A stretch of DNA of 64,000 bases, taken from NCBI RefSeq assembly GCF_030908625.1, contig NZ_CP133133.1, positions 2,790,001-2,854,000 of the forward strand, written 5' to 3'. The notes beneath the pieces were generated by a model. It did no database searches, had not been told where the DNA came from, and saw only the letters and a program-made list of their open reading frames with translations. Every line of letters starts with the position of its first letter. Position 1 is the first letter of the stretch. The position numbers and the translations under genes were made by a program. The stretch is from Paludicola sp. MB14-C6. GTDB lineage: Bacteria; Bacillota; Clostridia; Oscillospirales; Ruminococcaceae. Positions 1 to 64,000 of this stretch are shown piece by piece.

Positions 1-384
1 TATAAATTAAAATTGAAAGAACATATTACCTTTTTAGGTAATTTATGCGAGGAGGATATGTGTGAGCGCATGATGAATTCCCATGTGTTTCTATCTGCTT
101 CTAGTATAGAAAACAGCCCAAATAGTTTGGGCGAAGCGATGCTGCTTGGCGTACCTTGCATAAGCTCTGATGTTGGTGGTGTAACGAATATGATGAAACA
201 TAATACTGAAGGTTATATTTATCCAGCTGATGAGTATTACATGATTTCTTATTATGTGAAAGAGATTTTTGATAACCCTGATATTGCTCTTCAATTTTCT
301 GAAAAAGCAAAAAATCATGCAAAAAATACTCATGATAAAATTAAAAATATCGATGAGTTAATTCAAATATATAAAAAAATATAA
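1..384 (+). CDS. Glycosyltransferase, C-terminal part (5' end outside window)
   Basis: The frame is open from base 1, so the gene begins upstream; about 127 residues are visible. They match the C-terminal half of a GT-B (GT4-like) glycosyltransferase: an ENSPNSLGEAMLLGVP stretch corresponds to the E-x7-E nucleotide-sugar contact region, followed by a typical SDVGG segment and the final helix of the fold. It presumably adds a sugar during assembly of a surface polysaccharide, because a pyruvyl transferase gene follows 18 bases later. Family assignment is firm; donor, acceptor and linkage cannot be read from the fragment. Confidence 0.85.
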   Translation, partial: YKLKLKEHITFLGNLCEEDMCERMMNSHVFLSASSIENSPNSLGEAMLLGVPCISSDVGGVTNMMKHNTEGYIYPADEYYMISYYVKEIFDNPDIALQFSEKAKNHAKNTHDKIKNIDELIQIYKKI

Positions 385-402
385 GAATAGGGGAGAGTAT
401 AT

Positions 403-1371
403 ATGTCTGATATTAAAACATTCATACTATTTAGCCCAGCAATATCGTCATTAAATATTGGTGATGAAATAATCGTAGATTCCTGTAAAAAATATTTAAA
501 ACCACTATTACATAATTCTTATGTAGTCGAATTTGCAACCCATGTTCCTGTTACGAATATGTATATGTCGTTTATTGGAAATATTAATCATAAATTTGTA
601 TTAGGAAGCAATTTGTTAATGCCAAAAATGAATCAGAGTTTTAGACAATGGGATATAAAGTCATCAAATATCAATGCGATAAAACCAATAATAACAATGG
701 GCGTAGGTTGGCACTCATATTCAGGAAAATCAAATCATTATACAGAAAAATTGTATAAAAGTTTATTTAACCATGAGTATATAAATAGCGTTAGAGATCA
801 GTATACTGTAGAAAAGCTTCGCAGTATAGGTGTAAATAATGTAATTAACACCGCGTGTCCATCACTATGGGGATTTACTGATGAATTTTGTGATAGTATA
901 CCGACAAAAAAATCTGATACTGTTATTTGCACACTTACAGACTATAGGCCAGATGTGGAAAAAGATAAAGAACTTTTAAGTATTCTTTCTAAGAATTACA
1001 AACGTGTTTTATTATGGGTTCAAAGCCAAGGCGATATAGAATATATTTCTCAAGTCATTACGGATGATAAGATAGAAATTGTTTCACCATCTTTAGCGAC
1101 ATATGATAGTATTTTAGCTAATAACGATGTGGATTATGTTGGAACTAGATTACACGGTGGGATTAGAGCTCTACAACATAAAAAACGTTCATTTATAGTT
1201 GCTGTTGATAATCGTGCCAATGAAATACACAAGGATTGTGGGCTACCCATTATACAAAGAGAAAATTTAGAAAAGCTAGAGGAAGTTATTAATAGTGAAC
1301 AAAAAGTATCTATTGACTTGCCTAGAGAAAATATAAGAAAATGGTTAGCGCAATTTAATATTGAGTACTAA
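403..1371 (+). CDS. Polysaccharide pyruvyl transferase family protein
   Basis: A protein of 322 residues, the usual length for the PS_pyruv_trans family (CsaB/WcaK-like). Family members move pyruvate from phosphoenolpyruvate to a sugar hydroxyl to form acidic ketals on cell-wall or exopolysaccharides. Visible hallmarks are the N-terminal NIGDE segment and the C-terminal GTRLHGGIRALQ motif with the conserved His near residue 250. A GGGGAGAG ribosome site precedes the ATG. It lies between a glycosyltransferase and a flippase, which supports a role in modifying a repeat unit before export. Some members of the family are not proven pyruvyl transferases, so the reaction is inferred. Confidence 0.85.
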   Translation: MSDIKTFILFSPAISSLNIGDEIIVDSCKKYLKPLLHNSYVVEFATHVPVTNMYMSFIGNINHKFVLGSNLLMPKMNQSFRQWDIKSSNINAIKPIITMGVGWHSYSGKSNHYTEKLYKSLFNHEYINSVRDQYTVEKLRSIGVNNVINTACPSLWGFTDEFCDSIPTKKSDTVICTLTDYRPDVEKDKELLSILSKNYKRVLLWVQSQGDIEYISQVITDDKIEIVSPSLATYDSILANNDVDYVGTRLHGGIRALQHKKRSFIVAVDNRANEIHKDCGLPIIQRENLEKLEEVINSEQKVSIDLPRENIRKWLAQFNIEY

Positions 1372-1380
1372 CTTTTAGGA

Positions 1381-2802
1381 GTGGACAAAATCAATAAGTA
1401 TAAAAAGCTATTCTCAGATACAATGTTGTTTTCGTTTAGTGTGTTAGTATCAAAAGTTTTGTCTTTTTTTATGCTACCACTATATACTAACAGACTTACA
1501 ACTCAAGAATATGGAACCATTGATTTAGTAGTAACCACAGCATCATTGTTAATTCCAGTCTTGACTTTAAGTATTACTGATGCTGTATTAAGATTTTCAT
1601 TGGATAAAGATTCAGATCCAATGATGATATTTTCGATAGGACTTAAATTTTTAGCTTTTGGAGTAGTGCTTGCAATAGTAATATCCTTAATAGCGATGAT
1701 ATGTGGATTTGATATAAAATTATGTATGGTGTTTGACTTAATATTTATAACAAATTCTATATACACTCTGCTCAGTCAGTTTGTGAGAGGTATTGGTAGG
1801 GTCAAAGTGTTCGCGTTGAATGGAATAATATCAACTAGTGTGACAATAGGATTTAATATCCTTTTTTTAGTAGTTTTTAAAGCGGGCATATATGGATACT
1901 TATCTTCAATTATTATATCGGAGTTTATATGTATCATATATATGAGTTGCACGATAAATATAAAACAATATATTTCTTTCGAAAAAAGAGATAAAGAAAA
2001 ACAAAGAGAAATGCTAAAGTATGCTACACCACTAATTCCAAATTCAATTTCTTGGTGGGTAAATTCGCTTTCTGATAGATATATTATTGTTGCGTTGTGT
2101 GGGGTAGGAATCAATGGTATATATTCTGCAGCTTGTAGATTACCTACGCTTGTTTCGACAGCTGGGGATATTTTTATGCGAGCTTGGCAGCTTTCAGCAA
2201 TAAGTGAATTGAATAGTAAAAACCGCAACGAATTTTATAATTTAATATATAAATACTATAATTTGGTGCTTGTTTTTTGCTGTTCAATTGGAATTATGGC
2301 AACGCCTTTACTTGCTAAAATTTTATTTGATGTTAAATTTCAATCAGCTTGGAAATCTGCAATTTTCTTGTTAATTGGTGCTGTATTTTCTGCGCTTAAT
2401 GGTTTCATTGGTTCGTTATTTACAGCTACAAAGAATTCTAGAAGTTTATTTATTTCTACTTTAATAGGTGCCTCTACAAATATTCTATTAAATTTTATGT
2501 TAATTCCAATTTTAAATGAATGTGGGGCAGCAATTGCTACTATGACTAGTTTTTTTATTATCTTAATTGTAAGAGGAAAACTATTAAAAAGTGAATTTCC
2601 TGAGTTCAAAGTTTTTAGGATTAAGTTTATACTTGGCTATATATTGTTAATAGTTCAAGCTTCGGTCATGTTATGTACTATTAATAATATATTTGTACTT
2701 AATGTTATTATATCTTTACTCATCATATTTTTGTTTTCAAAAGATATTTTCTTATTGCTAGAAAAAGCTTTATTTAAAAGCAGATTACGTCTTAATAAGT
2801 AA
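1381..2802 (+). CDS. Polysaccharide flippase (MATE/MOP superfamily, Wzx-like)
   Basis: A strongly hydrophobic protein of about 470 residues with 12-14 predicted membrane segments. It opens with the FSFSVLVSKVLSFFMLPLYT segment typical of polysaccharide/O-antigen export flippases. It should move lipid-linked repeat units across the membrane. It sits 9 bases after the pyruvyl transferase in the same operon. The start is doubtful: the GTG at 1381 overlaps the AGGAG ribosome site (1377-1381) and has no spacer. An ATC at 1390 has ideal spacing, and the first ATG is at 1423. The downstream neighbour is an O-acyltransferase, consistent with modification of the exported chain. Confidence 0.88.
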   Translation: MDKINKYKKLFSDTMLFSFSVLVSKVLSFFMLPLYTNRLTTQEYGTIDLVVTTASLLIPVLTLSITDAVLRFSLDKDSDPMMIFSIGLKFLAFGVVLAIVISLIAMICGFDIKLCMVFDLIFITNSIYTLLSQFVRGIGRVKVFALNGIISTSVTIGFNILFLVVFKAGIYGYLSSIIISEFICIIYMSCTINIKQYISFEKRDKEKQREMLKYATPLIPNSISWWVNSLSDRYIIVALCGVGINGIYSAACRLPTLVSTAGDIFMRAWQLSAISELNSKNRNEFYNLIYKYYNLVLVFCCSIGIMATPLLAKILFDVKFQSAWKSAIFLLIGAVFSALNGFIGSLFTATKNSRSLFISTLIGASTNILLNFMLIPILNECGAAIATMTSFFIILIVRGKLLKSEFPEFKVFRIKFILGYILLIVQASVMLCTINNIFVLNVIISLLIIFLFSKDIFLLLEKALFKSRLRLNK

Positions 2803-3059
2803 GTTCATCTCGTTCATGAGTTAGTATGCAGTTATATATTGAATACGTGTAATTGTAGCATTGCTAATTATCAAAGGTATTTTAAACTTTGTGATATCGG
2901 TATTAGTTTTTTATTATAAATTTCAAAAGTAATGAGTTTTGTAATATAAAAAATATATTAGCAAATTATATCCAAAAATTCCGAACACGAAAGTAATAAA
3001 AGTGAACAAATAATCATTATCCACTTTACTCATTTATGTAAATCATCATGAGGTATAAT

Positions 3060-4550
3060 ATGATTTTCAATTCCATGTCTTTCTTAATATTCTTTCCTAT
3101 AGTAACTGTTGTCTATTTTCTAATTCCTCATAAAATAAAATGGATTTGGTTATTGGTAACCAGTTATTTTTTCTATATGTGTTGGAATCCCCAATATGCA
3201 ATTTTAATTGGGTTTTCAACTGTAATTACATATTTAAGCGGTATATTTATAGAAAAGTTAAGAAAAATACCAGACATCAAAAAATCTAAGAGGTTAATGC
3301 ACCTAGTGGTGTATTTATGCTTGGCCATTAACTTAGGTCTATTATTTTTCTTTAAATATTTTGACTTCGCAATAGATAATATTAATATAGCACTTTCTTT
3401 ATTGAACTTATCATTAGTGCAACCCGAGTTCGATGTTTTATTACCTGTTGGTATTTCCTTTTATACATTTCAAGCGTTAAGTTATACGATTGATGTTTAT
3501 CGTGGGGATATTTATGCAGAACGTAATATTGGAAAATACGCGTTATTTGTATCATTTTTTCCACAGTTAGTAGCCGGACCTATTGAGCGTTCTAAAAATT
3601 TATTAACGCAAATTAACGATAAACACAATTTTGATTATACAAGGGCTAAGCTCGGATTACAGCTCATGCTATGGGGTTTATTCCAAAAAATCGTAATTGC
3701 AGATAGAGTTGCTATTATTGTGAATAATGTATATGGGAATTACTCTAATCAATCAGGTATCGTTTTAATCTTGGCGACAATTTTATTCGCAGTGCAAATT
3801 TATTGCGATTTTTCAGGCTATTCGAATATGGCAATCGGTGCAGCTCAAGTAATGGGATTTAAGCTTATGGATAACTTCAATCGTCCTTATTTTGCTCGAT
3901 CCATTAAAGATTTTTGGCATAGATGGCACATATCGCTTAGCTCCTGGTTTAGAGACTATTTATACATACCGTTAGGCGGAAGCCGTTGTTCCAAAGAGAG
4001 AAAGTGTTTTAACCTAATGGTTACATTCCTTTTGAGTGGATTATGGCATGGAGCGAGTTGGAATTATGTTGTTTGGGGCGTATTACACGGTTTTTATCAA
4101 GTATCTGGTGAAATTTTAACACCGGTGCGAAGTAAAATTAAAAAAGCTTTTAAAGTAAATGAAAGTAGCTTTGCTCATAGACTATTTCAATGCGTATTTA
4201 CATTTATATTAGTTGATATAGCATGGATATTTTTTAGAGCACCTGGAGTAAAAGCTGGATTATCAATTGTTAAAACAATGATTACAAATTTGAATTTAAA
4301 TGCTCTTATTGATGGAACTTTGTATACATTTGGGGTATCACAATCTCAGTTCACTACAATGCTCATAACAATTGTTGTACTATTCATAGTTTCTTCATTG
4401 CAAAGGAAGTATAAATTGAGAGAAAAATTACAACAACAACCTTTATGGTTTAGATGGATGATATATTTTATTGCTATCAATAGTATTTTATATCTTGGTG
4501 TTTATGGATCTGAGTATGCTCAAACACAATTCATTTATTTCCAATTCTAA
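3060..4550 (+). CDS. MBOAT family O-acyltransferase (AlgI/DltB-like)
   Basis: This 496-residue multi-pass membrane protein passes an acyl, usually acetyl, group across the membrane to an extracellular partner that modifies a polymer. Family signatures are visible: the VGISFYTFQALSYTIDVYRG segment, FWHRWHISLSSWFRDYLYIP, the PLGGSR loop, and GLWHGASWNYVVWG with the invariant catalytic His. The start at 3060 is chosen over the ATG at 3048 because GAGG (3050-3053) is correctly placed only for 3060, and the resulting N terminus is typical of AlgI proteins. An SGNH-type partner follows 16 bases later. About 245 bases of AT-rich DNA separate it from the flippase, so it may have its own promoter. Confidence 0.93.
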   Translation: MIFNSMSFLIFFPIVTVVYFLIPHKIKWIWLLVTSYFFYMCWNPQYAILIGFSTVITYLSGIFIEKLRKIPDIKKSKRLMHLVVYLCLAINLGLLFFFKYFDFAIDNINIALSLLNLSLVQPEFDVLLPVGISFYTFQALSYTIDVYRGDIYAERNIGKYALFVSFFPQLVAGPIERSKNLLTQINDKHNFDYTRAKLGLQLMLWGLFQKIVIADRVAIIVNNVYGNYSNQSGIVLILATILFAVQIYCDFSGYSNMAIGAAQVMGFKLMDNFNRPYFARSIKDFWHRWHISLSSWFRDYLYIPLGGSRCSKERKCFNLMVTFLLSGLWHGASWNYVVWGVLHGFYQVSGEILTPVRSKIKKAFKVNESSFAHRLFQCVFTFILVDIAWIFFRAPGVKAGLSIVKTMITNLNLNALIDGTLYTFGVSQSQFTTMLITIVVLFIVSSLQRKYKLREKLQQQPLWFRWMIYFIAINSILYLGVYGSEYAQTQFIYFQF

Positions 4551-4566
4551 AGGGGAGGGACTAAAC

Positions 4567-5526
4567 TTGGCTAAAAAAAGTTGGATTTTTCGAAGTATTA
4601 TATTTATAGTAATAATGCTTGTTTGGATTTTCTCTGTTATTTTACCTCAATACAGTAAAGGCTATAATGCATCAATGATTGATAAATATGATCGTCTTAA
4701 AAGTGTGAAAGAACCGAAAATAATACTCGTTGGTGATTCTAATGTAGCATTTGGATTTAATTCAAAGTTAATTGAGGAACAGTTCAATATGCCAGTTGTT
4801 AATATGGGATTACATGGTGGACTAGGGCTCACATTACATACAGATATTGTAAAAGGGAACATCAACAAAGGTGATATTGTAGTTGTATTACCAGCGCAAT
4901 ATGATTTCCCAAATGGAATTAGTGATGCTGTGCTTGCGTGGCAAACGATAGAGAATCATTTTTCTTTATGGTCGAAAATAAGATATCAAGACTATGAAAA
5001 AATGATTGAAGCATTTCCGACTTATTTAAAAAAAGCAGTTGAACTATCGTTCCCAAATTGCTTGAGCCGTTTGAAGTTTTGGAATCGTGAAACAACCCCA
5101 CCTCCACCAAAGAGTGTTTACTCACGAGCGGCTTTTAATGAATATGGTGATGTAAAGTTTGAACGTTCGAAAAATATAATGAAAAACAGGCATCTCGCTG
5201 AAGCAGGATTTAGACGAGGTCAAATATCCAAAGAGCTTATGCAGTATTTAAATGAGTATCATAAATATGTTGAATCTCAAGGGGCAACACTCTTTATGGG
5301 AGTTCCACCAATAATGCAAGAGATTTTTGAAATGACTGATGAAGAACTTGCCGATTTTCAAGAGGAGTTAGAAAATAGTATTCAATTTGAATTGATTTCT
5401 GATTTTAATAATTATATTTATTCAGAGACCTTGTTTTATAATACCAATCTTCATTTGAATGATAGAGGTGTTGAAATTAGGACACAACAATTTATTAAGG
5501 ATCTAACTAAAGCAGTTAAAAACTAG
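4567..5526 (+). CDS. Membrane-anchored SGNH/GDSL-like esterase or acetyltransferase
   Basis: A protein of 319 residues with one N-terminal membrane anchor (about residues 7-28) and an extracytoplasmic domain. VGDSN near residue 58 is an SGNH block I serine motif, and NLHLNDRG near the C terminus supplies the D-x-x-H-like block V. Such proteins partner with MBOAT acyltransferases and attach or remove acetyl groups on surface polymers. The TTG at 4567 is preferred because GGGGAGGG lies 7 bases upstream; the frame is open further upstream, but that would overlap the MBOAT gene. It ends about 130 bases before the nucleotidyltransferase. Substrate unknown. Confidence 0.75.
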   Translation: MAKKSWIFRSIIFIVIMLVWIFSVILPQYSKGYNASMIDKYDRLKSVKEPKIILVGDSNVAFGFNSKLIEEQFNMPVVNMGLHGGLGLTLHTDIVKGNINKGDIVVVLPAQYDFPNGISDAVLAWQTIENHFSLWSKIRYQDYEKMIEAFPTYLKKAVELSFPNCLSRLKFWNRETTPPPPKSVYSRAAFNEYGDVKFERSKNIMKNRHLAEAGFRRGQISKELMQYLNEYHKYVESQGATLFMGVPPIMQEIFEMTDEELADFQEELENSIQFELISDFNNYIYSETLFYNTNLHLNDRGVEIRTQQFIKDLTKAVKN

Positions 5527-5659
5527 TAAGATTTACTGCCTTATTGGTAATTTCTTAGATTGTTAGAAAGATAAAAATCAAAAATTAGAGGTTAAAAAAG
5601 TCAATCAATCTTTATATTGAAATAATAAAATATAACCAAACCACGAAAGGACATACAAA

Positions 5660-6586
5660 ATGAATACATCATTAGTAATCATGGCTGCTGGAATTGGATC
5701 ACGATTCGGTGGCGGCATTAAACAACTTGAACCAGTTGGCCCTAATGGAGAAATCATTATGGATTATTCTATCCATGATGCAATCAAAGCAGGATTTAAT
5801 AAAATTATATTTATAATACGCAAAGATATAGAAGATGATTTTCGTGAAGTCATCGGTAATCGTATTGAAAAGATTTGTAGAGAATTAAATGTAACAATGG
5901 AATATGCATTCCAAGCATTAGAGGATGTTCCAAAAGGCGTTTCTTTACCAGAAAATCGTAAAAAGCCATGGGGTACAGGACAAGCTGTTTTATCTTGTAA
6001 AGGGTTAATTAAAGAACCATTTGCAGTCATTAATGCAGATGATTATTATGGTAAGGAAGCATTTTATAAAATCCATGAGTTCTTACTGTCATATACAAAT
6101 TCAGAACCAAACAAGCTATGTATGGCAGGCTTTATCTTGAAGAATACACTAAGTGAAAACGGTGGAGTTACAAGAGGTATTTGTCAAGTCAATGAAGAAG
6201 ACTATTTAACTAATGTTGTTGAGACACATGATATTGTGAAAACTGATAAAGGTGCAGCAGTAAACGGAAACGAAATTGATGTCAATTCATTTGTATCAAT
6301 GAATATGTGGGGGTTAACCCCAGAGTTTATTGATATTCTTGCAAATGGATTTGTTGAGTTCTTTCAAACGATTGATGGCAACGAGCAGAAAGATGAGTAT
6401 TTGTTGCCAGTTTTAGTTGGACAATTACTGCAAGAAGATAAAGTATCGGTAAAAGTTTTAAAGACTTCTGATGAATGGTTCGGTGTTACCTATAAGGAAG
6501 ATAAAGATTATGTAATAGATTCTTTTAAGAAACTAATTGCAATTGGTGCATATTCTGAAAATTTATTTGAAGATTTATTAGGATAG
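5660..6586 (+). CDS. Sugar-phosphate nucleotidyltransferase family protein
   Basis: This 308-residue cytoplasmic protein starts with MAAGIGSRFGGGIKQLEPVGP, a close variant of the G-x-G-T/S-R signature of NDP-sugar pyrophosphorylases. A VINADDYYG segment supplies the metal-binding aspartates. The family joins a sugar-1-phosphate to an NTP, giving the activated donor for glycosyltransferases. The divergent GxKQ loop places it in a poorly characterised clade, so it should not be called RmlA or GalU outright. A GAAAGGA site lies 8 bases before the ATG. galE follows 35 bases later, so both probably feed the polysaccharide operon with precursors. Confidence 0.8.
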   Translation: MNTSLVIMAAGIGSRFGGGIKQLEPVGPNGEIIMDYSIHDAIKAGFNKIIFIIRKDIEDDFREVIGNRIEKICRELNVTMEYAFQALEDVPKGVSLPENRKKPWGTGQAVLSCKGLIKEPFAVINADDYYGKEAFYKIHEFLLSYTNSEPNKLCMAGFILKNTLSENGGVTRGICQVNEEDYLTNVVETHDIVKTDKGAAVNGNEIDVNSFVSMNMWGLTPEFIDILANGFVEFFQTIDGNEQKDEYLLPVLVGQLLQEDKVSVKVLKTSDEWFGVTYKEDKDYVIDSFKKLIAIGAYSENLFEDLLG

Positions 6587-6621
6587 ATTTAGAATAAAAT
6601 ATTTGGCAAAGGAGATAACCC

Positions 6622-7638
6622 ATGAAGGTTTTAGTCACTGGTGGTGCTGGATATATCGGTAGTCACACATGTGTAGAATTATTGAATGCAGGGTTTGATG
6701 TCGTTGTTGTAGATAACCTCTATAATTCAAATGTAGAAGCGATTGCTCGTGTTGAAGAAATAACAGGTAAAAAAATCACTTTCTATCAAGAAGATATTTG
6801 CAATAAAGATGCTCTCGACACTATCTTTTCAAAAGAGAATGTGGACGCTGTTATTCATTTTGCTGGCTTGAAAGCAGTGGGCGAGTCTGTAAGAGAACCT
6901 CTTGCATATTACGAAACGAACATTGCTGGAACAATGACTTTATGCAAGGCTATGAAAGAAGCAAATGTCAAAAATATAATTTTTAGTTCTTCAGCTACAG
7001 TTTATGGAGATCCTGCTTTTATACCAATAACAGAAACTTGTCCAAAGGGTATTTGTACAAATCCATACGGGTGGTCCAAATGGATGGTAGAACAAATATT
7101 AACTGATTTATATACATCAGATAATAGCTGGAACGTAGTATTGCTAAGATATTTTAATCCTGTTGGTGCACATGAAAGTGGTAAGATTGGTGAAGATCCG
7201 AAAGGAATACCAAACAATCTTATGCCATATATTTCGCAAGTTGCAGTAGGTAAGCTATCTTGCTTAGGCGTATTTGGTGATGATTATGATACACATGATG
7301 GCACAGGCGTGCGAGATTATATTCATGTTGTGGATCTTGCAATAGGGCATATTAAGGCTATAAAACAGTTTCAAAATAACGGAGGAGTTTATACATATAA
7401 CTTAGGAACAGGCATAGGTTATTCTGTTCTTGATATGGTAAAAGCCTTTGGAAAAGCTTGTGGAAAAGAAATACCTTATGAAATAAAGCCTCGTCGTGCT
7501 GGTGATATAGATAAGAACTATTGCTCGCCTGAAAAAGCAAAAGATGAGCTTGGATGGCAAGCAACCCGTAGCTTGCAAACAATGTGTGAGGACTCATGGA
7601 GATGGCAAAGTAATAATCCAAACGGATATGAGAAATAG
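6622..7638 (+). CDS. galE: UDP-glucose 4-epimerase
   Basis: This 338-residue protein is of standard GalE length and interconverts UDP-glucose and UDP-galactose with bound NAD. The Rossmann motif [11 protein letters not shown] is at residues 6-16. FSSSATVYG supplies the catalytic Ser/Thr, and YGWSK is the YxxxK pair. The C-terminal half carries the RAGD segment common to GalE enzymes. A strong AAGGAGA site lies 8 bases before the ATG. It is the last gene of the polysaccharide cluster and is followed by a perfect 19-bp terminator hairpin at 7702. Very confident. Confidence 0.97.
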
Positions 7639-7701
7639 ATTATCTAATTTGTGACAGTAACTGGAGTACTTGTCTAATCTCAAATACCTGTTCACTACCA
7701 T

Positions 7702-7751
7702 ACAAAATAAGAACGTATAGTAGAGATGCTATACGTTCTTATTTTGTTTTT
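7702..7751 (+). terminator. Rho-independent terminator after galE
   Basis: Perfect 19-bp inverted repeat (arms 7702-7720 and 7729-7747) with an 8-base loop and a T-rich end. It closes the galE transcript. Confidence 0.93.
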
Positions 7752-7841
7752 CCCCCCACATAAGGTCTTAGGGTTACCCTAAACAAGCCTAATGTCCCCA
7801 TTAGGCAATGCTTGCTATACCAATACCATTACAATTCAACC

Positions 7842-7879
7842 AAAAGGCAAACAACATTTTTACGTTGTTTGCCTTTTTC
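7842..7879 (+). terminator. Orphan terminator-like hairpin
   Basis: Perfect 14-bp stem (AAAAGGCAAACAAC and its complement, 7842-7855 and 7864-7877), 8-base loop and a T tract. No gene lies between it and the galE terminator, so it may be left over from a lost gene, or may insulate the recombinase module from upstream transcription. Confidence 0.7.
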
Positions 7880-8083
7880 ATATTTATAAATAAATAGTAA
7901 ATACTATTCAATATTTTCGCCCACCCCTCACTCTAAACGGCAAATAGAGTAAGGGGGATTTTTATATCCTAGAATAAAAACGCTACACCATAGCGATAAT
8001 CTTCTAATATTTGTGGCATGTACAAGCAGAATTTTAGAACAACACGAATATAGTTATAGTAAATGACAACAGGGGGTGGCAGA

Positions 8084-8269
8084 ATGATTAATGATGTAAT
8101 AAAGCAAATAGACGTAGAAAATGATATGGAGGTAAACCGAAAATCACAAGCAGAATTCCTATTTGAGTATCAAAAATCAGTTCTACTCAACCTATCTGAA
8201 CAAGGTGTAATAAATGATATCCAATGCCAGCAATGTATTGAGAAATTAGCATGGCAATTTAGAAAATAA
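8084..8269 (+). CDS. Small SHOCT-like protein upstream of the recombinase
   Basis: 61 residues from an ATG preceded by AGGGGGT with 8-base spacing; the upstream ATG at 8063 overlaps that site and is unlikely. The second half (EYQKSVLLNLSEQGVINDIQ then CQQCIEKL) resembles a short SHOCT-type C-terminal helix pair, with two Cys in a CQQC pair. It lies 60 bases before the serine recombinase and is probably co-transcribed, so a role as an accessory or regulator of recombination is a fair guess, but nothing in the sequence proves a function. Confidence 0.6.
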   Translation: MINDVIKQIDVENDMEVNRKSQAEFLFEYQKSVLLNLSEQGVINDIQCQQCIEKLAWQFRK

Positions 8270-8329
8270 TCCATACATTCGCAAAGAGAATAAACTGCTG
8301 TTAAACTGTAAAGGAAGGAGATGATAGAG

Positions 8330-10111
8330 ATGCAAAAGGTTGCAGTATATTGTCGTGTATCGACGGATAAAGATGACCAAGCAAATTCATTTGAAAGTCA
8401 ACAACGATATTTTAGGGACTATATAGATCGCCAGCCAGATTGGGAGCTTGCAAATATCTATGCAGACGAAGGGCTATCGGGCACCTCGACAAAGAAGCGT
8501 GCAGCATTTAATCGCATGATTAACGATGCAAATCTAGGTAAGTTTGATATTGTTATCACAAAAGAAGTGAGCCGTTTTTCAAGAAATATTCTAGATACGA
8601 TATCCTATACAAGAGAGCTACGAAGAAAAGGAATTGGTGTGTTATTTGCAAACGATGGTATTAACACACTAGAACCAGATTCAGAGTTGCGTTTATCCAT
8701 CATGGGCAGTATCGCACAAGAAGAAAGTCGTAAGACAAGCACTCGAGTGAAATGGGGACAGACCAGGCGAATGGAACAAGGGGTTGTCTTTGGGAGAAGT
8801 ATGCTTGGTTATGATGTGAAGAATGGTATGATGACAGTTAACCCAAGTGGTGCAGAAATTGTAAAGCTTATCTTTTATAAGTATGTAGAAGAGCGAAAAG
8901 GCACAAGTGTTATCGCACGAGAGCTTCGGGAAGCAGGCTACAAAACATATACAGGTAGTCCGAATTGGACGAATAGTGTGATTCTAAAGATTTTACGCAA
9001 TGAAAAGTATTGCGGTGATTTGTGTCAAAAAAAGACTTACACGCCTGATTACTTATCCCATGAAAAGAAATACAACTATGATGCGGAAGAAAAAGTGTTT
9101 TTAAAAGATCATCATGAAGCAATCATAGATAGAAAACTATGGGATAGAGCACAGAAAGAATTAGTGAGAAGAGATGTAGGTAGCAATGTGAAAATTGGAC
9201 ACGGAAATCGCTACGCACTTTCTGGGAAAATTAAATGTGGAGAATGTGGTGCCACCTTTGTTTCACGATATAAAACTCGCAAAAGTGGTAGCAAATATAA
9301 GTGCTGGAGATGTGGGGTAGCTACTGCATATGGCACAAAAAAGATTGATCAAGCAGGGAATGAAGTAGGCTGCAACATTGGAAGACAAATTCGCGATGAA
9401 ATTGCAATGCATGTCTTAAAGCAAAGTGTAGATAGCCTACTCATTGACAAAACTGCTGTGATTGATACTATTACAGATATTGTAACGAGTGTCATTAAAA
9501 GTTCAGAACAAGGGGAACAAATTAACTTAGTTAAACTCGAACATCAGCTAGAGACGATTATCCAAAAGAAAAAGAGCGTACTAGATGCCTTCTTTTCGCA
9601 AAGTATCACAAAAGAGGAAATGCGTATGATGACTGAGCAATATGATTCAGATATTACAGAACTAACAAATAAACTTAATATGGCAAAGCAAAAACAAGGG
9701 CTAGAGTATTCTTGCGATGATATGAAAACAGATATTGCAAAAAAGGTTGAGGATATTGTATATGGAAAAACAGATTGCGAAAATTTTTATGGTAACTTGT
9801 TAGATACAATTACTGTTTTTAGCGATCAGAAAATTCAGGTAACACTCAATCTTTTGCCAACAAAATGGACATATGTAGTAGAAAGTTTAAAGCAATTTGA
9901 AAAATATATGCAAATGCCAACAAACCCAGTAATAATGGGCGTTCATGAGGATGTGGCCCATAGTGTACACGATGTTCTACCCCCAAATGCCACAATTAGC
10001 GTTTCAACAAATGCAGTAACTACCGAGGTTCAAGAGGGAATGGCTCAATATAAACACGATATACCGATATCGGTTAGCAGCCCTTTCACATCTCCTGATG
10101 GAGCAATGTAG
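8330..10111 (+). CDS. Large serine recombinase (site-specific integrase/excisionase)
   Basis: This 593-residue recombinase has the standard three-part layout. Residues 1-150 are the resolvase catalytic domain, with the YCRVST motif (nucleophile Ser11) and RFSRN. A Recombinase domain follows (about 160-260). Then come a zinc ribbon with two CxxC pairs (IKCGECGATF, YKCWRCG) near 300-330 and a coiled-coil tail. It cuts and rejoins att sites to insert or excise an element. The ATG at 8330 is chosen because AAGGAAGGAG ends 9 bases before it. The last 15 or so codons are antisense to cotJC, which is what an insertion boundary inside that gene would produce; the foreign stop codon may therefore be host DNA. 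Confidence 0.95.
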   Translation: MQKVAVYCRVSTDKDDQANSFESQQRYFRDYIDRQPDWELANIYADEGLSGTSTKKRAAFNRMINDANLGKFDIVITKEVSRFSRNILDTISYTRELRRKGIGVLFANDGINTLEPDSELRLSIMGSIAQEESRKTSTRVKWGQTRRMEQGVVFGRSMLGYDVKNGMMTVNPSGAEIVKLIFYKYVEERKGTSVIARELREAGYKTYTGSPNWTNSVILKILRNEKYCGDLCQKKTYTPDYLSHEKKYNYDAEEKVFLKDHHEAIIDRKLWDRAQKELVRRDVGSNVKIGHGNRYALSGKIKCGECGATFVSRYKTRKSGSKYKCWRCGVATAYGTKKIDQAGNEVGCNIGRQIRDEIAMHVLKQSVDSLLIDKTAVIDTITDIVTSVIKSSEQGEQINLVKLEHQLETIIQKKKSVLDAFFSQSITKEEMRMMTEQYDSDITELTNKLNMAKQKQGLEYSCDDMKTDIAKKVEDIVYGKTDCENFYGNLLDTITVFSDQKIQVTLNLLPTKWTYVVESLKQFEKYMQMPTNPVIMGVHEDVAHSVHDVLPPNATISVSTNAVTTEVQEGMAQYKHDIPISVSSPFTSPDGAM

Positions 10112-10248
10112 CGTTGGCTTAAATAACGAGTAGAAGCACCAAGCTCACCATCAGGCCCTCCGTATTGGGTAATAATTAACTTTGCAAGTTCAGGATTCGG
10201 ATTTTTTATTTTAACAGGATACTGTAATTTTTTATCATAATGCCACAT
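10045..10248 (-). pseudogene. cotJC: cotJC, N-terminal fragment (manganese-catalase-like spore coat protein)
   Basis: 67 codons are open; the first 62 match the N terminus of CotJC closely (MWHYDKKLQYPVKI, LAKLIITQYGGPDGELGA, RYLSQRY, KGLLTDIG). CotJC proteins are about 190 residues, ferritin-like manganese catalases of the inner spore coat. Here the frame runs into recombinase DNA exactly where a TEE(L/F)AH segment, carrying a metal ligand, should follow, so about two thirds of the protein is missing. It is the third gene of a cotJA-cotJB-cotJC operon, starting 3 bases after cotJB. It is either a broken gene or the 5' half of a gene restored by excision. Confidence 0.85.
10055..10085. other. 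Probable att junction between element and cotJC
   Basis: Read on the minus strand, cotJC homology (LLTDIG) ends here and is replaced by unrelated ISCLY and a stop. The switch falls on a perfect 12-bp palindrome, ACCGATATCGGT (10063-10074). Crossover by the adjacent serine recombinase at or beside this palindrome is inferred. Confidence 0.6.
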
Positions 10249-10251
10249 AAA

Positions 10252-10509
10252 TTATACCTCACTTCCGTATTCCCAAGGCCATTTGGTAGTTACCCAATCC
10301 CAAACCTTATCATTGTTAACATCAGCTATTGTCAATGGACCGTAATTGTTAATATATTCTTGCCTTGCTTCTTCTGCCATAACCTTGTATTTTTGATAAA
10401 AAGCGAGTGCTTCTTTGTCATATTTGTGTGTGTCGAGGTAGAGAGCTGTCTCAAATAACGTAAAGTCGCATATTTGTATATGTTTCAATAATGATTGCTT
10501 ATCTTTCAT
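10252..10509 (-). CDS. cotJB: Spore coat protein CotJB
   Basis: An 85-residue protein matching the CotJB family: LLKHIQICDFTLFETALYLD near the N terminus and the C-terminal GPLTIADVNNDKVWDWVTTK and WPWE segment. It is a coat component made in the mother cell. The ATG at 10509 is preferred over the GTG at 10527 because an AGGAGG site lies 9 bases upstream of it and overlaps the GTG. It overlaps the end of cotJA by 11 bases, the usual operon arrangement. Confidence 0.93.
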   Translation of the reverse strand: MKDKQSLLKHIQICDFTLFETALYLDTHKYDKEALAFYQKYKVMAEEARQEYINNYGPLTIADVNNDKVWDWVTTKWPWEYGSEV

Positions 10510-10708
10510 TTGGAATAGCCTCCTCACCTAAAAATGGTTTGTCTAAGCAAGGAAAAAGCGTACCTCTCATAAATCCTACCGCAGGTTCATATGTTTTGTC
10601 CCAGCTTTGATACGGTACATATGCCATACCAAAGGAGATAGGTTGATTCGTAAATATGCTTATATCTCCTGTGCTTGCATTTGATCTTTCATTTAGATTA
10701 TCAATCAT
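10499..10708 (-). CDS. cotJA: Spore coat-associated protein CotJA
   Basis: About 69 residues with the CotJA signature: MAYVPYQSWDKTYEPAVGF, then GTLFPCLDKPFLG. It acts with CotJB and CotJC in the spore coat. Two starts are possible: ATG 10720 abuts the AAAGGA site with no spacer, whereas ATG 10708 has a long but usable spacing; I use 10708. The frame is open to 10780. The operon reads leftward from here into the interrupted cotJC. A mother-cell sigma factor promoter is expected upstream, but I could not identify one convincingly. Confidence 0.9.
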   Translation of the reverse strand: MIDNLNERSNASTGDISIFTNQPISFGMAYVPYQSWDKTYEPAVGFMRGTLFPCLDKPFLGEEAIPNER

Positions 10709-10885
10709 AAAAATCTTCATTCCTTTCGTGATACATATTCTCAAAGTGCAAACAGTTGTACTTTGCGCTTTTGTGTTCAATATTTAGAACATTCTGCTAG
10801 TATCATAATATGCTGACAGCTTTTATCGGTGAAAGCAAAGAATAAAGTTATTATGCTTGGTATTAAACAGTTAGTAAGGCATATA

Positions 10886-10921
10886 AAAAGGCAGTATCAA
10901 AATAACTTTGATACTGCCTAA
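10886..10921 (-). terminator. Terminator of the CDF transporter gene
   Basis: Perfect 13-bp stem (10889-10901 and 10907-10919), 5-base loop. A-rich on the left and right of the + strand, so it can work in both directions; it ends the minus-strand transporter transcript. Confidence 0.9.
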
Positions 10922-10930
10922 AAAAACATT

Positions 10931-12103
10931 TTATTTTGAAATATAAGCTTTATCTACATTGATTACAACCTCGAGCGTATTATCCAAAACTTTTACTGCA
11001 TTTGCGATTGATTCGATAATTTGTTTATCAGTCATACGAAACTTATGTGGCACAACAATATCAAAAATCAGATTTGTATGGGTAGGTCCTTCAATCATTC
11101 TAAAATCATGCAGCTCAATGGAAGCATCAATCAGCTTAACCATTGCCAGCACTTTTATTTTCATGGCGTTTGAAACAGAATCATTAACAACAATGGGATC
11201 CATATGAATAACAGCTTCACAGCCAAACTCTTTTTTGATATCACGTTCGATATTGTCAATGGTATCATGAATCGACATGATATCAATATTACAAGGCACT
11301 TCAGCATGTAAAGAAACAATCGTTCGGTTTGGACCATAGTTATGAACAATTAAATCATGTGTGCCAACAACGCCGTTATAAGATAATACTTTATCTTCAA
11401 TTGCTTTTACAAATTCAGAAGTAGGAGCTTCACCAAGCAACGGATTTAACGTTTCTCTTGCGGTATTAAAGCCAGTATAAAGGATAAATGCAGCTACAAC
11501 GATTCCAGCATAAGAGTCTAAATTAAAACCGGTGAAAAAAGAAATGATCATGCTGATTGCAACAGTGGAAGTAGCAATAATATCGCTTAAACTGTCCATT
11601 GCAGTTGCCTTCAAAGCAATAGAACCAATTGCTTTACTTATTTTAAGATTGAAAAAATACATCCATAGTTTCATTAATATAGCTATAATTAATATACTGA
11701 ATGAGAGAATACTTATCGCAATAGGTTCAGGATGAAATATCTTTTCCAAAGAAGTTTTACCGAGTTCAAAACCCATTAATATAATAATCATTGCAACAAT
11801 TAAGCCGGCAACGTATTCCATTCTACCATGCCCAAACGGGTGATCATCGTCAGCAGGAGAGCCGGATATCTTAAATCCGAGTAGGGAAACGATAGAAGAA
11901 CCTGCATCGGAAAGGTTATTAAAAGCATCGGCAGTAATAGCAATGGATGAAGTTAATAGTCCTGCGATAAATTTAATTGTGCAAAGAAAGATATTGCAAA
12001 TAATTCCTACGATTGAAGCTAATAAACCATAGTTTTGCCTTACTTGCATATTATGAATTTCTTTGTAATTTTTAATAAATAGGCGTGTTAAAAGTTTTGT
12101 CAT
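10931..12103 (-). CDS. Cation diffusion facilitator (CDF) family transporter
   Basis: A protein of 390 residues with six membrane helices and a C-terminal cytoplasmic metal-sensing domain, as in MMT1/FieF-type CDF exporters that expel Zn, Fe, Mn or Co using the proton gradient. Visible signatures are ADAFNNLSDAGSS in helix II (metal-binding Asp residues), DDDHPFGHGRMEY after it, and the second metal-site helix (ALKATAMDSLSDI). The C-terminal extension after residue 290 is longer than in FieF and holds a repeated ferredoxin-like unit. Single-gene transcript, closed by the hairpin at 10886. The metal cannot be told from sequence alone. Confidence 0.93.
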   Translation of the reverse strand: MTKLLTRLFIKNYKEIHNMQVRQNYGLLASIVGIICNIFLCTIKFIAGLLTSSIAITADAFNNLSDAGSSIVSLLGFKISGSPADDDHPFGHGRMEYVAGLIVAMIIILMGFELGKTSLEKIFHPEPIAISILSFSILIIAILMKLWMYFFNLKISKAIGSIALKATAMDSLSDIIATSTVAISMIISFFTGFNLDSYAGIVVAAFILYTGFNTARETLNPLLGEAPTSEFVKAIEDKVLSYNGVVGTHDLIVHNYGPNRTIVSLHAEVPCNIDIMSIHDTIDNIERDIKKEFGCEAVIHMDPIVVNDSVSNAMKIKVLAMVKLIDASIELHDFRMIEGPTHTNLIFDIVVPHKFRMTDKQIIESIANAVKVLDNTLEVVINVDKAYISK

Positions 12104-12227
12104 TTAGTTATTCAGACCTTTTCTTAATAATAATACTATTATATACTTCGTATTCAGAGTTAGTCAATGACAACAGGATTTCTGTATAAAATAACGGATT
12201 GTGATTATACTAATAAAGGGTGATTTT

Positions 12228-12656
12228 ATGGAACAAAATATAGAATTTTTAACAAAAATATATCAAAATGCAAAAATGGGTGAAGAATCAATCGACCCAA
12301 TTATTAACAGAACAACAAATGAAAGATTAAGACAAGATTTAATTACTCAAAAACAAGGCTATGTCAGTCTTGGAAAAAAAGCAAAAACTGAAATTATGAG
12401 AAGCAACGAAAAGCCAAAGGATTTGAGTCCAATGACAAAGTATGCGACAAAAAGCATGGTTAAAATCAACACAATGATGAATCATACACCCACTCATATT
12501 GCAAAAATGATGATTCAAGGAAGCACAATGGGTATCATTGATGCACAAGAGTGCTTGCATAAATATTCATCTGCACAAAGCTGCGTAAAAGATTTGGCAA
12601 ATGAAGTTCTTACTTTCGAGCAAAATAATATTGAACGATTAAAAACATATTTATAA
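12228..12656 (+). CDS. Conserved clostridial helical protein of unknown function
   Basis: 142 residues from an ATG with AAAGGG 7 bases upstream; the frame is open to 12201, but the earlier start lacks a site. The protein is nearly all helix, with no signal peptide or membrane segment. I recognise it as a type common in clostridial genomes (IYQNAKMG...SHIA-like...MMIQGSTMG...NIERLKTYL), and its helical pattern recalls ferritin-like four-helix bundles, but no metal-ligand set is visible. It is divergent from the CDF gene and followed by its own terminator, so it is monocistronic. No function can be assigned. Confidence 0.8.
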   Translation: MEQNIEFLTKIYQNAKMGEESIDPIINRTTNERLRQDLITQKQGYVSLGKKAKTEIMRSNEKPKDLSPMTKYATKSMVKINTMMNHTPTHIAKMMIQGSTMGIIDAQECLHKYSSAQSCVKDLANEVLTFEQNNIERLKTYL

Positions 12657-12657
12657 T

Positions 12658-12690
12658 AAAAAAGTCATCTTTTAAGATGACTTTTTTATT
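12658..12690 (+). terminator. Rho-independent terminator
   Basis: 10-bp perfect stem (AAAGTCATCT, 12661-12670, and 12675-12684), 4-base loop, run of seven T. Confidence 0.9.
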
Positions 12691-13083
12691 ATCTCAGCCG
12701 TATTGTGAAGTAGCATTTGTTCGTATAACATCTTGTATGTGCGTAAAGTAATCATCAAATTGAGTTCCAATATGTTTTATAAATATGCTTAAACAGTATG
12801 ATAGCAAAAAAACAGCTGCCAAATAGGCAGCAAAATTAAATTATGTAAATGGAGTAATGAAGGGAGTTGCAACATTAGTATAGCACATTAACTAATACTT
12901 GTAAATGCATATTTATACTTTATTTTGTGAATATACGTATAAATATTAACTAATTAAATCCAAATAATTACTGATTTATAATATTCTATAAGCTGATACA
13001 AATTGATTCTGAAAAAACATTGAAAAAATGCCGAAAATATGGTTAAATAGAAGAAAGAAAATTGCGAAAGCAGGTATAAAGAG
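12691..13083. other. AT-rich intergenic region before the amidohydrolase
   Basis: No gene seen. A short hairpin (GCTGCC-N5-GGCAGC, 12815-12831) without a T tract is the only structure. The right part presumably holds the promoter of the amidohydrolase-fumarase pair. Confidence 0.5.
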
Positions 13084-14253
13084 ATGCTCATTATAAATGC
13101 AAAAATTATCACAATGGAAAATGAGACCATAGATAACGGTTACATTGTAATTAAGGATAAAATAATTGAAAGAGTCGGCTATATGGAAGATTTAAATGTC
13201 ACTTCCAAACGATATATAGATGCTAAAGGTGGCTTAGTGCTTCCGGGCTTTATTGATCCCCATTGTCATATCGGCATGTGGGATGATGGGCTTGGATTTG
13301 AAGGGGATGATGGAAACGAAGAAACCGATCCGATTACTCCTCACTTAAGGGCAATTGATGCTGTGAATTCGTTCGACGATTGCTTTCAAGAGGCTTTAGA
13401 TGCCGGTATTACAACTGTGTTAACAGGGCCGGGCTCAACAAACCCGATTGCAGGTCAATGGTGTGCAATGAAAACCAGACGTGACCGAATTGATAACTTA
13501 ATTGTTGCTTCTCCTGTAGGAATGAAATTTGCGTTAGGCGAAAATCCTAAAACTACATATAATGCAAAAAATCTATCTCCTGTAACCCGTATGGCAACAG
13601 CTGCTTTAATTCGTGAACAATTACAAAAAACTAAACGCTATATGGAAGATATGGAACGTTGGCATGAAGATGAAGAATTGGATGAACCAGAATATGATAT
13701 GAAATGTGAAGCTTTGATACCGGTTTTAAAACGTGAGATTAAGGCGTTCTTTCATGCCCATAGAGCTGATGATATCTTTACAGCAATTCGTATAGCAGAA
13801 GAGTTTAACTTAGATTATGTATTAGTCCATGCGACAGAAGCTTATAAAATTGCAACACAACTTCAAACGGTTATGCCAAAAATTATTACTGGACCAATTA
13901 TTTGCGATCGAAGTAAACCAGAATTAAAAGGATTAACTCCTAAAAATGCAGGCATATTAAGAAGTGTTGGAATTGAAACCGCAATATGCACAGATCATCC
14001 GGTGATTCCAATTCAATACCTTGCTTTGTCTGCTGCTATTAGTGCAAAAGAAGGATTAGGTACAACGAGCGCATTAGAAGCAATTACGATCAATGCTGCA
14101 AAAATGGCAGGTATTGATAAAAGGGTTGGCTCAATTAAAGTGGGCAAAGATGCTGATATTTTAGTATTTAACAAAAACCCATTGGATGTTATGGCATCAC
14201 CAACACATGTCGTTGTGGATGGTATGCTTGTGAAGGGGCAGTTTAGCGAATGA
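13084..14253 (+). CDS. Amidohydrolase (imidazolonepropionase-like)
   Basis: A protein of 389 residues with the metal-dependent amidohydrolase fold. The N-terminal beta-sandwich (LIINAKIITMEN) leads into GFIDPHCHIG, the HxH metal pair. AHRADD and VHATEAYKI supply later His ligands. CTDHPVIP carries the catalytic Asp, and the ITINAAKMAGI...GSIKVGKDADILVF end is typical. It hydrolyses a C-N bond in a cyclic or linear amide; the substrate is not readable. Its stop overlaps the start of the fumarase-like gene by four bases (ATGA), implying translational coupling and perhaps one pathway, for example histidine- or pyrimidine-like degradation feeding a C4 acid. Confidence 0.88.
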   Translation: MLIINAKIITMENETIDNGYIVIKDKIIERVGYMEDLNVTSKRYIDAKGGLVLPGFIDPHCHIGMWDDGLGFEGDDGNEETDPITPHLRAIDAVNSFDDCFQEALDAGITTVLTGPGSTNPIAGQWCAMKTRRDRIDNLIVASPVGMKFALGENPKTTYNAKNLSPVTRMATAALIREQLQKTKRYMEDMERWHEDEELDEPEYDMKCEALIPVLKREIKAFFHAHRADDIFTAIRIAEEFNLDYVLVHATEAYKIATQLQTVMPKIITGPIICDRSKPELKGLTPKNAGILRSVGIETAICTDHPVIPIQYLALSAAISAKEGLGTTSALEAITINAAKMAGIDKRVGSIKVGKDADILVFNKNPLDVMASPTHVVVDGMLVKGQFSE

Positions 14254-15092
14254 GAACAATACAAACAAGTGAAATCACAAAAGTAGTAAAGGATCTTTGT
14301 ATTCAAGCCAATAAAGTATTACCATGTGATTTGGTGTCTACGATTCGTAGCGCAAAAGAAACCGAATCCAATGAGCTTGGAAAAAGCATTTTGGGAGATT
14401 TACTTGAAAACTTGAATGCAGCGAAAGAACTTGATATTCCAATATGCCAAGATACAGGAATGGCAATTATTTTTGTTGAACTTGGTCAAGAGGTACATCT
14501 TACAGGTGGACTGTTAAATGACGCTATCAATGAAGGCGTACGTCAGGGATATATCGATGGTTGTTTACGTTGCTCTATCGTCAAAGATCCAATTAACCGT
14601 GTGAATACCAATGATAATACACCTGCAATTATTCATTTAAGCATGGTAGCAGGAGATCAAATCCATATTACAGTAGCACCTAAGGGATTTGGCAGTGAAA
14701 ATATGAGTGCAATAAAAATGTTCACACCAAGTGCTTCTGTAGAAGATATGATTCAATTTGTATGCAAAACTGTTAAAAAAGCAGGCTCGAATCCATGCCC
14801 ACCAATTGTCGTTGGTGTAGGCATCGGTGGGGATTTTGAACATTGTGCATACTTAGCTAAAAAAGCATTGTGTACATCAGTATCCAAACCGAATGAAGAT
14901 AGCTTTTATGCTGAACTGGAAAATAGAATGCTTTCTGAAATAAATAAACTGGGGGTTGGAGTGCAAGGCTTTGGTGGTGATACTACAGCACTTGCCGTTA
15001 AGATTTTACAACATCCAACACATATCGCTGGGCTTCCGGTAGCCGTAAATATTGGCTGCCATGTTACAAGACATAAAGAAAAAACAATATAA
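14250..15092 (+). CDS. Fumarate hydratase class I, alpha subunit-like
   Basis: A protein of 280 residues corresponding to the iron-sulfur alpha subunit of two-subunit class I fumarases or L(+)-tartrate dehydratases (TtdA/FumA N-terminal type). Conserved elements are [10 protein letters not shown], the [11 protein letters not shown] stretch, KGFGSENMS, and [12 protein letters not shown]; cysteines near residues 70, 109 and 189 are likely 4Fe-4S ligands. The beta subunit normally follows directly, but here a terminator and an unrelated nitroreductase follow. The partner must be elsewhere or the enzyme has another job beside the amidohydrolase. The reaction is trans-addition of water to an enoic diacid. 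Confidence 0.88.
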
Positions 15093-15101
15093 TTTGAATT
15101 G

Positions 15102-15134
15102 ATTAGGAACAGTATTCAGCTGTTCCTAATTTAC
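15102..15134 (+). terminator. Terminator after the fumarase-like gene
   Basis: Perfect 11-bp stem (15102-15112 and 15120-15130), 7-base loop, short T-rich end. Confidence 0.75.
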
Positions 15135-15187
15135 TCATATTAACCAAATCAAGCATAAATTATATATTGACGATTATTGTATAAGTA

Positions 15188-15216
15188 TTGCAAATATTAT
15201 CAATTTATAGTATAAT
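15188..15216 (+). promoter_or_regulatory. Housekeeping promoter of the nitroreductase gene
   Basis: TTGCAA (15188-15193), 17-base spacer, TATAAT (15211-15216). A 12-bp tandem direct repeat, TGACATCAAGAA, follows at 15232 and 15245. Confidence 0.75.
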
Positions 15217-15269
15217 TTATAATTGTAAAAATGACATCAAGAATTGACATCAAGAAGGAACATTAAAGT

Positions 15270-15806
15270 ATGAATGATTTTTATGATCTTGTTATGCGGA
15301 GAGAAAGTTGTCATGACTTTTTAGAAACTCCTGTTGAACAAGAAAAACTGAACAAAATAATTGAAATTGCTCGGTTGTCTCCGTCGGCATGTAATAGCCA
15401 GCCTTGGAGTTTTGTTGTTGCAAACAAACCGGAAGTTTGTTCTAAAATTGCACCTTGTTTGCAAGATTGTGGATTGAACAAGTTTAGCGAAAACTGCCCG
15501 GCTTTTATTATTGTAATCGAGGAAAAAGTTAATTTTAAAACTATAATTGGTGGAGTGACACATAACCAATATTACGCACCAATTGATCTTGGAATTGCAA
15601 CAGCACATATTTGTTTGGCTGCTTCTGATTTGGGACTATCAACTTGTATAATGGGTTGGTTGAATGAAAGCAAATTAAAAAAATTGCTATCTATTAACCA
15701 AACTAAGCGGATTCGCTTGGTAATCGGTGTAGGTTATGCAGCAACAGAAGAGATACATGAAAAGAAACGTAAATCGTTTGATGAAATTGTAAGATATATT
15801 AAGTAA
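15270..15806 (+). CDS. Nitroreductase family flavoprotein
   Basis: A protein of 178 residues, typical of the small FMN-dependent nitroreductase group. The N-terminal RRESCHDF replaces the common RRSxRxF. ARLSPSACNSQPW is the FMN-phosphate contact, and the DLGIATAHICLAASDLGLSTC helix and GVGYAATE end are standard. These homodimers reduce nitro, quinone or flavin substrates with NAD(P)H; the physiological substrate is unknown. The GAAGGA site lies inside the second copy of a 12-bp direct repeat. A terminator follows within 2 bases of the stop. Confidence 0.92.
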   Translation: MNDFYDLVMRRESCHDFLETPVEQEKLNKIIEIARLSPSACNSQPWSFVVANKPEVCSKIAPCLQDCGLNKFSENCPAFIIVIEEKVNFKTIIGGVTHNQYYAPIDLGIATAHICLAASDLGLSTCIMGWLNESKLKKLLSINQTKRIRLVIGVGYAATEEIHEKKRKSFDEIVRYIK

Positions 15807-15807
15807 C

Positions 15808-15834
15808 AAAAACGAGCTTTATGCTCGTTTTTTT
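15808..15834 (+). terminator. Rho-independent terminator after nitroreductase
   Basis: 10-bp stem (AAAAACGAGC and its complement), 5-base loop, seven T. Confidence 0.9.
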
Positions 15835-15921
15835 GCTCTAACGTGATTCATAATTTCTTAATAGAAAATAAACGAAAAAAGTGGTAAAATAAATATAGTA
15901 AAAAAAGAGGCGGGGATTATT

Positions 15922-16374
15922 TTGAAATTACAATGTAGAAAGTCAACCATATTTAATATTTGTTTATGGAGTATCATCGGTATTGTAGCAATCGTATTGC
16001 TATCATCAGCAGTTATCTCTAGTGAATTAGAGGTTTCCTATCGAATCATTTCAAGTGTAGGCTTGTTTATCATTATTGCTTTTTGTGCAATTATGGTATG
16101 GAATCTAATCACAATGTATCGTCATTTTGTTGTGGTAGATGAAAATGTTGTAACGATAAACTTTGGACTAATTAGGGGAAAACGTGTTTTTGCAGTTAAA
16201 GACATAGAAAGAGTAGAATATACACGATATAATATAATTTTTTATGTGAAAAATTATAAACCGATTAAAATTGATTTATATTATATTAGGCCTGAAGATG
16301 GCAATGTATTTGTTTCGCAATTAGAAAACCAAGGTGTCAAAGTAAGAACTGTTAAAAAAGCCACAAAAATATAA
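15922..16374 (+). CDS. Membrane protein with C-terminal PH-like domain
   Basis: 150 residues from a TTG preceded by GAGGCGGGG. Two membrane segments (about 12-32 and 42-65) precede a beta-rich cytoplasmic domain (VVVDENVVTINFGLIRG then VKDIERVEYTRY) resembling bacterial PH domains (bPH_2/YdbT-like). The role is unknown; such proteins are often linked to envelope stress or metabolite sensing. It has its own leader and no close operon partner. Confidence 0.7.
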   Translation: MKLQCRKSTIFNICLWSIIGIVAIVLLSSAVISSELEVSYRIISSVGLFIIIAFCAIMVWNLITMYRHFVVVDENVVTINFGLIRGKRVFAVKDIERVEYTRYNIIFYVKNYKPIKIDLYYIRPEDGNVFVSQLENQGVKVRTVKKATKI

Positions 16375-16513
16375 TAGAAATAGGCTACCTTGATTGGTAG
16401 GAGCATTTCAACATTTGCACAAACTGCAAATATATGATATACTTAGTAATAGTACATTAGTTAGATTTTATGTCTTTATAGTCATTTGTGCTTTTTAAGC
16501 ACCGGAGGTAAGA

Positions 16514-17638
16514 ATGAATTTTTTGAAATATGTTAGTCCTTGTCATTTCGGTTTGGAAAGTGTTTTGGCGGGCGAATTAAAACGTATGGGAGCAAACAAC
16601 GTAGTAGCTCATAATGGTAAAGTAACTTTTAGTGGTGACTATTCTATGATGGCACGCGCTAATATTAATTTAAGAACAGCTGAGCGTGTTTTAATTGAAT
16701 TAGGCAGCTTTAAAGCTTGCACATTTGATGAGCTTTTTACGGGAACACAAAAAATTCAATTAGAAAGCTTTATTGGCTCTAAAGATGCATTTCCTGTAAA
16801 GGGTTGGTCGTTGAATTCACAATTGCGCAGTATACCGGATTGTCAATCTATTATTAAGAAAGCGCTCGTAGAGCGTATGAAAAAACATTATCATATGGAA
16901 TGGTTTCCTGAAACGGGCGCTGTACATCAAATACAATTTTCTATTCATAATGATGAAGTTACGATTATGCTTGATACAACAGGTCCTGGCTTGCATAAAA
17001 GAGGTTATCGTGTAAACTCGAATGCTGCACCAATTAAAGAGACCTTAGCAGCCGGTATTATCGATTTAGCAAGAGTACGTGATCGAAGCGTATTCTACGA
17101 TCCATTCTGTGGATCAGGCACATTTGTAATTGAAGCTGCAATGAAAGCTTTGAATATTCCTCCATGCCTAAAACGTAAATTTGCTGCGCAAAATTACCCA
17201 ATGTTTGAACCACAATTATGGGCAGAGGAACGTACAAGAGCATTAGATTTAATTAAGCGTGATGCAGAATTCTTTGCATATGGATCTGATATTGATCCGT
17301 TAGCGGTTGAACTGACAAAAGAAAATGCCAAAAAGGCAGGAGTATTTTCCAAGATATTAGTAACGCAAAAAGATATTGTTGATTTTGATATGAAAAGCGA
17401 AACAGGTATTATTTGTTGTAATCCTCCTTATGGCGAACGAATGTTGGAACTTCAACAAGCAGAAGAGATTTATAAAAAGATGGGGCGTGTATTTGAAGAA
17501 ACAGAGCATGCGAATATTTATATTATTAGTCCATCTGAGAAATTTGAAAACATTTATGGTAAAAAAGCAACAAAACGTAGAAAGCTGTATAATGGTATGA
17601 TTAAATGTCAGCTCTATATGTATTTTAATAAAATGTAA
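16514..17638 (+). CDS. THUMP-domain class I rRNA methyltransferase (RlmL/YpsC-like)
   Basis: A protein of 374 residues. The N-terminal half (1-155) carries the THUMP RNA-binding domain. The C-terminal half is a Rossmann methyltransferase with the SAM-binding DPFCGSGTFVIEAA near residue 196 and the catalytic CNPPYGER (NPPY) near residue 301, which marks N2-guanine methyltransferases. It resembles the N-terminal part of E. coli RlmL, which methylates G2445 of 23S rRNA, and B. subtilis YpsC. The GGAGG site is 6 bases before the ATG. The target base is inferred from the family. Confidence 0.92.
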   Translation: MNFLKYVSPCHFGLESVLAGELKRMGANNVVAHNGKVTFSGDYSMMARANINLRTAERVLIELGSFKACTFDELFTGTQKIQLESFIGSKDAFPVKGWSLNSQLRSIPDCQSIIKKALVERMKKHYHMEWFPETGAVHQIQFSIHNDEVTIMLDTTGPGLHKRGYRVNSNAAPIKETLAAGIIDLARVRDRSVFYDPFCGSGTFVIEAAMKALNIPPCLKRKFAAQNYPMFEPQLWAEERTRALDLIKRDAEFFAYGSDIDPLAVELTKENAKKAGVFSKILVTQKDIVDFDMKSETGIICCNPPYGERMLELQQAEEIYKKMGRVFEETEHANIYIISPSEKFENIYGKKATKRRKLYNGMIKCQLYMYFNKM

Positions 17639-17684
17639 TTATTTTTATCAAATATAAATCTTACATCAGAAGGAAGGAAACTCA

Positions 17685-18263
17685 ATGAAAGAAACAACAA
17701 AATTATTTTGGAAAGATGCTCGTGATAATTTTTTAAGCCATATAGGCGGCTGGATTGTTTGTTCTATCTTTGCAATTGCTTTTCTTGGATTTATAAATGA
17801 CGATAAACAACCGCTGATACAACTTGCTATTGGCGTATTGTTTTTAATTATCTATTCGTTTCCTGTTTACGGAACAATGTGGCGACAAGGGTATCGTGAT
17901 TTAAATAAACAGCAATTTAATAGAGTACAAAAAGATGTAACACGTGGATTCCGTGTTGGATTAGCTGCGGCTATTCCGTATTTTGTTATGGTACTTTTAT
18001 TGTTCATGACAAAATTAGAATTGTTTCCGAATTTCTTGTTTGTTTTCCGTTTATTGAATGCAGAGATTTGGCCTTTCATTAATATCATCAACGTGTCCCC
18101 ATGGATGCCTGAATTTTCATGGCTGCAGCTGATTGGTGTTGGACTGTTAACAATGATACCTGCTGTTTTAAGCGGTTGTTTCTATTTGTTAGGAAATCAT
18201 GATATTCAACCATGGAACAGACTGGTTTATGTTAAGAAAAAAGATGTAAAAACAAAACAATAA
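17685..18263 (+). CDS. Four-helix membrane protein of unknown function
   Basis: 192 residues with four or five hydrophobic segments (about 20-37, 45-65, 95-120, 150-170) joined by a basic loop (RQGYRDLNKQQFNRVQKDV). The tail is lysine-rich and cytoplasmic. An AAGGAAGG site precedes the ATG. No family recognised. It lies directly before cwlD, and the 16-bp inverted repeat in the gap may affect both genes. Confidence 0.7.
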   Translation: MKETTKLFWKDARDNFLSHIGGWIVCSIFAIAFLGFINDDKQPLIQLAIGVLFLIIYSFPVYGTMWRQGYRDLNKQQFNRVQKDVTRGFRVGLAAAIPYFVMVLLLFMTKLELFPNFLFVFRLLNAEIWPFINIINVSPWMPEFSWLQLIGVGLLTMIPAVLSGCFYLLGNHDIQPWNRLVYVKKKDVKTKQ

Positions 18264-18285
18264 TGGTGGTTCCATTTAGTATATA

Positions 18286-18359
18286 ACCAATATACCCTCC
18301 CATATACTGTATAGAAAGTGATATCATATCTGCTATGCGAATGGGGAGGGTATATTGGT
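18286..18359 (+). promoter_or_regulatory. Inverted repeat that masks the cwlD ribosome site
   Basis: ACCAATATACCCTCCC (18286-18301) is the exact complement of GGGAGGGTATATTGGT (18344-18359), 42 bases apart. The right arm contains the GGGAGGG ribosome site of cwlD and ends one base before its ATG. In RNA it would close the start site; as DNA it could also be an operator. Confidence 0.75.
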
Positions 18360-19085
18360 ATGTTTACGAAGTCTAGGCAATATAATACTGTTTTTGGTAC
18401 AATACTTGTAATCGTTATTATTGCAGTTGTTGTGTTAACGGTTAGTAATATCGCAACAACAATCAGCGTTAATAAATTTAATTTTAATGAGTGCAAGCAA
18501 GTAGTAATCGATCCGGGGCACGGAGGCTTTGATCCGGGTGCTATTGGAGTAAACAAAGCTTTAGAAAAAGACATTAACCTAGCTATTGGGTTGCAGTTAC
18601 GGGATATATTAATTGCCAATGGTTACGATGTTATTATGACTAGAACCAATGACACTGCAATTAACGAGAATAAAATTTCTGGTGTAAAAAGTAGTAAAAC
18701 GTCTGATTTAAAGAACAGATTAAAGATTATTGAAAACCATCCTAAAGCAATTGCGTTATCTATTCATCAAAATGAATATGTTGCCGAAAGCTCCAGTGGT
18801 GCTCAAATGTTTTATGGGCGAAAAAATGAAGCAAGCAAATCTTTAGCAGAATCCATTCAAAATTCTTTTGTAAATAATCTTCAGCCGAATAATAAGAGAG
18901 TGGTTAAGCGGTCTACATCTGATGTTTATATTGTTCATAATTCTAAAACGCCGATTGTTTTAGTTGAATGTGGATTTCTATCCAATTGGAATGATGCAAA
19001 GTTATTGACTAATGAGGAATATCAAAAAAAAGTAGCTTTTACAATTTATTGCGGAATTGCAAAGGCTAAATATATGGAAGACTAG
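18360..19085 (+). CDS. cwlD: N-acetylmuramoyl-L-alanine amidase CwlD, spore cortex
   Basis: A protein of 241 residues with one membrane anchor (about 14-34) and an Amidase_3 domain. VIDPGHGGFDPGAIG carries the zinc His. EKDINLAIG supplies the catalytic-helix Glu, and the second zinc His is in LSIHQNEY. VECGFLSNWNDAKLLTNEEY holds the catalytic Glu. CwlD, with PdaA, makes muramic-delta-lactam in spore cortex peptidoglycan, which lets germination enzymes recognise cortex. The ATG at 18360 is chosen because GGGAGGG lies 9 bases upstream; an in-frame GTG at 18318 lacks a site. The start is buried in a perfect hairpin. Confidence 0.93.
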   Translation: MFTKSRQYNTVFGTILVIVIIAVVVLTVSNIATTISVNKFNFNECKQVVIDPGHGGFDPGAIGVNKALEKDINLAIGLQLRDILIANGYDVIMTRTNDTAINENKISGVKSSKTSDLKNRLKIIENHPKAIALSIHQNEYVAESSSGAQMFYGRKNEASKSLAESIQNSFVNNLQPNNKRVVKRSTSDVYIVHNSKTPIVLVECGFLSNWNDAKLLTNEEYQKKVAFTIYCGIAKAKYMED

Positions 19086-19086
19086 C

Positions 19087-19107
19087 TGGCGTATTACGAA
19101 TACGCCT
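19087..19107. repeat. Left copy of the cwlD terminator hairpin
   Basis: GGCGTAT-TACGA-ATACGCC hairpin just after the cwlD stop. An identical copy with a T tract lies at 19313-19334. They flank a 205-bp element as a target duplication. Confidence 0.8.
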
Positions 19108-19312
19108 TAGGCTGTAGAAAAATTTTAAACGAAAGCAAAAACTGAAATACAGAAGAGATTTAGCTGCCAAATTTGTTTTTTTATCCATGCTTTTTGGGGC
19201 GATTGCCAAAAAAGCATGGCCAGGTTTGGGCAGATAGCCCAATATTGAAATAGCAAGAAAAAACCTTATATCTTGCAATTATTAAATTATAATTTACTTT
19301 ATCGACAGTATG
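19108..19312. mobile_element. Small non-autonomous element (MITE) with IS1182-like ends
   Basis: 205 bases without a gene, flanked by two copies of the cwlD terminator hairpin. Its left end (AGGCTGTAGAAAAA) matches the IS1182-family right end in this window (AGCTTGTAGAAAAA) at 12 of 14 bases. Its right end (CATACTGTCGATAAAG on the complement) matches the IS left end at 11 of 16. Inside is a long imperfect hairpin: outer arms near CTGCCAAA and TTTGGGCAG, inner arms CCATGCTTTTTGG and CCAAAAAAGCATGG. It is probably mobilised by an IS1182-type transposase. Confidence 0.65.
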
Positions 19313-19340
19313 AGGCGTATTACGAATACGCCTTTTATAT
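19313..19340 (+). terminator. Right copy of the hairpin, the functional cwlD terminator
   Basis: AGGCGTAT-TACGA-ATACGCCT with TTTTATAT after it; this copy kept the T tract of the original terminator. Confidence 0.7.
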
Positions 19341-19397
19341 AAGTAAAAATGGGACAAGCATCCCTTAAGAAATACAGTGAAAGCGTGGAGAGTAAAT

Positions 19398-20777
19398 ATG
19401 GCAAAACCAAGAAGCTTGTTTGTTTGTAATCAATGTGCATATGAAACGCCGAAATGGATGGGACGTTGTCCGGAATGTGGAAATTGGAATAGTTTTGAAG
19501 AGCAAATAAAAGCAGTATCTACACCACCTGCAGCACATAAAGCACAAATAGGGCATAATTACAGCAATGTTGCAGAGCTAATTCGCATTGGAGAAATTGA
19601 CACTGAAAATGAGGTGAGGTTTCATACCGGTGTCAGTGAGTTAGATCGTGTACTCGGTGGTGGAATTGTGAAAGGCTCACTTGTTTTATTAGGCGGCGAT
19701 CCCGGTATCGGTAAATCAACACTACTACTTCAAATATGTGAGTATTTAGGAAAAAATCTTTCGATTCTTTATGTTTCAGGTGAAGAGTCTGTGCGTCAAT
19801 TGAAGCTTAGAGCAAATAGACTGCATGTAAACAGCGATAACCTTTCCATTTTAGCGTCTACTGATGTTGAAGTAATCGGCAATACTATTTTGCAGCATAA
19901 GCCGAATATTGTTATGATTGACTCAATTCAAACAATGTGTATTAGCAGTGTAACCTCTTCACCAGGTAGTATCACGCAAGTAAGAGAAAGCACAAACGCA
20001 TTTATGCGTATTGCCAAAAGCGAAGATATACCTATTTTTATTGTAGGCCATGTGAATAAAGATGGTGCAATAGCTGGACCTAAGGTGTTGGAACATATCG
20101 TTGACGCAGTATTATACTTTGAAGGCGAGCGTAATTTAACATATCGTATTTTAAGAGCCGTTAAAAACAGATATGGCTCTACCAATGAAATAGGTGTGTT
20201 CGAGATGACACAAACCGGACTTAACGAAGTAGTAAATCCATCTTTAATGTTATTGTCCGGTCGTTCAATCAATGTATCCGGAACCTGTGTAGCTTGCGTC
20301 ATGGAAGGTTCAAGACCGATTTTAGCAGAAGTACAAGCCCTTGTTACGAAGACAGGCTTTGGAACACCAAGAAGAACTGCAACCGGATTTGATTATAATC
20401 GAATGAATTTGTTTCTTGCAGTTTTAGAAAAACGAGCAGGGTATTTCTTTGGCAATTTAGATGTATATATTAATGTTGTGGGTGGATTACGATTAGACGA
20501 GCCAGGCGCAGATTTATCGGTTGCTATGTCGTTGGTTTCTAGTCTTCGAGACAAGCCGATAGATGATGATATAATCGCTTTTGGCGAAATTGGTTTAGGT
20601 GGCGAAGTAAGAAACGTAGGCAATATATCGGATCGTGTAAAAGAAGCGGAGCGACTTGGCTTCACCAGAGCTATCATACCAAAGCATGCAGTAGCTCAAA
20701 TAAACTTAAATAAGAATTCTAATATTGAAATATTACCTGTGAGTAATATCAAAGAGGCATTTCAGATTATCTTATAA
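19398..20777 (+). CDS. radA: DNA repair protein RadA
   Basis: A protein of 459 residues, normal for RadA/Sms. The N-terminal zinc finger has Cys10, Cys13, Cys24 and Cys27. The RecA-like ATPase core has Walker A GGDPGIGKST near residue 99 and Walker B IVMIDSIQTM. The RadA-specific KNRYGSTNE motif is near 256, and a Lon-protease-like domain ends the protein. RadA drives branch migration of recombination intermediates. The ATG at 19398 has GGAGAG upstream; the GTG at 19377 is less likely. Single gene with a hairpin behind it. Confidence 0.97.
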   Translation: MAKPRSLFVCNQCAYETPKWMGRCPECGNWNSFEEQIKAVSTPPAAHKAQIGHNYSNVAELIRIGEIDTENEVRFHTGVSELDRVLGGGIVKGSLVLLGGDPGIGKSTLLLQICEYLGKNLSILYVSGEESVRQLKLRANRLHVNSDNLSILASTDVEVIGNTILQHKPNIVMIDSIQTMCISSVTSSPGSITQVRESTNAFMRIAKSEDIPIFIVGHVNKDGAIAGPKVLEHIVDAVLYFEGERNLTYRILRAVKNRYGSTNEIGVFEMTQTGLNEVVNPSLMLLSGRSINVSGTCVACVMEGSRPILAEVQALVTKTGFGTPRRTATGFDYNRMNLFLAVLEKRAGYFFGNLDVYINVVGGLRLDEPGADLSVAMSLVSSLRDKPIDDDIIAFGEIGLGGEVRNVGNISDRVKEAERLGFTRAIIPKHAVAQINLNKNSNIEILPVSNIKEAFQIIL

Positions 20778-20779
20778 CA

Positions 20780-20813
20780 AAATCCTCGCCGCCATTGTAG
20801 GCTGCGAGGATTT
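20780..20813 (+). terminator. Hairpin after radA
   Basis: 14-bp stem with one mismatch (20780-20793 and 20800-20813), 6-base loop; weak T tract. Confidence 0.7.
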
Positions 20814-20876
20814 GCTATAGTAAAGTGTTAGGTATATGGCAATATTATTTTGTACGCTTGCATTAGAATGTTTGAT

Positions 20877-21134
20877 TTAGCCATGAAGATTATTCGCTTG
20901 TCGATCCATGTTTTCAATTACAATGTCATGTATATCACCTAATGAGGCACAATATTCGAGTACTTTCCATGGAACATTGGTGTGAAAATGAATTTTTATT
21001 AAATCTTCGTCACCAACAGCAAGTAAACAGTCACCCTCAATATTATTTGTAATATAATCATTTATTGCATCTTCTGAAAGATTTTCTCCCTCAATTAGTA
21101 ATTGCGTGTCATACCTATAATCGAGCATAATCAT
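20877..21134 (-). CDS. Stand-alone FakA/DAK C-terminal-type domain
   Basis: About 85 residues that match the C-terminal region of FakA/dihydroxyacetone-kinase-like proteins: YRYDTQLLIEG, then LAVGDEDLIKIHFHTNVPWKVLEYCASLGDIHDI and ENM. In FakA this domain contacts the fatty-acid-binding FakB partner; the kinase domain is absent here. ATG 21134 or 21128 are both plausible with the GGAAAGGA site; the GTG at 21146 overlaps it. There is no operon partner. It may be a small regulator or a remnant of a larger gene. Confidence 0.7.
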   Translation of the reverse strand: MIMLDYRYDTQLLIEGENLSEDAINDYITNNIEGDCLLAVGDEDLIKIHFHTNVPWKVLEYCASLGDIHDIVIENMDRQANNLHG

Positions 21135-21249
21135 TTTCCTTTCCACCTACATATTTTTAATCGTGTATAATTTCATATATATTACTGTGATATTTCCAAT
21201 ATAGCACAATTACAATGTCGATTCAAGTACAATGACGCTATTAATTACA

Positions 21250-21293
21250 AACAAAGAGAAAGACGATAGCTACAATAACGTAGCTATCGTCTT
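21250..21293 (-). terminator. Terminator of spoVT
   Basis: Perfect 14-bp stem (21260-21273 and 21280-21293), 6-base loop; the side downstream of spoVT is T-rich on the minus strand. Confidence 0.88.
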
Positions 21294-21322
21294 CCTTGTT
21301 TCGGAACTTATATTTGCAAAAG

Positions 21323-21868
21323 TTAGTCTTCTAGTTGTTTTGCAATCAAAGCAGAAGCGATATCAATTAGCTTTAATTGAAGATCTGTAGCTTTTGATTC
21401 AGAATCGCCAGAAAGGAATAAAATTGTGCCGCAAACGTCGCCAGCAACAGTGATAACACCACTAGCTACTGCGTAACGGTCAATACCTTCTACAGGGCGT
21501 AGAGGAGATTTGCTTGTATCGGTATAAGCATAGTTCTTTCTTTGTTCCATTAGTTCTTCTAATAGAGGGGAAATTCTTCTTTCAAGAATTTCTTTTTTAG
21601 GAATACCAGCAGCAGAAACTACATGGTCTTTATCGCAAACAATACAAGGTAATCCGCCATTTTTGTGTAGTACTTCAGCGTACATGCTAGAATAAGTTGA
21701 AATTTCAGTGATAGGAGAGTATTTTTTGAAAATAACTTCACCATCATTACTTGTATATATTTCTAGAGGATCACCCTCGCGAATTCTCATTGTTCTTCTA
21801 ATTTCTTTTGGGATAACAACACGACCAAGATCGTCGATTCTTCTTACTATTCCGGTTGCTTTCATCAT
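21323..21868 (-). CDS. spoVT: Stage V sporulation regulator SpoVT
   Basis: A protein of 181 residues. The N-terminal AbrB-type swapped-hairpin DNA-binding domain (MKATGIVRRIDDLGRVVIPK, then EIRRTMRIREGDPLEIY) is followed by a GAF-like domain from about residue 55. This is the full SpoVT architecture. SpoVT tunes sigma-G-dependent genes in the forespore. GGAGA precedes the double ATG. Strong evidence that the host forms spores. Confidence 0.97.
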   Translation of the reverse strand: MMKATGIVRRIDDLGRVVIPKEIRRTMRIREGDPLEIYTSNDGEVIFKKYSPITEISTYSSMYAEVLHKNGGLPCIVCDKDHVVSAAGIPKKEILERRISPLLEELMEQRKNYAYTDTSKSPLRPVEGIDRYAVASGVITVAGDVCGTILFLSGDSESKATDLQLKLIDIASALIAKQLED

Positions 21869-22528
21869 AACTTTATTTCTCCATTTCTCCAGCGATATAA
21901 ATCAAATTAAATGAATACGGCTCGACATTTGTCGCTGGACAATGTCAGCTATTGGCTTGGCTTTTCATAAGGTGTCAATTTTCTTCATTACAAAACGGTA
22001 TGATCCTAATGCCTCCTAATTCTCGTTTCATTTATTGGTAATGAGCGAATTTATTTCTATTGCTAGTATTCGCTTGCGGTAAAAATTTATACAGCAAAAT
22101 AACAAATAAATTGTATAAAAATTTTAGAATTAGATTTTTTTATTAGGATATTAAGTAACTCTCAGCCAGTATATTTTACCTAAAAAAGCCATACAGTTTG
22201 TAAACAAATTATGTATATATCATGAAAAATAGTTAAACATTATTATACAGCTTGTTTTATCTAAAAAATAGTACAAAAATCTACACAAAAATGGTAAATC
22301 AATACAGTGGGAGTTTGTCAAACTTTTAACGTGAAAAAAATAACATTTTTAACATTGAAATATACGAATTGTATACTTTTAATTCCTATGAAAAAGGTAT
22401 AAATACTCTGTAAAATTTCATATAATTAATCGTTAATTTTTATATTTTATGCAATAAAAATAGATTATTAATCATTAATACAATATTTTTATTGATTATA
22501 GATATTTCAAATGAAATACAAAAAAGTC
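21869..22528. other. Long AT-rich region between spoVT and tRNA-Leu
   Basis: About 660 bases with no convincing gene on either strand. The left end must hold the spoVT promoter; no clear sigma-G boxes were found by eye. A short GCGAAT/ATTCGC pair at about 22045-22072 is the only structure seen. Confidence 0.5.
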
Positions 22529-22557
22529 TTGACAAAAGATTCTAATATTGATATAAT
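22529..22557 (+). promoter_or_regulatory. Promoter of the first tRNA-Leu gene
   Basis: Consensus TTGACA (22529-22534), 17-base spacer, TATAAT (22552-22557); 13 bases before the tRNA. Confidence 0.92.
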
Positions 22558-22570
22558 AGCAAAGTCAGTT

Positions 22571-22655
22571 GCGGACGTGGCGGAATTGGCAGACGCGCTA
22601 GATTTAGGCTCTAGTGTTGAGAGACGTGAGTGTTCAAGTCACTTCGTCCGCACCA
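22571..22655 (+). tRNA. tRNA-Leu (anticodon TAG)
   Basis: 85-base class II tRNA with encoded CCA. The 7-bp acceptor stem is GCGGACG/CGTCCGC. The anticodon arm CTAGA-TTTAGGC-TCTAG gives anticodon UAG. The long variable arm and TTCAAGT T-loop fit leucine. Identical to the copy at 23822. Confidence 0.97.
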
Positions 22656-22692
22656 AAATAACCGATAGACTTTTGTCTATCGGTTATTTTAC
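22656..22692 (+). terminator. Terminator of the first tRNA-Leu
   Basis: 16-bp perfect stem (22655-22670 and 22675-22690), TTTT loop; starts on the last base of the tRNA. Confidence 0.9.
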
Positions 22693-22701
22693 TTGATTGA
22701 A

Positions 22702-22734
22702 GAAGTGAGTTGATTGTCACATTCGTCCGCTCCA
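22702..22734 (+). pseudogene. tRNA-Leu 3'-end remnant 1
   Basis: A degenerate copy of the T arm, acceptor strand and CCA of the adjacent tRNA: GTGAGTTGATTGTCAC then ATTCGTCCGCTCCA. Too short to be a tRNA. Confidence 0.7.
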
Positions 22735-22869
22735 AAATAAAGAGTCCAGTTGAATGAAATAAGAAACAACACATTTCGTAATCATTTTGCTCATATCCAA
22801 TATATCACTGAACTAGCAGATAAATAAAAATTTGTTCCAAAAATGATTCCTTTTCGATAACTTATGTGT

Positions 22870-22970
22870 TATAATAAAAAAAATCTGCCACCGGGTAGAA
22901 ATGCGAAAAGCATTCGTTTCCACATCGTTAGGTCTATGAAGATGTGTATGCGGATGCTTATTTTTTTGGA
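22870..22970 (+). promoter_or_regulatory. Terminator/antiterminator leader upstream of pnuC (candidate riboswitch)
   Basis: Starts at a TATAAT (22870-22875). A hairpin CTGCC-ACCG-GGTAG (22885-22898) is followed by AATGC-GAAAA-GCATT (22900-22914). The second arm of that stem is also the first arm of GCATTCG (22910-22916)/CGGATGC (22951-22957), which with an inner CACATC/GATGTG stem and a T tract forms a terminator. The two folds exclude each other. I cannot match it to a named class. Confidence 0.6.
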
Positions 22971-22976
22971 GGATTC

Positions 22977-23675
22977 ATGAAAAAATTCAAATTACCATTT
23001 CATTATTTTTCTAAAGTTGAACTGACACTGTGGTTTGGTTCTATTTTTGTAATAGGTATCTTCTTTTGCTTTTTTGATCGAAATAATTACTTAACACTTA
23101 TGGCTTCATTGATTGGCGTTACCTCATTGATTTTCAATGCAAAAGGGAATCCATTTGGCCAGCTTCTCATGATTATATTCAGTTTACTTTACGGAATCAT
23201 ATCGTTTACTTTTTGCTATTATGGAGAGATGATAACATATCTTGGAATGACTATGCCAATGGCGATATTTGCATTGATTTCTTGGATCAGAAATCCGTAC
23301 AATGGAAATAAGTCAGAGGTGAAAGTTAATTATCTATCCCGAACAGAAAGTGTTTTTATGTGGATTTTAACAATACTAATTACCTTCGTATTCTATTTTA
23401 TTTTGGAATATTTTCATACGACAAATATTTTGTTAAGCACTATATCTGTGACAACAAGTTTTGTTGCGGTGTACCTTACTTTTAGGAGAAGCCCTTTTTA
23501 CGCTATTGGATATGCTGCCAATGACATTGTACTTATTATTCTATGGACTATGGCAATGATTGAAGAAGTGTCATATGTATCCGTTGTTGTTTGCTTTATG
23601 GCGTTTCTTGTAAATGATATTTATGGATTTGTAAATTGGAATAGGATGGGCAAACGTCAAGCTGAAAATTTGTAA
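22977..23675 (+). CDS. pnuC: PnuC family transporter (nicotinamide riboside/related vitamin)
   Basis: A protein of 232 residues with seven predicted membrane segments and the PnuC fold: WFGSIFVIGIFFCF, GNPFGQLLMIIFSLLYGIIS, SWIRNPYNG. PnuC proteins take up nicotinamide riboside by facilitated diffusion; close relatives carry thiamine (PnuT) or riboflavin (PnuX), and the substrate-specific residues were not resolved by eye. GGAGG lies 5 bases before the ATG at 22977. It stands alone between the two tRNA-Leu genes behind a switch-like leader, so ligand-controlled expression is likely. Confidence 0.88.
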   Translation: MKKFKLPFHYFSKVELTLWFGSIFVIGIFFCFFDRNNYLTLMASLIGVTSLIFNAKGNPFGQLLMIIFSLLYGIISFTFCYYGEMITYLGMTMPMAIFALISWIRNPYNGNKSEVKVNYLSRTESVFMWILTILITFVFYFILEYFHTTNILLSTISVTTSFVAVYLTFRRSPFYAIGYAANDIVLIILWTMAMIEEVSYVSVVVCFMAFLVNDIYGFVNWNRMGKRQAENL

Positions 23676-23779
23676 AAGAATGAATACTATTTCGAGCTTA
23701 ACCGAACGAATTGCTGGTTATTATAGTTACATAACAAATTAAATGAAAGTTTTACCAATGAATTTTATAAGAAAAAGTC

Positions 23780-23808
23780 TTGACAATAAGGCATAATCTT
23801 GCTATAAT
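23780..23808 (+). promoter_or_regulatory. Promoter of the second tRNA-Leu gene
   Basis: TTGACA (23780-23785), 17-base spacer, TATAAT (23803-23808). The spacer differs from that of copy 1, while the bases next to the tRNA match. Confidence 0.92.
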
Positions 23809-23821
23809 AATCAAGTCAGTT

Positions 23822-23906
23822 GCGGACGTGGCGGAATTGGCAGACGCGCTAGATTTAGGCTCTAGTGTTGAGAGACGTGAGTGTTCAAGTCACTTCGTCC
23901 GCACCA
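23822..23906 (+). tRNA. tRNA-Leu (anticodon TAG), second copy
   Basis: 85 bases identical to the tRNA at 22571, with encoded CCA and its own promoter and terminator. Confidence 0.97.
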
Positions 23907-23943
23907 AATAAAAAGACTACTCTTTGAGTAGTCTTTTTATTTT
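23907..23943 (+). terminator. Terminator of the second tRNA-Leu
   Basis: Long stem around AAAGACTACTC-TTT-GAGTAGTCTTT with a T-rich end. Confidence 0.9.
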
Positions 23944-23955
23944 ATTGAAATGTAA

Positions 23956-23988
23956 GAAGTGACTTGTTAGTCACCATTCGTCCGCACC
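23956..23988 (+). pseudogene. tRNA-Leu 3'-end remnant 2
   Basis: GTGACTTGTTAGTCACC then ATTCGTCCGCACCA, again a decayed copy of the tRNA 3' end, in the same place behind the terminator as remnant 1. Confidence 0.7.
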
Positions 23989-24074
23989 AAATAAAAAGAG
24001 TAAGAACGACTCAAACATTGCATAGCTCGTTATCAATTTATACATATAAAATCAGTATATTGTTGGTAATATCA

Positions 24075-24103
24075 TTGACTAATTTTAAATAAAGTTGTAT
24101 AAT
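24075..24103 (+). promoter_or_regulatory. Promoter of tRNA-Pro
   Basis: TTGACT (24075-24080), 17-base spacer, TATAAT (24098-24103). Confidence 0.9.
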
Positions 24104-24112
24104 TTAAGTATT

Positions 24113-24189
24113 CGAGGTGTGGCTCAGTTTGGTAGAGCGCTGCGTTCGGGACGCAGAGGCCGTGGGTTCGACTCCCGTCACCTCGACCA
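24113..24189 (+). tRNA. tRNA-Pro (anticodon CGG)
   Basis: 77 bases including CCA. Acceptor stem CGAGGTG/CACCTCG, anticodon arm CTGCG-TTCGGGA-CGCAG (anticodon CGG), T-loop TTCGACT. Confidence 0.95.
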
Positions 24190-24210
24190 ACGGCGAACTG
24201 CCGCTTGTAT

Positions 24211-24240
24211 GTCGCACTTTCAGTAGAGTGCGACTTTTTT
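24211..24240 (+). terminator. Terminator after tRNA-Pro
   Basis: GTCGCACT/AGTGCGAC stem, 8-base loop, six T. A second perfect hairpin (ATACCCTTGCT-TAAT-AGCAAGGGTAT) follows at 24270-24295. Confidence 0.88.
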
Positions 24241-24333
24241 ATGCCTATTTTCATTGACATTCAATTATGATACCCTTGCTTAATAGCAAGGGTATTACTT
24301 TTATAAATTATTGGAAATAAAATTACAAATATC

Positions 24334-24362
24334 TTGTGCTAAATTAAATAACACAGTATAAT
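24334..24362 (+). promoter_or_regulatory. Promoter of the DUF2971 gene
   Basis: TTGTGC (24334-24339), 17-base spacer, TATAAT (24357-24362). Confidence 0.7.
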
Positions 24363-24423
24363 TATAAGTAGTTAATAAGGGACAAGTAATGTCAATAAAA
24401 TATAATTTATAAGGTGATATTCG

Positions 24424-26457
24424 ATGACTGAAAATATTAATTGGGAAAATCTAGACGAAGTTTTAAAGTATTTTAGAGAATGTAGTAATGAAAAAAAGCA
24501 AGAAGTAGTTAATGAATGTGAAAAGAAATATCAAGAGGAGCCAACTGAAAAAATAGCAATAACATATGCAAATATACTTGCATCATGGTCAGATGATAAT
24601 AATTTTACTCAAAATGATATTAAAGAAATAGTTCAAGAAATCAAAGAAATCTATGATAAATATCCTAATCTTGATGTAGCTTCACCATATGCATGGGTGC
24701 TTGTGAACCTATCACGTAAGCAAGATGATAAAAAAGAAATACAGCCAATAGCAGATACGATTAAAATAATTTATGAGGAACATAATAGAGATGTTGATAT
24801 AGCTATACGATACGCATGGGTGCTTGAAAACCTATCACGTAAGCAAGATGATAAAGAAGAAATACAGCCAATAGCAGATACGATTAAAATAATTAATGAG
24901 GAACATAATAGAGATGTTAGAATTGCATCAACATACGCATGGGCACTTGTGAACCTATCAAATAAACAAAATAGTAAAGAAGAAATACGGCAAACAGTGG
25001 ATAAGATTGAGGCAATTTATGAGGAACAGAATAGACATGTTGATATAGCTATACAATACGCTTGGACGCTTAAAAATCTATCGAGTAAGCAAGATAGTAA
25101 AGAAGAAATACAGCAAACAGTGGACAAGGTTAAAGAAATATATGATATTTATAACGACAAAATTGATATAGCTTCACCATATGCATGGATAATTAGGAAT
25201 TTATTATTAATTGAAAATGATTTGTTAAAAGAAGGTAAAGATATAGATAAAAATCTAATAAAAAAGATAGATTTTTTAAAGAATAATAATTGGCCCATTG
25301 ATTTGGATATAGTTGTTCTATACATGTTAATTTTTAATTATATTATGGAGATTGATACTGAAAAATTATATGATGTTTTTTCTAATCTTAAAATTAGAGT
25401 AACACCTTCCAAACCAGAATCTGAAGAACTATCCTTGATATTTGATAAAATAAGCGACTATCCCAAACGAGGTGAGATTAAAGTTGAACTTCTATTATTA
25501 TATATGAACGCTATGTATATCAAACGGGAATTAAAGTATAAAACACAAATTGAGTCTAATGAGGATAATGGAATTTGTCATTATACTAAAATTGAAACAT
25601 TAAAATATATTTTAGGGGAAGACAAAGATAAGAATCCATTAAATTTAAGAATAAGTAATTCTCAATATATGAATGACCCATCAGAAGGAGAAACGTTTAT
25701 TCAATTATTAAAAGTTAAGGGAAAAACTACACAAAATAAAGATTTAACCAACATATTAAACGAATTATATCAAGATAGTGGAACTAACAAAAGGGAAAAA
25801 ATTAATAACAGTAATATATATTTACTTAGCTTTTCAAGAAGTATTGATAAACTGCCAATGTGGTCGCAGTATGGAAAAAATGGCGAAGGATGCTGCTTGA
25901 TTGTTAATAATGATTTTTTTGATAAAAAAGAAAATTATGATTATGATATCAATGCTATTAATCATTCTCAAGTGCCCCCAAACAGAATGGATGATAATCA
26001 AAAGCCAGAGAGGAAAATTTCACAAAAGTATGTTCCATATCGAGTTGCTTATGTAAAGAATAATTTGATAGAAGGAGAAATCAACAATAATATAAATAAT
26101 TTAATAAATGAAATTGTTAAATCACTTATTAAATTAGGCGAATTAAAACAAGAAATGAAAGAAACTATAAAGAATATAGATGAATTCATTTTAGGAACCT
26201 TAGACCAAGTAAGATTTCTTTTTAAAGACAGCAGTTATGAACATGAAAAAGAATTGAGAATTGTTAAGTTTTCTAAACAGCCGAAGCTGGATGATACTAG
26301 CTCCGTTCCTAAATTATATATTGATATTGATAAAAAAATAGAGTACAAAGAAGTTATTTTAGGACCAAAAGTGGCAAGACCGTCCGAAATTGCGCCATAC
26401 ATATACCATACAGGAAGAGTAGAGTCTGTTACTCGTTCAGCAATACAATATAGGTAA
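24424..26457 (+). CDS. TPR-like repeat protein with C-terminal DUF2971 domain
   Basis: A soluble protein of 677 residues. Residues 40-290 hold helical repeats of exactly 41 residues, with YAW marking each at 89, 130, 171, 212 and 253; units 2 and 3 are nearly identical in DNA as well. Residues 380-640 form a DUF2971 domain: ICHYTKIETLKYIL (His386), ISNSQYMNDPSEG, LSFSRSIDKLPMWSQYG and EKELRIVKF. DUF2971 proteins are scattered among accessory islands and their activity is not firmly known. The repeat array suggests a protein-binding sensor fused to an effector. It sits alone after tRNA-Pro with its own promoter, codon use AT-rich, consistent with horizontal gain. A defence role is only a guess. 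Confidence 0.8.
   Translation: MTENINWENLDEVLKYFRECSNEKKQEVVNECEKKYQEEPTEKIAITYANILASWSDDNNFTQNDIKEIVQEIKEIYDKYPNLDVASPYAWVLVNLSRKQDDKKEIQPIADTIKIIYEEHNRDVDIAIRYAWVLENLSRKQDDKEEIQPIADTIKIINEEHNRDVRIASTYAWALVNLSNKQNSKEEIRQTVDKIEAIYEEQNRHVDIAIQYAWTLKNLSSKQDSKEEIQQTVDKVKEIYDIYNDKIDIASPYAWIIRNLLLIENDLLKEGKDIDKNLIKKIDFLKNNNWPIDLDIVVLYMLIFNYIMEIDTEKLYDVFSNLKIRVTPSKPESEELSLIFDKISDYPKRGEIKVELLLLYMNAMYIKRELKYKTQIESNEDNGICHYTKIETLKYILGEDKDKNPLNLRISNSQYMNDPSEGETFIQLLKVKGKTTQNKDLTNILNELYQDSGTNKREKINNSNIYLLSFSRSIDKLPMWSQYGKNGEGCCLIVNNDFFDKKENYDYDINAINHSQVPPNRMDDNQKPERKISQKYVPYRVAYVKNNLIEGEINNNINNLINEIVKSLIKLGELKQEMKETIKNIDEFILGTLDQVRFLFKDSSYEHEKELRIVKFSKQPKLDDTSSVPKLYIDIDKKIEYKEVILGPKVARPSEIAPYIYHTGRVESVTRSAIQYR
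24688..25179 (+). repeat. 123-bp coding tandem repeats
   Basis: Four to five units of 123 bases, each encoding a 41-residue helix pair in the DUF2971 protein; the most alike are units starting at 24688 and 24811. Confidence 0.85.
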
Positions 26458-26473
26458 TTATCATATTAAACCG

Positions 26474-26506
26474 AAAGTCCCTCTGCTTTTTGCAGAGGGA
26501 CTTTTG
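26474..26506. terminator. Bidirectional terminator between convergent genes
   Basis: 13-bp perfect stem (26474-26486 and 26492-26504), 5-base T loop; lies between the DUF2971 gene and the DHHW gene. Confidence 0.88.
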
Positions 26507-26520
26507 AACTTTACATCAAA

Positions 26521-27630
26521 CTATCTCAACTTCATAAGTTGATTTTGATGTGTAAATACATCCATACTATATAAAAACAAAACTTGGTCAAAATCAGCTA
26601 TATTCATTGTTTTTTCAATATCTGTGTTGATATAACGCATATCGAGTAGAACAATTTCGCTATAATCTTTCGTTAGAAATTGAGAGTAACAATGAGAATA
26701 GGAATCTTTAAATAGCAACAGCTTTTTCCCTGAATTGCTATTGGTTTTAATGGTTACAATCGGCTCATTCTTTCCTAAGAAGAAAGCATATTTATCTTTT
26801 TCATTCAAGTATTGATTAAAATATATGCTGTCATAGTTATTCACTTTATTACCGTTTTGTGTGGTGAAGGTAGCCTTAGCGCCCAAATCGTAGCTTTCAA
26901 TAACATCACTCGGAACTGTTTGTATACCGGACTTTGATGAAAGCGTACCGTAAAACTTGTTGGTTTGCGGCTTAATAGTAAACTCACTTTCATTGCGTGG
27001 CGTAATATTCATTGCTTTGCAAGCTTCTAAATAGGAGTAGTATGCACCTTTCGTTGTCCAATGGTGGTCTGTGCGGTAATAAATATACTCATCTTTATGG
27101 TGCGATAACGTAGTGTAAGCATCAATGGGCTTAATAGAAGACGGTAATTTGGAGTAAACTTGGTTAATAAAAGCTTTTTGATCCCACGTAGGGGCTAACG
27201 GTGGCAGCTTTTGCGGTTGAATTGCAGAAGCGGATGGAATCAGCATAAAATATGCTTGTTGAGAATGCCTTTTCATAAAACGCTTCATGCCATCTATATT
27301 TTTTTGTACATATACTTGGTTGGGAGCCTTGATATTTTCAAGCAATGCTTGTTTACCAATATAGATACCATTGCTTTCTCGTTTTCCAATGCCTAAGTCG
27401 ATGCCGCTTTTTAAGCTAACCCAATAATCACGTCCTATAAAATGGTCGTTAATATAGTCATCAATATTTTGCATAAACTTTCCGTTAAATAATTCACCTA
27501 TTGAAAAAGTTGGAAACTTTGATAACATTCTGTTTTCTGTTTCTGAAAATTCTTTCTTGGGAACTGCAAAATTCATAATGACAAATAATAGCCAAATAGG
27601 TATTATAATTCTTACAAAAACCTTATTCAT
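26521..27630 (-). CDS. DHHW family protein (AlgJ/AlgX-like), polymer O-acetylation
   Basis: A protein of 369 residues with an N-terminal membrane anchor (about 6-24) and an extracytoplasmic SGNH-like domain. The family motif RTDHHWTTKGAYY is at about residue 191, with LFKDSYSH near 310 supplying the Ser block. It works with an MBOAT protein that passes acetyl groups outward. The start is 15 bases after the MBOAT stop, so the pair is an operon. This is a second acetylation pair, distinct from the one at 3060-5526. The substrate, probably peptidoglycan or a surface glycan, is unknown. Confidence 0.88.
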   Translation of the reverse strand: MNKVFVRIIIPIWLLFVIMNFAVPKKEFSETENRMLSKFPTFSIGELFNGKFMQNIDDYINDHFIGRDYWVSLKSGIDLGIGKRESNGIYIGKQALLENIKAPNQVYVQKNIDGMKRFMKRHSQQAYFMLIPSASAIQPQKLPPLAPTWDQKAFINQVYSKLPSSIKPIDAYTTLSHHKDEYIYYRTDHHWTTKGAYYSYLEACKAMNITPRNESEFTIKPQTNKFYGTLSSKSGIQTVPSDVIESYDLGAKATFTTQNGNKVNNYDSIYFNQYLNEKDKYAFFLGKNEPIVTIKTNSNSGKKLLLFKDSYSHCYSQFLTKDYSEIVLLDMRYINTDIEKTMNIADFDQVLFLYSMDVFTHQNQLMKLR

Positions 27631-27645
27631 AGTGTAGCCTTTCTG

Positions 27646-29052
27646 TTAAAATCGGAAATATAAAAATGGATTGTAGGTGCTGTTTACTAAATAAGCAACA
27701 CAGAATAGGAACATAACAAGATAGAATAATGATACCGTAATTTGAATACCCTTGTTTTTCTTGTTTTCTAGTTTGAATAACCATTTGCGGAATACAGGAG
27801 TACATAAGAATCCTGCAAGTAGGAATGTAAAACCATACGTAATTAACACATATCCAGCTTGTTCATTGTAAAATGGCACATGGTTTCCACCAAACATACC
27901 TTTTATAAAATTCCAACCTGCTGAAACGCTATCGAATGAGAAGATAACCCAGCTGATTAGGATTAACAGTATTGCATAAAGATGTTGAATTGCTTTCGGA
28001 ATCTTCTCCCAAAAGCGGAATAGCACAAATTTTTCAATAATTAGGATGACTGCAAAGTATAAACCCCAAAAAATAAAGTTCCAAGATGCTCCATGCCAAA
28101 AGCCGGTTAAGCCCCATACAATCAAAAGATTGCGAATATGAGCGACTTTTCCTTTTCTGTTTCCTCCAAGCGGAATATATACATAGTCTTTAAACCAAGC
28201 GCTTAAAGTCATATGCCATCTACGCCAAAACTCCGTAATACTTCTTGAGATATATGGATAATTAAAGTTTTCATCAAATGTTAACCCGAATATTTTAGCA
28301 AGTCCAATTGCCATATCAGAATATCCGCTAAAGTCAAAATAAATTTGGAATGCAAAAGCAACAATGCCAACCCAATATAAAACGGTTGATAATTCGGTTA
28401 TTTGTCCGTTTTGAATCTGACTCCAAAGAAGCCCAACATTGTTAGCAATCAATACTTTTTTGCCTAAGCCAATCAAGAATCTGCGAATACCCAATGAAAG
28501 GTTATCTACTGTAATCGGGTGAATGTCAAGATCATCTTCTACTGTAACATAACGTACAATAGGTCCTGCGATAATTTGTGGGAATAGGGTAGTATAGGTT
28601 AAATAATTATAATAGCTTTTTTCACAAGTAGTCGTACCACGATATACGTCTATTGTATACGAGATAGATTGGAATGTGTTAAATGAAACACCGATTGGAA
28701 GAATAACTCCTAGTAATGGAATGGATAGTCCAAATAGAGAATTGGCGTTTCCAATAAAGAAATCAATATATTTAAAGAAGAATAAAACACTCAAATTTGT
28801 AATTACGTCAATTAACATAAAAATTCGTTTTTTCTTCTTATCATCGAAGTACTTGTCCATTTTACGGCCACACCAATAATCGACAACAGATAGACCTAAC
28901 ATAACAGGAATGAATCTGATTTCGCCCCAAGCATAAAACATCATGCTTCCTGCAAACATTACGAGGTTTTTCATCTTCATCGGTACAATATGATAGGTGA
29001 TTATCAGTATAGGCAAAAATATAAATAAAAAGGTTATGCTGCTAAATACCAT
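27646..29052 (-). CDS. MBOAT family O-acyltransferase (AlgI-like)
   Basis: A multi-pass membrane protein of 468 residues. Signatures are LPIGVSFNTFQSISYTIDVYRG, FWRRWHMTLSAWFKDYVYIPLGG, and GFWHGASWNFIFWG with the catalytic His. It hands acetyl groups across the membrane to the DHHW partner encoded directly downstream. N-terminal MVFSSITFLFIFLPI is typical. A weak CGGA site lies 9 bases before the ATG. Confidence 0.93.
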   Translation of the reverse strand: MVFSSITFLFIFLPILIITYHIVPMKMKNLVMFAGSMMFYAWGEIRFIPVMLGLSVVDYWCGRKMDKYFDDKKKKRIFMLIDVITNLSVLFFFKYIDFFIGNANSLFGLSIPLLGVILPIGVSFNTFQSISYTIDVYRGTTTCEKSYYNYLTYTTLFPQIIAGPIVRYVTVEDDLDIHPITVDNLSLGIRRFLIGLGKKVLIANNVGLLWSQIQNGQITELSTVLYWVGIVAFAFQIYFDFSGYSDMAIGLAKIFGLTFDENFNYPYISRSITEFWRRWHMTLSAWFKDYVYIPLGGNRKGKVAHIRNLLIVWGLTGFWHGASWNFIFWGLYFAVILIIEKFVLFRFWEKIPKAIQHLYAILLILISWVIFSFDSVSAGWNFIKGMFGGNHVPFYNEQAGYVLITYGFTFLLAGFLCTPVFRKWLFKLENKKNKGIQITVSLFYLVMFLFCVAYLVNSTYNPFLYFRF

Positions 29053-29503
29053 GGCTTTTTCCGTCCTTAAGTGATAACATAATGTATATTGTTGGTAATT
29101 TGTTTGTACTTAATGCATTGCTTCGTTTTGAAAAGATATCGTTACACATATTGATAATTTTTTTAGAAAGTGGAAAGATAAAATGCAAAGAAAAGCAGCC
29201 TAATTGAATAGACTGCAAAAATTCGTATATTTATTTACTTTTCAATGAAAAATGTATTTTGACAACTGTCGCAATTATAACACGAGAAGATTTATCTTTT
29301 CAATGCATTTTACTATATATAGTTTTTATAGTTAATATTTACGATATATATACTATGGAAATTATTTATAATTGCTGTTTGATACATATTAATATAGTAG
29401 GTATATATCATGGCTTTAGAGGTGCAGGTTAGGCTAATTATTATTTATTCTTGTAACATTGTACTGGCAGAGGATTGAAAAACCACAATAAGCAATAAAG
29501 TGG
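29053..29503. other. Divergent intergenic region, MBOAT and arsR
   Basis: About 450 AT-rich bases with no gene seen; must contain the promoter of the MBOAT-DHHW operon. Confidence 0.5.
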
Positions 29504-29532
29504 TTGACAAAATAAAAAATTGTGCATATAAT
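29504..29532 (+). promoter_or_regulatory. Promoter of the arsR cluster
   Basis: TTGACA (29504-29509), 17-base spacer, TATAAT (29527-29532). Confidence 0.9.
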
Positions 29533-29535
29533 AGT

Positions 29536-29557
29536 CATATCGAAATATTTCAATATG
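29536..29557. promoter_or_regulatory. Probable ArsR operator 1
   Basis: CATATCGAAATATTTCAATATG, a 22-base near-palindrome lying at the expected transcription start just after the -10 box. A binding site here would block initiation. Confidence 0.75.
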
Positions 29558-29574
29558 AATGGATATGAATATAA

Positions 29575-29898
29575 ATGAATAAGTATCAAGAAAATGCTAT
29601 GGTTTTTAAAGCATTTTGTGATGAAAAAAGATTGCAAATATTAGAAATGCTTCAATCAGGAGAAAAATGTGCTTGTGAGCTTTTAGAAAAGCTAGAAATA
29701 GGTCAATCTACCTTATCCCATCATATGAAAATTATGTGTGAATCCGGCGTGGTTGTCAGCCGTAAAGTAGGGAAATGGACTCATTACACAATCAGTCCCG
29801 AAGGAAGCGAAAATGCACAACAGTTAATCGCATTGCTGACAAATGTTAATACACATACGTGTGAGGATGAAAAATGCTTGTGCAAGAGTAGAAAATAG
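29575..29898 (+). CDS. arsR: ArsR/SmtB family metalloregulator
   Basis: A protein of 107 residues with a winged helix. KAFCDEKRLQILEML leads into GEKCACELL, the CxC metal-site helix typical of ArsR; LEIGQSTLSHHMKIM is the recognition helix. The C-terminal tail adds CEDEKCLC, an extra possible metal site. It represses its own operon and is released by arsenite or a similar thiophilic ion. It lies upstream of a permease, a redox protein and arsC, and a palindrome overlaps its promoter. Confidence 0.93.
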   Translation: MNKYQENAMVFKAFCDEKRLQILEMLQSGEKCACELLEKLEIGQSTLSHHMKIMCESGVVVSRKVGKWTHYTISPEGSENAQQLIALLTNVNTHTCEDEKCLCKSRK

Positions 29899-29920
29899 CC
29901 ATCGAAAAGATGGCTTTCAT
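29897..29920 (+). terminator. Weak hairpin after arsR
   Basis: AGCCATC-GAAAA-GATGGCT with a TTCATTT tail; may reduce read-through into the permease. Confidence 0.55.
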
Positions 29921-29929
29921 TTCAAACTA

Positions 29930-29951
29930 CATATCGAAAAAAATAGATATG
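29930..29951. promoter_or_regulatory. Probable ArsR operator 2
   Basis: CATATCGAAA and GATATG ends over 22 bases, the same size and left half as operator 1, 30 bases before the permease. Confidence 0.6.
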
Positions 29952-29980
29952 TAAAATATGACACGAAAGAGGTGCAATGA

Positions 29981-30994
29981 ATGCAAATTTTAGAAAGCAT
30001 TGGTCTTTTTATACAAGACCAAATATTGGGGATGAAGTGGTTAAATCAAGTAATTGGAAATATGCTATCAGCATGTGGATTGAATATAAAGGATGTCATT
30101 GGCAAAAGCCTGCAATTCTTTTTATATGATACAATTAAGATTTTTATTTTGCTGTCATTTTTAATTTTTATCATCAGCTATATTCAAAGTTATTTTCCAC
30201 CGGAACGCACAAAGAAGATATTAGGACGTTTCCACGGAATATGGGCGAATATATTATCCGCTTTGCTGGGTACTGTAACGCCATTTTGTTCGTGTTCTTC
30301 TATTCCGCTTTTTATTGGTTTTACAAGCGCAGGGTTACCTGTTGGCGTAACATTTTCATTTTTAATTTCCTCTCCGCTTGTGGATTTAGGTTCGCTTATT
30401 CTTTTAGCAAGCGTTTTTGGATTTAAAATTGCAATTGCTTATGTTATTGTTGGCTTAATTTTAGCAGTTATAGGCGGTACTATTATTGAAAAGCTGGGCA
30501 TGGAAAAATATGTGGAGAATTTTATTAAAGGTGCATCAAGAGTTGATATTGAATCAGCTGAACTAACGAAGCGTGATAGAATGCATTATGCGTGGGATCA
30601 GGTTAAAGCTACTGTAAAAAAGGTAGCACCATACGTTGTGGTTGGTGTGTTAATCGGTGCGTTAATTCATAATGTAATTCCTGAACAGTGGATACAAGCG
30701 GTTCTTGGTACCGAAAATCCTTTTTCACCGATTATAGCAGCTGCTATTGGTATTCCGATGTACGCTGATATTTTTGGTACAATTCCAATTGCAGAAGCTT
30801 TAGCGGCAAAGGGCGTTGGCATTGGTACAATATTATCATTTATGATGGGTGTTACAGCGCTTTCTCTTCCATCCATGATTATGTTGAAAAAAGCGGTTAA
30901 AGCAAAACTGCTTGCGGTATTTGTTGGTATTGTTGCTGTAGGAATTATTATTATCGGTTATTTCTTTAATGCCACACAATTTTTATTGATATAA
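29981..30994 (+). CDS. COG0701 permease (ArsP/SO_0444-like efflux)
   Basis: A protein of 337 residues with eight or more membrane segments. The family hallmark TPFCSCSSIPLFIGFTSAG near residue 100 includes the paired Cys; the second half repeats the fold (GIPMYADIFGTIPIAEAL). Members export organoarsenicals (ArsP) or metals. An AGAGGTG site lies 7 bases before the ATG. Position behind arsR and ahead of arsC supports arsenic export, but whether inorganic or methylated forms is unknown. Confidence 0.9.
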   Translation: MQILESIGLFIQDQILGMKWLNQVIGNMLSACGLNIKDVIGKSLQFFLYDTIKIFILLSFLIFIISYIQSYFPPERTKKILGRFHGIWANILSALLGTVTPFCSCSSIPLFIGFTSAGLPVGVTFSFLISSPLVDLGSLILLASVFGFKIAIAYVIVGLILAVIGGTIIEKLGMEKYVENFIKGASRVDIESAELTKRDRMHYAWDQVKATVKKVAPYVVVGVLIGALIHNVIPEQWIQAVLGTENPFSPIIAAAIGIPMYADIFGTIPIAEALAAKGVGIGTILSFMMGVTALSLPSMIMLKKAVKAKLLAVFVGIVAVGIIIIGYFFNATQFLLI

Positions 30995-31108
30995 TGTGAA
31001 ATAAAATTAGGGCAAAAAATCATATTACATTGCATTAAAAATGATATGGGATTGTTAGTATATCTCATAATGTTTTTATAATAATATTACAACTTGGAGG
31101 TATTTTAT

Positions 31109-31459
31109 ATGGGTTTATTCGGAAACAAAAAAGAAGAAAAGAAAAGTGGTTGCTGCTGTTGCGGAAATTGCAACTCAAAAGCAATGGAACAAGCAGAAAC
31201 TTTAAAAAAGCAAGGCGCAAGCGTGAAAATTCTCGGAAGTGGCTGTGCAAAATGTAATCAGCTTGAAGCAAATACAAGAGAAGCACTTGAACAGCTTGGT
31301 ATGGACACAAATATGGACCATGTTACTGATTTTTCGCAAATTGCAGCATATGGCGTCATGACTACACCTGCACTCGTTGTTGATGGTATTGTAGTTTCCT
31401 ATGGTAAGGTGTTGAAAACTGAGGAAGTAGTGAAACTTTTGCAAAAAGTGCGAGGATAA
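31109..31459 (+). CDS. Small redox-active disulfide protein (thioredoxin-like, Cys-rich N terminus)
   Basis: A protein of 116 residues. A short N-terminal extension carries GCCCCGNC; the thioredoxin-like domain has LGSGCAKCNQLE with the CxxC active site and a cis-Pro segment (MTTPALVVDG). Such proteins are typical neighbours of COG0701 permeases and may pass electrons to, or carry metal for, the exporter or ArsC. The ATG at 31109 has GGAGGT 8 bases before it. Confidence 0.9.
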   Translation: MGLFGNKKEEKKSGCCCCGNCNSKAMEQAETLKKQGASVKILGSGCAKCNQLEANTREALEQLGMDTNMDHVTDFSQIAAYGVMTTPALVVDGIVVSYGKVLKTEEVVKLLQKVRG

Positions 31460-31515
31460 AAATGATTAAAGATTTCTAGCTATAAGCGATTGAATCTTTA
31501 GACGGGGAATGGAAA

Positions 31516-31935
31516 ATGAATCAAGAAACCTCAAAACCAAGAGTAGCGTTTATTTGTGTACACAATTCTTGTCGCAGTCAAATGGCGGAAGCACTCGGAA
31601 AGCAGTTAGCAGCTGATGTGTTTGAAAGTTATTCGGCAGGTACCGAATTAAGAACTCATATCAATCAAGACGCAGTAAGACTTATGAAAGAGATTTATGA
31701 TATTGATATGGAGCAAACACAACGCCCTAAATTATTATCTGATATTCCATCCATTGATTATCTCATAACAATGGGTTGCAATGTGCAATGTCCAACTTTA
31801 CCTTGTAAATATCGTGAAGACTGGGGATTAGAAGATCCAACGGGTAAAAGCGATGATGATTTTAAACAAATAATTGCTAAGATAGAAGAAAACATAGTAA
31901 ATTTGAAAGCAAGAATTTTAACTCAGTTAATCTAA
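31516..31935 (+). CDS. arsC: Arsenate reductase, low-molecular-weight phosphatase type
   Basis: A protein of 139 residues, the ArsC size class coupled to thioredoxin. The P-loop CVHNSCRSQMAEAL (CX5R) holds the nucleophile Cys. MGCNVQCPTLPCK carries the two resolving Cys, and DWGLEDPTGKSDDDF supplies the catalytic Asp. It reduces arsenate to arsenite for export by the upstream permease. The thioredoxin-like gene in front could be the electron donor. The operon ends with the hairpin at 31978. Confidence 0.95.
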   Translation: MNQETSKPRVAFICVHNSCRSQMAEALGKQLAADVFESYSAGTELRTHINQDAVRLMKEIYDIDMEQTQRPKLLSDIPSIDYLITMGCNVQCPTLPCKYREDWGLEDPTGKSDDDFKQIIAKIEENIVNLKARILTQLI

Positions 31936-31977
31936 TAAAGCTGTAATTATTAAGCTAAAATGATACACAAACATAAA

Positions 31978-32017
31978 AGAAGCAGCAGTTGAGGTATTCT
32001 CAACTGCTGTTTCTTTT
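31978..32017. terminator. Terminator between convergent arsC and sugar genes
   Basis: Stem CAGCAGTTGAG/CTCAACTGCTG, 5-base loop, T-rich on the right, A-rich on the left, so usable in both directions. Confidence 0.88.
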
Positions 32018-32885
32018 ATGCATTTTCAATAAAACGTTTTAAATTCTTGATACCAATGGAAAGACCTAAAATATTATCCTCAAGACCTTCAAACTCAATT
32101 GCTACAAAGCCATCATATCCTGTGGATTTTAAAATGGAAAGACATTGCTGAATTGGTACATCACCATGACCGATTATAGCTCCTCTTAAATAATTGCCAC
32201 CTCTACTTCTGAAAAAGCCTTCTCCCGGATTTGGCTGCATTCCGTTTTTCTGGTGAAAATCTTTTGCATGAACATAAAATGCATATGGTGCTGCTCTGCC
32301 AATTGCTTTAGCTGGGTTTTCATCAGCACACATAAAGTTACCCATATCGCAAAGCCAACCAAAATTCTCATTGTTTACTGCATTTATCAGCTTTTCAACT
32401 CTTTCGGAATCTTGAGAGAAGAAGCCATGATTTTCAACCATTGTCTTAATCCCTTTCGCTTTTGCATATACAGTTACTTCTCTGCAAGCATCAGCTATTT
32501 GAAATACAACGCTGTCAAAGCTTTTAAATCCTGTTCCATATGAGTAGCCCCTAGTAGCATCATGTCGAACAGAGGTTGCACCAAGTATTTCTGCAATATC
32601 AATTTGCTTTTTTACTCGTTCAATTTCTTTTTTTGTATCACCATCGCTACCCATTAAAAAGTCTGCTCCAAATGTGTAGTTGGTAATAGTCATATCAAGG
32701 CGTTGGCATTCTTCTTTTAATTTTCTAGCATACTCTTCAACAGTTGAGCCATCATGAGGAAGAATATCAACAAATTCAATACCCTCAAAGCCTAGTTCTT
32801 TTGCCTTAGCGATACAGCCAAATTGTGTAATCTGATTGTTTTGCATCATTCTTGCAAAACTATATGTACTAACTGCAACTTTCAT
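32016..32885 (-). CDS. Sugar phosphate isomerase/epimerase (TIM barrel)
   Basis: A protein of 289 residues of the xylose isomerase-like/AP endonuclease 2 family. Visible are LGFEGIEFVD, the metal Glu in MVENHGFFSQ, CDMGNF, VHAKDFH and VAIEFEG. Members isomerise or epimerise keto sugars or inosose. It is the last of a three-gene minus-strand operon, 54 bases after the Gfo/Idh gene, with only a weak ribosome site. Substrate unknown. Confidence 0.85.
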   Translation of the reverse strand: MKVAVSTYSFARMMQNNQITQFGCIAKAKELGFEGIEFVDILPHDGSTVEEYARKLKEECQRLDMTITNYTFGADFLMGSDGDTKKEIERVKKQIDIAEILGATSVRHDATRGYSYGTGFKSFDSVVFQIADACREVTVYAKAKGIKTMVENHGFFSQDSERVEKLINAVNNENFGWLCDMGNFMCADENPAKAIGRAAPYAFYVHAKDFHQKNGMQPNPGEGFFRSRGGNYLRGAIIGHGDVPIQQCLSILKSTGYDGFVAIEFEGLEDNILGLSIGIKNLKRFIENA

Positions 32886-32939
32886 TTTTTTATCGTATAC
32901 AAGCAGATTGTTACTTGTTATACTTCCTACCTTCCTATA

Positions 32940-33998
32940 TTATAATACAACTTCATGACCTGTTCTTGCTGATTCGTAAATAGCATCCAGTATTCTCATG
33001 ATGTCTACGCCGTCTTGTGCAGGAGATATACAAGGAATACCGTCTGTAATACAAGAAACAAAATGGTTAATTTCATTTGCAAATAATCCATCAAAGCTTA
33101 ATGCAGTTGGTGCAACAAGATTGACATCTGCCATATAGCCATTTATCTCTGTAAACATTTCAAGTTCAGGATCAAGTTTTGCTCCACCCTTTGAACCAAA
33201 GAGTTCAATTTTACCTTCGTTTTTCTTAATGTTTAGGCTAAAGCTTGCTTCTACTTGTAAAACGGCGCCGTTATCAAATCGAATCATTGCTGAAGCTAAA
33301 TCTTCAACGTCAAAAATATCATTTTCGGTTGATGAAGATGCAACATAGTCTTTTTTATCTTTTAATTCATTTCTGTTTCCGATTTTATGAAAGGTTGCAC
33401 CATATATAGAAACAGGTTGTGGTTTATCTAATAGATAACGAACAAGATCAATAACATGCACACCTAAATCAATGAGCGGACCACCTGCTGAACGAGCTTT
33501 TTCGCCAAACCAACCACCCGGACATCCATTTCTTCTAAGGTATGTTGCCTTTGTATAATAAATATCACCAAAATAATTTTCACCGATAAAATCTTTTAGT
33601 ATAGCGCAGTCATTTCCAAAACGTCTTACAAAGCCAATCATCAAAAGCTTACCGTTTTTGTCAGCAGCTTCTTTCATTTCCATTGCTTCTTTGGCAGAAG
33701 TAGCCATCGGCTTTTCACATAAAACATGTTTGCCTGCATTTAAAGCGGCAATGGTGCAAGGTGCATGAGCTGAATTCCAAGTACATACTGATACAGCATC
33801 AATCTCTTTGAGCTTGAGCATTTCGTTCATGTCTGTGAAAGTTCGTTCAATTTGATATTTTTCTGCCATTTCTTTTAGGCGCTTTTCATTAATATCGCAA
33901 AAAGCATATAACTCAACATTTGGATTGCTTCTATAAGCTTCAATATGATTAGCTGAAATAGAACCCGTTCCGATAATACCTACTTTAATTTTCCCCAT
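32940..33998 (-). CDS. Gfo/Idh/MocA family oxidoreductase
   Basis: A protein of 352 residues. An N-terminal Rossmann domain (VGIIGTGSISANHIEAY) binds NAD(P), the CEKPMATS motif carries the catalytic Lys, and the C-terminal alpha/beta domain has GVHVIDLVRYLL with the active-site Asp-His type pair. It oxidises a sugar or inositol derivative. It sits between two isomerase genes with gaps of 13 and 54 bases, so all three probably act on one sugar. Confidence 0.92.
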   Translation of the reverse strand: MGKIKVGIIGTGSISANHIEAYRSNPNVELYAFCDINEKRLKEMAEKYQIERTFTDMNEMLKLKEIDAVSVCTWNSAHAPCTIAALNAGKHVLCEKPMATSAKEAMEMKEAADKNGKLLMIGFVRRFGNDCAILKDFIGENYFGDIYYTKATYLRRNGCPGGWFGEKARSAGGPLIDLGVHVIDLVRYLLDKPQPVSIYGATFHKIGNRNELKDKKDYVASSSTENDIFDVEDLASAMIRFDNGAVLQVEASFSLNIKKNEGKIELFGSKGGAKLDPELEMFTEINGYMADVNLVAPTALSFDGLFANEINHFVSCITDGIPCISPAQDGVDIMRILDAIYESARTGHEVVL

Positions 33999-34011
33999 GA
34001 TATTCCTCTCC

Positions 34012-34875
34012 CTAACCTTGTATTTTTATATTATTTAAAAATGCGACTGCTTTGCTGATATCTGCTTTTGGATTTTCTCCGATTTCACGTTCGATAGTAA
34101 GATATCCTTTATATCCAATGTCATCGAGTGCTTTCATATAATTTCTAAAGTCAACATCGCCCTCACCTAATGGCAGTTCGATGAAATAGGTAGCATTTTT
34201 GATTTCTGTCTCAATTTCACCGTATATAATTTCAGGATTACCAACAATAAGGCGGCGTCCATCTTTCGCATGTGTATGAACGATATAGTCTTTTAAAGTA
34301 TAAACTGCTTGAACCGGATCATCACCAGTTACCATAACGAAGTTTGCAGGGTCAAGATTTACACCAACGCCTTTAGAATGTAGTCCATCTAAAAAGCCTT
34401 TTAATCGAATTGCTGTTTCCGGTCCTGTTTCAACAGCAAAATGCGCATTGTTTTTATCGGCATATCTTGCTAATTCACCGCATGTTTCTTGCATAGCCTT
34501 GTATTTATCACAATTGCAGTCTGCAGGAACAACACCGATATGGGTTGTAACAATATCGGTTGAAAGTTGCTTAGCCAAATCTAAAATTCGCTTTGATTTT
34601 TCAATAACAATCTGTTTCTTTCCATCTTCATAGAAATTGAAGTTAGGATTGCCACAGATAAAATCGCCACATAATGCAGAAACCTCTAGCCCATTATCGT
34701 TTAGCATTTTAGTGAATTCAGAAATTTGATCTTTGGTTACAGTATCAACATCAAATGTTCCACCCGCAGCATGAACTTGGACGGCTGAAATTCCAAGCTC
34801 TTTTGCCATTTTCATGGATGTATTCACATCTGTGCGGAATGATTCTAGTAAAACGCCTATTGGGAAATTGTACAT
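34012..34875 (-). CDS. Sugar phosphate isomerase/epimerase (TIM barrel)
   Basis: A protein of 287 residues, same superfamily as the gene at 32016 but only distantly similar. Typical segments are ELGISAVQVHA, the metal Glu in FAVETGPE, VNLDPANFVM, VHTHAKDG and LTIEREIG. First gene of the sugar operon, with AAGAAGGGG before its ATG, and divergent from the AraC regulator. Confidence 0.87.
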   Translation of the reverse strand: MYNFPIGVLLESFRTDVNTSMKMAKELGISAVQVHAAGGTFDVDTVTKDQISEFTKMLNDNGLEVSALCGDFICGNPNFNFYEDGKKQIVIEKSKRILDLAKQLSTDIVTTHIGVVPADCNCDKYKAMQETCGELARYADKNNAHFAVETGPETAIRLKGFLDGLHSKGVGVNLDPANFVMVTGDDPVQAVYTLKDYIVHTHAKDGRRLIVGNPEIIYGEIETEIKNATYFIELPLGEGDVDFRNYMKALDDIGYKGYLTIEREIGENPKADISKAVAFLNNIKIQG

Positions 34876-35017
34876 GAAATAAACCCCTTCTTTCTAATCA
34901 ATTCAAATATTTGCCTTTTTGTTTTCTTTAGTCTATACTAAGATATTGAAATAGTAAAGATATAATATTGTCACTCTTTAGCATTATATTGCTTTTTGAT
35001 TAGAATGAGGTGTAATA

Positions 35018-35851
35018 ATGAGTTACTACGAAAAGGTGTTTTCTGCAAGCTCTAAATTGCCAATCACATATCATAAAGATACAAACACCATAAATAGGTA
35101 TGTGGGTTTTCATTTGCATTGGCATGAACATATAGAAATACTGTATTTTTCAAAGGGGACTGGAATTGTTTACGTTAACAATGTTCCCATTCAAGCGAGC
35201 GAAGGTGAGATCGTTGTAATCAGTTCTAATATGCTTCATGCGATGCCAAGTAAACTGCCGAATTGTACTTACCACTGTATTATTATCAATAAAGTTTTTA
35301 TAGATAATATATTGGGTGATAAAGACATTTTTTTCAAAGAACATATTACTGATATACGAGTGATTAACCTTTATGAAGCAATTATTAAAGAAATGGCGGA
35401 AAGAGGGGAGCTGTTCCAATCTCAAGCAGCTGCTTATTGCAGTCTTTTGTTAGGTGAACTTGCAAGAAATTTTGCTTATTCTGAGCGCAATACCGTTTCC
35501 ATGACAAAATCGCCTAAACAAAAGCTCGTTAAAAAGGCAATGGCATTTATCATGAGAAACTATAAGGGTAGCTTGTCTATTGAAGCAATTGCAGAATATA
35601 TAGGGTGCAGCAAGTATTATCTTTGTCATATCTTTAAAGAGGTAACAGGTCAAACGATGATCGATTATATCAATATATTGCGGTGCAGCCAAGTAAAGCG
35701 CTTTATTCTAGATGAAAACTACTCTATAACCGAGGCGGCATATTCTTCTGGATTTAATAATCTCTCTTATTTTACTAAGATATACAAAAAATACATGGGA
35801 ATACTGCCATCGCAAGAAAAAGAAAACATGATGATTGGCAGTACAAGATAG
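35018..35851 (+). CDS. AraC family transcriptional regulator with cupin sensor
   Basis: A protein of 277 residues. The N-terminal cupin (HLHWHEHIEILYFSKGTG) senses a small molecule; the C-terminal double helix-turn-helix has KAMAFIMRNYKGSLSIEAIA and the second-helix FNNLSYFTKIYKKYMGILPS signature. It is transcribed away from the three-gene sugar operon, sharing a 142-base gap, so it very likely controls it in response to the sugar. A GAGGTG site precedes the ATG. Confidence 0.93.
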   Translation: MSYYEKVFSASSKLPITYHKDTNTINRYVGFHLHWHEHIEILYFSKGTGIVYVNNVPIQASEGEIVVISSNMLHAMPSKLPNCTYHCIIINKVFIDNILGDKDIFFKEHITDIRVINLYEAIIKEMAERGELFQSQAAAYCSLLLGELARNFAYSERNTVSMTKSPKQKLVKKAMAFIMRNYKGSLSIEAIAEYIGCSKYYLCHIFKEVTGQTMIDYINILRCSQVKRFILDENYSITEAAYSSGFNNLSYFTKIYKKYMGILPSQEKENMMIGSTR

Positions 35852-36158
35852 CCACAATAATGAATTGCTGTAATTTTAAGGATTCGCTATGATATAATTG
35901 TAAACTAATGGAATGGCAATATCATTATATTTCTTAAAATGGTTAAAATAGATTGCTATTTTATCTTGATTTTTCTTTTCAATTTATATATCATATATTT
36001 ATGATAAATTTGTTGCAAAATGAATATCTATAGATTGTTATGTCGAAATAAAAAGATTTTATATAATTGTTTATTACATAAAAGTTTATATTTCTTTAGT
36101 TTTAGATATGTTTTGAGACATTTTTTGATAAAATTTTAGGAATAAGGACTGCTGTAAT
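35852..36158. other. AT-rich gap before the GH25 gene
   Basis: No gene or strong structure seen. Confidence 0.4.
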
Positions 36159-37727
36159 TTGAAATTAAAAAATGTACTAGATAATTCATCAACGAATTCA
36201 GAAGAAGTGTCAACTGAGGGCACCGTAAACTTATCTGCAACTGAAATTAAAAGCGATTCAGAAATAAAACCACTTGACCCATTACAAAAGAAGCGCAAAA
36301 AGATTATACAATTGATAATTTGGATTAGTGTAGCTATATTTGTAGTGTTAATGATAACAGTGGGCTGCTTTTTTATAAGCAAAAAAAAGCCGGTAAAAGA
36401 CCATAGTAGTAGTGTAAAGGTTGTCAATCTAGCTGTTCATAATAGTTCTACTGCGGATAGTCAATCTAAAGAGCAAAGTTCAAACCCTTCTTCAACCGAA
36501 AGCCAAAGCGTAAGCAGTAAAGTAAATACAACTGTAAAGGTAGTAAAGCCAAGTACAGGAAAGGTAACAACTGCTCCTGAATTTAAATATAAGCCTGCCG
36601 AAGATGTGGCACCTAAAAAAAATGAACAAGCGAAAGAAGTTGTCGATAAAAACGACGACAATACAATTGTTTCTATTACACCAGTAAAAGGAACCAATAG
36701 TAGCCAAGTATCTAGCACAACTTCTTCTATCGCAGGAAGCACTAAGACTGTTGTTATGGCATTAGAAGATAATGTGAATACACGTACAGGTCCCGCAACA
36801 ACTTTTTCTACTGTTGGAAAGATGGTTAAAGGCCAAGAGTATTCATTTATAGGAGAAGAAAAAGCTGCAGACGGAACACTTTGGTATCATATTCAATATG
36901 ATGGCTCTCAACAAAGTTGGGTAACATCTCAATATGCAGAGAAAAAAGAAAAGGCTGTTGAAAGCTCTTCTGCAAATTCATCAAGTGCTTCAAACGCAAC
37001 TTCTCAATATCAACTTGGTTGGAATTCAATTTCAGGTAAAGATTATTATTATGACGGAAGTAGTTTTGTAAAAGGATGGGCTAATATAGGTGGCTTCCGA
37101 TATTATTTTGATGAAACCACAGGTGCAAAGCGATCATCCGTTGGTATTGATGTTTCAAAATACCAAGGAACGATTAATTGGAATGCAGTAAAGGCAGCAG
37201 GTGTTGATTACGCCTTTATTCGTGTTGGGTTTAGAGGATATGGAAGTGGAAGCATAAGTATTGACCCTACATTTGTAACAAATATTGTGAATGCGAATAA
37301 AGCCGGAGTTAAATGCGGTGTGTATTTTTATTCTACAGCAGCTTCTGAAGCTGAAGGCGCAGAAGAGGCTAGTTTCGTATTGAATGCAATCAGCGGCTAT
37401 AGAGTAGATTTACCGATTGTTATTGACGTTGAACATAGAACAGATCGTGTTGCAGGCTTAACCAGTGCACAGCGAACAGATTATACACTTGCATTTTTGA
37501 ATACAATCAAAAATGCAGGCAAAACAGGAATGTTATACACAGGTCATTATTTCTATCAAAATTATTTAGAAAGCAGTCGATTGAAAGATTATCCACTTTG
37601 GATTGCATATTACACAAATAGCGAAAAGAATGTTGCTGATGTTCCATATACATATTGGCAGTATTCTAGTACCGGAACTGTAAATGGTATTTCAGGTTCA
37701 GTTGACTTAAATATCAAGATTAATTAA
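36159..37727 (+). CDS. GH25 lysozyme with membrane anchor, SH3 and wall-binding repeat
   Basis: 522 residues from a TTG start. There is a cytoplasmic N tail (1-47), one membrane segment (about 49-73), a Ser/Thr-rich linker, and a bacterial SH3 domain (about 195-260, with VNTRTGPATTFSTVGKMVKG). A choline-binding-like YYYDGSSFVKGW repeat (290-320) leads into a glycosyl hydrolase 25 domain from 326. The catalytic pair is Asp in GIDVSKYQG and the later DVEHR-type acids. It cleaves beta-1,4 bonds of peptidoglycan while tethered to the membrane. Followed by a strong terminator. Confidence 0.93.
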   Translation: MKLKNVLDNSSTNSEEVSTEGTVNLSATEIKSDSEIKPLDPLQKKRKKIIQLIIWISVAIFVVLMITVGCFFISKKKPVKDHSSSVKVVNLAVHNSSTADSQSKEQSSNPSSTESQSVSSKVNTTVKVVKPSTGKVTTAPEFKYKPAEDVAPKKNEQAKEVVDKNDDNTIVSITPVKGTNSSQVSSTTSSIAGSTKTVVMALEDNVNTRTGPATTFSTVGKMVKGQEYSFIGEEKAADGTLWYHIQYDGSQQSWVTSQYAEKKEKAVESSSANSSSASNATSQYQLGWNSISGKDYYYDGSSFVKGWANIGGFRYYFDETTGAKRSSVGIDVSKYQGTINWNAVKAAGVDYAFIRVGFRGYGSGSISIDPTFVTNIVNANKAGVKCGVYFYSTAASEAEGAEEASFVLNAISGYRVDLPIVIDVEHRTDRVAGLTSAQRTDYTLAFLNTIKNAGKTGMLYTGHYFYQNYLESSRLKDYPLWIAYYTNSEKNVADVPYTYWQYSSTGTVNGISGSVDLNIKIN

Positions 37728-37754
37728 GTTTTATATTCATTGCAATATATAGTG

Positions 37755-37791
37755 AAAACCCTCGGCACATTTTGTGCCGAGGGTTTTGTGT
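37755..37791 (+). terminator. Rho-independent terminator after GH25 gene
   Basis: Perfect 14-bp stem (37755-37768 and 37774-37787), 5-base loop, T-rich. Confidence 0.92.
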
Positions 37792-38028
37792 ATACGTCGT
37801 TTGATACAAAACTAATGTATGAAATTGGATATGTTGTTGTTTCTTTTTGGAATATGATGTATAATCAAGTTGAATAAATGATTGCCTTTTATTGTGAAAA
37901 TAAGGAAAGAGATTCCGTTTCACAATGCAATTGTTTTGCTAAACATAACTTGTAGGTAATTTCTGTAGTACTTAATTATTTAAAATATATAGTAAACGAT
38001 ATAATTACAATTACAGCGAGGTGAGATA

Positions 38029-38694
38029 ATGAATGAATTAAAGTTTGAAATGATAGATATGGAAACATGGAATAGAGCACCAACATATCATTATTTTACA
38101 GAAGAAGTAACGCCTACATCGTTTACTGTAAATATTGATTTTGATATTACAGTATTGAAAAGTGCACTAAAAGCAAAAAACTTAAAGCTTTTTCCTACCT
38201 ATCTTTATATAATATCAAATGCAATTAAAAAACAAAATGAATTTAGATTGTCACTAAAAGATAATAAACTTGGCTATTGGAACTTTTTATCACCGCAATA
38301 TCCTATTTTTCATGAAGACAGTAAGACTATAACGTTTTTATGGACGGAGTATGATGATAATTTCTATGTATTCTACAATAGATATTTAGAAGATGTTAAA
38401 AACTATAACAAGGATGATAAAGTTATTTGCCCAAAAGGAAATTCACCTGAAAATACTTATATTATTTCATGTATACCATGGTTTACATTTAATGGGCTGG
38501 CAATGAATATGCAAAATATTGAAAATTATTTCTTTCCTATGATTGTATCGGGAGGTTTGAAAGAAGAGCAGGGCAGAATGAAAATGCCATTGTCGATTAC
38601 AATAAATCATGCTGCTGCCGATGGATACCATATTCATATTTTTCAGCAGCATTTGCAGCATCTTATGAATCATCCACAAGAATGGATGAAATAA
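38029..38694 (+). CDS. Chloramphenicol acetyltransferase-like protein (CatA type)
   Basis: A protein of 221 residues, normal for trimeric CAT enzymes that use acetyl-CoA. Family features: N-terminal ETWNRAPTYHYF, LFPTYLYIISNAI, ISCIPWFTFN, and the catalytic motif NHAAADGYH. The usual HHxxxDG motif has Asn in place of the first His, but the catalytic His before xxxDG is kept. It is divergent enough that chloramphenicol may not be the natural substrate. A GCGAGGTG site precedes the ATG. The next gene follows after 36 bases. Confidence 0.85.
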   Translation: MNELKFEMIDMETWNRAPTYHYFTEEVTPTSFTVNIDFDITVLKSALKAKNLKLFPTYLYIISNAIKKQNEFRLSLKDNKLGYWNFLSPQYPIFHEDSKTITFLWTEYDDNFYVFYNRYLEDVKNYNKDDKVICPKGNSPENTYIISCIPWFTFNGLAMNMQNIENYFFPMIVSGGLKEEQGRMKMPLSITINHAAADGYHIHIFQQHLQHLMNHPQEWMK

Positions 38695-38730
38695 TTTTGA
38701 CATAATCAAAACATACGAGGCGGTGATAAT

Positions 38731-39336
38731 ATGCTGATATTAACGTCAAATGGGCTATCTACCCATGAAATGAGAGAAAAGTTAAAACCGATTTTTAATG
38801 GATTGACCAAAGCAGTTATTATAACTACTGCATCCGTAGGTTATAAAGAAAAGGATTGGCATATCGAAAGATTAACGAATGAGCTACAGTCATTTGGATT
38901 CAGCGTTGATTATTTTGATTTCGACACACAAAATCCAGAATTACTTTTAGACTATGATGTTGTTGAAATAAATGGTGGAAATCCATTTTATTTGCTTATG
39001 TCAATGAAAAATGCAAATTGTCACAGCATAATGAGTGAATTGTCAAAGTCAAAAATTATTATTGGAGTCAGCGCCGGCTCAATTGTTTTGCAAAAAAATA
39101 TCAATCTGATTGCTCAATACAGCCCTGAGTTAAACGAAAACATTGACCTAACCGATTTTAGCGGTTTGGCATTAACAAATGTAGAAATAATACCACATTA
39201 TAGTAGGTTTCTTTCTCGCTTTGAGCAATTTGAAGAACGTGCAAAGGAATATGAAAAACAAAATCATCTTGAAGTGATAAGGCTAAACGATGGACAAGGT
39301 ATTGTAATTGATGATAGTGGGCTAAAATTGATATAA
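38731..39336 (+). CDS. Peptidase S51 (dipeptidase E-like)/type 1 GATase-like protein
   Basis: A protein of 201 residues. The nucleophile elbow GVSAGSIVL and EINGGNPFYLL match peptidase E-like proteins, which cut Asp-X dipeptides in the known members. A GAGGCGG site precedes the ATG. It follows the CAT-like gene closely, so co-transcription is likely, but their functions are not obviously linked. Confidence 0.85.
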   Translation: MLILTSNGLSTHEMREKLKPIFNGLTKAVIITTASVGYKEKDWHIERLTNELQSFGFSVDYFDFDTQNPELLLDYDVVEINGGNPFYLLMSMKNANCHSIMSELSKSKIIIGVSAGSIVLQKNINLIAQYSPELNENIDLTDFSGLALTNVEIIPHYSRFLSRFEQFEERAKEYEKQNHLEVIRLNDGQGIVIDDSGLKLI

Positions 39337-39631
39337 CATATTGAGATACTGAGAATGGTTTATCGTATTATACAAAGTTTATATGAGTTAAGCCATATAT
39401 TCAATTTTATAGCAGTTTAACTGCATATGAATAAATCGAACAAGCGTATCATAAATTGAAAGTAATATGGAGAAGGCATTGTAAAGTCAGATTTATAAGC
39501 TATTTTTTATTTTCCGTTAGGGCTACTAGTAGGATAGTACAAGTAAAGCGCAAAAGCAAATGAAATAGGACTTATTTTGGGATATTTTCTATTTTGGAAT
39601 TGCTTAAAAATAGTGTAAAGGAGATATTAAC

Positions 39632-40903
39632 ATGGTTCTCACAAATGAACAGCAGGAATTGCTCGACGGTAAAAAAGGCGAAACCATAGCAAAGGTAATA
39701 AAGACTTTGGTTATGTATGGCGATGCTTTTGATGCCGAAAAAATGGTTCCAATTTCTAGTGGGTATGGTCATACGGTTATAAGCTTCGGTATTGGCGTTA
39801 TGAAGCCGGTTTATGAGCTGTATGATAGGCTTCTTTCCGATGATGCAGTATGTAAACAGAAAATCTCTGCGGATCCACGACCTCTTGATAAAAATGTACC
39901 ATCTTCATTTCTTCAAGACATAGTGTTCAAGTTAATGTATAGTCAACAAGAACGTTATGAGGAACAGCTTCGTAAATTCGGTATCATGAATGATGATGCC
40001 TATACATGTGCGTGCTATCTTCCTGAAGTTGGAAATATCCCAAAACGTGGGGATGTTCTATCATGGGCAGAATCTTCTGCAGTTGTTTATGCAAACAGCG
40101 TGCTTGGTGCAAGATGTAATCGTAATTCAGGAATCATTGAATTGATGGGTTCTATAGCTGGATTTGTACCGGAGTTCGGGTTTCTTACCGATGGTGGACG
40201 CAAAGCAGACTGGATTGTAGAAATACATACAAGCAAGATGCCAGAGGCACAGATTCTCGGTTCAGCAATCGGAATGAAAGTACTTGACAAGGTGCCTTAT
40301 ATTAAAGGGCTGGATAAATGGATTGGTACAGAGCTAAATGATAGTACATGTGCTTATCTTAAGGACTTTGGTGCAGCAACGGCTTCTAATGGCTCTGTTG
40401 GACTATATCATGTTGAGAATTTAACGCCAGAAGCGATAGATTACGGCGAAAAGCTAATTCGAGAGGGTGCACCCGTCTATGTAATTGATGATGCTGAACT
40501 TGAACGTGTAAGGAACAATTATCCTTGTATTTGGAGCAATCTTGAAGCAAAACCAAAGCTTTGTTTTATGGGATGCCCACATATGACGTTGCAGCAATTG
40601 AAGGATTGGACAGAGCGTGTTGAAGAGGGGCTGAAAGCAACAGGGAATTCTAAAGTGCAAATTCCAACAGTTTTTACTTCTGCTCCTGGGGTTATCAAAG
40701 AATTTAAGGAAACGGAATATTTTAGAAGATTAGAATCAACAGGTATTATCTTAAGCTACATATGCCCACTTATGTATATGAATAATCCTCTATCAAAGAA
40801 AATGCCTGTTATAACCTCATCAAACAAGTTACGTACCTATACCAGTGCAAGATTTTATTCTGACGATGAGATTTTGAAGATGATTACGAAAGGAGTAAAG
40901 TAA
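39632..40903 (+). CDS. Aconitase X catalytic (large) subunit
   Basis: A protein of 423 residues of the AcnX (DUF521) type, an iron-sulfur dehydratase family. Archaeal members dehydrate mevalonate 5-phosphate, and bacterial ones act on cis-3-hydroxy-L-proline. Visible: LGARCNRNSGIIELMGSIAG and MGCPHMTLQQL, with Cys residues for the cluster (near 155, 310, 380). The small subunit follows two bases after the stop. AAGGAGA precedes the ATG. The substrate in this operon is unknown; the linked flavoprotein reductase suggests an unsaturated acid product. Confidence 0.88.
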   Translation: MVLTNEQQELLDGKKGETIAKVIKTLVMYGDAFDAEKMVPISSGYGHTVISFGIGVMKPVYELYDRLLSDDAVCKQKISADPRPLDKNVPSSFLQDIVFKLMYSQQERYEEQLRKFGIMNDDAYTCACYLPEVGNIPKRGDVLSWAESSAVVYANSVLGARCNRNSGIIELMGSIAGFVPEFGFLTDGGRKADWIVEIHTSKMPEAQILGSAIGMKVLDKVPYIKGLDKWIGTELNDSTCAYLKDFGAATASNGSVGLYHVENLTPEAIDYGEKLIREGAPVYVIDDAELERVRNNYPCIWSNLEAKPKLCFMGCPHMTLQQLKDWTERVEEGLKATGNSKVQIPTVFTSAPGVIKEFKETEYFRRLESTGIILSYICPLMYMNNPLSKKMPVITSSNKLRTYTSARFYSDDEILKMITKGVK

Positions 40904-40904
40904 T

Positions 40905-41348
40905 ATGGGGAAAGTATTTAAAGGACGTGTTATTGCTCCTGGTACGGCAAAGGCGGAAGCTCTCGTTTCATATGGAGGATTCAATACGCTCGCAAGTTAC
41001 CAAATGGCATTGATGTTTGGGGATAAGCAAGTTAAGTGCGGTGACCAAAATAACAGAGATCTTTATAAAAAACCGATGATAGGAAAAGCACTTTGTCTTC
41101 CTGAGACAATTGGCTCAACAACTGGCGGTATGGTTCTTTACGCTGCTTGTGCACTTAGTAAGCAACCTGCATGTATGCTTTTCTCTAAACCAATTGATTC
41201 ACTCGCAGCGTCTGGAGCAATTCTTGCTGCTAACTGGACAGAAGCAAGAATGCCGGTCATTGATAATCTTGGAGAAGAATTTTTGGAATACATAAAAGAT
41301 GGTATGACCATTACTGTATCAACGGATGGTACTGTGACAGTTGAATAA
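40905..41348 (+). CDS. Aconitase X swivel (small) subunit, DUF126
   Basis: A protein of 147 residues matching the DUF126 swivel domain: GRVIAPGTAKAEALVS, GKALCLPETIGSTTGGMVLY, and EARMPVIDNLGEEFLEYIKDG. It pairs with the large subunit encoded directly before it to make the active dehydratase. It ends 16 bases before the reductase start. Confidence 0.92.
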   Translation: MGKVFKGRVIAPGTAKAEALVSYGGFNTLASYQMALMFGDKQVKCGDQNNRDLYKKPMIGKALCLPETIGSTTGGMVLYAACALSKQPACMLFSKPIDSLAASGAILAANWTEARMPVIDNLGEEFLEYIKDGMTITVSTDGTVTVE

Positions 41349-41364
41349 AAAAGGAGATTCATAT

Positions 41365-43419
41365 ATGAAACAAGAATATGAAGCGTTATTTACACCTTGG
41401 AAAATTGGTAATGTCGAAATTAAGAATCGAATTGTTATGTGTTCCATGGGTGGAACCTCAATTTTTGGATGGATGAAGCCAAATCATTTTGACAAGGAAG
41501 CAGCCAATTTTCTACTTGAGCGTGCAAAGAATAATGTTGGCCTTATATTACCGGGAATTGCTCCGATTCGGGATACAATGGGTGGCAAGTGGCTTTATCA
41601 AAATAAAGGCAAATTTAATGAGCTTAAGAAATTTATGGACGAATTTCATAAGACAGGCGCTAAGATGTTCATACAACTCACTGCGGGTATGGGGCGAGCT
41701 ATGGCGGTTAACGATCTCATGGTCAAGATGATGAAAAACAAAGCTTTAGGTACATTAGGAAAGCCAATTTTTAATATGGATTACATCTGTGCGAGTGCTT
41801 CTGCAACGCCTAATCGTTGGGCGGATGATGTTTATTCTCGCCCTCTCACGAAAGAAGAAATCCATGAAATCGTTGAAGCTTTTGCAAAGACAGCAAAGCT
41901 TTGCATGGATGCAGGGGTTGATGGAATTGAAGTTCATGCTGTTCATGAGGGCTATATGCTTGATCAATTTACATTGAAATATACCAATCAAAGAACGGAT
42001 GAATATGGCGGCTCTTTTGAAAATAGATATCGCTTTCCCGCTGAAATTGTACAAGCGATTAAGAAAACTTGCGGTAACGATTTTCCTGTATCACTTCGTT
42101 ATTCTGTCGTATCAAAGACAAAGGGATTCCGCAAGGGCGCAGTACTGGGAGATGATGATTATATCGAGGTAGGGCGTGACATGGAAGAGTCCGAAAAAGC
42201 TGCAAAATTTCTACAAGATGCCGGATATGATATGCTGAATTGTGATAATGGAACCTATGACTCATGGTATTGGGCGCATCCACCAGCATATATGCCTGAA
42301 AACTGTAATCTTTCCGATGTTAGCCATATCAAAAACTTTGTTACTATTCCGGTAGTATGTGCGGGTAAGATGACTCCTTCTATAGCTGCCGAAGCAATTA
42401 AAGAAGGAAAGCTAGATGCAATGGGCGTTGCAAGACAATTCCTTACTGATCCTTCTTGGGTGAAAAAATTGATGGAGAATCGAGAAGAGGATATCAAGCC
42501 TTGTATTAACTGCCATAATGCTTGCTTTACTATGGCAAAATATGAGGGTACAGCGAATATACAAGACCTATCTGATGCAATACATATGGCACGTTGCGCA
42601 CTCGAGCCTCGCACGATGCAGTCAAAGAAATATAAAATAGAAAAGGCAAGCAAAGCTAAGAATATAGCGGTTATTGGTGGCGGAATCGGCGGTATGGAGT
42701 CTGCACTTGTTCTTTCTCAAAGGGGACACAACGTTACTATTTATGAGAAATCAGATTGCTTGGGCGGTATTTTTATTCAAGCAGCTGCACCTATTTATAA
42801 AGAAAAGGATAGAGAACTCATTGAATGGTATAGAAGAGAAGTAGCTAAATATCCAATTACAGTTAAGCTTAACACAGAAGTCAAAGATATCTATTCGTTG
42901 CAAGCAGATGAAATTATCATTGCAACGGGTTCTGCCGCTAAACACCCGCCGATTAAGGGTATTGAGCATTCAATTGAAGCAATAGATTATCTTTCAGGCA
43001 AAGAGGTTGGAGATAATGTAATTATTGTAGGCGGAGGGCTTACAGGTTGTGAAATAGCTTACGATTTAATTCTTAAGGGCAAAAAACCGCAAATTGTTGA
43101 AATGAAGAATGACCTTATCGCCGCTAAGGGTATCTGTCTTGCAAATACTTCTTTTCTGCGTGAGATGTTTGCTTTTAAAAAGACACCAATCTATCTTGAA
43201 ACTACACTTCTTGAAATTAACACTGATGGTGTAACTGTAAGAGACAAAGACGGAAAAACTTTTGATATCAAGGGTGATTCTGTTATTGTTTCCATTGGCT
43301 ATAATCCTACCCCTCTTGCTAAAGCCTCAAGGCACGTTCATCTTGTTGGTGATGCAAACGGTGTAGGTAACCTACGTAGTGTAATCTGGCGTGCTTGGGA
43401 TGTTTGTATGAAATTATAA
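41365..43419 (+). CDS. FMN/FAD/4Fe-4S enoate reductase-type NADH oxidoreductase
   Basis: A protein of 684 residues, close to enoate reductase and 2,4-dienoyl-CoA reductase. An Old Yellow Enzyme TIM barrel (1-370) has VDGIEVHAVHEGYMLDQF and RTDEYGGSFENR. A Cys cluster (KPCINCHNACF, then RCALEP) binds 4Fe-4S. FAD and NAD(P)H domains carry VIGGGIGGMESALVLSQ and IIVGGGLTGCEIAYDL. It reduces an activated C=C bond. As the third gene with AcnX it may reduce the dehydration product. Start at 41365 set by GGAG 8 bases upstream. The terminator behind it was hit by an IS1182 element. Confidence 0.9.
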   Translation: MKQEYEALFTPWKIGNVEIKNRIVMCSMGGTSIFGWMKPNHFDKEAANFLLERAKNNVGLILPGIAPIRDTMGGKWLYQNKGKFNELKKFMDEFHKTGAKMFIQLTAGMGRAMAVNDLMVKMMKNKALGTLGKPIFNMDYICASASATPNRWADDVYSRPLTKEEIHEIVEAFAKTAKLCMDAGVDGIEVHAVHEGYMLDQFTLKYTNQRTDEYGGSFENRYRFPAEIVQAIKKTCGNDFPVSLRYSVVSKTKGFRKGAVLGDDDYIEVGRDMEESEKAAKFLQDAGYDMLNCDNGTYDSWYWAHPPAYMPENCNLSDVSHIKNFVTIPVVCAGKMTPSIAAEAIKEGKLDAMGVARQFLTDPSWVKKLMENREEDIKPCINCHNACFTMAKYEGTANIQDLSDAIHMARCALEPRTMQSKKYKIEKASKAKNIAVIGGGIGGMESALVLSQRGHNVTIYEKSDCLGGIFIQAAAPIYKEKDRELIEWYRREVAKYPITVKLNTEVKDIYSLQADEIIIATGSAAKHPPIKGIEHSIEAIDYLSGKEVGDNVIIVGGGLTGCEIAYDLILKGKKPQIVEMKNDLIAAKGICLANTSFLREMFAFKKTPIYLETTLLEINTDGVTVRDKDGKTFDIKGDSVIVSIGYNPTPLAKASRHVHLVGDANGVGNLRSVIWRAWDVCMKL

Positions 43420-43438
43420 TTGTATATAGCATATGAAA

Positions 43439-43473
43439 AAGTGAGAAAGAATAATAGATATTCTTTCTCACTT
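43439..43473 (+). repeat. Target duplication 1, left copy (terminator hairpin)
   Basis: 35 bases: AAGTGAGAAAGAAT, a 7-base loop, ATTCTTTCTCACTT. Repeated exactly at 44999-45033 on the other side of IS1182 copy 1. Confidence 0.95.
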
Positions 43474-44915
43474 CAGTCTGAAGAAAAAGCCCGATTTTGG
43501 CGTAACCAAAGTCGGGCTTTTGAATATATGGTTGAAAATTTGAAAAAAGTGCAAAGGATACAAAAAGGAGAGTTCACCCTCCACTTATGTATTGCCAGCT
43601 TTTTAAGGTTCATGCACGCAAATTTAAGCCTAACCCAGTTTGTTACTTGGGCAAGACTTCGATAAGGTGTATAACGCATTGCGTATTTTTCTTTCGCATC
43701 AGCAAAAACTCGCTCAATCGTTTCTTTTCGCTGTGCATAAAGATCTTTGTATTTTATTGCATAACGAATATCTGAAACTTGCTCTAAGTACTCATGCCAA
43801 ACATGAACTGTGTATTGTTTCTGGAATTCTTTACTTTCAGTGCATTTGTAACGAAACCCACAGATTTTACAGTCGTTTGGATTGCTTTTAAATTCTTTGT
43901 ATCCTTCTCTATTCGTGGTGGAATAGTGTAAAACTTTATTGTTTGGACATACTACACAGTCAAAATATTCATCATATGAAAAATCATATTTCTTAAAAAA
44001 GCCTTGTTTTGTCATTGGTCTACGATATGGTACTAATAAATCTTTTCCATCATCTATAAGTCTTTTTGCAATATAGGGAGTATTGTAGGCACTATCTGCC
44101 ACTATTGTTTGGATTTCGGGGTGGTTTTCTTTTAATTTATCATACAAATCATCGAATGCTACGCTGTCATGTACATTGCCTGCTGTTACATGAACATCTA
44201 CAATGTAGCCTTTTTTGTCACAAGCTGTATGTGCTTCATAAGCAAGGCATTTCTTATGCTCTCCTTTATGAAATACACCGCTTTCAGGGTCAGTGGTTGA
44301 TTCATTGATGATTTTTTCTTCTATTTTAGGTGGCTTTGTATCGTCAAATGGCTTTTTTTTATGTTCTTCTCTATCTTTATTGATTTCGTCCATTAGTTGT
44401 TTCTCATAATGTTTTGCTGCTACGGGGATTGATTTCTTTACAACCTTTTTTATATTTGCATTTGCTTTTATATGGGTTCCATCTACAAATACCACCTCTG
44501 GGTCAAGATATCCCATATCATTGATTTCATTCAATATCCAGTTGAAAATGCATGCAATAGTATTCTCGTTAAATCTATGTTTAAAGGCATAACTTATTGT
44601 TGTAAAGTGAGGTATTTGTTCTGTCATTAAATATCCTAAAAACCAACGATATGCACAGTTCATTTGTACTTCTTCTACCAATTTGCGCAACGAACTTATT
44701 CCATACAAATGTTGTATTAAGACCATTTTGATTAGTACTACTGGGTCTATGCTTGGTCTTCCATTATCTTTACAATACAAATCCTCTACGAAATCATATA
44801 TATGACAGAAATCCACTGCACTATCTATTTTTCTAAGCAAATGTTCTGCTGGAATAAATTCTTCTAAGCACAAAAACTCTACTTGTGTTCGGTCTTTTTT
44901 AGCTTTAACTAACAT
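43473..44915 (-). CDS. IS1182 family DDE transposase
   Basis: A 480-residue DDE transposase. N-terminal DUF772-type domain (FIPAEHLLRKIDSAVDF, GRPSIDPVVLIKMVLIQHLYG); VDGTHIKANAN with the first Asp; VADSAYNT with the second; ERVFADAKEKYAMRY with the Glu; a CxxC-rich insert (VVCPNN...CKICGFRYKC). Its TGA stop is formed by TG from the IS end plus the first base of the target hairpin, so the element carries no complete stop codon. It differs from copy 2 at one place seen, Phe versus Leu in CGFRYKC. Confidence 0.95.
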   Translation of the reverse strand: MLVKAKKDRTQVEFLCLEEFIPAEHLLRKIDSAVDFCHIYDFVEDLYCKDNGRPSIDPVVLIKMVLIQHLYGISSLRKLVEEVQMNCAYRWFLGYLMTEQIPHFTTISYAFKHRFNENTIACIFNWILNEINDMGYLDPEVVFVDGTHIKANANIKKVVKKSIPVAAKHYEKQLMDEINKDREEHKKKPFDDTKPPKIEEKIINESTTDPESGVFHKGEHKKCLAYEAHTACDKKGYIVDVHVTAGNVHDSVAFDDLYDKLKENHPEIQTIVADSAYNTPYIAKRLIDDGKDLLVPYRRPMTKQGFFKKYDFSYDEYFDCVVCPNNKVLHYSTTNREGYKEFKSNPNDCKICGFRYKCTESKEFQKQYTVHVWHEYLEQVSDIRYAIKYKDLYAQRKETIERVFADAKEKYAMRYTPYRSLAQVTNWVRLKFACMNLKKLAIHKWRVNSPFCILCTFFKFSTIYSKARLWLRQNRAFSSD

Positions 44916-44998
44916 TTAATCACCCTATTTAATTATACCATTTTTCGCGTCAAAAGTCCCCTAAATCATCGAATTTAGGAGACTTTTTCTACAAGCTG
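43474..44998 (-). mobile_element. IS1182-family insertion sequence, copy 1 (intact)
   Basis: 1525 bases between perfect 35-bp target repeats that are a whole terminator hairpin. Ends are imperfect inverted repeats: CAGTCTGAAGAAAAAG and CAGCTTGTAGAAAAAG. It has one transposase gene on the minus strand. A strong hairpin lies inside each end: about 43486-43520 and 44952-44987. Confidence 0.95.
44952..44987. terminator. Hairpin inside the IS1182 right end
   Basis: 15-bp stem with one mismatch (AAAAGTCCCCTAAAT and ATTTAGGAGACTTTT). It lies upstream of the transposase and probably shields it from outside transcription. Confidence 0.75.
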
Positions 44999-45038
44999 AA
45001 GTGAGAAAGAATAATAGATATTCTTTCTCACTTTTTTG
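44999..45038 (+). repeat. Target duplication 1, right copy, retains the T tract
   Basis: Same 35-bp hairpin as at 43439, followed by TTTTTT; this was the original terminator of the aconitase X operon. Confidence 0.93.
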
Positions 45039-45171
45039 TGAAACAAAACTACTACATGCAGTTACGGTATTAAAATAAGTGATATAGTTATCATTTAAAT
45101 ATAAGAATTATTTTTAATTTTTTTCGTTAATATAAATAAAAATAGGGTATTTTATCTAAATTAATTAGTTA

Positions 45172-45200
45172 TTGAAATTTTATCTATTTATTTGTATAAT
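45172..45200 (+). promoter_or_regulatory. Promoter of the adhesin gene
   Basis: TTGAAA (45172-45177), 17-base spacer, TATAAT (45195-45200). Confidence 0.85.
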
Positions 45201-45238
45201 TAGTTTAGAGAATAAAGAATGAAACACTTTATATATAC

Positions 45239-45271
45239 AAATAATATCAAGCTTTTTGCTTGATATTATTT
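45239..45271 (+). promoter_or_regulatory. Leader hairpin before the adhesin gene
   Basis: Perfect 14-bp stem (AAATAATATCAAGC and its complement) around TTTTT, in the 5' leader, 10 bases before an AGAAAGGA site. It could stabilise the mRNA or act as an attenuator. Confidence 0.6.
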
Positions 45272-45294
45272 GTTAAGAGAAAGGAAAACAATAT

Positions 45295-48200
45295 ATGTTA
45301 AATAAAAAAAGAAATCGCAAAAATCAAATGCAGTTTTTTAGCGTTTTGATTGCTTTCACTTTATTTATAAGTGGAATATTGCAATCAGGGGTTGGTTCTA
45401 TTGTTTTTGCAGATGAACCATCAGGTTTTTCGATTGCTCAAGCTCAAATCTCATTAAATGATGTGCCAATAGATGAGATTACGCAGCCCATTAAACAAGA
45501 TGCAAACGTTAAACTCGAATATACATGGAATATTGAAAATAATTATGATCCACAACCGGGAGAAAAAATATCAGTTGCTTTACCCGATGCATTAGATTAT
45601 GGAACAGAAACAGTAACGGGAGATTTAATTGATCAAAATAATGAAATTTACGGCAAATGGAATATGATTCCAAGTACAAAAAAATTAGAGTTGGAATTGG
45701 GTACATTGCCACAAGAACGATCTAATGTACATGGAACTGTACAGCTAAATTTGAATTTTAAAGTGAATACCATGTTGGTGGATGTTCCGTATGAGCTGAA
45801 TATTCCATTGAGTGGTGGAAAGGTTCAAACATACGTAATCCATTTTGAGGTTCCTTCTAATACAGCAGTAAAAAAATCAGGCGTGCAAAGTAGTATAGAT
45901 GCAAACTTAATTAACTGGACAGTTGACGTGAATCAAAATTTGCAAAAAGTTGCTGTGCCGATAGTAAAAGATCAAATCGAGCCATTGTTAGTATATCAAG
46001 CTAATTCATTAAAAGTATATGAATTAGCGGTTAAATCAGATGGCTCTGTTGTTGCAACTAGCAATCCAGTTGATCAGTCAAATTACGCAGTTACCTATGA
46101 TACAACCACAAAGCTACTAACAGTAACGTTTCAATCACCGATTAGCCGAGCTTATAGACTCACTTATGATACAAAAATAGATCCTGATAAGATAGATAAA
46201 TCAAAAACTACGTTTGTATATACCAATCAAGTGAGCTTTAATGGTGCTTCCGATACAGCAACCGTCAATATAACGAGAGCTCCACTTATAGTGAAAGATG
46301 GTAAGCTGGATCAAGCATTCAATGCAAATAAAATCACTTGGTCAATTAACGTGAATAAATCGCTATATTCTTTAACAGATTCTAAGGTTGAAGATACTAT
46401 TCCAAATGGATTAACACTCAATACAAATAGTATTAAGCTATATGTAATGCCCAACAAGATGCTGGTTGATTCCAATAGCTATTCAGTGAACTATGATGTT
46501 GATACTAAAAAGCTTACTATTGGGCTTGGAGACATCAACAAAGAATATTTAATTGAATATGATACTGCTGTAAATGAGAGCGAAAAAAATAACAATGCAA
46601 CTTCTATTTCGTTTACTAATAATGCAAAATTACTTTATGGAACAAATGAAGATATAAAAATTGCTACAGCTACTAAACCAATTACTGTATCAAAAGGAAA
46701 AACGATTGTGAAAACAGGTACAGCAAAAATTGGCTATAACGACGAAAAATATATTGAGTGGACTGTAGATTTAAACTTATCTGAAATTAACCTTGGAACA
46801 CCTATCTACACAGATGTGATTGGTTTGGATCACAAGTTTGATACAAGCTATGGTATTAAGGTGTATCCATTAACTGTGAATCATTCCAAAACCAATGGAA
46901 ATATAACGCAAGGTGCTGAATTAGTCGGGGGAGAATGTACCAAAACTTTCGTGGGTTCTGATCCTGTTAGCGAATTCAATATTAATTTTGGAAGTAATAT
47001 TGATAAGCCTTATCGAATTGTTTATAGAACAATCATAACAAAAAAGGCAACTCAAAATTTTGTTAATAGTGGCTATATTGGACTTAACGATGGTACTGCG
47101 GATGTGACTACAACGGTAAGACCAACCATTGAAAATATTTTTGCAAAAGCAAATACAAGCATTGATTATTCAGTAAAACAACTCAACTGGAGAATTACAG
47201 CAAATCCGATTAAGCAATCAATCAACAATCTTGTTATTGAAGATGCATTTACGCCGGGATTAACTATGACTAATGCACAATTAGATGCATTGACAGTAAA
47301 TAAAGGAACGACTTCACTTGTTAAGGATACGGATTACACAGTAGTTCCTACAATTGTGAATGGTAAGATAAAGGGATTTAAGATTAGTTTTGCAGATAAA
47401 GGCTATGTGCTAAATGATAATGTTTACACAATAGTATACGCAACGATGATGGATTCAGATGTATTATCCAATAATGGAAATCTAAATTACGCTAATACAG
47501 CTACTTTTAAATATGACGGTGGTACGTTGTCGAAAACAGCAACCCCAACTATAAATAATACAGCATTGCATAATGGTAATAAATCCGGAATACTTGATGT
47601 GGCAAATAAGCAAATTAACTGGACAATCAATACAAACCATTTATCAAAAAATATTGAACATTTTGAAGTAACAGATGCTATTGTAGAAAATCAGACATTA
47701 GTAAAGAACTCAATTAAAATTCATAGGTACACAATAAACTCATTAGGTAATATTGTTGTGGGAGACATTGTGGATCCCGAATCATCCGGCTTTGTAATTG
47801 AGGAAGCTACTGATGGAACGAGCTTTAAGATTCAATATCCTAACACGATTAACTCTCCATATCAAATTACTTACGCAACAAAGCTTGTAAATATTTCTCA
47901 AACTTCATATAACAATACGGCAGTAACAAACAAGGATGAGAATTATACAGCAAAAGTTGATTTTGCAGATGGAGATAAATTTGTTTCAAAAACAGGAACA
48001 AGAGTGGGCACATCTTATGTAAATTGGGCAATAACATTGAACAAAAGTCAATCCACAATTTCATCATTCAAATTAACAGATAAAATGAGTGAAGGACTTG
48101 AACTAGTAGCAAATAGCTTTATCGTTAAAAAAACCGATAATACTCAAGTGGATTTTAATTCATTATTTACATTGAATGTGAGACCGAGAACGTTAGCAAC

Positions 48201-49416
48201 TGATCCTCAAATATTTGATTTGATTGCCAAACATCAAATTGCGGAGACATATATTATTGAATATAGAACAAATTTAATACTGGATGAAATTCTTGAAAAC
48301 AAAGTATTCAATGATGTTAGCTTTGAAGGCGAGCAGGTTGTAAGCGGTGTTAAGCAAAGCACTTCAATAATCAAGCACACTTTTGTAACAGGTGCAGGCA
48401 CAGGTACAGGAGAAGTTGGAAGCTTTAAGCTTAAGAAAGTAAATGAGAATGGAAATCCGCTTCAAGGTGCTAAATTTGAATTCTATAAAGGAACAAAGCT
48501 TTTAGGTGTGTTGACAACAGATGCAAATGGTGAAGCGGCAGTATCAAGATTAAGATATGCTAATTATACTTTAAAGGAAATAGAAGCCCCAACTGGCTAT
48601 CAATTTACTAATGAGAATATCAATTTTACAATTAACAACACACAAGAAAAGATAATTAGCGTTACAAATGATAGTTTAAGAACGCTTGAAATTGTTAAAA
48701 TTGAAAAAAATCTACCAACTCAGTTATTAAAAAATGCTGTTTTTGAAGTTCGTGATACGAAAGGTGTATTGTTGCACACATTAACCACAGACGAGAATGG
48801 AAAAGCTAGTGTTAAATTGCCTTATGGTACTTATAAAATAAAAGAAAAGACTGCTCCATCGGGTTATGTGAATGATATGCAGGAATACAGCATTACAATA
48901 GCTCAAGGTGATAAACTTGAAGATAATAGTACGCCTAAGTTGGTTTATACCGTAATGGTTGAAAATGAAAAAATGATTCCTGTTCTGGATCCAAAGCCAG
49001 ATCCAAAACCAGATTCCCAAGAAGTGAAAACGCCTGAAGATACACCTACTGGTGGAACTGTTAAAGTTCCAGAAGGAGGCAAGCCAGAAGTTAAAGTGCC
49101 ACCAACTAATGGTACAGTTACAATCGACAATAATGGCAAATGGGTGTATACACCTAACAAGAATTTTACAGGTAAGGATAAATTCACAATAACAATTAAC
49201 CATCCAAATGGTAGTAGCGAAAACATTATAGTGGAAATTGAAGTTGAAAAAGTGCCATTAAGTCCTGTTGTTCCAACTCAACTTCCGCAAACCGGACAAG
49301 GTATCCCTTGGGTAACAACAATTTTAGGACTTGCAATTGTAATTTGTGGAATCTATTTGATTTTTATTAAGAAGCGTTCTAAATCAATGACAAAAATGAC
49401 TCATAAAGAAAAATAA
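45295..49416 (+). CDS. LPXTG-anchored surface adhesin with repeated Cna-type domains
   Basis: 1373 residues. Signal peptide 1-39 (cut after VFA). The long stalk has about six modules of some 145 residues, each with a W-[TS]-[IV]-[DN] strand (NWTVDVNQ, TWSINVNK, EWTVDLN, NWRITAN, NWTINTN, NWAITLN), like collagen-binding adhesin folds. Two Cna_B domains follow (about 1043-1110 and 1129-1225), with Lys/Glu positions for isopeptide bonds (KLKKV, EIEAPTGY; EIVKI, KEKTAPSGY). Then a cadherin-like module (about 1265-1310), LPQTG at 1330-1334, a membrane segment and basic tail. A sortase gene follows 13 bases later. It probably binds host or matrix ligands. Confidence 0.92.
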   Translation: MLNKKRNRKNQMQFFSVLIAFTLFISGILQSGVGSIVFADEPSGFSIAQAQISLNDVPIDEITQPIKQDANVKLEYTWNIENNYDPQPGEKISVALPDALDYGTETVTGDLIDQNNEIYGKWNMIPSTKKLELELGTLPQERSNVHGTVQLNLNFKVNTMLVDVPYELNIPLSGGKVQTYVIHFEVPSNTAVKKSGVQSSIDANLINWTVDVNQNLQKVAVPIVKDQIEPLLVYQANSLKVYELAVKSDGSVVATSNPVDQSNYAVTYDTTTKLLTVTFQSPISRAYRLTYDTKIDPDKIDKSKTTFVYTNQVSFNGASDTATVNITRAPLIVKDGKLDQAFNANKITWSINVNKSLYSLTDSKVEDTIPNGLTLNTNSIKLYVMPNKMLVDSNSYSVNYDVDTKKLTIGLGDINKEYLIEYDTAVNESEKNNNATSISFTNNAKLLYGTNEDIKIATATKPITVSKGKTIVKTGTAKIGYNDEKYIEWTVDLNLSEINLGTPIYTDVIGLDHKFDTSYGIKVYPLTVNHSKTNGNITQGAELVGGECTKTFVGSDPVSEFNINFGSNIDKPYRIVYRTIITKKATQNFVNSGYIGLNDGTADVTTTVRPTIENIFAKANTSIDYSVKQLNWRITANPIKQSINNLVIEDAFTPGLTMTNAQLDALTVNKGTTSLVKDTDYTVVPTIVNGKIKGFKISFADKGYVLNDNVYTIVYATMMDSDVLSNNGNLNYANTATFKYDGGTLSKTATPTINNTALHNGNKSGILDVANKQINWTINTNHLSKNIEHFEVTDAIVENQTLVKNSIKIHRYTINSLGNIVVGDIVDPESSGFVIEEATDGTSFKIQYPNTINSPYQITYATKLVNISQTSYNNTAVTNKDENYTAKVDFADGDKFVSKTGTRVGTSYVNWAITLNKSQSTISSFKLTDKMSEGLELVANSFIVKKTDNTQVDFNSLFTLNVRPRTLATDPQIFDLIAKHQIAETYIIEYRTNLILDEILENKVFNDVSFEGEQVVSGVKQSTSIIKHTFVTGAGTGTGEVGSFKLKKVNENGNPLQGAKFEFYKGTKLLGVLTTDANGEAAVSRLRYANYTLKEIEAPTGYQFTNENINFTINNTQEKIISVTNDSLRTLEIVKIEKNLPTQLLKNAVFEVRDTKGVLLHTLTTDENGKASVKLPYGTYKIKEKTAPSGYVNDMQEYSITIAQGDKLEDNSTPKLVYTVMVENEKMIPVLDPKPDPKPDSQEVKTPEDTPTGGTVKVPEGGKPEVKVPPTNGTVTIDNNGKWVYTPNKNFTGKDKFTITINHPNGSSENIIVEIEVEKVPLSPVVPTQLPQTGQGIPWVTTILGLAIVICGIYLIFIKKRSKSMTKMTHKEK

Positions 49417-49429
49417 TGAGGTGTATTTT

Positions 49430-50062
49430 ATGTCATTCAAAAGAGTAATTGGTTTTTTGCTCTTATTTATTGGTGCTTTAGTAATAGCAATTCCTTTCAT
49501 TTTGGATTGGTATAATGATAATAAAGCAAATATGCTATTGAAGGAATATTCAAAAAGCATTACTAATCTTACGATACTTGATGATGAATCAGATTCTTCA
49601 AGTGACACAAAGAATGAAACGATACAGTCTGAAAGTAATTTGCAGATACAAAAACAATATCCAGTAGAAACGGTACTTTCTATTCCAAAAATTAATTTTC
49701 AGATGCCGGTAATTAAAGATGCAACAAAAGCACATCTAAATGTTTCGATTTCTAGTATCAACGGTACTGCAAAGCCTTGGGAAAAGGGTAACTACGTAAT
49801 AGCAGGTCATAGAAGTCTGCGTTATGGACGACACTTTAATAGATTGAATGAGGTTGCGGTAAATGATGAAATTATTGTGTTTGACATGAAAAATAATGAA
49901 TATCATTATCGTGTTAATAGTACTGAAATTGTAAGTAAAAGAGAAGTCAGTGTTTTAAAAAACACAAAAGCAGATGAAATTACTTTGATTACTTGTGATC
50001 CTATTTATGAAAAAAATCCGCAAAATAGGCTTGTTGTGAAAGCAATAAAATTAGCTGATTAA
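49430..50062 (+). CDS. Sortase
   Basis: A protein of 210 residues: N-terminal membrane anchor (about 9-25), then a sortase barrel. AGHRSLRYGRHFNRL holds the catalytic His, TLITCDP the Cys, and NRLVVKA the Arg. The TLxTC form and the adjacent substrate gene suggest a dedicated enzyme, perhaps class D-like; the class is not certain. It should link LPQTG of the upstream adhesin to the wall. Start at 49430 has GAGGTG at good spacing. Confidence 0.92.
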   Translation: MSFKRVIGFLLLFIGALVIAIPFILDWYNDNKANMLLKEYSKSITNLTILDDESDSSSDTKNETIQSESNLQIQKQYPVETVLSIPKINFQMPVIKDATKAHLNVSISSINGTAKPWEKGNYVIAGHRSLRYGRHFNRLNEVAVNDEIIVFDMKNNEYHYRVNSTEIVSKREVSVLKNTKADEITLITCDPIYEKNPQNRLVVKAIKLAD

Positions 50063-50104
50063 TCAATTCGAAAAATAATTATTGATATAATTATCTTTTT
50101 CAAG

Positions 50105-50137
50105 CAGTACCACTTTTACAAGTGGTGCTGTTTTTTT
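50105..50137 (+). terminator. Terminator after the sortase
   Basis: 11-bp stem with one G-U pair, TTAC loop, seven T. Confidence 0.9.
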
Positions 50138-50329
50138 GATTTGCTTGAAGCGATATATATGGATTGAAATCAAGATTTGTTTGTCGTTTAATATTATCAA
50201 CTATAAAAATATAAAATGATGCTACTTTGATACAATTTTGATTGGTCTTAGATGCAATTGTTTGCTACAATCGTTACTAACATAGGATTATAACTAATTT
50301 TTATTTTAAAATGTTAGGAGTAATATAAA

Positions 50330-51187
50330 ATGAATAAACTATTCTATCAAAGACGTCAAAATACAAAAGAAAAGTTGATAACGAAAATAAAAGTAATTAT
50401 TATGGTAGCAATGATACTCGTTATTTGTGTTTTAGGCTATGTAGGAGTGACGATAGCAGCAAAATCAGAAAATCGAGATGTTAAGTCATTAAATGCAAAA
50501 ATCAGTGAACAAATGATTTCTAGCCAAACCGTATCAAAAAGTAACCAATCTACGATTTCATCCGGGCAAGCTCAAACCACTGTAAACAGCAGTCATAAAA
50601 CAGATCAGCCTGCATCGATAAACGGAAGGCCATGGAATTTAGTACTTGTGAATCGCTGGAATAAAATTGATGAAAGAAGTACGAATATTAAACTTACACA
50701 ACTAAAAAATGGCCAATCTGTTGATGAACGCATTTATCCGGAGCTTCAAAAAATGATGGATGATTGTAGAGCGGCAGGGCTTTCTCCACTTATTTGTTCC
50801 TCATATAGAACAACTGAAAAGCAAACTAGGCTTTACAATAATCAGATAGATAATTATATCAGAAAAGGATTTGCCAGAGCAGATGCAGTGGTTGAAGCGG
50901 GAAAATGGAGTGCAATTCCAGGAACAAGTGAACATCAATTAGGGCTTGCTGTTGATATTGTATCAACAAGTAACCAAATGCTTGATAAATCACAGGAACA
51001 AACCGCAGAACAGAAATGGCTAATGGAAAACAGCTATAAATATGGATTTATTCTACGCTATCCTTCTTCAAAGAGCCAAATAACAGGAATTAACTATGAG
51101 CCTTGGCATTATAGATATGTTGGTAAAGAAGCAGCTGCAGCAATAAAAAAACAGGCCATTTGTCTTGAAGAATACTTGAAAAAATAA
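50330..51187 (+). CDS. D-Ala-D-Ala carboxypeptidase, M15B (VanY-like)
   Basis: A protein of 285 residues. Membrane anchor about 23-45, linker rich in Ser/Gln, then peptidase M15: SSYRTTEKQTRLY, GTSEHQLGLAVDIV (His and Asp zinc ligands, SxHxxGxAxD) and EPWHYRYVG (third ligand and catalytic Glu). It trims the terminal D-Ala of peptidoglycan stem peptides. With no vanHAX nearby this is ordinary wall metabolism, not vancomycin resistance by itself. TAGGAGT precedes the ATG. Its terminator was hit by IS1182 copy 2. Confidence 0.93.
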   Translation: MNKLFYQRRQNTKEKLITKIKVIIMVAMILVICVLGYVGVTIAAKSENRDVKSLNAKISEQMISSQTVSKSNQSTISSGQAQTTVNSSHKTDQPASINGRPWNLVLVNRWNKIDERSTNIKLTQLKNGQSVDERIYPELQKMMDDCRAAGLSPLICSSYRTTEKQTRLYNNQIDNYIRKGFARADAVVEAGKWSAIPGTSEHQLGLAVDIVSTSNQMLDKSQEQTAEQKWLMENSYKYGFILRYPSSKSQITGINYEPWHYRYVGKEAAAAIKKQAICLEEYLKK

Positions 51188-51197
51188 GCTAAGCTAT

Positions 51198-51229
51198 TAC
51201 AGCCCCAGCTTTAAAAAGCTGGGGCTGTA
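51198..51229 (+). repeat. Target duplication 2, left copy (terminator hairpin)
   Basis: 32 bases: TACAGCCCCAGCTT, TAAA loop, AAGCTGGGGCTGTA. Exact copy at 54246-54277. Confidence 0.95.
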
Positions 51230-51426
51230 CAGTCTGAAGAAAAAGCCCGATTTTGGCGTAACCAAAGTCGGGCTTTTGAATATATGGTTGAAAATTTGAA
51301 AAAAGTGCAAAGGATACAAAAAGGAGAGTTCACCCTCCACTTATGTATTGCCAGCTTTTTAAGGTTCATGCACGCAAATTTAAGCCTAACCCAGTTTGTT
51401 ACTTGGGCAAGACTTCGATAAGGTGT

Positions 51427-52909
51427 GAGACTCCCGAAAATTTTGTGTAAAAGTGAATAAGGTACTTCCAATCAGACAAGAATTAAGATAATAAATTCAA
51501 GTATGAAAGGAAGTATTTTTTTATGGAAAAGCAACCGAAAGAGTTATTAAAAGAGTATGTGAACAGCCAAAACTTCACAAGCACAACAGAGGTTATGCAG
51601 GCAATGAAAGAGATGTTCAAAGATGTTCTTCAGCAAGTTATGGATAGTGAATTAGACGAAGAATTGGGTTACCAAAAAAGTCAAAGAATAGCGAACGATG
51701 ACGGAAAAAGCATGTCGAAAAATTATCGAAATGGATATTCAAAGAAAACAGTTAAAACACAACTTGGCGAAGTGGATATTAATGTTCCTCGTGATAGAAA
51801 CGGTGAATTTGAACCACAAATTATTGGTAAATATAATCGTAATGCTGACGGGATGGAAGAAAAAATTATTGCACTTTACTCTTGTGGCATGTCTCAACGA
51901 GATATTGCTGAACAAGTAAAAAATCTTTATGATGTAGAAATTTCAGATGGACTAGTAAGCAAGATAACAGAAAAAATAATGCCGGAAGTAACAGCATGGC
52001 AAAACCGTCCACTAGATAGTGTATACCCATTTGTGTTCATGGATGCAATACACTACAAAGTAAAAGAAAACAATCAGTTTGTAACGAAAGCAGCATATGT
52101 GGTTTTAGGAATTACACTTGAAGGAAATAAAGATATATTGGGCATTTGGATTGGAGAAAACGAGAGCTCAAAATTCTGGTTGAGCGTTATGAATGACTTG
52201 AAATCAAGGGGTTTGCAAGATGTATACCTATTTTGTGTTGACGGTTTAAAAGGTTTTAAAGAAGCAATCAATGCAGCATATCCCAAAGCGCACATTCAAC
52301 GTTGTATTATACATCAAATTCGATATTCAACACGATATGTAGGATACAAAGATATCAAGAAGTTAATGGCAGATCTAAAACTAGTATATCAAGCTGTTAC
52401 AGAGGAAGAAGCATTGAATAATCTAATATCATTCAAAGAAAAATGGGGTAAAAGTTATCCTTCTTGCATAAAGAGTTGGGAGGATAACTGGGATATACTA
52501 TCAACCTTTTTTGCATATCCAACTGATGTAAGGAAAATAATATACACAACTAATATTATTGAGGGATTAAACAGGCAGTTCAGACAAATAACCAAGAATA
52601 AACCATCATTTCAAAATGATGATAGTTTAAAAAGGATACTGTATTTAGCTTCAAAGAAAATTGTCGAACGATGGACACAACGTTGTCGAAATTGGGACGT
52701 TGTTTTAAACCAATTAAACATCATGTTTTCGGACAGAATCGCTGGATGATTCTATGTTCAGCCGCCAAAATTTAATGACAAAAGGGGCATGCCCCTTTTG
52801 TCATTAAATAAACTTGTTTCAACTAACCTATACACTATGTCAATTACTATTTTGTTCCTATTTCTTGTTCTGATTGTTTTTATATTTACACAAAATTCTT
52901 GGTATACCC
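51427..52909 (+). mobile_element. IS256-family insertion sequence
   Basis: 1483 bases, bounded by the 8-bp target repeat TAAGGTGT (51419-51426 and 52910-52917). Imperfect inverted ends share AATTTTGTGTAAA. Inserted in IS1182 copy 2. Confidence 0.95.
51523..52749 (+). CDS. IS256 family (mutator-type) transposase
   Basis: A protein of 408 residues, the usual length. FMDAIHYKVKENN holds the first catalytic Asp, CVDGLKGFKEAI the second, and TTNIIEGLNRQFRQITK the Glu region. ELDEELGYQKSQR at the N terminus is typical. GAAAGGA precedes the ATG. The gene appears intact, so the element may be active. Confidence 0.96.
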   Translation: MEKQPKELLKEYVNSQNFTSTTEVMQAMKEMFKDVLQQVMDSELDEELGYQKSQRIANDDGKSMSKNYRNGYSKKTVKTQLGEVDINVPRDRNGEFEPQIIGKYNRNADGMEEKIIALYSCGMSQRDIAEQVKNLYDVEISDGLVSKITEKIMPEVTAWQNRPLDSVYPFVFMDAIHYKVKENNQFVTKAAYVVLGITLEGNKDILGIWIGENESSKFWLSVMNDLKSRGLQDVYLFCVDGLKGFKEAINAAYPKAHIQRCIIHQIRYSTRYVGYKDIKKLMADLKLVYQAVTEEEALNNLISFKEKWGKSYPSCIKSWEDNWDILSTFFAYPTDVRKIIYTTNIIEGLNRQFRQITKNKPSFQNDDSLKRILYLASKKIVERWTQRCRNWDVVLNQLNIMFSDRIAG

Positions 52910-54245
52910 TAAGGTGTATAACGCATTGCGTATTTTTCTTTCGCATCAGCAAAAACTCGCTCAATCGTTTCTTTTCGCTGTGCATAAAGATCTTTGTATT
53001 TTATTGCATAACGAATATCTGAAACTTGCTCTAAGTACTCATGCCAAACATGAACTGTGTATTGTTTCTGGAATTCTTTACTTTCAGTGCATTTGTAACG
53101 TAACCCACAGATTTTACAGTCGTTTGGATTGCTTTTAAATTCTTTGTATCCTTCTCTATTCGTGGTGGAATAGTGTAAAACTTTATTGTTTGGACATACT
53201 ACACAGTCAAAATATTCATCATATGAAAAATCATATTTCTTAAAAAAGCCTTGTTTTGTCATTGGTCTACGATATGGTACTAATAAATCTTTTCCATCAT
53301 CTATAAGTCTTTTTGCAATATAGGGAGTATTGTAGGCACTATCTGCCACTATTGTTTGGATTTCGGGGTGGTTTTCTTTTAATTTATCATACAAATCATC
53401 GAATGCTACGCTGTCATGTACATTGCCTGCTGTTACATGAACATCTACAATGTAGCCTTTTTTGTCACAAGCTGTATGTGCTTCATAAGCAAGGCATTTC
53501 TTATGCTCTCCTTTATGAAATACACCGCTTTCAGGGTCAGTGGTTGATTCATTGATGATTTTTTCTTCTATTTTAGGTGGCTTTGTATCGTCAAATGGCT
53601 TTTTTTTATGTTCTTCTCTATCTTTATTGATTTCGTCCATTAGTTGTTTCTCATAATGTTTTGCTGCTACGGGGATTGATTTCTTTACAACCTTTTTTAT
53701 ATTTGCATTTGCTTTTATATGGGTTCCATCTACAAATACCACCTCTGGGTCAAGATATCCCATATCATTGATTTCATTCAATATCCAGTTGAAAATGCAT
53801 GCAATAGTATTCTCGTTAAATCTATGTTTAAAGGCATAACTTATTGTTGTAAAGTGAGGTATTTGTTCTGTCATTAAATATCCTAAAAACCAACGATATG
53901 CACAGTTCATTTGTACTTCTTCTACCAATTTGCGCAACGAACTTATTCCATACAAATGTTGTATTAAGACCATTTTGATTAGTACTACTGGGTCTATGCT
54001 TGGTCTTCCATTATCTTTACAATACAAATCCTCTACGAAATCATATATATGACAGAAATCCACTGCACTATCTATTTTTCTAAGCAAATGTTCTGCTGGA
54101 ATAAATTCTTCTAAGCACAAAAACTCTACTTGTGTTCGGTCTTTTTTAGCTTTAACTAACATTTAATCACCCTATTTAATTATACCATTTTTCGCGTCAA
54201 AAGTCCCCTAAATCATCGAATTTAGGAGACTTTTTCTACAAGCTG

Positions 54246-54277
54246 TACAGCCCCAGCTTTAAAAAGCTGGGGCTGTA
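54246..54277 (+). repeat. Target duplication 2, right copy
   Basis: Exact 32-bp copy of the hairpin at 51198; neither copy now has a long T tract behind it. Confidence 0.93.
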
Positions 54278-54479
54278 TACTGTCTATCAGAAACTTTGGT
54301 CGTGCAAGTTAAAATAAAAGTAACATTATTTCATTAAATATAGTTGAAGTTTATATTGTTGTATTATGGAATATGGTATATAATTATGAAAATAGTATCA
54401 ATAACGAAATGCCATATATCTAATATTAAAAGCGTATAGAATTACTTTAAGTAATAGTATGTTGTAAAGGAAGAATTTT

Positions 54480-55193
54480 ATGAAGATATTGTTAATCAGC
54501 GGAACGAACCATAAAGGCAGTACTTATCATATCGGGCGCATATTGGTTAATGAATTAGGTGCTAAAGAGGATGAAGTAAAAGAAGTGTTTCTTCCTAAAG
54601 ATATGCCAAAATACTGTTGCGGCTGTGCAAGATGTTTTATGGAAGATGAAGCGAAATGTCCTCACTATGCGTATATGAAACCAATTACCGATTCAATAGA
54701 TGAAGCCGATGTTTTGATATTCACCTCACCGGTTTATGTATATCATGTGACAGGACAAATGAAAAGCTTGCTTGATCATTATGGCTATCGCTGGATGGTT
54801 CACAGACCATCCGAGAAAATGTTTTCTAAACAAGCAGTTTGTATTAGTACAGCTGCGGGTGGCGGTATGAAATCTACGAATAAAGATATAAAAGACAGCC
54901 TTAAATTTTGGGGCGTAGGTAGAATTTTAACGTATGGAAAAGGTGTAGCAGCAATTTCTTGGGATGGGGTTTCGGATAAGAAAAAGAAAAGCATTGAAAT
55001 TACAATAAAACAAATTGCAAAAAAAATCAAAAAGCGTGAGAAAAATGTTAAGCCATCTCTAAAAGTAAAAATGATGTTTTACATTATGCGGTTAATGGAA
55101 AAGCGTGGAGGATTTAACCCTGTAGATTATGAATATTGGAAGGCAAAAGGATGGCTGGAAAAGAAAAGACCTTGGAAAAATTCAAATAATTAA
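54480..55193 (+). CDS. Flavodoxin-fold NAD(P)H-dependent oxidoreductase
   Basis: A protein of 237 residues of the FMN reductase/flavodoxin-like group: LLISGTNHKGSTYHIGRIL binds FMN phosphate, CCGCARCFMEDEAKCPH is a Cys-rich loop seen in iron-sulfur flavoproteins and their relatives, and FTSPVYVYHVTGQMKSLLDH is the flavin contact. The C-terminal basic tail of about 70 residues is longer than in simple reductases. Role unknown. AAAGGAAG precedes the ATG. Confidence 0.85.
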   Translation: MKILLISGTNHKGSTYHIGRILVNELGAKEDEVKEVFLPKDMPKYCCGCARCFMEDEAKCPHYAYMKPITDSIDEADVLIFTSPVYVYHVTGQMKSLLDHYGYRWMVHRPSEKMFSKQAVCISTAAGGGMKSTNKDIKDSLKFWGVGRILTYGKGVAAISWDGVSDKKKKSIEITIKQIAKKIKKREKNVKPSLKVKMMFYIMRLMEKRGGFNPVDYEYWKAKGWLEKKRPWKNSNN

Positions 55194-55312
55194 CGCATTT
55201 ATATGTCTTGTGAATAATTTACTATTATCTTAACAATCAACATGCTAATCTTAACGAGGACTTTACACATTTTTATCTTTCTTAATACTATCTTTATATA
55301 ATAAGTGTTACG

Positions 55313-55353
55313 TTATTATAAGGTGTTAGTGATATGCTAGCACCTTATAATAA
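55313..55353 (+). promoter_or_regulatory. Leader hairpin before the trk operon
   Basis: 17-bp stem (TTATTATAAGGTGTTAG and CTAGCACCTTATAATAA, one G-U pair), 7-base loop, no T tract. It lies 23 bases before the first trkA start. Confidence 0.7.
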
Positions 55354-55376
55354 TTATTACAGGCTAGGTGAAATAA

Positions 55377-56048
55377 ATGTATTTAATCATAGTTGGATGC
55401 GGTAGAATAGGAAGCAATTTGGCCTATGAACTTTCAGATCGTGGACACGATGTATGCATTATTGATCGTAATAAAGAGCGTTTAGCCGTTTTAGGCAGTG
55501 GCTTTAATGGTAAAACAATAACAGGAATTGAATTTGACAGTGATAATTTAAAAAGTGCATGTATTGAACAAGCAGATGCTTTACTTGCAGTAACTCCTGA
55601 TGATAACATCAATATTACGGTATCAATGGTAGCAAATAGAATTTATCATGTTCCCCAAGTAATTGCTAGAGTAAACGATCCTAAGCGTAAGAATTTATAT
55701 GAAAAGTTAAGTATTAATGCAATAAGCCACGTTCAGCTTGCCGTAAATTTAATTTTAAATAAGCTGGATTCAGAAAATTGTTCAATTGTTTCTCAACTGG
55801 ATCATAATTATCAAATTCTTGAAATAGAAGTGAATCATGGGGTATCCTCTGTTACAATTGAGAAATTACAGCAAAAGTATTCTTGCAATATTTCGTTAGT
55901 AAAAAACGCAGATGGCTGTTTCATACCGGACTTAAATTATTGCCTTGAAGATGGTGATAAAATTATTTGCACAGTACATAAAGACGATAAAGAGAAATTA
56001 TTAAGGCTATTTAATAAGGAGGTACTTGCATGGATGCCATTATTATAG
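55377..56048 (+). CDS. trkA: TrkA/KtrA-type potassium channel regulator (RCK), first
   Basis: A protein of 223 residues with a complete RCK pair: NAD-binding GCGRIGSNLAYEL at the N terminus and a TrkA_C domain from about 140. It binds nucleotides and gates TrkH on the cytoplasmic face. It overlaps the second trkA by 19 bases, implying coupled translation and possibly a hetero-oligomeric ring. Confidence 0.92.
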   Translation: MYLIIVGCGRIGSNLAYELSDRGHDVCIIDRNKERLAVLGSGFNGKTITGIEFDSDNLKSACIEQADALLAVTPDDNINITVSMVANRIYHVPQVIARVNDPKRKNLYEKLSINAISHVQLAVNLILNKLDSENCSIVSQLDHNYQILEIEVNHGVSSVTIEKLQQKYSCNISLVKNADGCFIPDLNYCLEDGDKIICTVHKDDKEKLLRLFNKEVLAWMPLL

Positions 56049-56713
56049 GTGGAGGAAAGATTGGGTATAACCTTCTTAAAACCGTAAAAGAACGAAATCA
56101 TAATGTTGTATTAATTGAAAAAAACAAAGATACATGCATAAAAATATCCGAAGATATTGATGCGAATATCATTTGTGGAGATGGTACTGATCCCGAAGTG
56201 CTCCTTGATTCAGGAATTAACAATGCTGAAATCGTTGCAGCAGTAACGGGAACAGACGAAGAAAATATCGTAATCTGTCAAATTGCACAGGTAAGTTTTC
56301 ATATAAAGAAAACGATTGCGAGAGTAAACAATCCGAAAAATATTGCTATGTTTAAAGCACTGGGAGTTGATAGGATTGTTTGTAGTACCGCTCTAATCGC
56401 AGATATGATACAATATGAGCTTGACAATGATGAATATAAAATGATACAAACTTTTGAACGTGGTTCTATGATACTTGTTGAAGTAGTAATCAATCAAAAC
56501 CATCCTTGGTGTAATAAAAAAATACGAGATTTACTATTAAATGAATGTGTCATTGTATCTATTATAAACAATGAAAAAATTACATATCCAAAAGGCGAAA
56601 CACTTATTTGTGAAAACGATGCCGTACTTTTCATTACAAACCATCAAACTTTACAAGAAATGATGAAGAAATCTAGCAATGGAGGTACTAAATATGCACA
56701 AAGGAAAGGCTAA
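56030..56713 (+). CDS. trkA: TrkA-type potassium channel regulator (RCK), second
   Basis: A protein of 227 residues; GGGKIGYNLLKTV is the dinucleotide-binding loop and a TrkA_C domain follows. It overlaps the first trkA at its start and the small membrane peptide gene at its end. Sequence differs strongly from the first copy, so the two are not a recent duplicate. Confidence 0.92.
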   Translation: MDAIIIGGGKIGYNLLKTVKERNHNVVLIEKNKDTCIKISEDIDANIICGDGTDPEVLLDSGINNAEIVAAVTGTDEENIVICQIAQVSFHIKKTIARVNNPKNIAMFKALGVDRIVCSTALIADMIQYELDNDEYKMIQTFERGSMILVEVVINQNHPWCNKKIRDLLLNECVIVSIINNEKITYPKGETLICENDAVLFITNHQTLQEMMKKSSNGGTKYAQRKG

Positions 56714-56792
56714 TACATTAGGGCTAATTACTGAACTAGTAGGAACGGCAATATATCTTTTAGTGCTTTTTGTTATTACCATTTTGTTATAG
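56694..56792 (+). CDS. 32-residue single-span membrane peptide in the trk operon
   Basis: ATG preceded by a perfect GGAGGT (56681-56686), stop at 56790. The peptide starts MHKGKANTLGLITE, and LVGTAIYLLVLFVITILL is one membrane helix to the last residue. It overlaps trkA by 20 bases, and trkH starts 10 bases after its stop. Size and topology recall KdpF, the 29-residue stabiliser of the KdpFABC pump, but there is no clear sequence match. A role in TrkH assembly is inferred. Confidence 0.85.
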   Translation: MHKGKANTLGLITELVGTAIYLLVLFVITILL

Positions 56793-56802
56793 GAGTGAAA
56801 GA

Positions 56803-58332
56803 ATGAATTATAATGAAAAGGCCGCAAGTAATATTGAAATCATCAGTTATTATAGCGGCGTTATTATATTTGGTACAGCTTTGTTAATGCTCATTCCGAT
56901 TTTTTTTACAATTGTATGTTTTGAATTTGCTCCATTGATTGATTTTATTATTAGCTTTTGTATTACTATGTTAGTTGGATTAGGGTTAATGCTGTTTGGT
57001 AAGAAAACGCAAATACAAAATGCTACAACCCAATGGAAGCATGGTTATATCATTGCTGCATTTACTTGGATTTTGTTAATGATGCTTTGTGCAATTCCAT
57101 ATAGTTTAAGTGGACATACGAAATCATTTTTGGATTCATGTTTTGACGTAATGAGCGGGTTTACTACTACCGGTTTATTATTAACACAAGATCTAGACCA
57201 TTTATCTATTGGACTTAATATGTGGAGGCATTTGCTGACATTTATAGGCGGCCAGGGAATGATTGTATTGGCTTTGTCTTTTGTGTCCAATCAAGCAAGT
57301 GGTGCATATAGATTGTATGTCGGTGAAGCTAAAGACATTGAACTCGTACCGAATGTAGTTGGAACAGCAAAAATTATTTGGAAAATCAGTATGATTTACC
57401 TTGGTATCGGAACTGCGGCTCTATGGATTACCGGAATGGTTATTGGATTAAACCCGATTACAGCATTTTTCCATGGATTTTACATGTTTGCATCAGCTTG
57501 GAGTACGGGCGGATTTTCTCCAATGACTCAAAATATGATGTATTATCATAGCCTTACATATGAAATCATTTGTCTGATCATTTTGGTTTTGGGTTCCTTT
57601 AACTTTGGGCTTCATTACGCAGTTTGGCAGGGAAACAGAAAAGAATTTATCAAAAATATTGAAACAAGAAGTTTCTTTATTACTTCCATAATATCTTGTG
57701 CACTTATTTTAAGATGGCTTACAAAATTAAATGTATATCCGGATGCTATTGCTGATTTCAGAAGAGTAATATTCAACGTATTATCAGCACATACAACAAC
57801 AGGATTTACAAATATCTATGCAAGGCAATATGCACTAGAATGGGGCGATATTGGCGTATTGATAATGGTTATTGCAATGCTCATAGGTGGTTCAGCATGT
57901 TCAACAGCGGGCGGATTTAAAGGATTAAGGGTAGCAATGGTATTCAAAGCAATCATTGTCGATATTAAGAAATTGCTTTCTTCCGAGCGTAACGTAAAGG
58001 TGTATAAATACCATCATATTAAGGATTGTATTTTAGAAGACAGCGGAGTAAAATCTTCAGCAATCATTATACTTTGTTATATTGTATTATTTGCAATAGG
58101 AACGATATTGGGAATATTTTGTGGCTATCCAATGGGCAGCTCCGCATTTGAAGCTGCGTCTGCAACGGGTAACGTCGGACTTTCTATCGGAGTAACCTCA
58201 TTGTCAACGCCTGCAATACTGAAAATATATTATATTGTTGCAATGTATATGGGAAGGCTTGAGTTTATATCTGTGTTTGCTTTAATAGGATTTGTGATAA
58301 AAGGGGTTAAGAAAATATGCAAAAGATACTAA
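56803..58332 (+). CDS. trkH: TrkH family potassium uptake channel
   Basis: A protein of 509 residues with four M1-P-M2 repeats. Selectivity-filter loops are visible: SGFTTTGLLL, SAWSTGGFSP, AHTTTGFTN and ATGNVGLS, each with the conserved Gly. AGGAG lies before the ATG at 56803; the frame is open to 56770 but without a site. It imports K+ under control of the TrkA proteins encoded upstream. It overlaps the next gene by 16 bases. Confidence 0.96.
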   Translation: MNYNEKAASNIEIISYYSGVIIFGTALLMLIPIFFTIVCFEFAPLIDFIISFCITMLVGLGLMLFGKKTQIQNATTQWKHGYIIAAFTWILLMMLCAIPYSLSGHTKSFLDSCFDVMSGFTTTGLLLTQDLDHLSIGLNMWRHLLTFIGGQGMIVLALSFVSNQASGAYRLYVGEAKDIELVPNVVGTAKIIWKISMIYLGIGTAALWITGMVIGLNPITAFFHGFYMFASAWSTGGFSPMTQNMMYYHSLTYEIICLIILVLGSFNFGLHYAVWQGNRKEFIKNIETRSFFITSIISCALILRWLTKLNVYPDAIADFRRVIFNVLSAHTTTGFTNIYARQYALEWGDIGVLIMVIAMLIGGSACSTAGGFKGLRVAMVFKAIIVDIKKLLSSERNVKVYKYHHIKDCILEDSGVKSSAIIILCYIVLFAIGTILGIFCGYPMGSSAFEAASATGNVGLSIGVTSLSTPAILKIYYIVAMYMGRLEFISVFALIGFVIKGVKKICKRY

Positions 58333-58829
58333 GAGTTATTTCTATCGTATTTATCATATTTTTTGTATTTTCTTCTGAAGTATTTGCACAAGAAAAAGCA
58401 ACTGAGATTAATGCCTTAATAGAAAATGCAAAACAGCTTGACAATAAAACCGTAACTGTAGAAGGCGAAGCAGTCGGCGAACCGTTGGAAAGAGGAAAGT
58501 ATTGTTGGGTAAATATCAACGATACAACCAACGCAATTGGCGTTTGGGTAAATTCAGAAGATGCAAAACAGATAAAGAAATATGGAGATTATAAAAATAA
58601 AGGTGACATTATAAGGGTTACGGGTGTATTCCGCAGAGCTTGTAAGGAACATGGCGGTGAAGCAGATATTCATAATGAAAGTATGCAAATTATAAAGCAT
58701 GGATATTCTGTTCATGAAGACATCTCTGTTGTAAAACTAATTATTGCCGTAATGTTAGTTTTGATTTTAATTTTAGCTATATTTTTCATACATAAACTAA
58801 AAATTATAAGATTGCCGTATCATTTTTAA
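58317..58829 (+). CDS. Exported OB-fold-like protein with C-terminal membrane anchor
   Basis: A protein of 170 residues: signal peptide (cut after VFA near residue 24), a domain with TVTVEGEAVGEPLERGKYCWVNIND and IRVTGVFRRACKEHGGEADIH resembling a nucleic-acid-binding-type OB fold used outside the cell, then one membrane helix (about 139-160). It overlaps the end of trkH, so it belongs to the potassium operon. Function unknown. Confidence 0.75.
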   Translation: MQKILRVISIVFIIFFVFSSEVFAQEKATEINALIENAKQLDNKTVTVEGEAVGEPLERGKYCWVNINDTTNAIGVWVNSEDAKQIKKYGDYKNKGDIIRVTGVFRRACKEHGGEADIHNESMQIIKHGYSVHEDISVVKLIIAVMLVLILILAIFFIHKLKIIRLPYHF

Positions 58830-58875
58830 AATTTCTTCATACTATTTTAATTCGGTTAGGCTATATTGACCTATT

Positions 58876-58910
58876 AAGAGCCACTGCACATCAAAGCAGT
58901 GGCTCTTTGC
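58876..58910 (+). terminator. Terminator of the trk operon
   Basis: 12-bp stem (AAGAGCCACTGC and complement), 8-base loop; modest T tract. Confidence 0.8.
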
Positions 58911-58997
58911 TGTTTAATCATATTATTAATTGTGATTTAAAAAAATAAATAGATGTGTTATAATTGAATAAATGAAACGAGCGGAAGTGGAACCATT

Positions 58998-60455
58998 ATG
59001 AATTACAAGGATAAAATATTTTTACAATCGATGTTAACTCTTCTTATTATTGCTGCAGCCACGTTGTTATCCTACATAATTAAAAATTTAGGATTCTCAG
59101 ATACAAATATCGTTGTAATTTATATTTTATCTGTGTTAATTGTTTCTTATTTTACAAAAGGTTATTTTTATGGAATAGCAGCTTCAGTGTTATGTATGTT
59201 TAGCTTTAATTTTTTCTTTACTGCACCCATACATTCGTTTAATGTCTATAATAAAAGTTATGTGCTAACTTTAATAGTGATGCTGATAGCTTCGATTCTT
59301 ACAAGTACATTAACCAGTAAGATAATTCATTCATCTAAAACCGCAAACAGTAATAAAAAGCAATTTCAAACCCTATTTAAAGTATCCAGTTCACTTGCAA
59401 AGGCATCCAGCATTTCAGATGTAGCAAATATCTCTTTACAGTGTATTTCTATTTTGTTTGATTGTGAAGCAACCTTTTTAACTTCAATTGATAACATAAC
59501 TTATCGATATGACATAATGAGAGAAAAGCGCTTTATTTCATCCCAAGTTATTTCGAAAGAACAAATTGAATTATTGTTAGAGAGTAAAACAATATATTAT
59601 ATCAGAAATCAAGTTAATCAATATGGTATACTTTGCTTACCATTAGATTTTGACATTAATGAAGAAAAAAAAGCTTTTATTAACTCAATATGCAATCAGA
59701 TTTTTATAGCCTTAGAACGTGAACGATTGTCAAGAGAAAAAGAATCTGTTAAAAATGAAGTAGAACGAGAAAAGTTTAAAAGTAATCTTTTAAGAGCTAT
59801 TTCACATGATTTAAGAGGCCCACTTTCCAGCATTTCGGGAGCTTCAGAAATTTTATTATATAATATAAAGGATAGCGAAAATTTAGGGTTTGCAAAAGAT
59901 ATTCATGACAGTTCTATTTGGCTTACCCAAATGGTTGAAAATATTTTAAGCTTAACAAAAGTACAAGAAGGCTCACTTAATATCAATAAAAAGCCTGAAG
60001 CAATTGAAGAAATTATTGGAGTAGTATTACAATATTTTTCAAAATGTACGACCACGAATAAGATAGTTGTTGATATTCCGAATGACATTATTCTTGTGCC
60101 TATGGATGGAAAGCTTATTTGTCAAGTGCTAATAAACCTAATTGATAATGCAATCAAACATTCAAATCCAACGGATGAAATAACAATTAAAGCTTTTGTT
60201 GATAAAAAGCAGGTATGGTTTTGTGTAATTGATAACGGAACTGGGATTAACCCACAAAATTTATCTAAGATATTTGATTTGTTTTATATTGCGGAGGATT
60301 TGCCTTCAGATACCAAGCATAGAGGAAATGGACTTGGGCTGGCAATATGTAAGGCGATTGTATTAGCACATGGAGGAAAAATTATTGCTGAAAATAACTT
60401 AGAAAAAGGTGCTACAATAAGGTTTAGCTTACCATTGAAGGAGGATTCAAATTAA
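58998..60455 (+). CDS. Sensor histidine kinase, KdpD C-terminal type
   Basis: A protein of 485 residues. Membrane domain DUF4118 (four helices, about 10-110) is the KdpD sensor; a GAF-like part (120-245) follows; the HisKA H box is AISHDLRGPLSSISGASEIL, then the HATPase boxes NLIDNAIKHS, DNGTGI and GNGLGLAICKAIV. The N-terminal KdpD and Usp domains of the full-length protein, where c-di-AMP or ATP bind, are absent. It presumably controls potassium genes with the regulator encoded next; a TATAAT sits at 58959. Confidence 0.92.
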   Translation: MNYKDKIFLQSMLTLLIIAAATLLSYIIKNLGFSDTNIVVIYILSVLIVSYFTKGYFYGIAASVLCMFSFNFFFTAPIHSFNVYNKSYVLTLIVMLIASILTSTLTSKIIHSSKTANSNKKQFQTLFKVSSSLAKASSISDVANISLQCISILFDCEATFLTSIDNITYRYDIMREKRFISSQVISKEQIELLLESKTIYYIRNQVNQYGILCLPLDFDINEEKKAFINSICNQIFIALERERLSREKESVKNEVEREKFKSNLLRAISHDLRGPLSSISGASEILLYNIKDSENLGFAKDIHDSSIWLTQMVENILSLTKVQEGSLNINKKPEAIEEIIGVVLQYFSKCTTTNKIVVDIPNDIILVPMDGKLICQVLINLIDNAIKHSNPTDEITIKAFVDKKQVWFCVIDNGTGINPQNLSKIFDLFYIAEDLPSDTKHRGNGLGLAICKAIVLAHGGKIIAENNLEKGATIRFSLPLKEDSN

Positions 60456-60456
60456 C

Positions 60457-61146
60457 ATGAGTAAATTATTTTTAATTATAGAAGATGATAAGCAAATAAG
60501 ATCGTTTATTGGATTCTCTTTAAAAACTCAAAATTACGAATATATGGAAGCTTCAAGCGGAAAAGAAGCTTTCAATATAATAAAGACGAATAATCTTGAT
60601 GTAATTCTGCTTGACCTAGGGCTACCCGATATGGATGGACTTCATATTATAAAACAGGTTAGACAGTTTTCTCAAATTCCAATTATCGTAGTTTCGGGAA
60701 GAGATCAAGATAAGGAAAAAATAGATGCCTTGGATTCAGGAGCAGATGATTATATTACAAAACCATTTAGTGTGAATGAGCTTCTTGCTAGGATTAGGGT
60801 TATTTTAAGACATTCCGAAAAAGAATTAAACAATAATAAAATGTTACACAAAACAGGCGATTTGGAAATCAATATTACCAATCACACCGTATTTAAAAAC
60901 GGTATAGAAATTCATCTAACGCCTATGGAGTTTGAAATTATAAAAGTACTTGTCAACAACTCGGGAAAAGTGCTTACCCATAGCTATATTTTGAAGCAGG
61001 TATGGGGTTCTTATTTAGAAAGTGATACGCAATCTTTACGGGTGTTTATGGCAAACATACGAAGAAAAATAGAAAATGATCCTACCAATCCAAAGTATAT
61101 TATGACCGAAGTAGGTGTGGGATATCGATTTGTAGGGGATCAATAA
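60457..61146 (+). CDS. KdpE-like response regulator (OmpR family)
   Basis: A protein of 229 residues. The receiver domain has acidic pocket EDD near 10-12, phospho-acceptor in VILLDLGLPDMDGL, and Lys in DYITKPF; an OmpR-type winged helix has GVGYRF at the end. It starts right after the kinase stop, with AGGAGG. It is the only clear transcription factor in the potassium region. Confidence 0.93.
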   Translation: MSKLFLIIEDDKQIRSFIGFSLKTQNYEYMEASSGKEAFNIIKTNNLDVILLDLGLPDMDGLHIIKQVRQFSQIPIIVVSGRDQDKEKIDALDSGADDYITKPFSVNELLARIRVILRHSEKELNNNKMLHKTGDLEINITNHTVFKNGIEIHLTPMEFEIIKVLVNNSGKVLTHSYILKQVWGSYLESDTQSLRVFMANIRRKIENDPTNPKYIMTEVGVGYRFVGDQ

Positions 61147-61186
61147 CAAAAATAAGTAAAGCATATTGCTTTACTTATTTTTGTTT
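61145..61186 (+). terminator. Terminator after the response regulator
   Basis: Perfect 18-bp stem (61145-61162 and 61168-61185), 5-base loop; overlaps the stop codon. Confidence 0.92.
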
Positions 61187-61271
61187 ATATAATCTTAATA
61201 TGTATAGGATCATCTTTATACTGACTTTACAATATCTATGCTATTATATTTTGTAAAGAAAGGATTGATTT

Positions 61272-61706
61272 ATGATGTCAATTTTTAAAAATAAGCAAGA
61301 AAATATCATTATTGCAGGATGCGGGAAATTTGGCTCATATCTTTTAAAAACGATGTGCTTGCAAGATGATAATATTTCAATAATCGATCAAAATGAAAAG
61401 TGCTTAAGTGTTCTTGAAAATAATTCGTATTATCAATATATTAAAGGTGATGCAACAGATGTTCAAATATTAGAACAAGCAGGAATTCAATCTGCTGATG
61501 TTTTATTAGCGGCTACCGATAATGATAATGCAAATATAATGATAGCTCAAATTGCAAAGCAATTTTATAAAGTAAACACTGTTATTGCTGTAATAAAAGA
61601 TATCGATAAGGAATTTTTATGTAAAGAAATGAACATTATGACCATATCGCCATTAATGTTGTCAATTAATAAATTGCAGTTAATATTAACAAATGAAAAG
61701 AAGTGA
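61272..61706 (+). CDS. Short TrkA-type RCK protein lacking the C-terminal domain
   Basis: A protein of 144 residues with only the NAD-binding half: IIAGCGKFGSYLLKTM, KGDATDVQILEQAG and an ATDNDNANI loop. The TrkA_C domain is missing. It lies 7 bases before a fuller TrkA gene, so the two may pair, one giving the C domain. ATG 61272 and 61275 are both possible. Confidence 0.88.
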   Translation: MMSIFKNKQENIIIAGCGKFGSYLLKTMCLQDDNISIIDQNEKCLSVLENNSYYQYIKGDATDVQILEQAGIQSADVLLAATDNDNANIMIAQIAKQFYKVNTVIAVIKDIDKEFLCKEMNIMTISPLMLSINKLQLILTNEKK

Positions 61707-61712
61707 TGCGAT

Positions 61713-62381
61713 ATGAACATTATCATTTTTGGTGGAAACAATAGTACGGAATTTATTATAAAAAATTTAATGAACAATGGCGATAAGGTTGTTTTAGTGA
61801 ACCCAGATTATGATTTTTGTTATAAAATTACCGACCGATATGAAGTGGTTTCTTTTTGTGAAGATGAAATCAATGAATTGGTATTTAAAAAAGCAAAAGC
61901 AGATAAAGCCGACTTGGTAATTTCTTTATATGATAATGACGCAGATAATTTAATAATTTGCGAATATGCAAAAAAAGTGTTTCATGTAAAAACTACATAT
62001 TCAATAGTGAATAATCCGGATAATATTGAAATATTTAATAAATTGGGAGTGGATCAATGTATTAGTGTTTCCACTATTATTAATCAAATGATTAACCAAA
62101 CAAATATCGAGCTCGGTATTGAAAAGTATTTCAAGAAATTGAATAATAACTATTTGGTTAGGGAATTGCAAGTTTCAAAGAAATCAGAGTTTATCAACAA
62201 AAAGTTATGGGAGTTGAATCTTCCTGATTCTTGCAATATGATATCAATTTTCAGAAATAATGAAATAATTATTCCACAAGGAAATACGCAAATATTGCAG
62301 GGTGATAGGATTCTTCTTTTAGCAACTCCTGAAGCTTTGGACTATTTACCCAAAATGAAAATATCCGTTGCAAATTTGTAA
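61713..62381 (+). CDS. TrkA-type RCK protein, divergent
   Basis: A protein of 222 residues. The N-terminal loop FGGNNSTEFIIKNL lacks the normal GxGxxG pattern, so nucleotide binding may be altered; the TrkA_C half (from about 140: LVRELQVSKKSEFINKK) is intact. Encoded right after the short RCK protein; a heteromer is plausible. No TrkH gene lies next to this second pair. Confidence 0.85.
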   Translation: MNIIIFGGNNSTEFIIKNLMNNGDKVVLVNPDYDFCYKITDRYEVVSFCEDEINELVFKKAKADKADLVISLYDNDADNLIICEYAKKVFHVKTTYSIVNNPDNIEIFNKLGVDQCISVSTIINQMINQTNIELGIEKYFKKLNNNYLVRELQVSKKSEFINKKLWELNLPDSCNMISIFRNNEIIIPQGNTQILQGDRILLLATPEALDYLPKMKISVANL

Positions 62382-62787
62382 TGGTTTTTGATAAAATATA
62401 ATTGGCTTAATATTGGTTATTACAATAATATAAGAGAGCATATTGAGTGAAAATCCGATGTACGGAGACGATAATATGCTCTCAAGTTATTTATAAAAAA
62501 CTTGTTGATATTTTAAGCATGCAATTATTTTATGGAAATAATTGCATGTTTAAAGTTGCGAAATTATCATTGTGGGCACTTGAAAAAAATTTATTATTAT
62601 TTTATAATTATAAAAAATAGTAATAAAAAAGCACAAATTATATTTATCACAGTTCCCAATATATACAAAAGTTAATATACCGATAAAATATCCCATTAAA
62701 ATAATGGGATATTTTACGTATTATATAGTTAATCCAAAATAAGTTTTACAAATTCAGGTGAAAATAATGTGGTAGGGTGGAATAGCA
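62382..62787. other. Intergenic region with three hairpins
   Basis: Hairpin A: GAGAGCATATT (62434-62444)/AATATGCTCTC (62473-62483), with an inner TCCG/CGGA stem. Hairpin B: perfect 13-bp stem (62518-62530 and 62536-62548). Hairpin C: perfect stem 62685-62697/62703-62715 around AAAAT, terminator-like. No gene seen. A may be part of a small RNA. Confidence 0.6.
62685..62717. terminator. Terminator-like hairpin before the PAS sensor gene
   Basis: AAAATATCCCATT and its complement with a 5-base loop; A/T ends allow either direction. Confidence 0.7.
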
Positions 62788-64000
62788 GTGAACGATAACT
62801 TTTATAAACGGCTAATTGAAGAAGCACCAATAGGATATGCTTATAGCAAAATAATATTTGATCAAAATGATGTGGCTTGCGATTATGAGTTTATTGAAGT
62901 TAATTCAGCTTTTGAAACGCTTATGGGAATCAATGGTAAAGACATTGTTGGTAAAAAAATATCTGAATTGATGCCAACTGTTAATATGTCTGAATTAGAA
63001 GAGTTAAAGCTTTTTCAAAATATCGCTTTGAATGGTGGTAAAAAGGAATTTGAAAGTTATTCAAATGTTTTAAATTGTTGGTTTAGAATAACTGCTTTTT
63101 CTCCAAAGAAGAATCACTTTATAATGTACTTAGTTGATGTTACGAAAGAAAAAAGGCAATCCTGTGAAGCAGAAGTACATTCCTCTCAACCTATAGGTGG
63201 TCAAAATAATATAGAAACGTTTGATAACAGTTATCAAAAAATCACAAATATTCTTGATGAAACTAACATTGCAACATGGAAATGGAACGTTCAGACTGGC
63301 GAAATAGTATTTAATAAAGTTTTAGTAAAAATTATTGGATATACTTTTAATCAATTATCAATCACAATAGAAAGATGGCTTGAGTTTATTCATCCTGATG
63401 ATATCAACATTGCGAAAGAGGGCTTTCATAGTATTTTTAACGGGCAAAAAAATTATTTTGATGTTGAATATCGAATGCACTACAAAAATTGTAGATGGCT
63501 ATGGATCAATGATAAGGGAAAAGTGATATCTTGGACTAAAGATGGAAAACCACTTTGTGTAGTAGGAACATACTCGGATATTACAGAACGAAAGCAGCTG
63601 CAAGAAAAGCTATTTAATAATGAAACGCTGTTTGCATCTTTACTAGATGTGATTCCTACTCCTGTGTTTTATAAGAATGTAAATGGAAAGTATTTAGGAT
63701 GCAATCATGCTTATGAAAAGTTTATAGGAATTTCAAAAGACAAATTTATAGGAAAAACTGCTTTTGATATTAGTCCGTTTGAGTTAGCTAGTGTATATCA
63801 TGGAAAGGATTTAGAATTATTTCAACGACCGGGTATTCAAATATATGAGTCGCAGGTGAAAGATGGTTTAGGCAAAATTCATAGTGTAGTCTTTAATAAA
63901 GCTACTATTACGAATCAGCGTGGAGAGCTATCAGGCTTAATAGGAATTATATTGGATATAACCGAGCAAAAGCAAATAGAAGAAGCATTAAAGTCAAGTG
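62788..64000 (+). CDS. Multi-PAS sensor protein, N-terminal part (3' end outside window)
   Basis: The frame is open from a GTG at 62788 (GGGTGG 7 bases upstream) to the window end, about 404 codons. Three PAS domains are visible: residues 1-120 (EEAPIGYAYSKIIFD, FIEVNSAFETLMG), 155-275 (NIATWKWNVQTGE, FIHPDDI, YSDITERKQLQEKL, a PAC end) and 285-404 (LLDVIPTPVFYKNVNGKY, IILDITEQKQIEEAL). No membrane segment is seen, so it is cytoplasmic so far. The output domain (kinase or GGDEF) lies beyond the window. Confidence 0.9.
   Translation, partial: MNDNFYKRLIEEAPIGYAYSKIIFDQNDVACDYEFIEVNSAFETLMGINGKDIVGKKISELMPTVNMSELEELKLFQNIALNGGKKEFESYSNVLNCWFRITAFSPKKNHFIMYLVDVTKEKRQSCEAEVHSSQPIGGQNNIETFDNSYQKITNILDETNIATWKWNVQTGEIVFNKVLVKIIGYTFNQLSITIERWLEFIHPDDINIAKEGFHSIFNGQKNYFDVEYRMHYKNCRWLWINDKGKVISWTKDGKPLCVVGTYSDITERKQLQEKLFNNETLFASLLDVIPTPVFYKNVNGKYLGCNHAYEKFIGISKDKFIGKTAFDISPFELASVYHGKDLELFQRPGIQIYESQVKDGLGKIHSVVFNKATITNQRGELSGLIGIILDITEQKQIEEALKSS

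Follow-up and report, generated by a model that had tools for sequence, protein, structure and literature searches.

The only cotJC gene of Paludicola sp. MB14-C6 is interrupted by two unrelated recombinase-bearing elements that are probably removed during development

Among spore formers, developmental excision of DNA is represented, in the available parts of the papers cited, by a short list of single cases, namely, sigK, spsM, spoVFB, spoVR, gerE, and yabG (PMC4191935, PMC5595907, PMC10747680, PMC5025042). The skin element of sigK (Clostridioides difficile, Bacillus subtilis) resembles the cotJC case reported here in that a mother-cell gene is cut by a serine-recombinase element, but skin is one element in a regulator gene, whereas two unrelated elements divide cotJC, a structural coat gene cut at four nucleotides among relatives. 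The SPbeta prophage in spsM, vfbin in spoVFB, and vrin in spoVR interrupt sporulation or spore-envelope genes, with rebuilding by precise excision shown for spsM (PMC4191935); as far as the available text goes, each of these genes is cut once, by a prophage or by an element with phage genes, whereas cotJC holds both a polysaccharide island and a conjugative element. In Bacillus cereus, gin in gerE is described, in the part available, as a nonphage element that intervenes in a gene, carries serine recombinases, and has a 9-bp core (PMC5595907); it is one element with three recombinases, whereas each of the two cotJC elements has one at its end. The yin element in yabG of Clostridium botulinum, a sporulation-gene element with a candidate small directionality factor, is called unique to one strain in the text available (PMC10747680), whereas the cotJC elements occur in many genera. 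One of them (element 2) also resembles conjugative elements of the TndX/Tn5397 type in carrying a related recombinase (about 32% identity to TndX) amid conjugation genes, but this recombinase (C) stands in a separate clade of the cotJC recombinases and is linked to a single cotJC nucleotide. The phi027 case, beside a cotJC homologue in C. difficile, was set aside, as the available part of its report describes no split gene (PMC11222575), and the literature searched yielded no description of an interrupted cotJC.

The window analysed here is a whole 64,000-nucleotide stretch of the MB14-C6 genome (contig NZ_CP133133.1, positions 2,790,001 to 2,854,000). The following features are numbered within it unless marked as genome positions.

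1-10063, no strand: right part of element 1 (whole element 22,099 bp, genome 2777965-2800063; ends taken from the join at the dyad centres)
403-7638, plus strand: surface polysaccharide genes, cargo of element 1 (Pfam; ORF list)
8063-8269, plus strand: small 68-aa ORF 5' of recombinase 1, with homologues in B1 recombinase loci
8321-10111, plus strand: large serine recombinase 1 (596 aa), family B1 (PF00239, PF07508, PF13408; in the B1 clade)
10062-10065, minus strand: attachment core GGTA, site B1 (attP dyad 13/18 centred there)
10064-10248, minus strand: cotJC piece 1, N-terminal part of a Mn-catalase-family coat protein (PF05067 positions 1-63, E 2e-18, above the Pfam cutoff)
10252-10527, minus strand: cotJB, intact (PF12652, E 1e-27, above the Pfam cutoff)
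10499-10780, minus strand: cotJA, intact (PF11007, E 1e-16, above the Pfam cutoff)
genome 2777743-2777964, minus strand: cotJC piece 2, the TEE(L/F)AH fragment, itself cut
genome 2695544-2696216, minus strand: cotJC piece 3, the last part, a further 81.5 kb from piece 2

An earlier note on this DNA described cotJA and cotJB as whole and cotJC as losing homology after codon 62 (LLTDIG), where a large serine recombinase runs into it antisense. All of this was confirmed: piece 1 comprises codons 1-62, ends at the GG of codon 62 (the site B1 crossover), and overlaps the 3' end of recombinase 1 by 48 bp. A profile search of the whole genome (2.94 Mb, one contig) found PF05067 matches in just three places, collinear minus-strand pieces that constitute its sole cotJC. 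Pieces 1 and 2 are kept apart by element 1, as the proposed insertion into cotJC had implied, and pieces 2 and 3 by element 2 (81,526 bp, at codon 136). The predicted minus-strand fragment TEE(L/F)AH is thus present as piece 2; it is not the whole C-terminal half that had been expected, since element 2 cuts it again. Neither outcome named beforehand as contrary to the idea (no C-terminal fragment, or an arrangement that recombination could not rejoin) was found, as pieces 2 and 3 are on the same strand and collinear and deletion at the sites would restore the reading frame. Joined at the predicted crossovers (genome 2800064 to 2777964 and 2777743 to 2696216, with joins around DIG-TEE and LAA-EQK), the three pieces form a single 359-codon ORF, and its 197-residue domain aligns without gaps to four intact copies from the same genus (144-154 residues identical), a comparison that had also been suggested. 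Several marks of a sporulation gene-intervening element (the skin, SPbeta/spsM, gin, and yin class) are seen here: a sporulation gene is interrupted with its parts kept, the pieces share strand and order and are flanked by direct core repeats between which deletion would restore the frame, and each junction has a site-specific serine recombinase within its element. The sigK and spoIVA genes of this genome are intact. For its other recombinases (161669, 443157), no split sporulation gene was recognised in the ORF lists.

The 12-bp palindrome reported at the break, ACCGATATCGGT, does lie at 10063-10074 and has no second exact copy in the window (two matches with at most one mismatch, versus 0.03 expected). 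It encodes cotJC codons T-D-I-G, the last of which contains the predicted central dinucleotide of recombination (GG, 10065-10064, minus strand). An attachment role for it was rejected because it is host coding sequence, because the two ends of element 1 share only the GGTA core and not the palindrome, and because it is missing from 11/15 piece pairs with the same B1 centre (judged by eye); it is incidental. An attP dyad was likewise found at the second site, C (14/18).

The polysaccharide genes (pyruvyl transferase, flippase, MBOAT acyltransferase, nucleotidyl transferase, and epimerase; Pfam scan outside ORFs 1-384 and 4471-5526) are, as had been supposed, cargo of a long element, lying in element 1 between pieces 1 and 2. 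Element 1 also encodes a RepA_N-type initiator, and no transfer genes or phage structural families were found among the 14/19 of its proteins (≥60 aa) scanned with Pfam. Its 68-aa ORF matched no Pfam family and is a candidate recombination directionality factor by position and homologues; a possible internal start lies at 8084. Element 2, which splits cotJC a second time, is unrelated to element 1 and did not figure in the earlier note. It carries PF03432 (relaxase), PF02534 (VirD4-type coupling protein), and PF19044/PF12846 (VirB4-type ATPase) genes and Ssp-type defence genes, and its recombinase C resembles TndX on enterococcal plasmids. From this gene content, with a recombinase and defined ends, it is classed as an integrative conjugative element.

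In the relatives surveyed, the breaks in cotJC fall at three places, which correspond to four exact nucleotides, and a separate recombinase clade goes with each of these; the earlier note had not addressed this recurrence across Clostridia. In all four, the centre falls on bases 1 and 2 of a Gly or Glu codon, and the conserved catalase motifs at these sites presumably hold the Mn ligands. The attP dyad was centred at the family nucleotide in 61/66 tested piece pairs (the misses were G146, G156, G370 twice, and G385; site A of G299 was not placed in the pair set), and the B1 nucleotide used in MB14-C6 was the centre in 15/34 site-B pairs. In 58/66 pairs, a recombinase was located no more than 2.5 kb from the junction in the sequence available, and none was seen in the available sequence of the other 8; its 3' end faced the cotJC piece in 55, and 52 were within 130 bp. 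The recombinase tree (≥380 aa, within 2.5 kb of a piece, duplicate loci removed; 67 rows representing 66 different genes, with G385 present twice as L099 and L139) resolved four clades, one per nucleotide, with 2 label changes versus a shuffled mean of 26.2.

Broken cotJC adjoined 71/80 nearest relatives of recombinase 1, 14/16 A matches, and 6/7 C matches above 700 bits, as well as 11 of the 80 best relatives in IMG/VR (one weakly), including the six best. Named isolates whose records show a broken cotJC include Ructibacterium gallinarum DSM 107454, Flavonifractor sp. An10, and Anaeromassilibacillus sp. An250. Read by hand, at least about 86/277 family genomes with a cotJC match have an interrupted gene (G041, G076, G268, G289, G303, and G343, 6/88 weak-match genomes, excluded from this count), and at least seven, MB14-C6 included, are doubly interrupted, with two tested junctions each and pieces kept. 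By hand count, strand and order were rejoinable by deletion in 28/31 same-contig pairs; simple deletion would not rejoin G107, which is inverted, or G138 and G151, which are reversed. OY725852.1 (a 23.9-kb "plasmid") and MT839280.1 (a "phage"), which have related recombinases, were rejected as excised circles; both are probably chromosomal because they contain cotJC pieces. In relatives cut at an exact point, the arrangement suggests splicing of cotJC at the time of sporulation.

The search for a promoter began from the B. subtilis sigma-E consensus and yielded a promoter-like motif upstream in 37/70 named B1 loci (shuffle, 0.06; reverse strand, 0), a count made on 70 of the 80 named B1 loci and including many close relatives among the 37. 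It was present in 31/62 named small-ORF loci, 24-28 bp before the start codon in 24/31, and includes a box that resembles that of SpoIIID. An extended form was found upstream in 0/13 A, 0/8 B2, 1/9 C (that of MB14-C6), and 1/10 B1 upstream regions of the family genomes, with recombinase 1 of MB14-C6 not among the hits, and the strict form was not found before the small ORF of recombinase 1 in MB14-C6. A whole-genome search with part of the motif returned 23 insertion-sequence copies and 9 scattered places (backward control, 6), and none of 137 loci had it upstream of cotJA; because of this absence and scatter, we tie the motif to a mother-cell sigma factor by resemblance only and name no sigma factor. 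In C. difficile, CD1234 is, in the available account, a 72-aa directionality factor controlled by sigma-E and SpoIIID (PMC5025042).

We consider it likely that cotJC of MB14-C6, interrupted twice, is rebuilt as a coat gene by developmental removal of two unrelated elements. This reading draws on the anatomy and order of the locus, on cores that match and pieces that rejoin in frame and are conserved, and on site-specific recombinase families; the excised form and the rejoined gene were not observed, and a developmental switch is our best inference. Against it weigh the rarity of the motif outside the named B1 loci, the pairs in which simple deletion would not rejoin the gene or no recombinase was seen, and copies that look decayed or recently moved (L441, G262/G380, and G004/G007, the last with diverged recombinases beside similar cotJC pieces). 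Each large serine recombinase would have inserted its circle into a conserved cotJC codon. In B. subtilis, cotJ is expressed in the mother cell; here, the mother cell would produce the small directionality factor, each recombinase would remove its own element, and the N-terminal, middle, and C-terminal parts would become one gene. The spore would retain the unspliced chromosome, and the elements would therefore be inherited without cost to the coat.

Alternatively, cotJC may be merely a conserved integration target, a dispensable coat gene killed by insertion, with pieces persisting through recent insertion or population-level reversion. Centres at conserved codons would widen host range regardless of what becomes of the gene, near-identical recombinases in the diverged hosts G262 and G380 point to recent transfer, and L441 (G034), with two stops in its recombinase and its cotJC piece in two frames, looks decayed; cotJ is also nonessential in B. 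subtilis. We nevertheless hold this to be unlikely, as the separated 3' pieces are still open and purifying selection acts on them (median dN/dS, 0.073-0.101, versus 0.051 for intact genes), among them three sister pairs, of 11 pairs compared, in which recombinase and piece dS were readable and similar; double insertions with pieces kept in seven genomes and the largely rejoinable orientation of same-contig pairs argue the same way.

Excision for the elements' own transfer, under conjugation or stress and outside sporulation control, would restore cotJC in only the few cells that lose an element. Element 2 plausibly excises for transfer because it has relaxase, VirD4-type, and VirB4-type genes, and the promoter-like motif was not seen in most recombinase families. 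This explanation seems improbable, given that no transfer genes were found among the element 1 proteins scanned, that the small-ORF motif of named B1 loci has a SpoIIID-like box (by resemblance), and that rare restoration would mean weak selection on the pieces. Misjoined contigs with only seemingly separate pieces can practically be discounted: relatives are in many cases known from draft assemblies, and in three the order or strand is unusual, but the MB14-C6 genome forms a single contig and the part of it that was read contains no N, the same-nucleotide breaks recur across nearly all tested pairs, and the break is also the same in records of named isolates.

With the developmental reading preferred for MB14-C6, we lean, with more reserve, toward a wider one, in which cotJC of gut Clostridia would be a multipart gene, serially DNA spliced in the mother cell by four recombinase families with one invariant nucleotide each and two or more independent, matched excisions per cell for one coat protein; conjugative elements, islands, and minimal 2-kb elements would share a safe harbour tolerated by spore-forming hosts. 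Where cotJC appears fragmented in Clostridia genomes, other pieces should be checked for before gene loss is inferred. If excision is confirmed, the locus would provide four recombinase families with mapped attachment sites and would let the truce between element and host be studied as a replicated natural experiment, and programmed excision would be common among gut Clostridia.

Insertion into cotJC, a spore-coat gene of the Mn-catalase family (PF05067), was observed in Paludicola sp. MB14-C6 as a double interruption that recurs in relatives. As the earlier note had described, homology in the first piece ends at LLTDIG after 62 codons, where a large serine recombinase runs antisense into the gene. 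The genome (one contig, 2,937,905 bases, with the window at 2790001-2854000) was searched whole with PF05067, yielding three cotJC pieces and no intact copy; the pieces share the minus strand and are ordered as rejoining requires. Both sigK and spoIVA are intact. The features are as follows.

Window 10780-10064, minus strand: cotJA, cotJB and cotJC codons 1-62
Window 8321-10111, plus strand: large serine recombinase 1 (596 aa), overlapping the cotJC piece by 48 bp
Window, directly before recombinase 1, plus strand: 68-aa ORF, candidate recombination directionality factor
Window, left of the 68-aa ORF and recombinase 1, up to 7638, plus strand: polysaccharide genes
Genome 2800063-2800248, minus strand: cotJC piece, PF05067 profile 1-63
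Genome 2777742-2777975, minus strand: cotJC piece, PF05067 profile 60-150
Genome 2776063-2777652: second large serine recombinase (529 aa), at the second cotJC break
Genome 2695841-2696227, minus strand: cotJC piece, PF05067 profile 147-267

The last two pieces supply the same-strand remainder that the earlier note had proposed to look for. Its insertion stood and its single element did not, since the second recombinase at the second break means that two elements divide cotJC. The attP sites of serine integrases are palindromic, and joins were predicted at the dinucleotide giving the most palindromic circle from the element-side flanks. The first falls on the GG of codon 62 (attP dyad, 13/18; element 1, 22,099 bp) and the second on the GA of codon 136 (14/18; element 2, 81,526 bp). 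Joined at the dyad centres, cotJC forms one ORF of 359 codons, and residues 1 to 197 align gap-free with four intact same-genus genes (144 to 154 of 197 identical). The C-terminal extension (L004, genome 2695544-2695840) carries repeated KPVTEM/KPATEM units.

The polysaccharide genes proved to be cargo: among the 14 of 19 element 1 proteins (≥60 aa) scanned with Pfam were a glycosyltransferase, UDP-GlcNAc 2-epimerase, LicD, pyruvyl transferase, flippase, MBOAT and sugar epimerases, together with a RepA_N initiator, the recombinase and a ParB-like fragment below cut-off. Element 2, a conjugative element (21 proteins scanned), encodes ParA/ParB, a relaxase and VirD4 and VirB4 types. It also holds Ssp-type phosphorothioation defence genes (L009 and L010, genome 2743169-2764913; SspA, SspB, SspC, SspF, SspG, a BrxP/SspD-like and a second SspC-like protein) with a 1768-aa ORF among them, and a reverse transcriptase with an HNH domain (L007, genome 2702255-2704126), presumably of group II intron type. 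Two 121-aa ORFs (genome 2732041-2732406 and 2734722-2735087), identical in their first 50 residues, lie ~2.7 kb apart in element 2, as if duplication had left one copy of a stretch on each side of an insert. Elsewhere, another large serine recombinase (L286, genome ~443157) faces a UvrD/PcrA-like helicase gene (named by eye) from that gene's 3' side.

Within the genus, cotJC is split in four of eight genomes (this one included) and gives a single whole-length match in the other four. PF05067 matched in 277 of 396 family genomes; 88 of the 277, picked for a weak best match, were examined closely, and 82 read as split near profile positions 32, 63 or 147-150. With this genome, G002, G004 and G007, the total is ~86 of 277, a lower bound because the close reading covered only genomes lacking an additional strong match. 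Against this, pieces in draft genomes were assigned by end position, not by assembly. Where both pieces share a contig, strand and order allow rejoining by deletion in 28 of 31 pairs (counted by hand). In G107 the pieces are inverted (C83 4821-5291, plus, and 15172-15267, minus), and recombination would invert the intervening stretch, not delete it, and rejoin cotJC. In G138 (C1 198620 and 873640, both minus) and G151 (C1 1313660 and 1325622, both minus) they are reversed; either the chromosome has undergone rearrangement, or joining would leave cotJC on a circle of its own. N pieces at L098 (G041), L102 (G303) and L104 (G343) extend to model positions 99-114, matching none of the four sites (A, B1, B2 and C), with no recombinase found in the locus; these ends are either a further break or a contig end.

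In 67 piece pairs, a script searched for cores common to both pieces and for a join without stops; it missed G299. All 66 placed pairs join in frame, 64 at intact length, both preset as script conditions (in-frame joining, near-intact length), so that the position of the attP dyad centre is the stronger test. This centre lies on model nucleotide 91 in 22/22 site A pairs, 184 or 193 in 15 each of 34 site B pairs, and 406 in 9/10 site C pairs: 61 of 66 overall, with dyad scores of 9 to 17 of 18, some weak taken alone. Each of the four centres is formed by bases 1 and 2 of a codon, either Gly (GG) or Glu (GA), out of reach of synonymous change, and they lie inside or adjoining GGPDGE, DIGTEELAH and AAEQKAR, which we take to be Mn-ligand motifs of Mn catalase.

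In the sequence available, a recombinase was found around the junction in 58 of 66 pairs (≤2.5 kb; ≤130 bp in 52) and none in eight; its 3' end points toward a cotJC piece in 55, the exceptions being G185, G244 (site B) and G254. In the recombinase tree, whose 67 rows represent 66 distinct genes, all from cotJC junctions, the clades comprised A (19 rows), B1 (18), B2 (19) and C (11), with sites A and C each forming one clade (support 100/100). Site labels required two changes, the minimum (shuffled mean, 26.2; equally low in 0/200). When genome contigs were scanned with six B1 proteins, 71 of the best 80 of 540 relatives had a cotJC piece that breaks off around codon 64; the names on these records include Lachnospiraceae, Oscillospiraceae and other Clostridia. 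L321 (OY725852.1, filed as plasmid) and L322 (MT839280.1, filed as phage) also carry a cotJC piece adjoining the recombinase and are therefore probably chromosomal fragments. Across 197 family genomes, 14 of 16 family A matches adjoin a cotJC piece; G118 and G151, which hold the remaining two, have site A pieces elsewhere. Among 28 family C matches, cotJC is adjoined by six of seven above 700 bits and one truncated match, and the other 21 are not beside it, which makes C a bounded clade nested in a wider group of recombinases that have other targets.

The motif ATA-N2-G(T/G)AC(A/G)A-N8-10-(C/A)ATA lies upstream of the recombinase in 37 of 70 named-record B1 loci (shuffles, 0.06; reverse strand, 0), many from close relatives and so not independent cases. 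It occurs near the 68-aa ORF homologue in 31 of 62 named loci having one, ending 24 to 28 bp before the start codon in 24. Family genome counts were A 0/13, B2 0/8, B1 1/10 and C 1/9 (recombinase 2 of this genome); the strict form was not found upstream of recombinase 1 here. PMC5025042 describes a 72-aa C. difficile directionality factor controlled by sigma-E and SpoIIID and reports a SpoIIID box; the likeness of motif and small ORF to that control is suggestive. The motif is absent upstream of cotJA, the control region (0/137), so any link from the motif to a given sigma factor is tentative. Window 44646-44669 and 53893-53916 (genome 2834646 and 2843893) hold two of 23 genome copies of one sequence, which is an insertion sequence; the copy examined (L289) lies inside a transposase-like ORF (named by eye).

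Median dN/dS (Nei-Gojobori, each sequence compared with the closest one in its own class) was 0.051 for intact cotJC (23 pairs), 0.101 (16), 0.073 (28) and 0.088 (12) for 3' pieces after A, B and C, 0.19 (55) for short N pieces and 0.132 (6) for those reaching past codon 75; L441 (G034) appears decayed. Recombinase and 3' piece dS were compared in 11 pairs sharing the same split. Three gave readable, similar values (0.37/0.56, 0.58/0.44, 0.82/1.32; piece dN, 0.015 to 0.071), two agreed at high dS only (1.33/1.32, 2.32/2.36), four were saturated and unreadable, and two disagreed (G262/G380, recombinase 0.10 and piece saturated; G004/G007, recombinase saturated and piece 0.81 over 35 codons). 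Given this mixed agreement, it is probable that some elements were passed down along with a cotJC piece kept functional, and that others moved in or were replaced later.

Interrupted sporulation genes already reported, in the text accessible to us, are sigK (PMC5025042), spoVFB, spoVR, spsM (PMC4191935), gerE (PMC5595907) and yabG (PMC10747680); no report of interrupted cotJC was found in the literature searched (mostly open-access papers, bioRxiv preprints being outside coverage). We infer that the elements are probably excised from cotJC during development.
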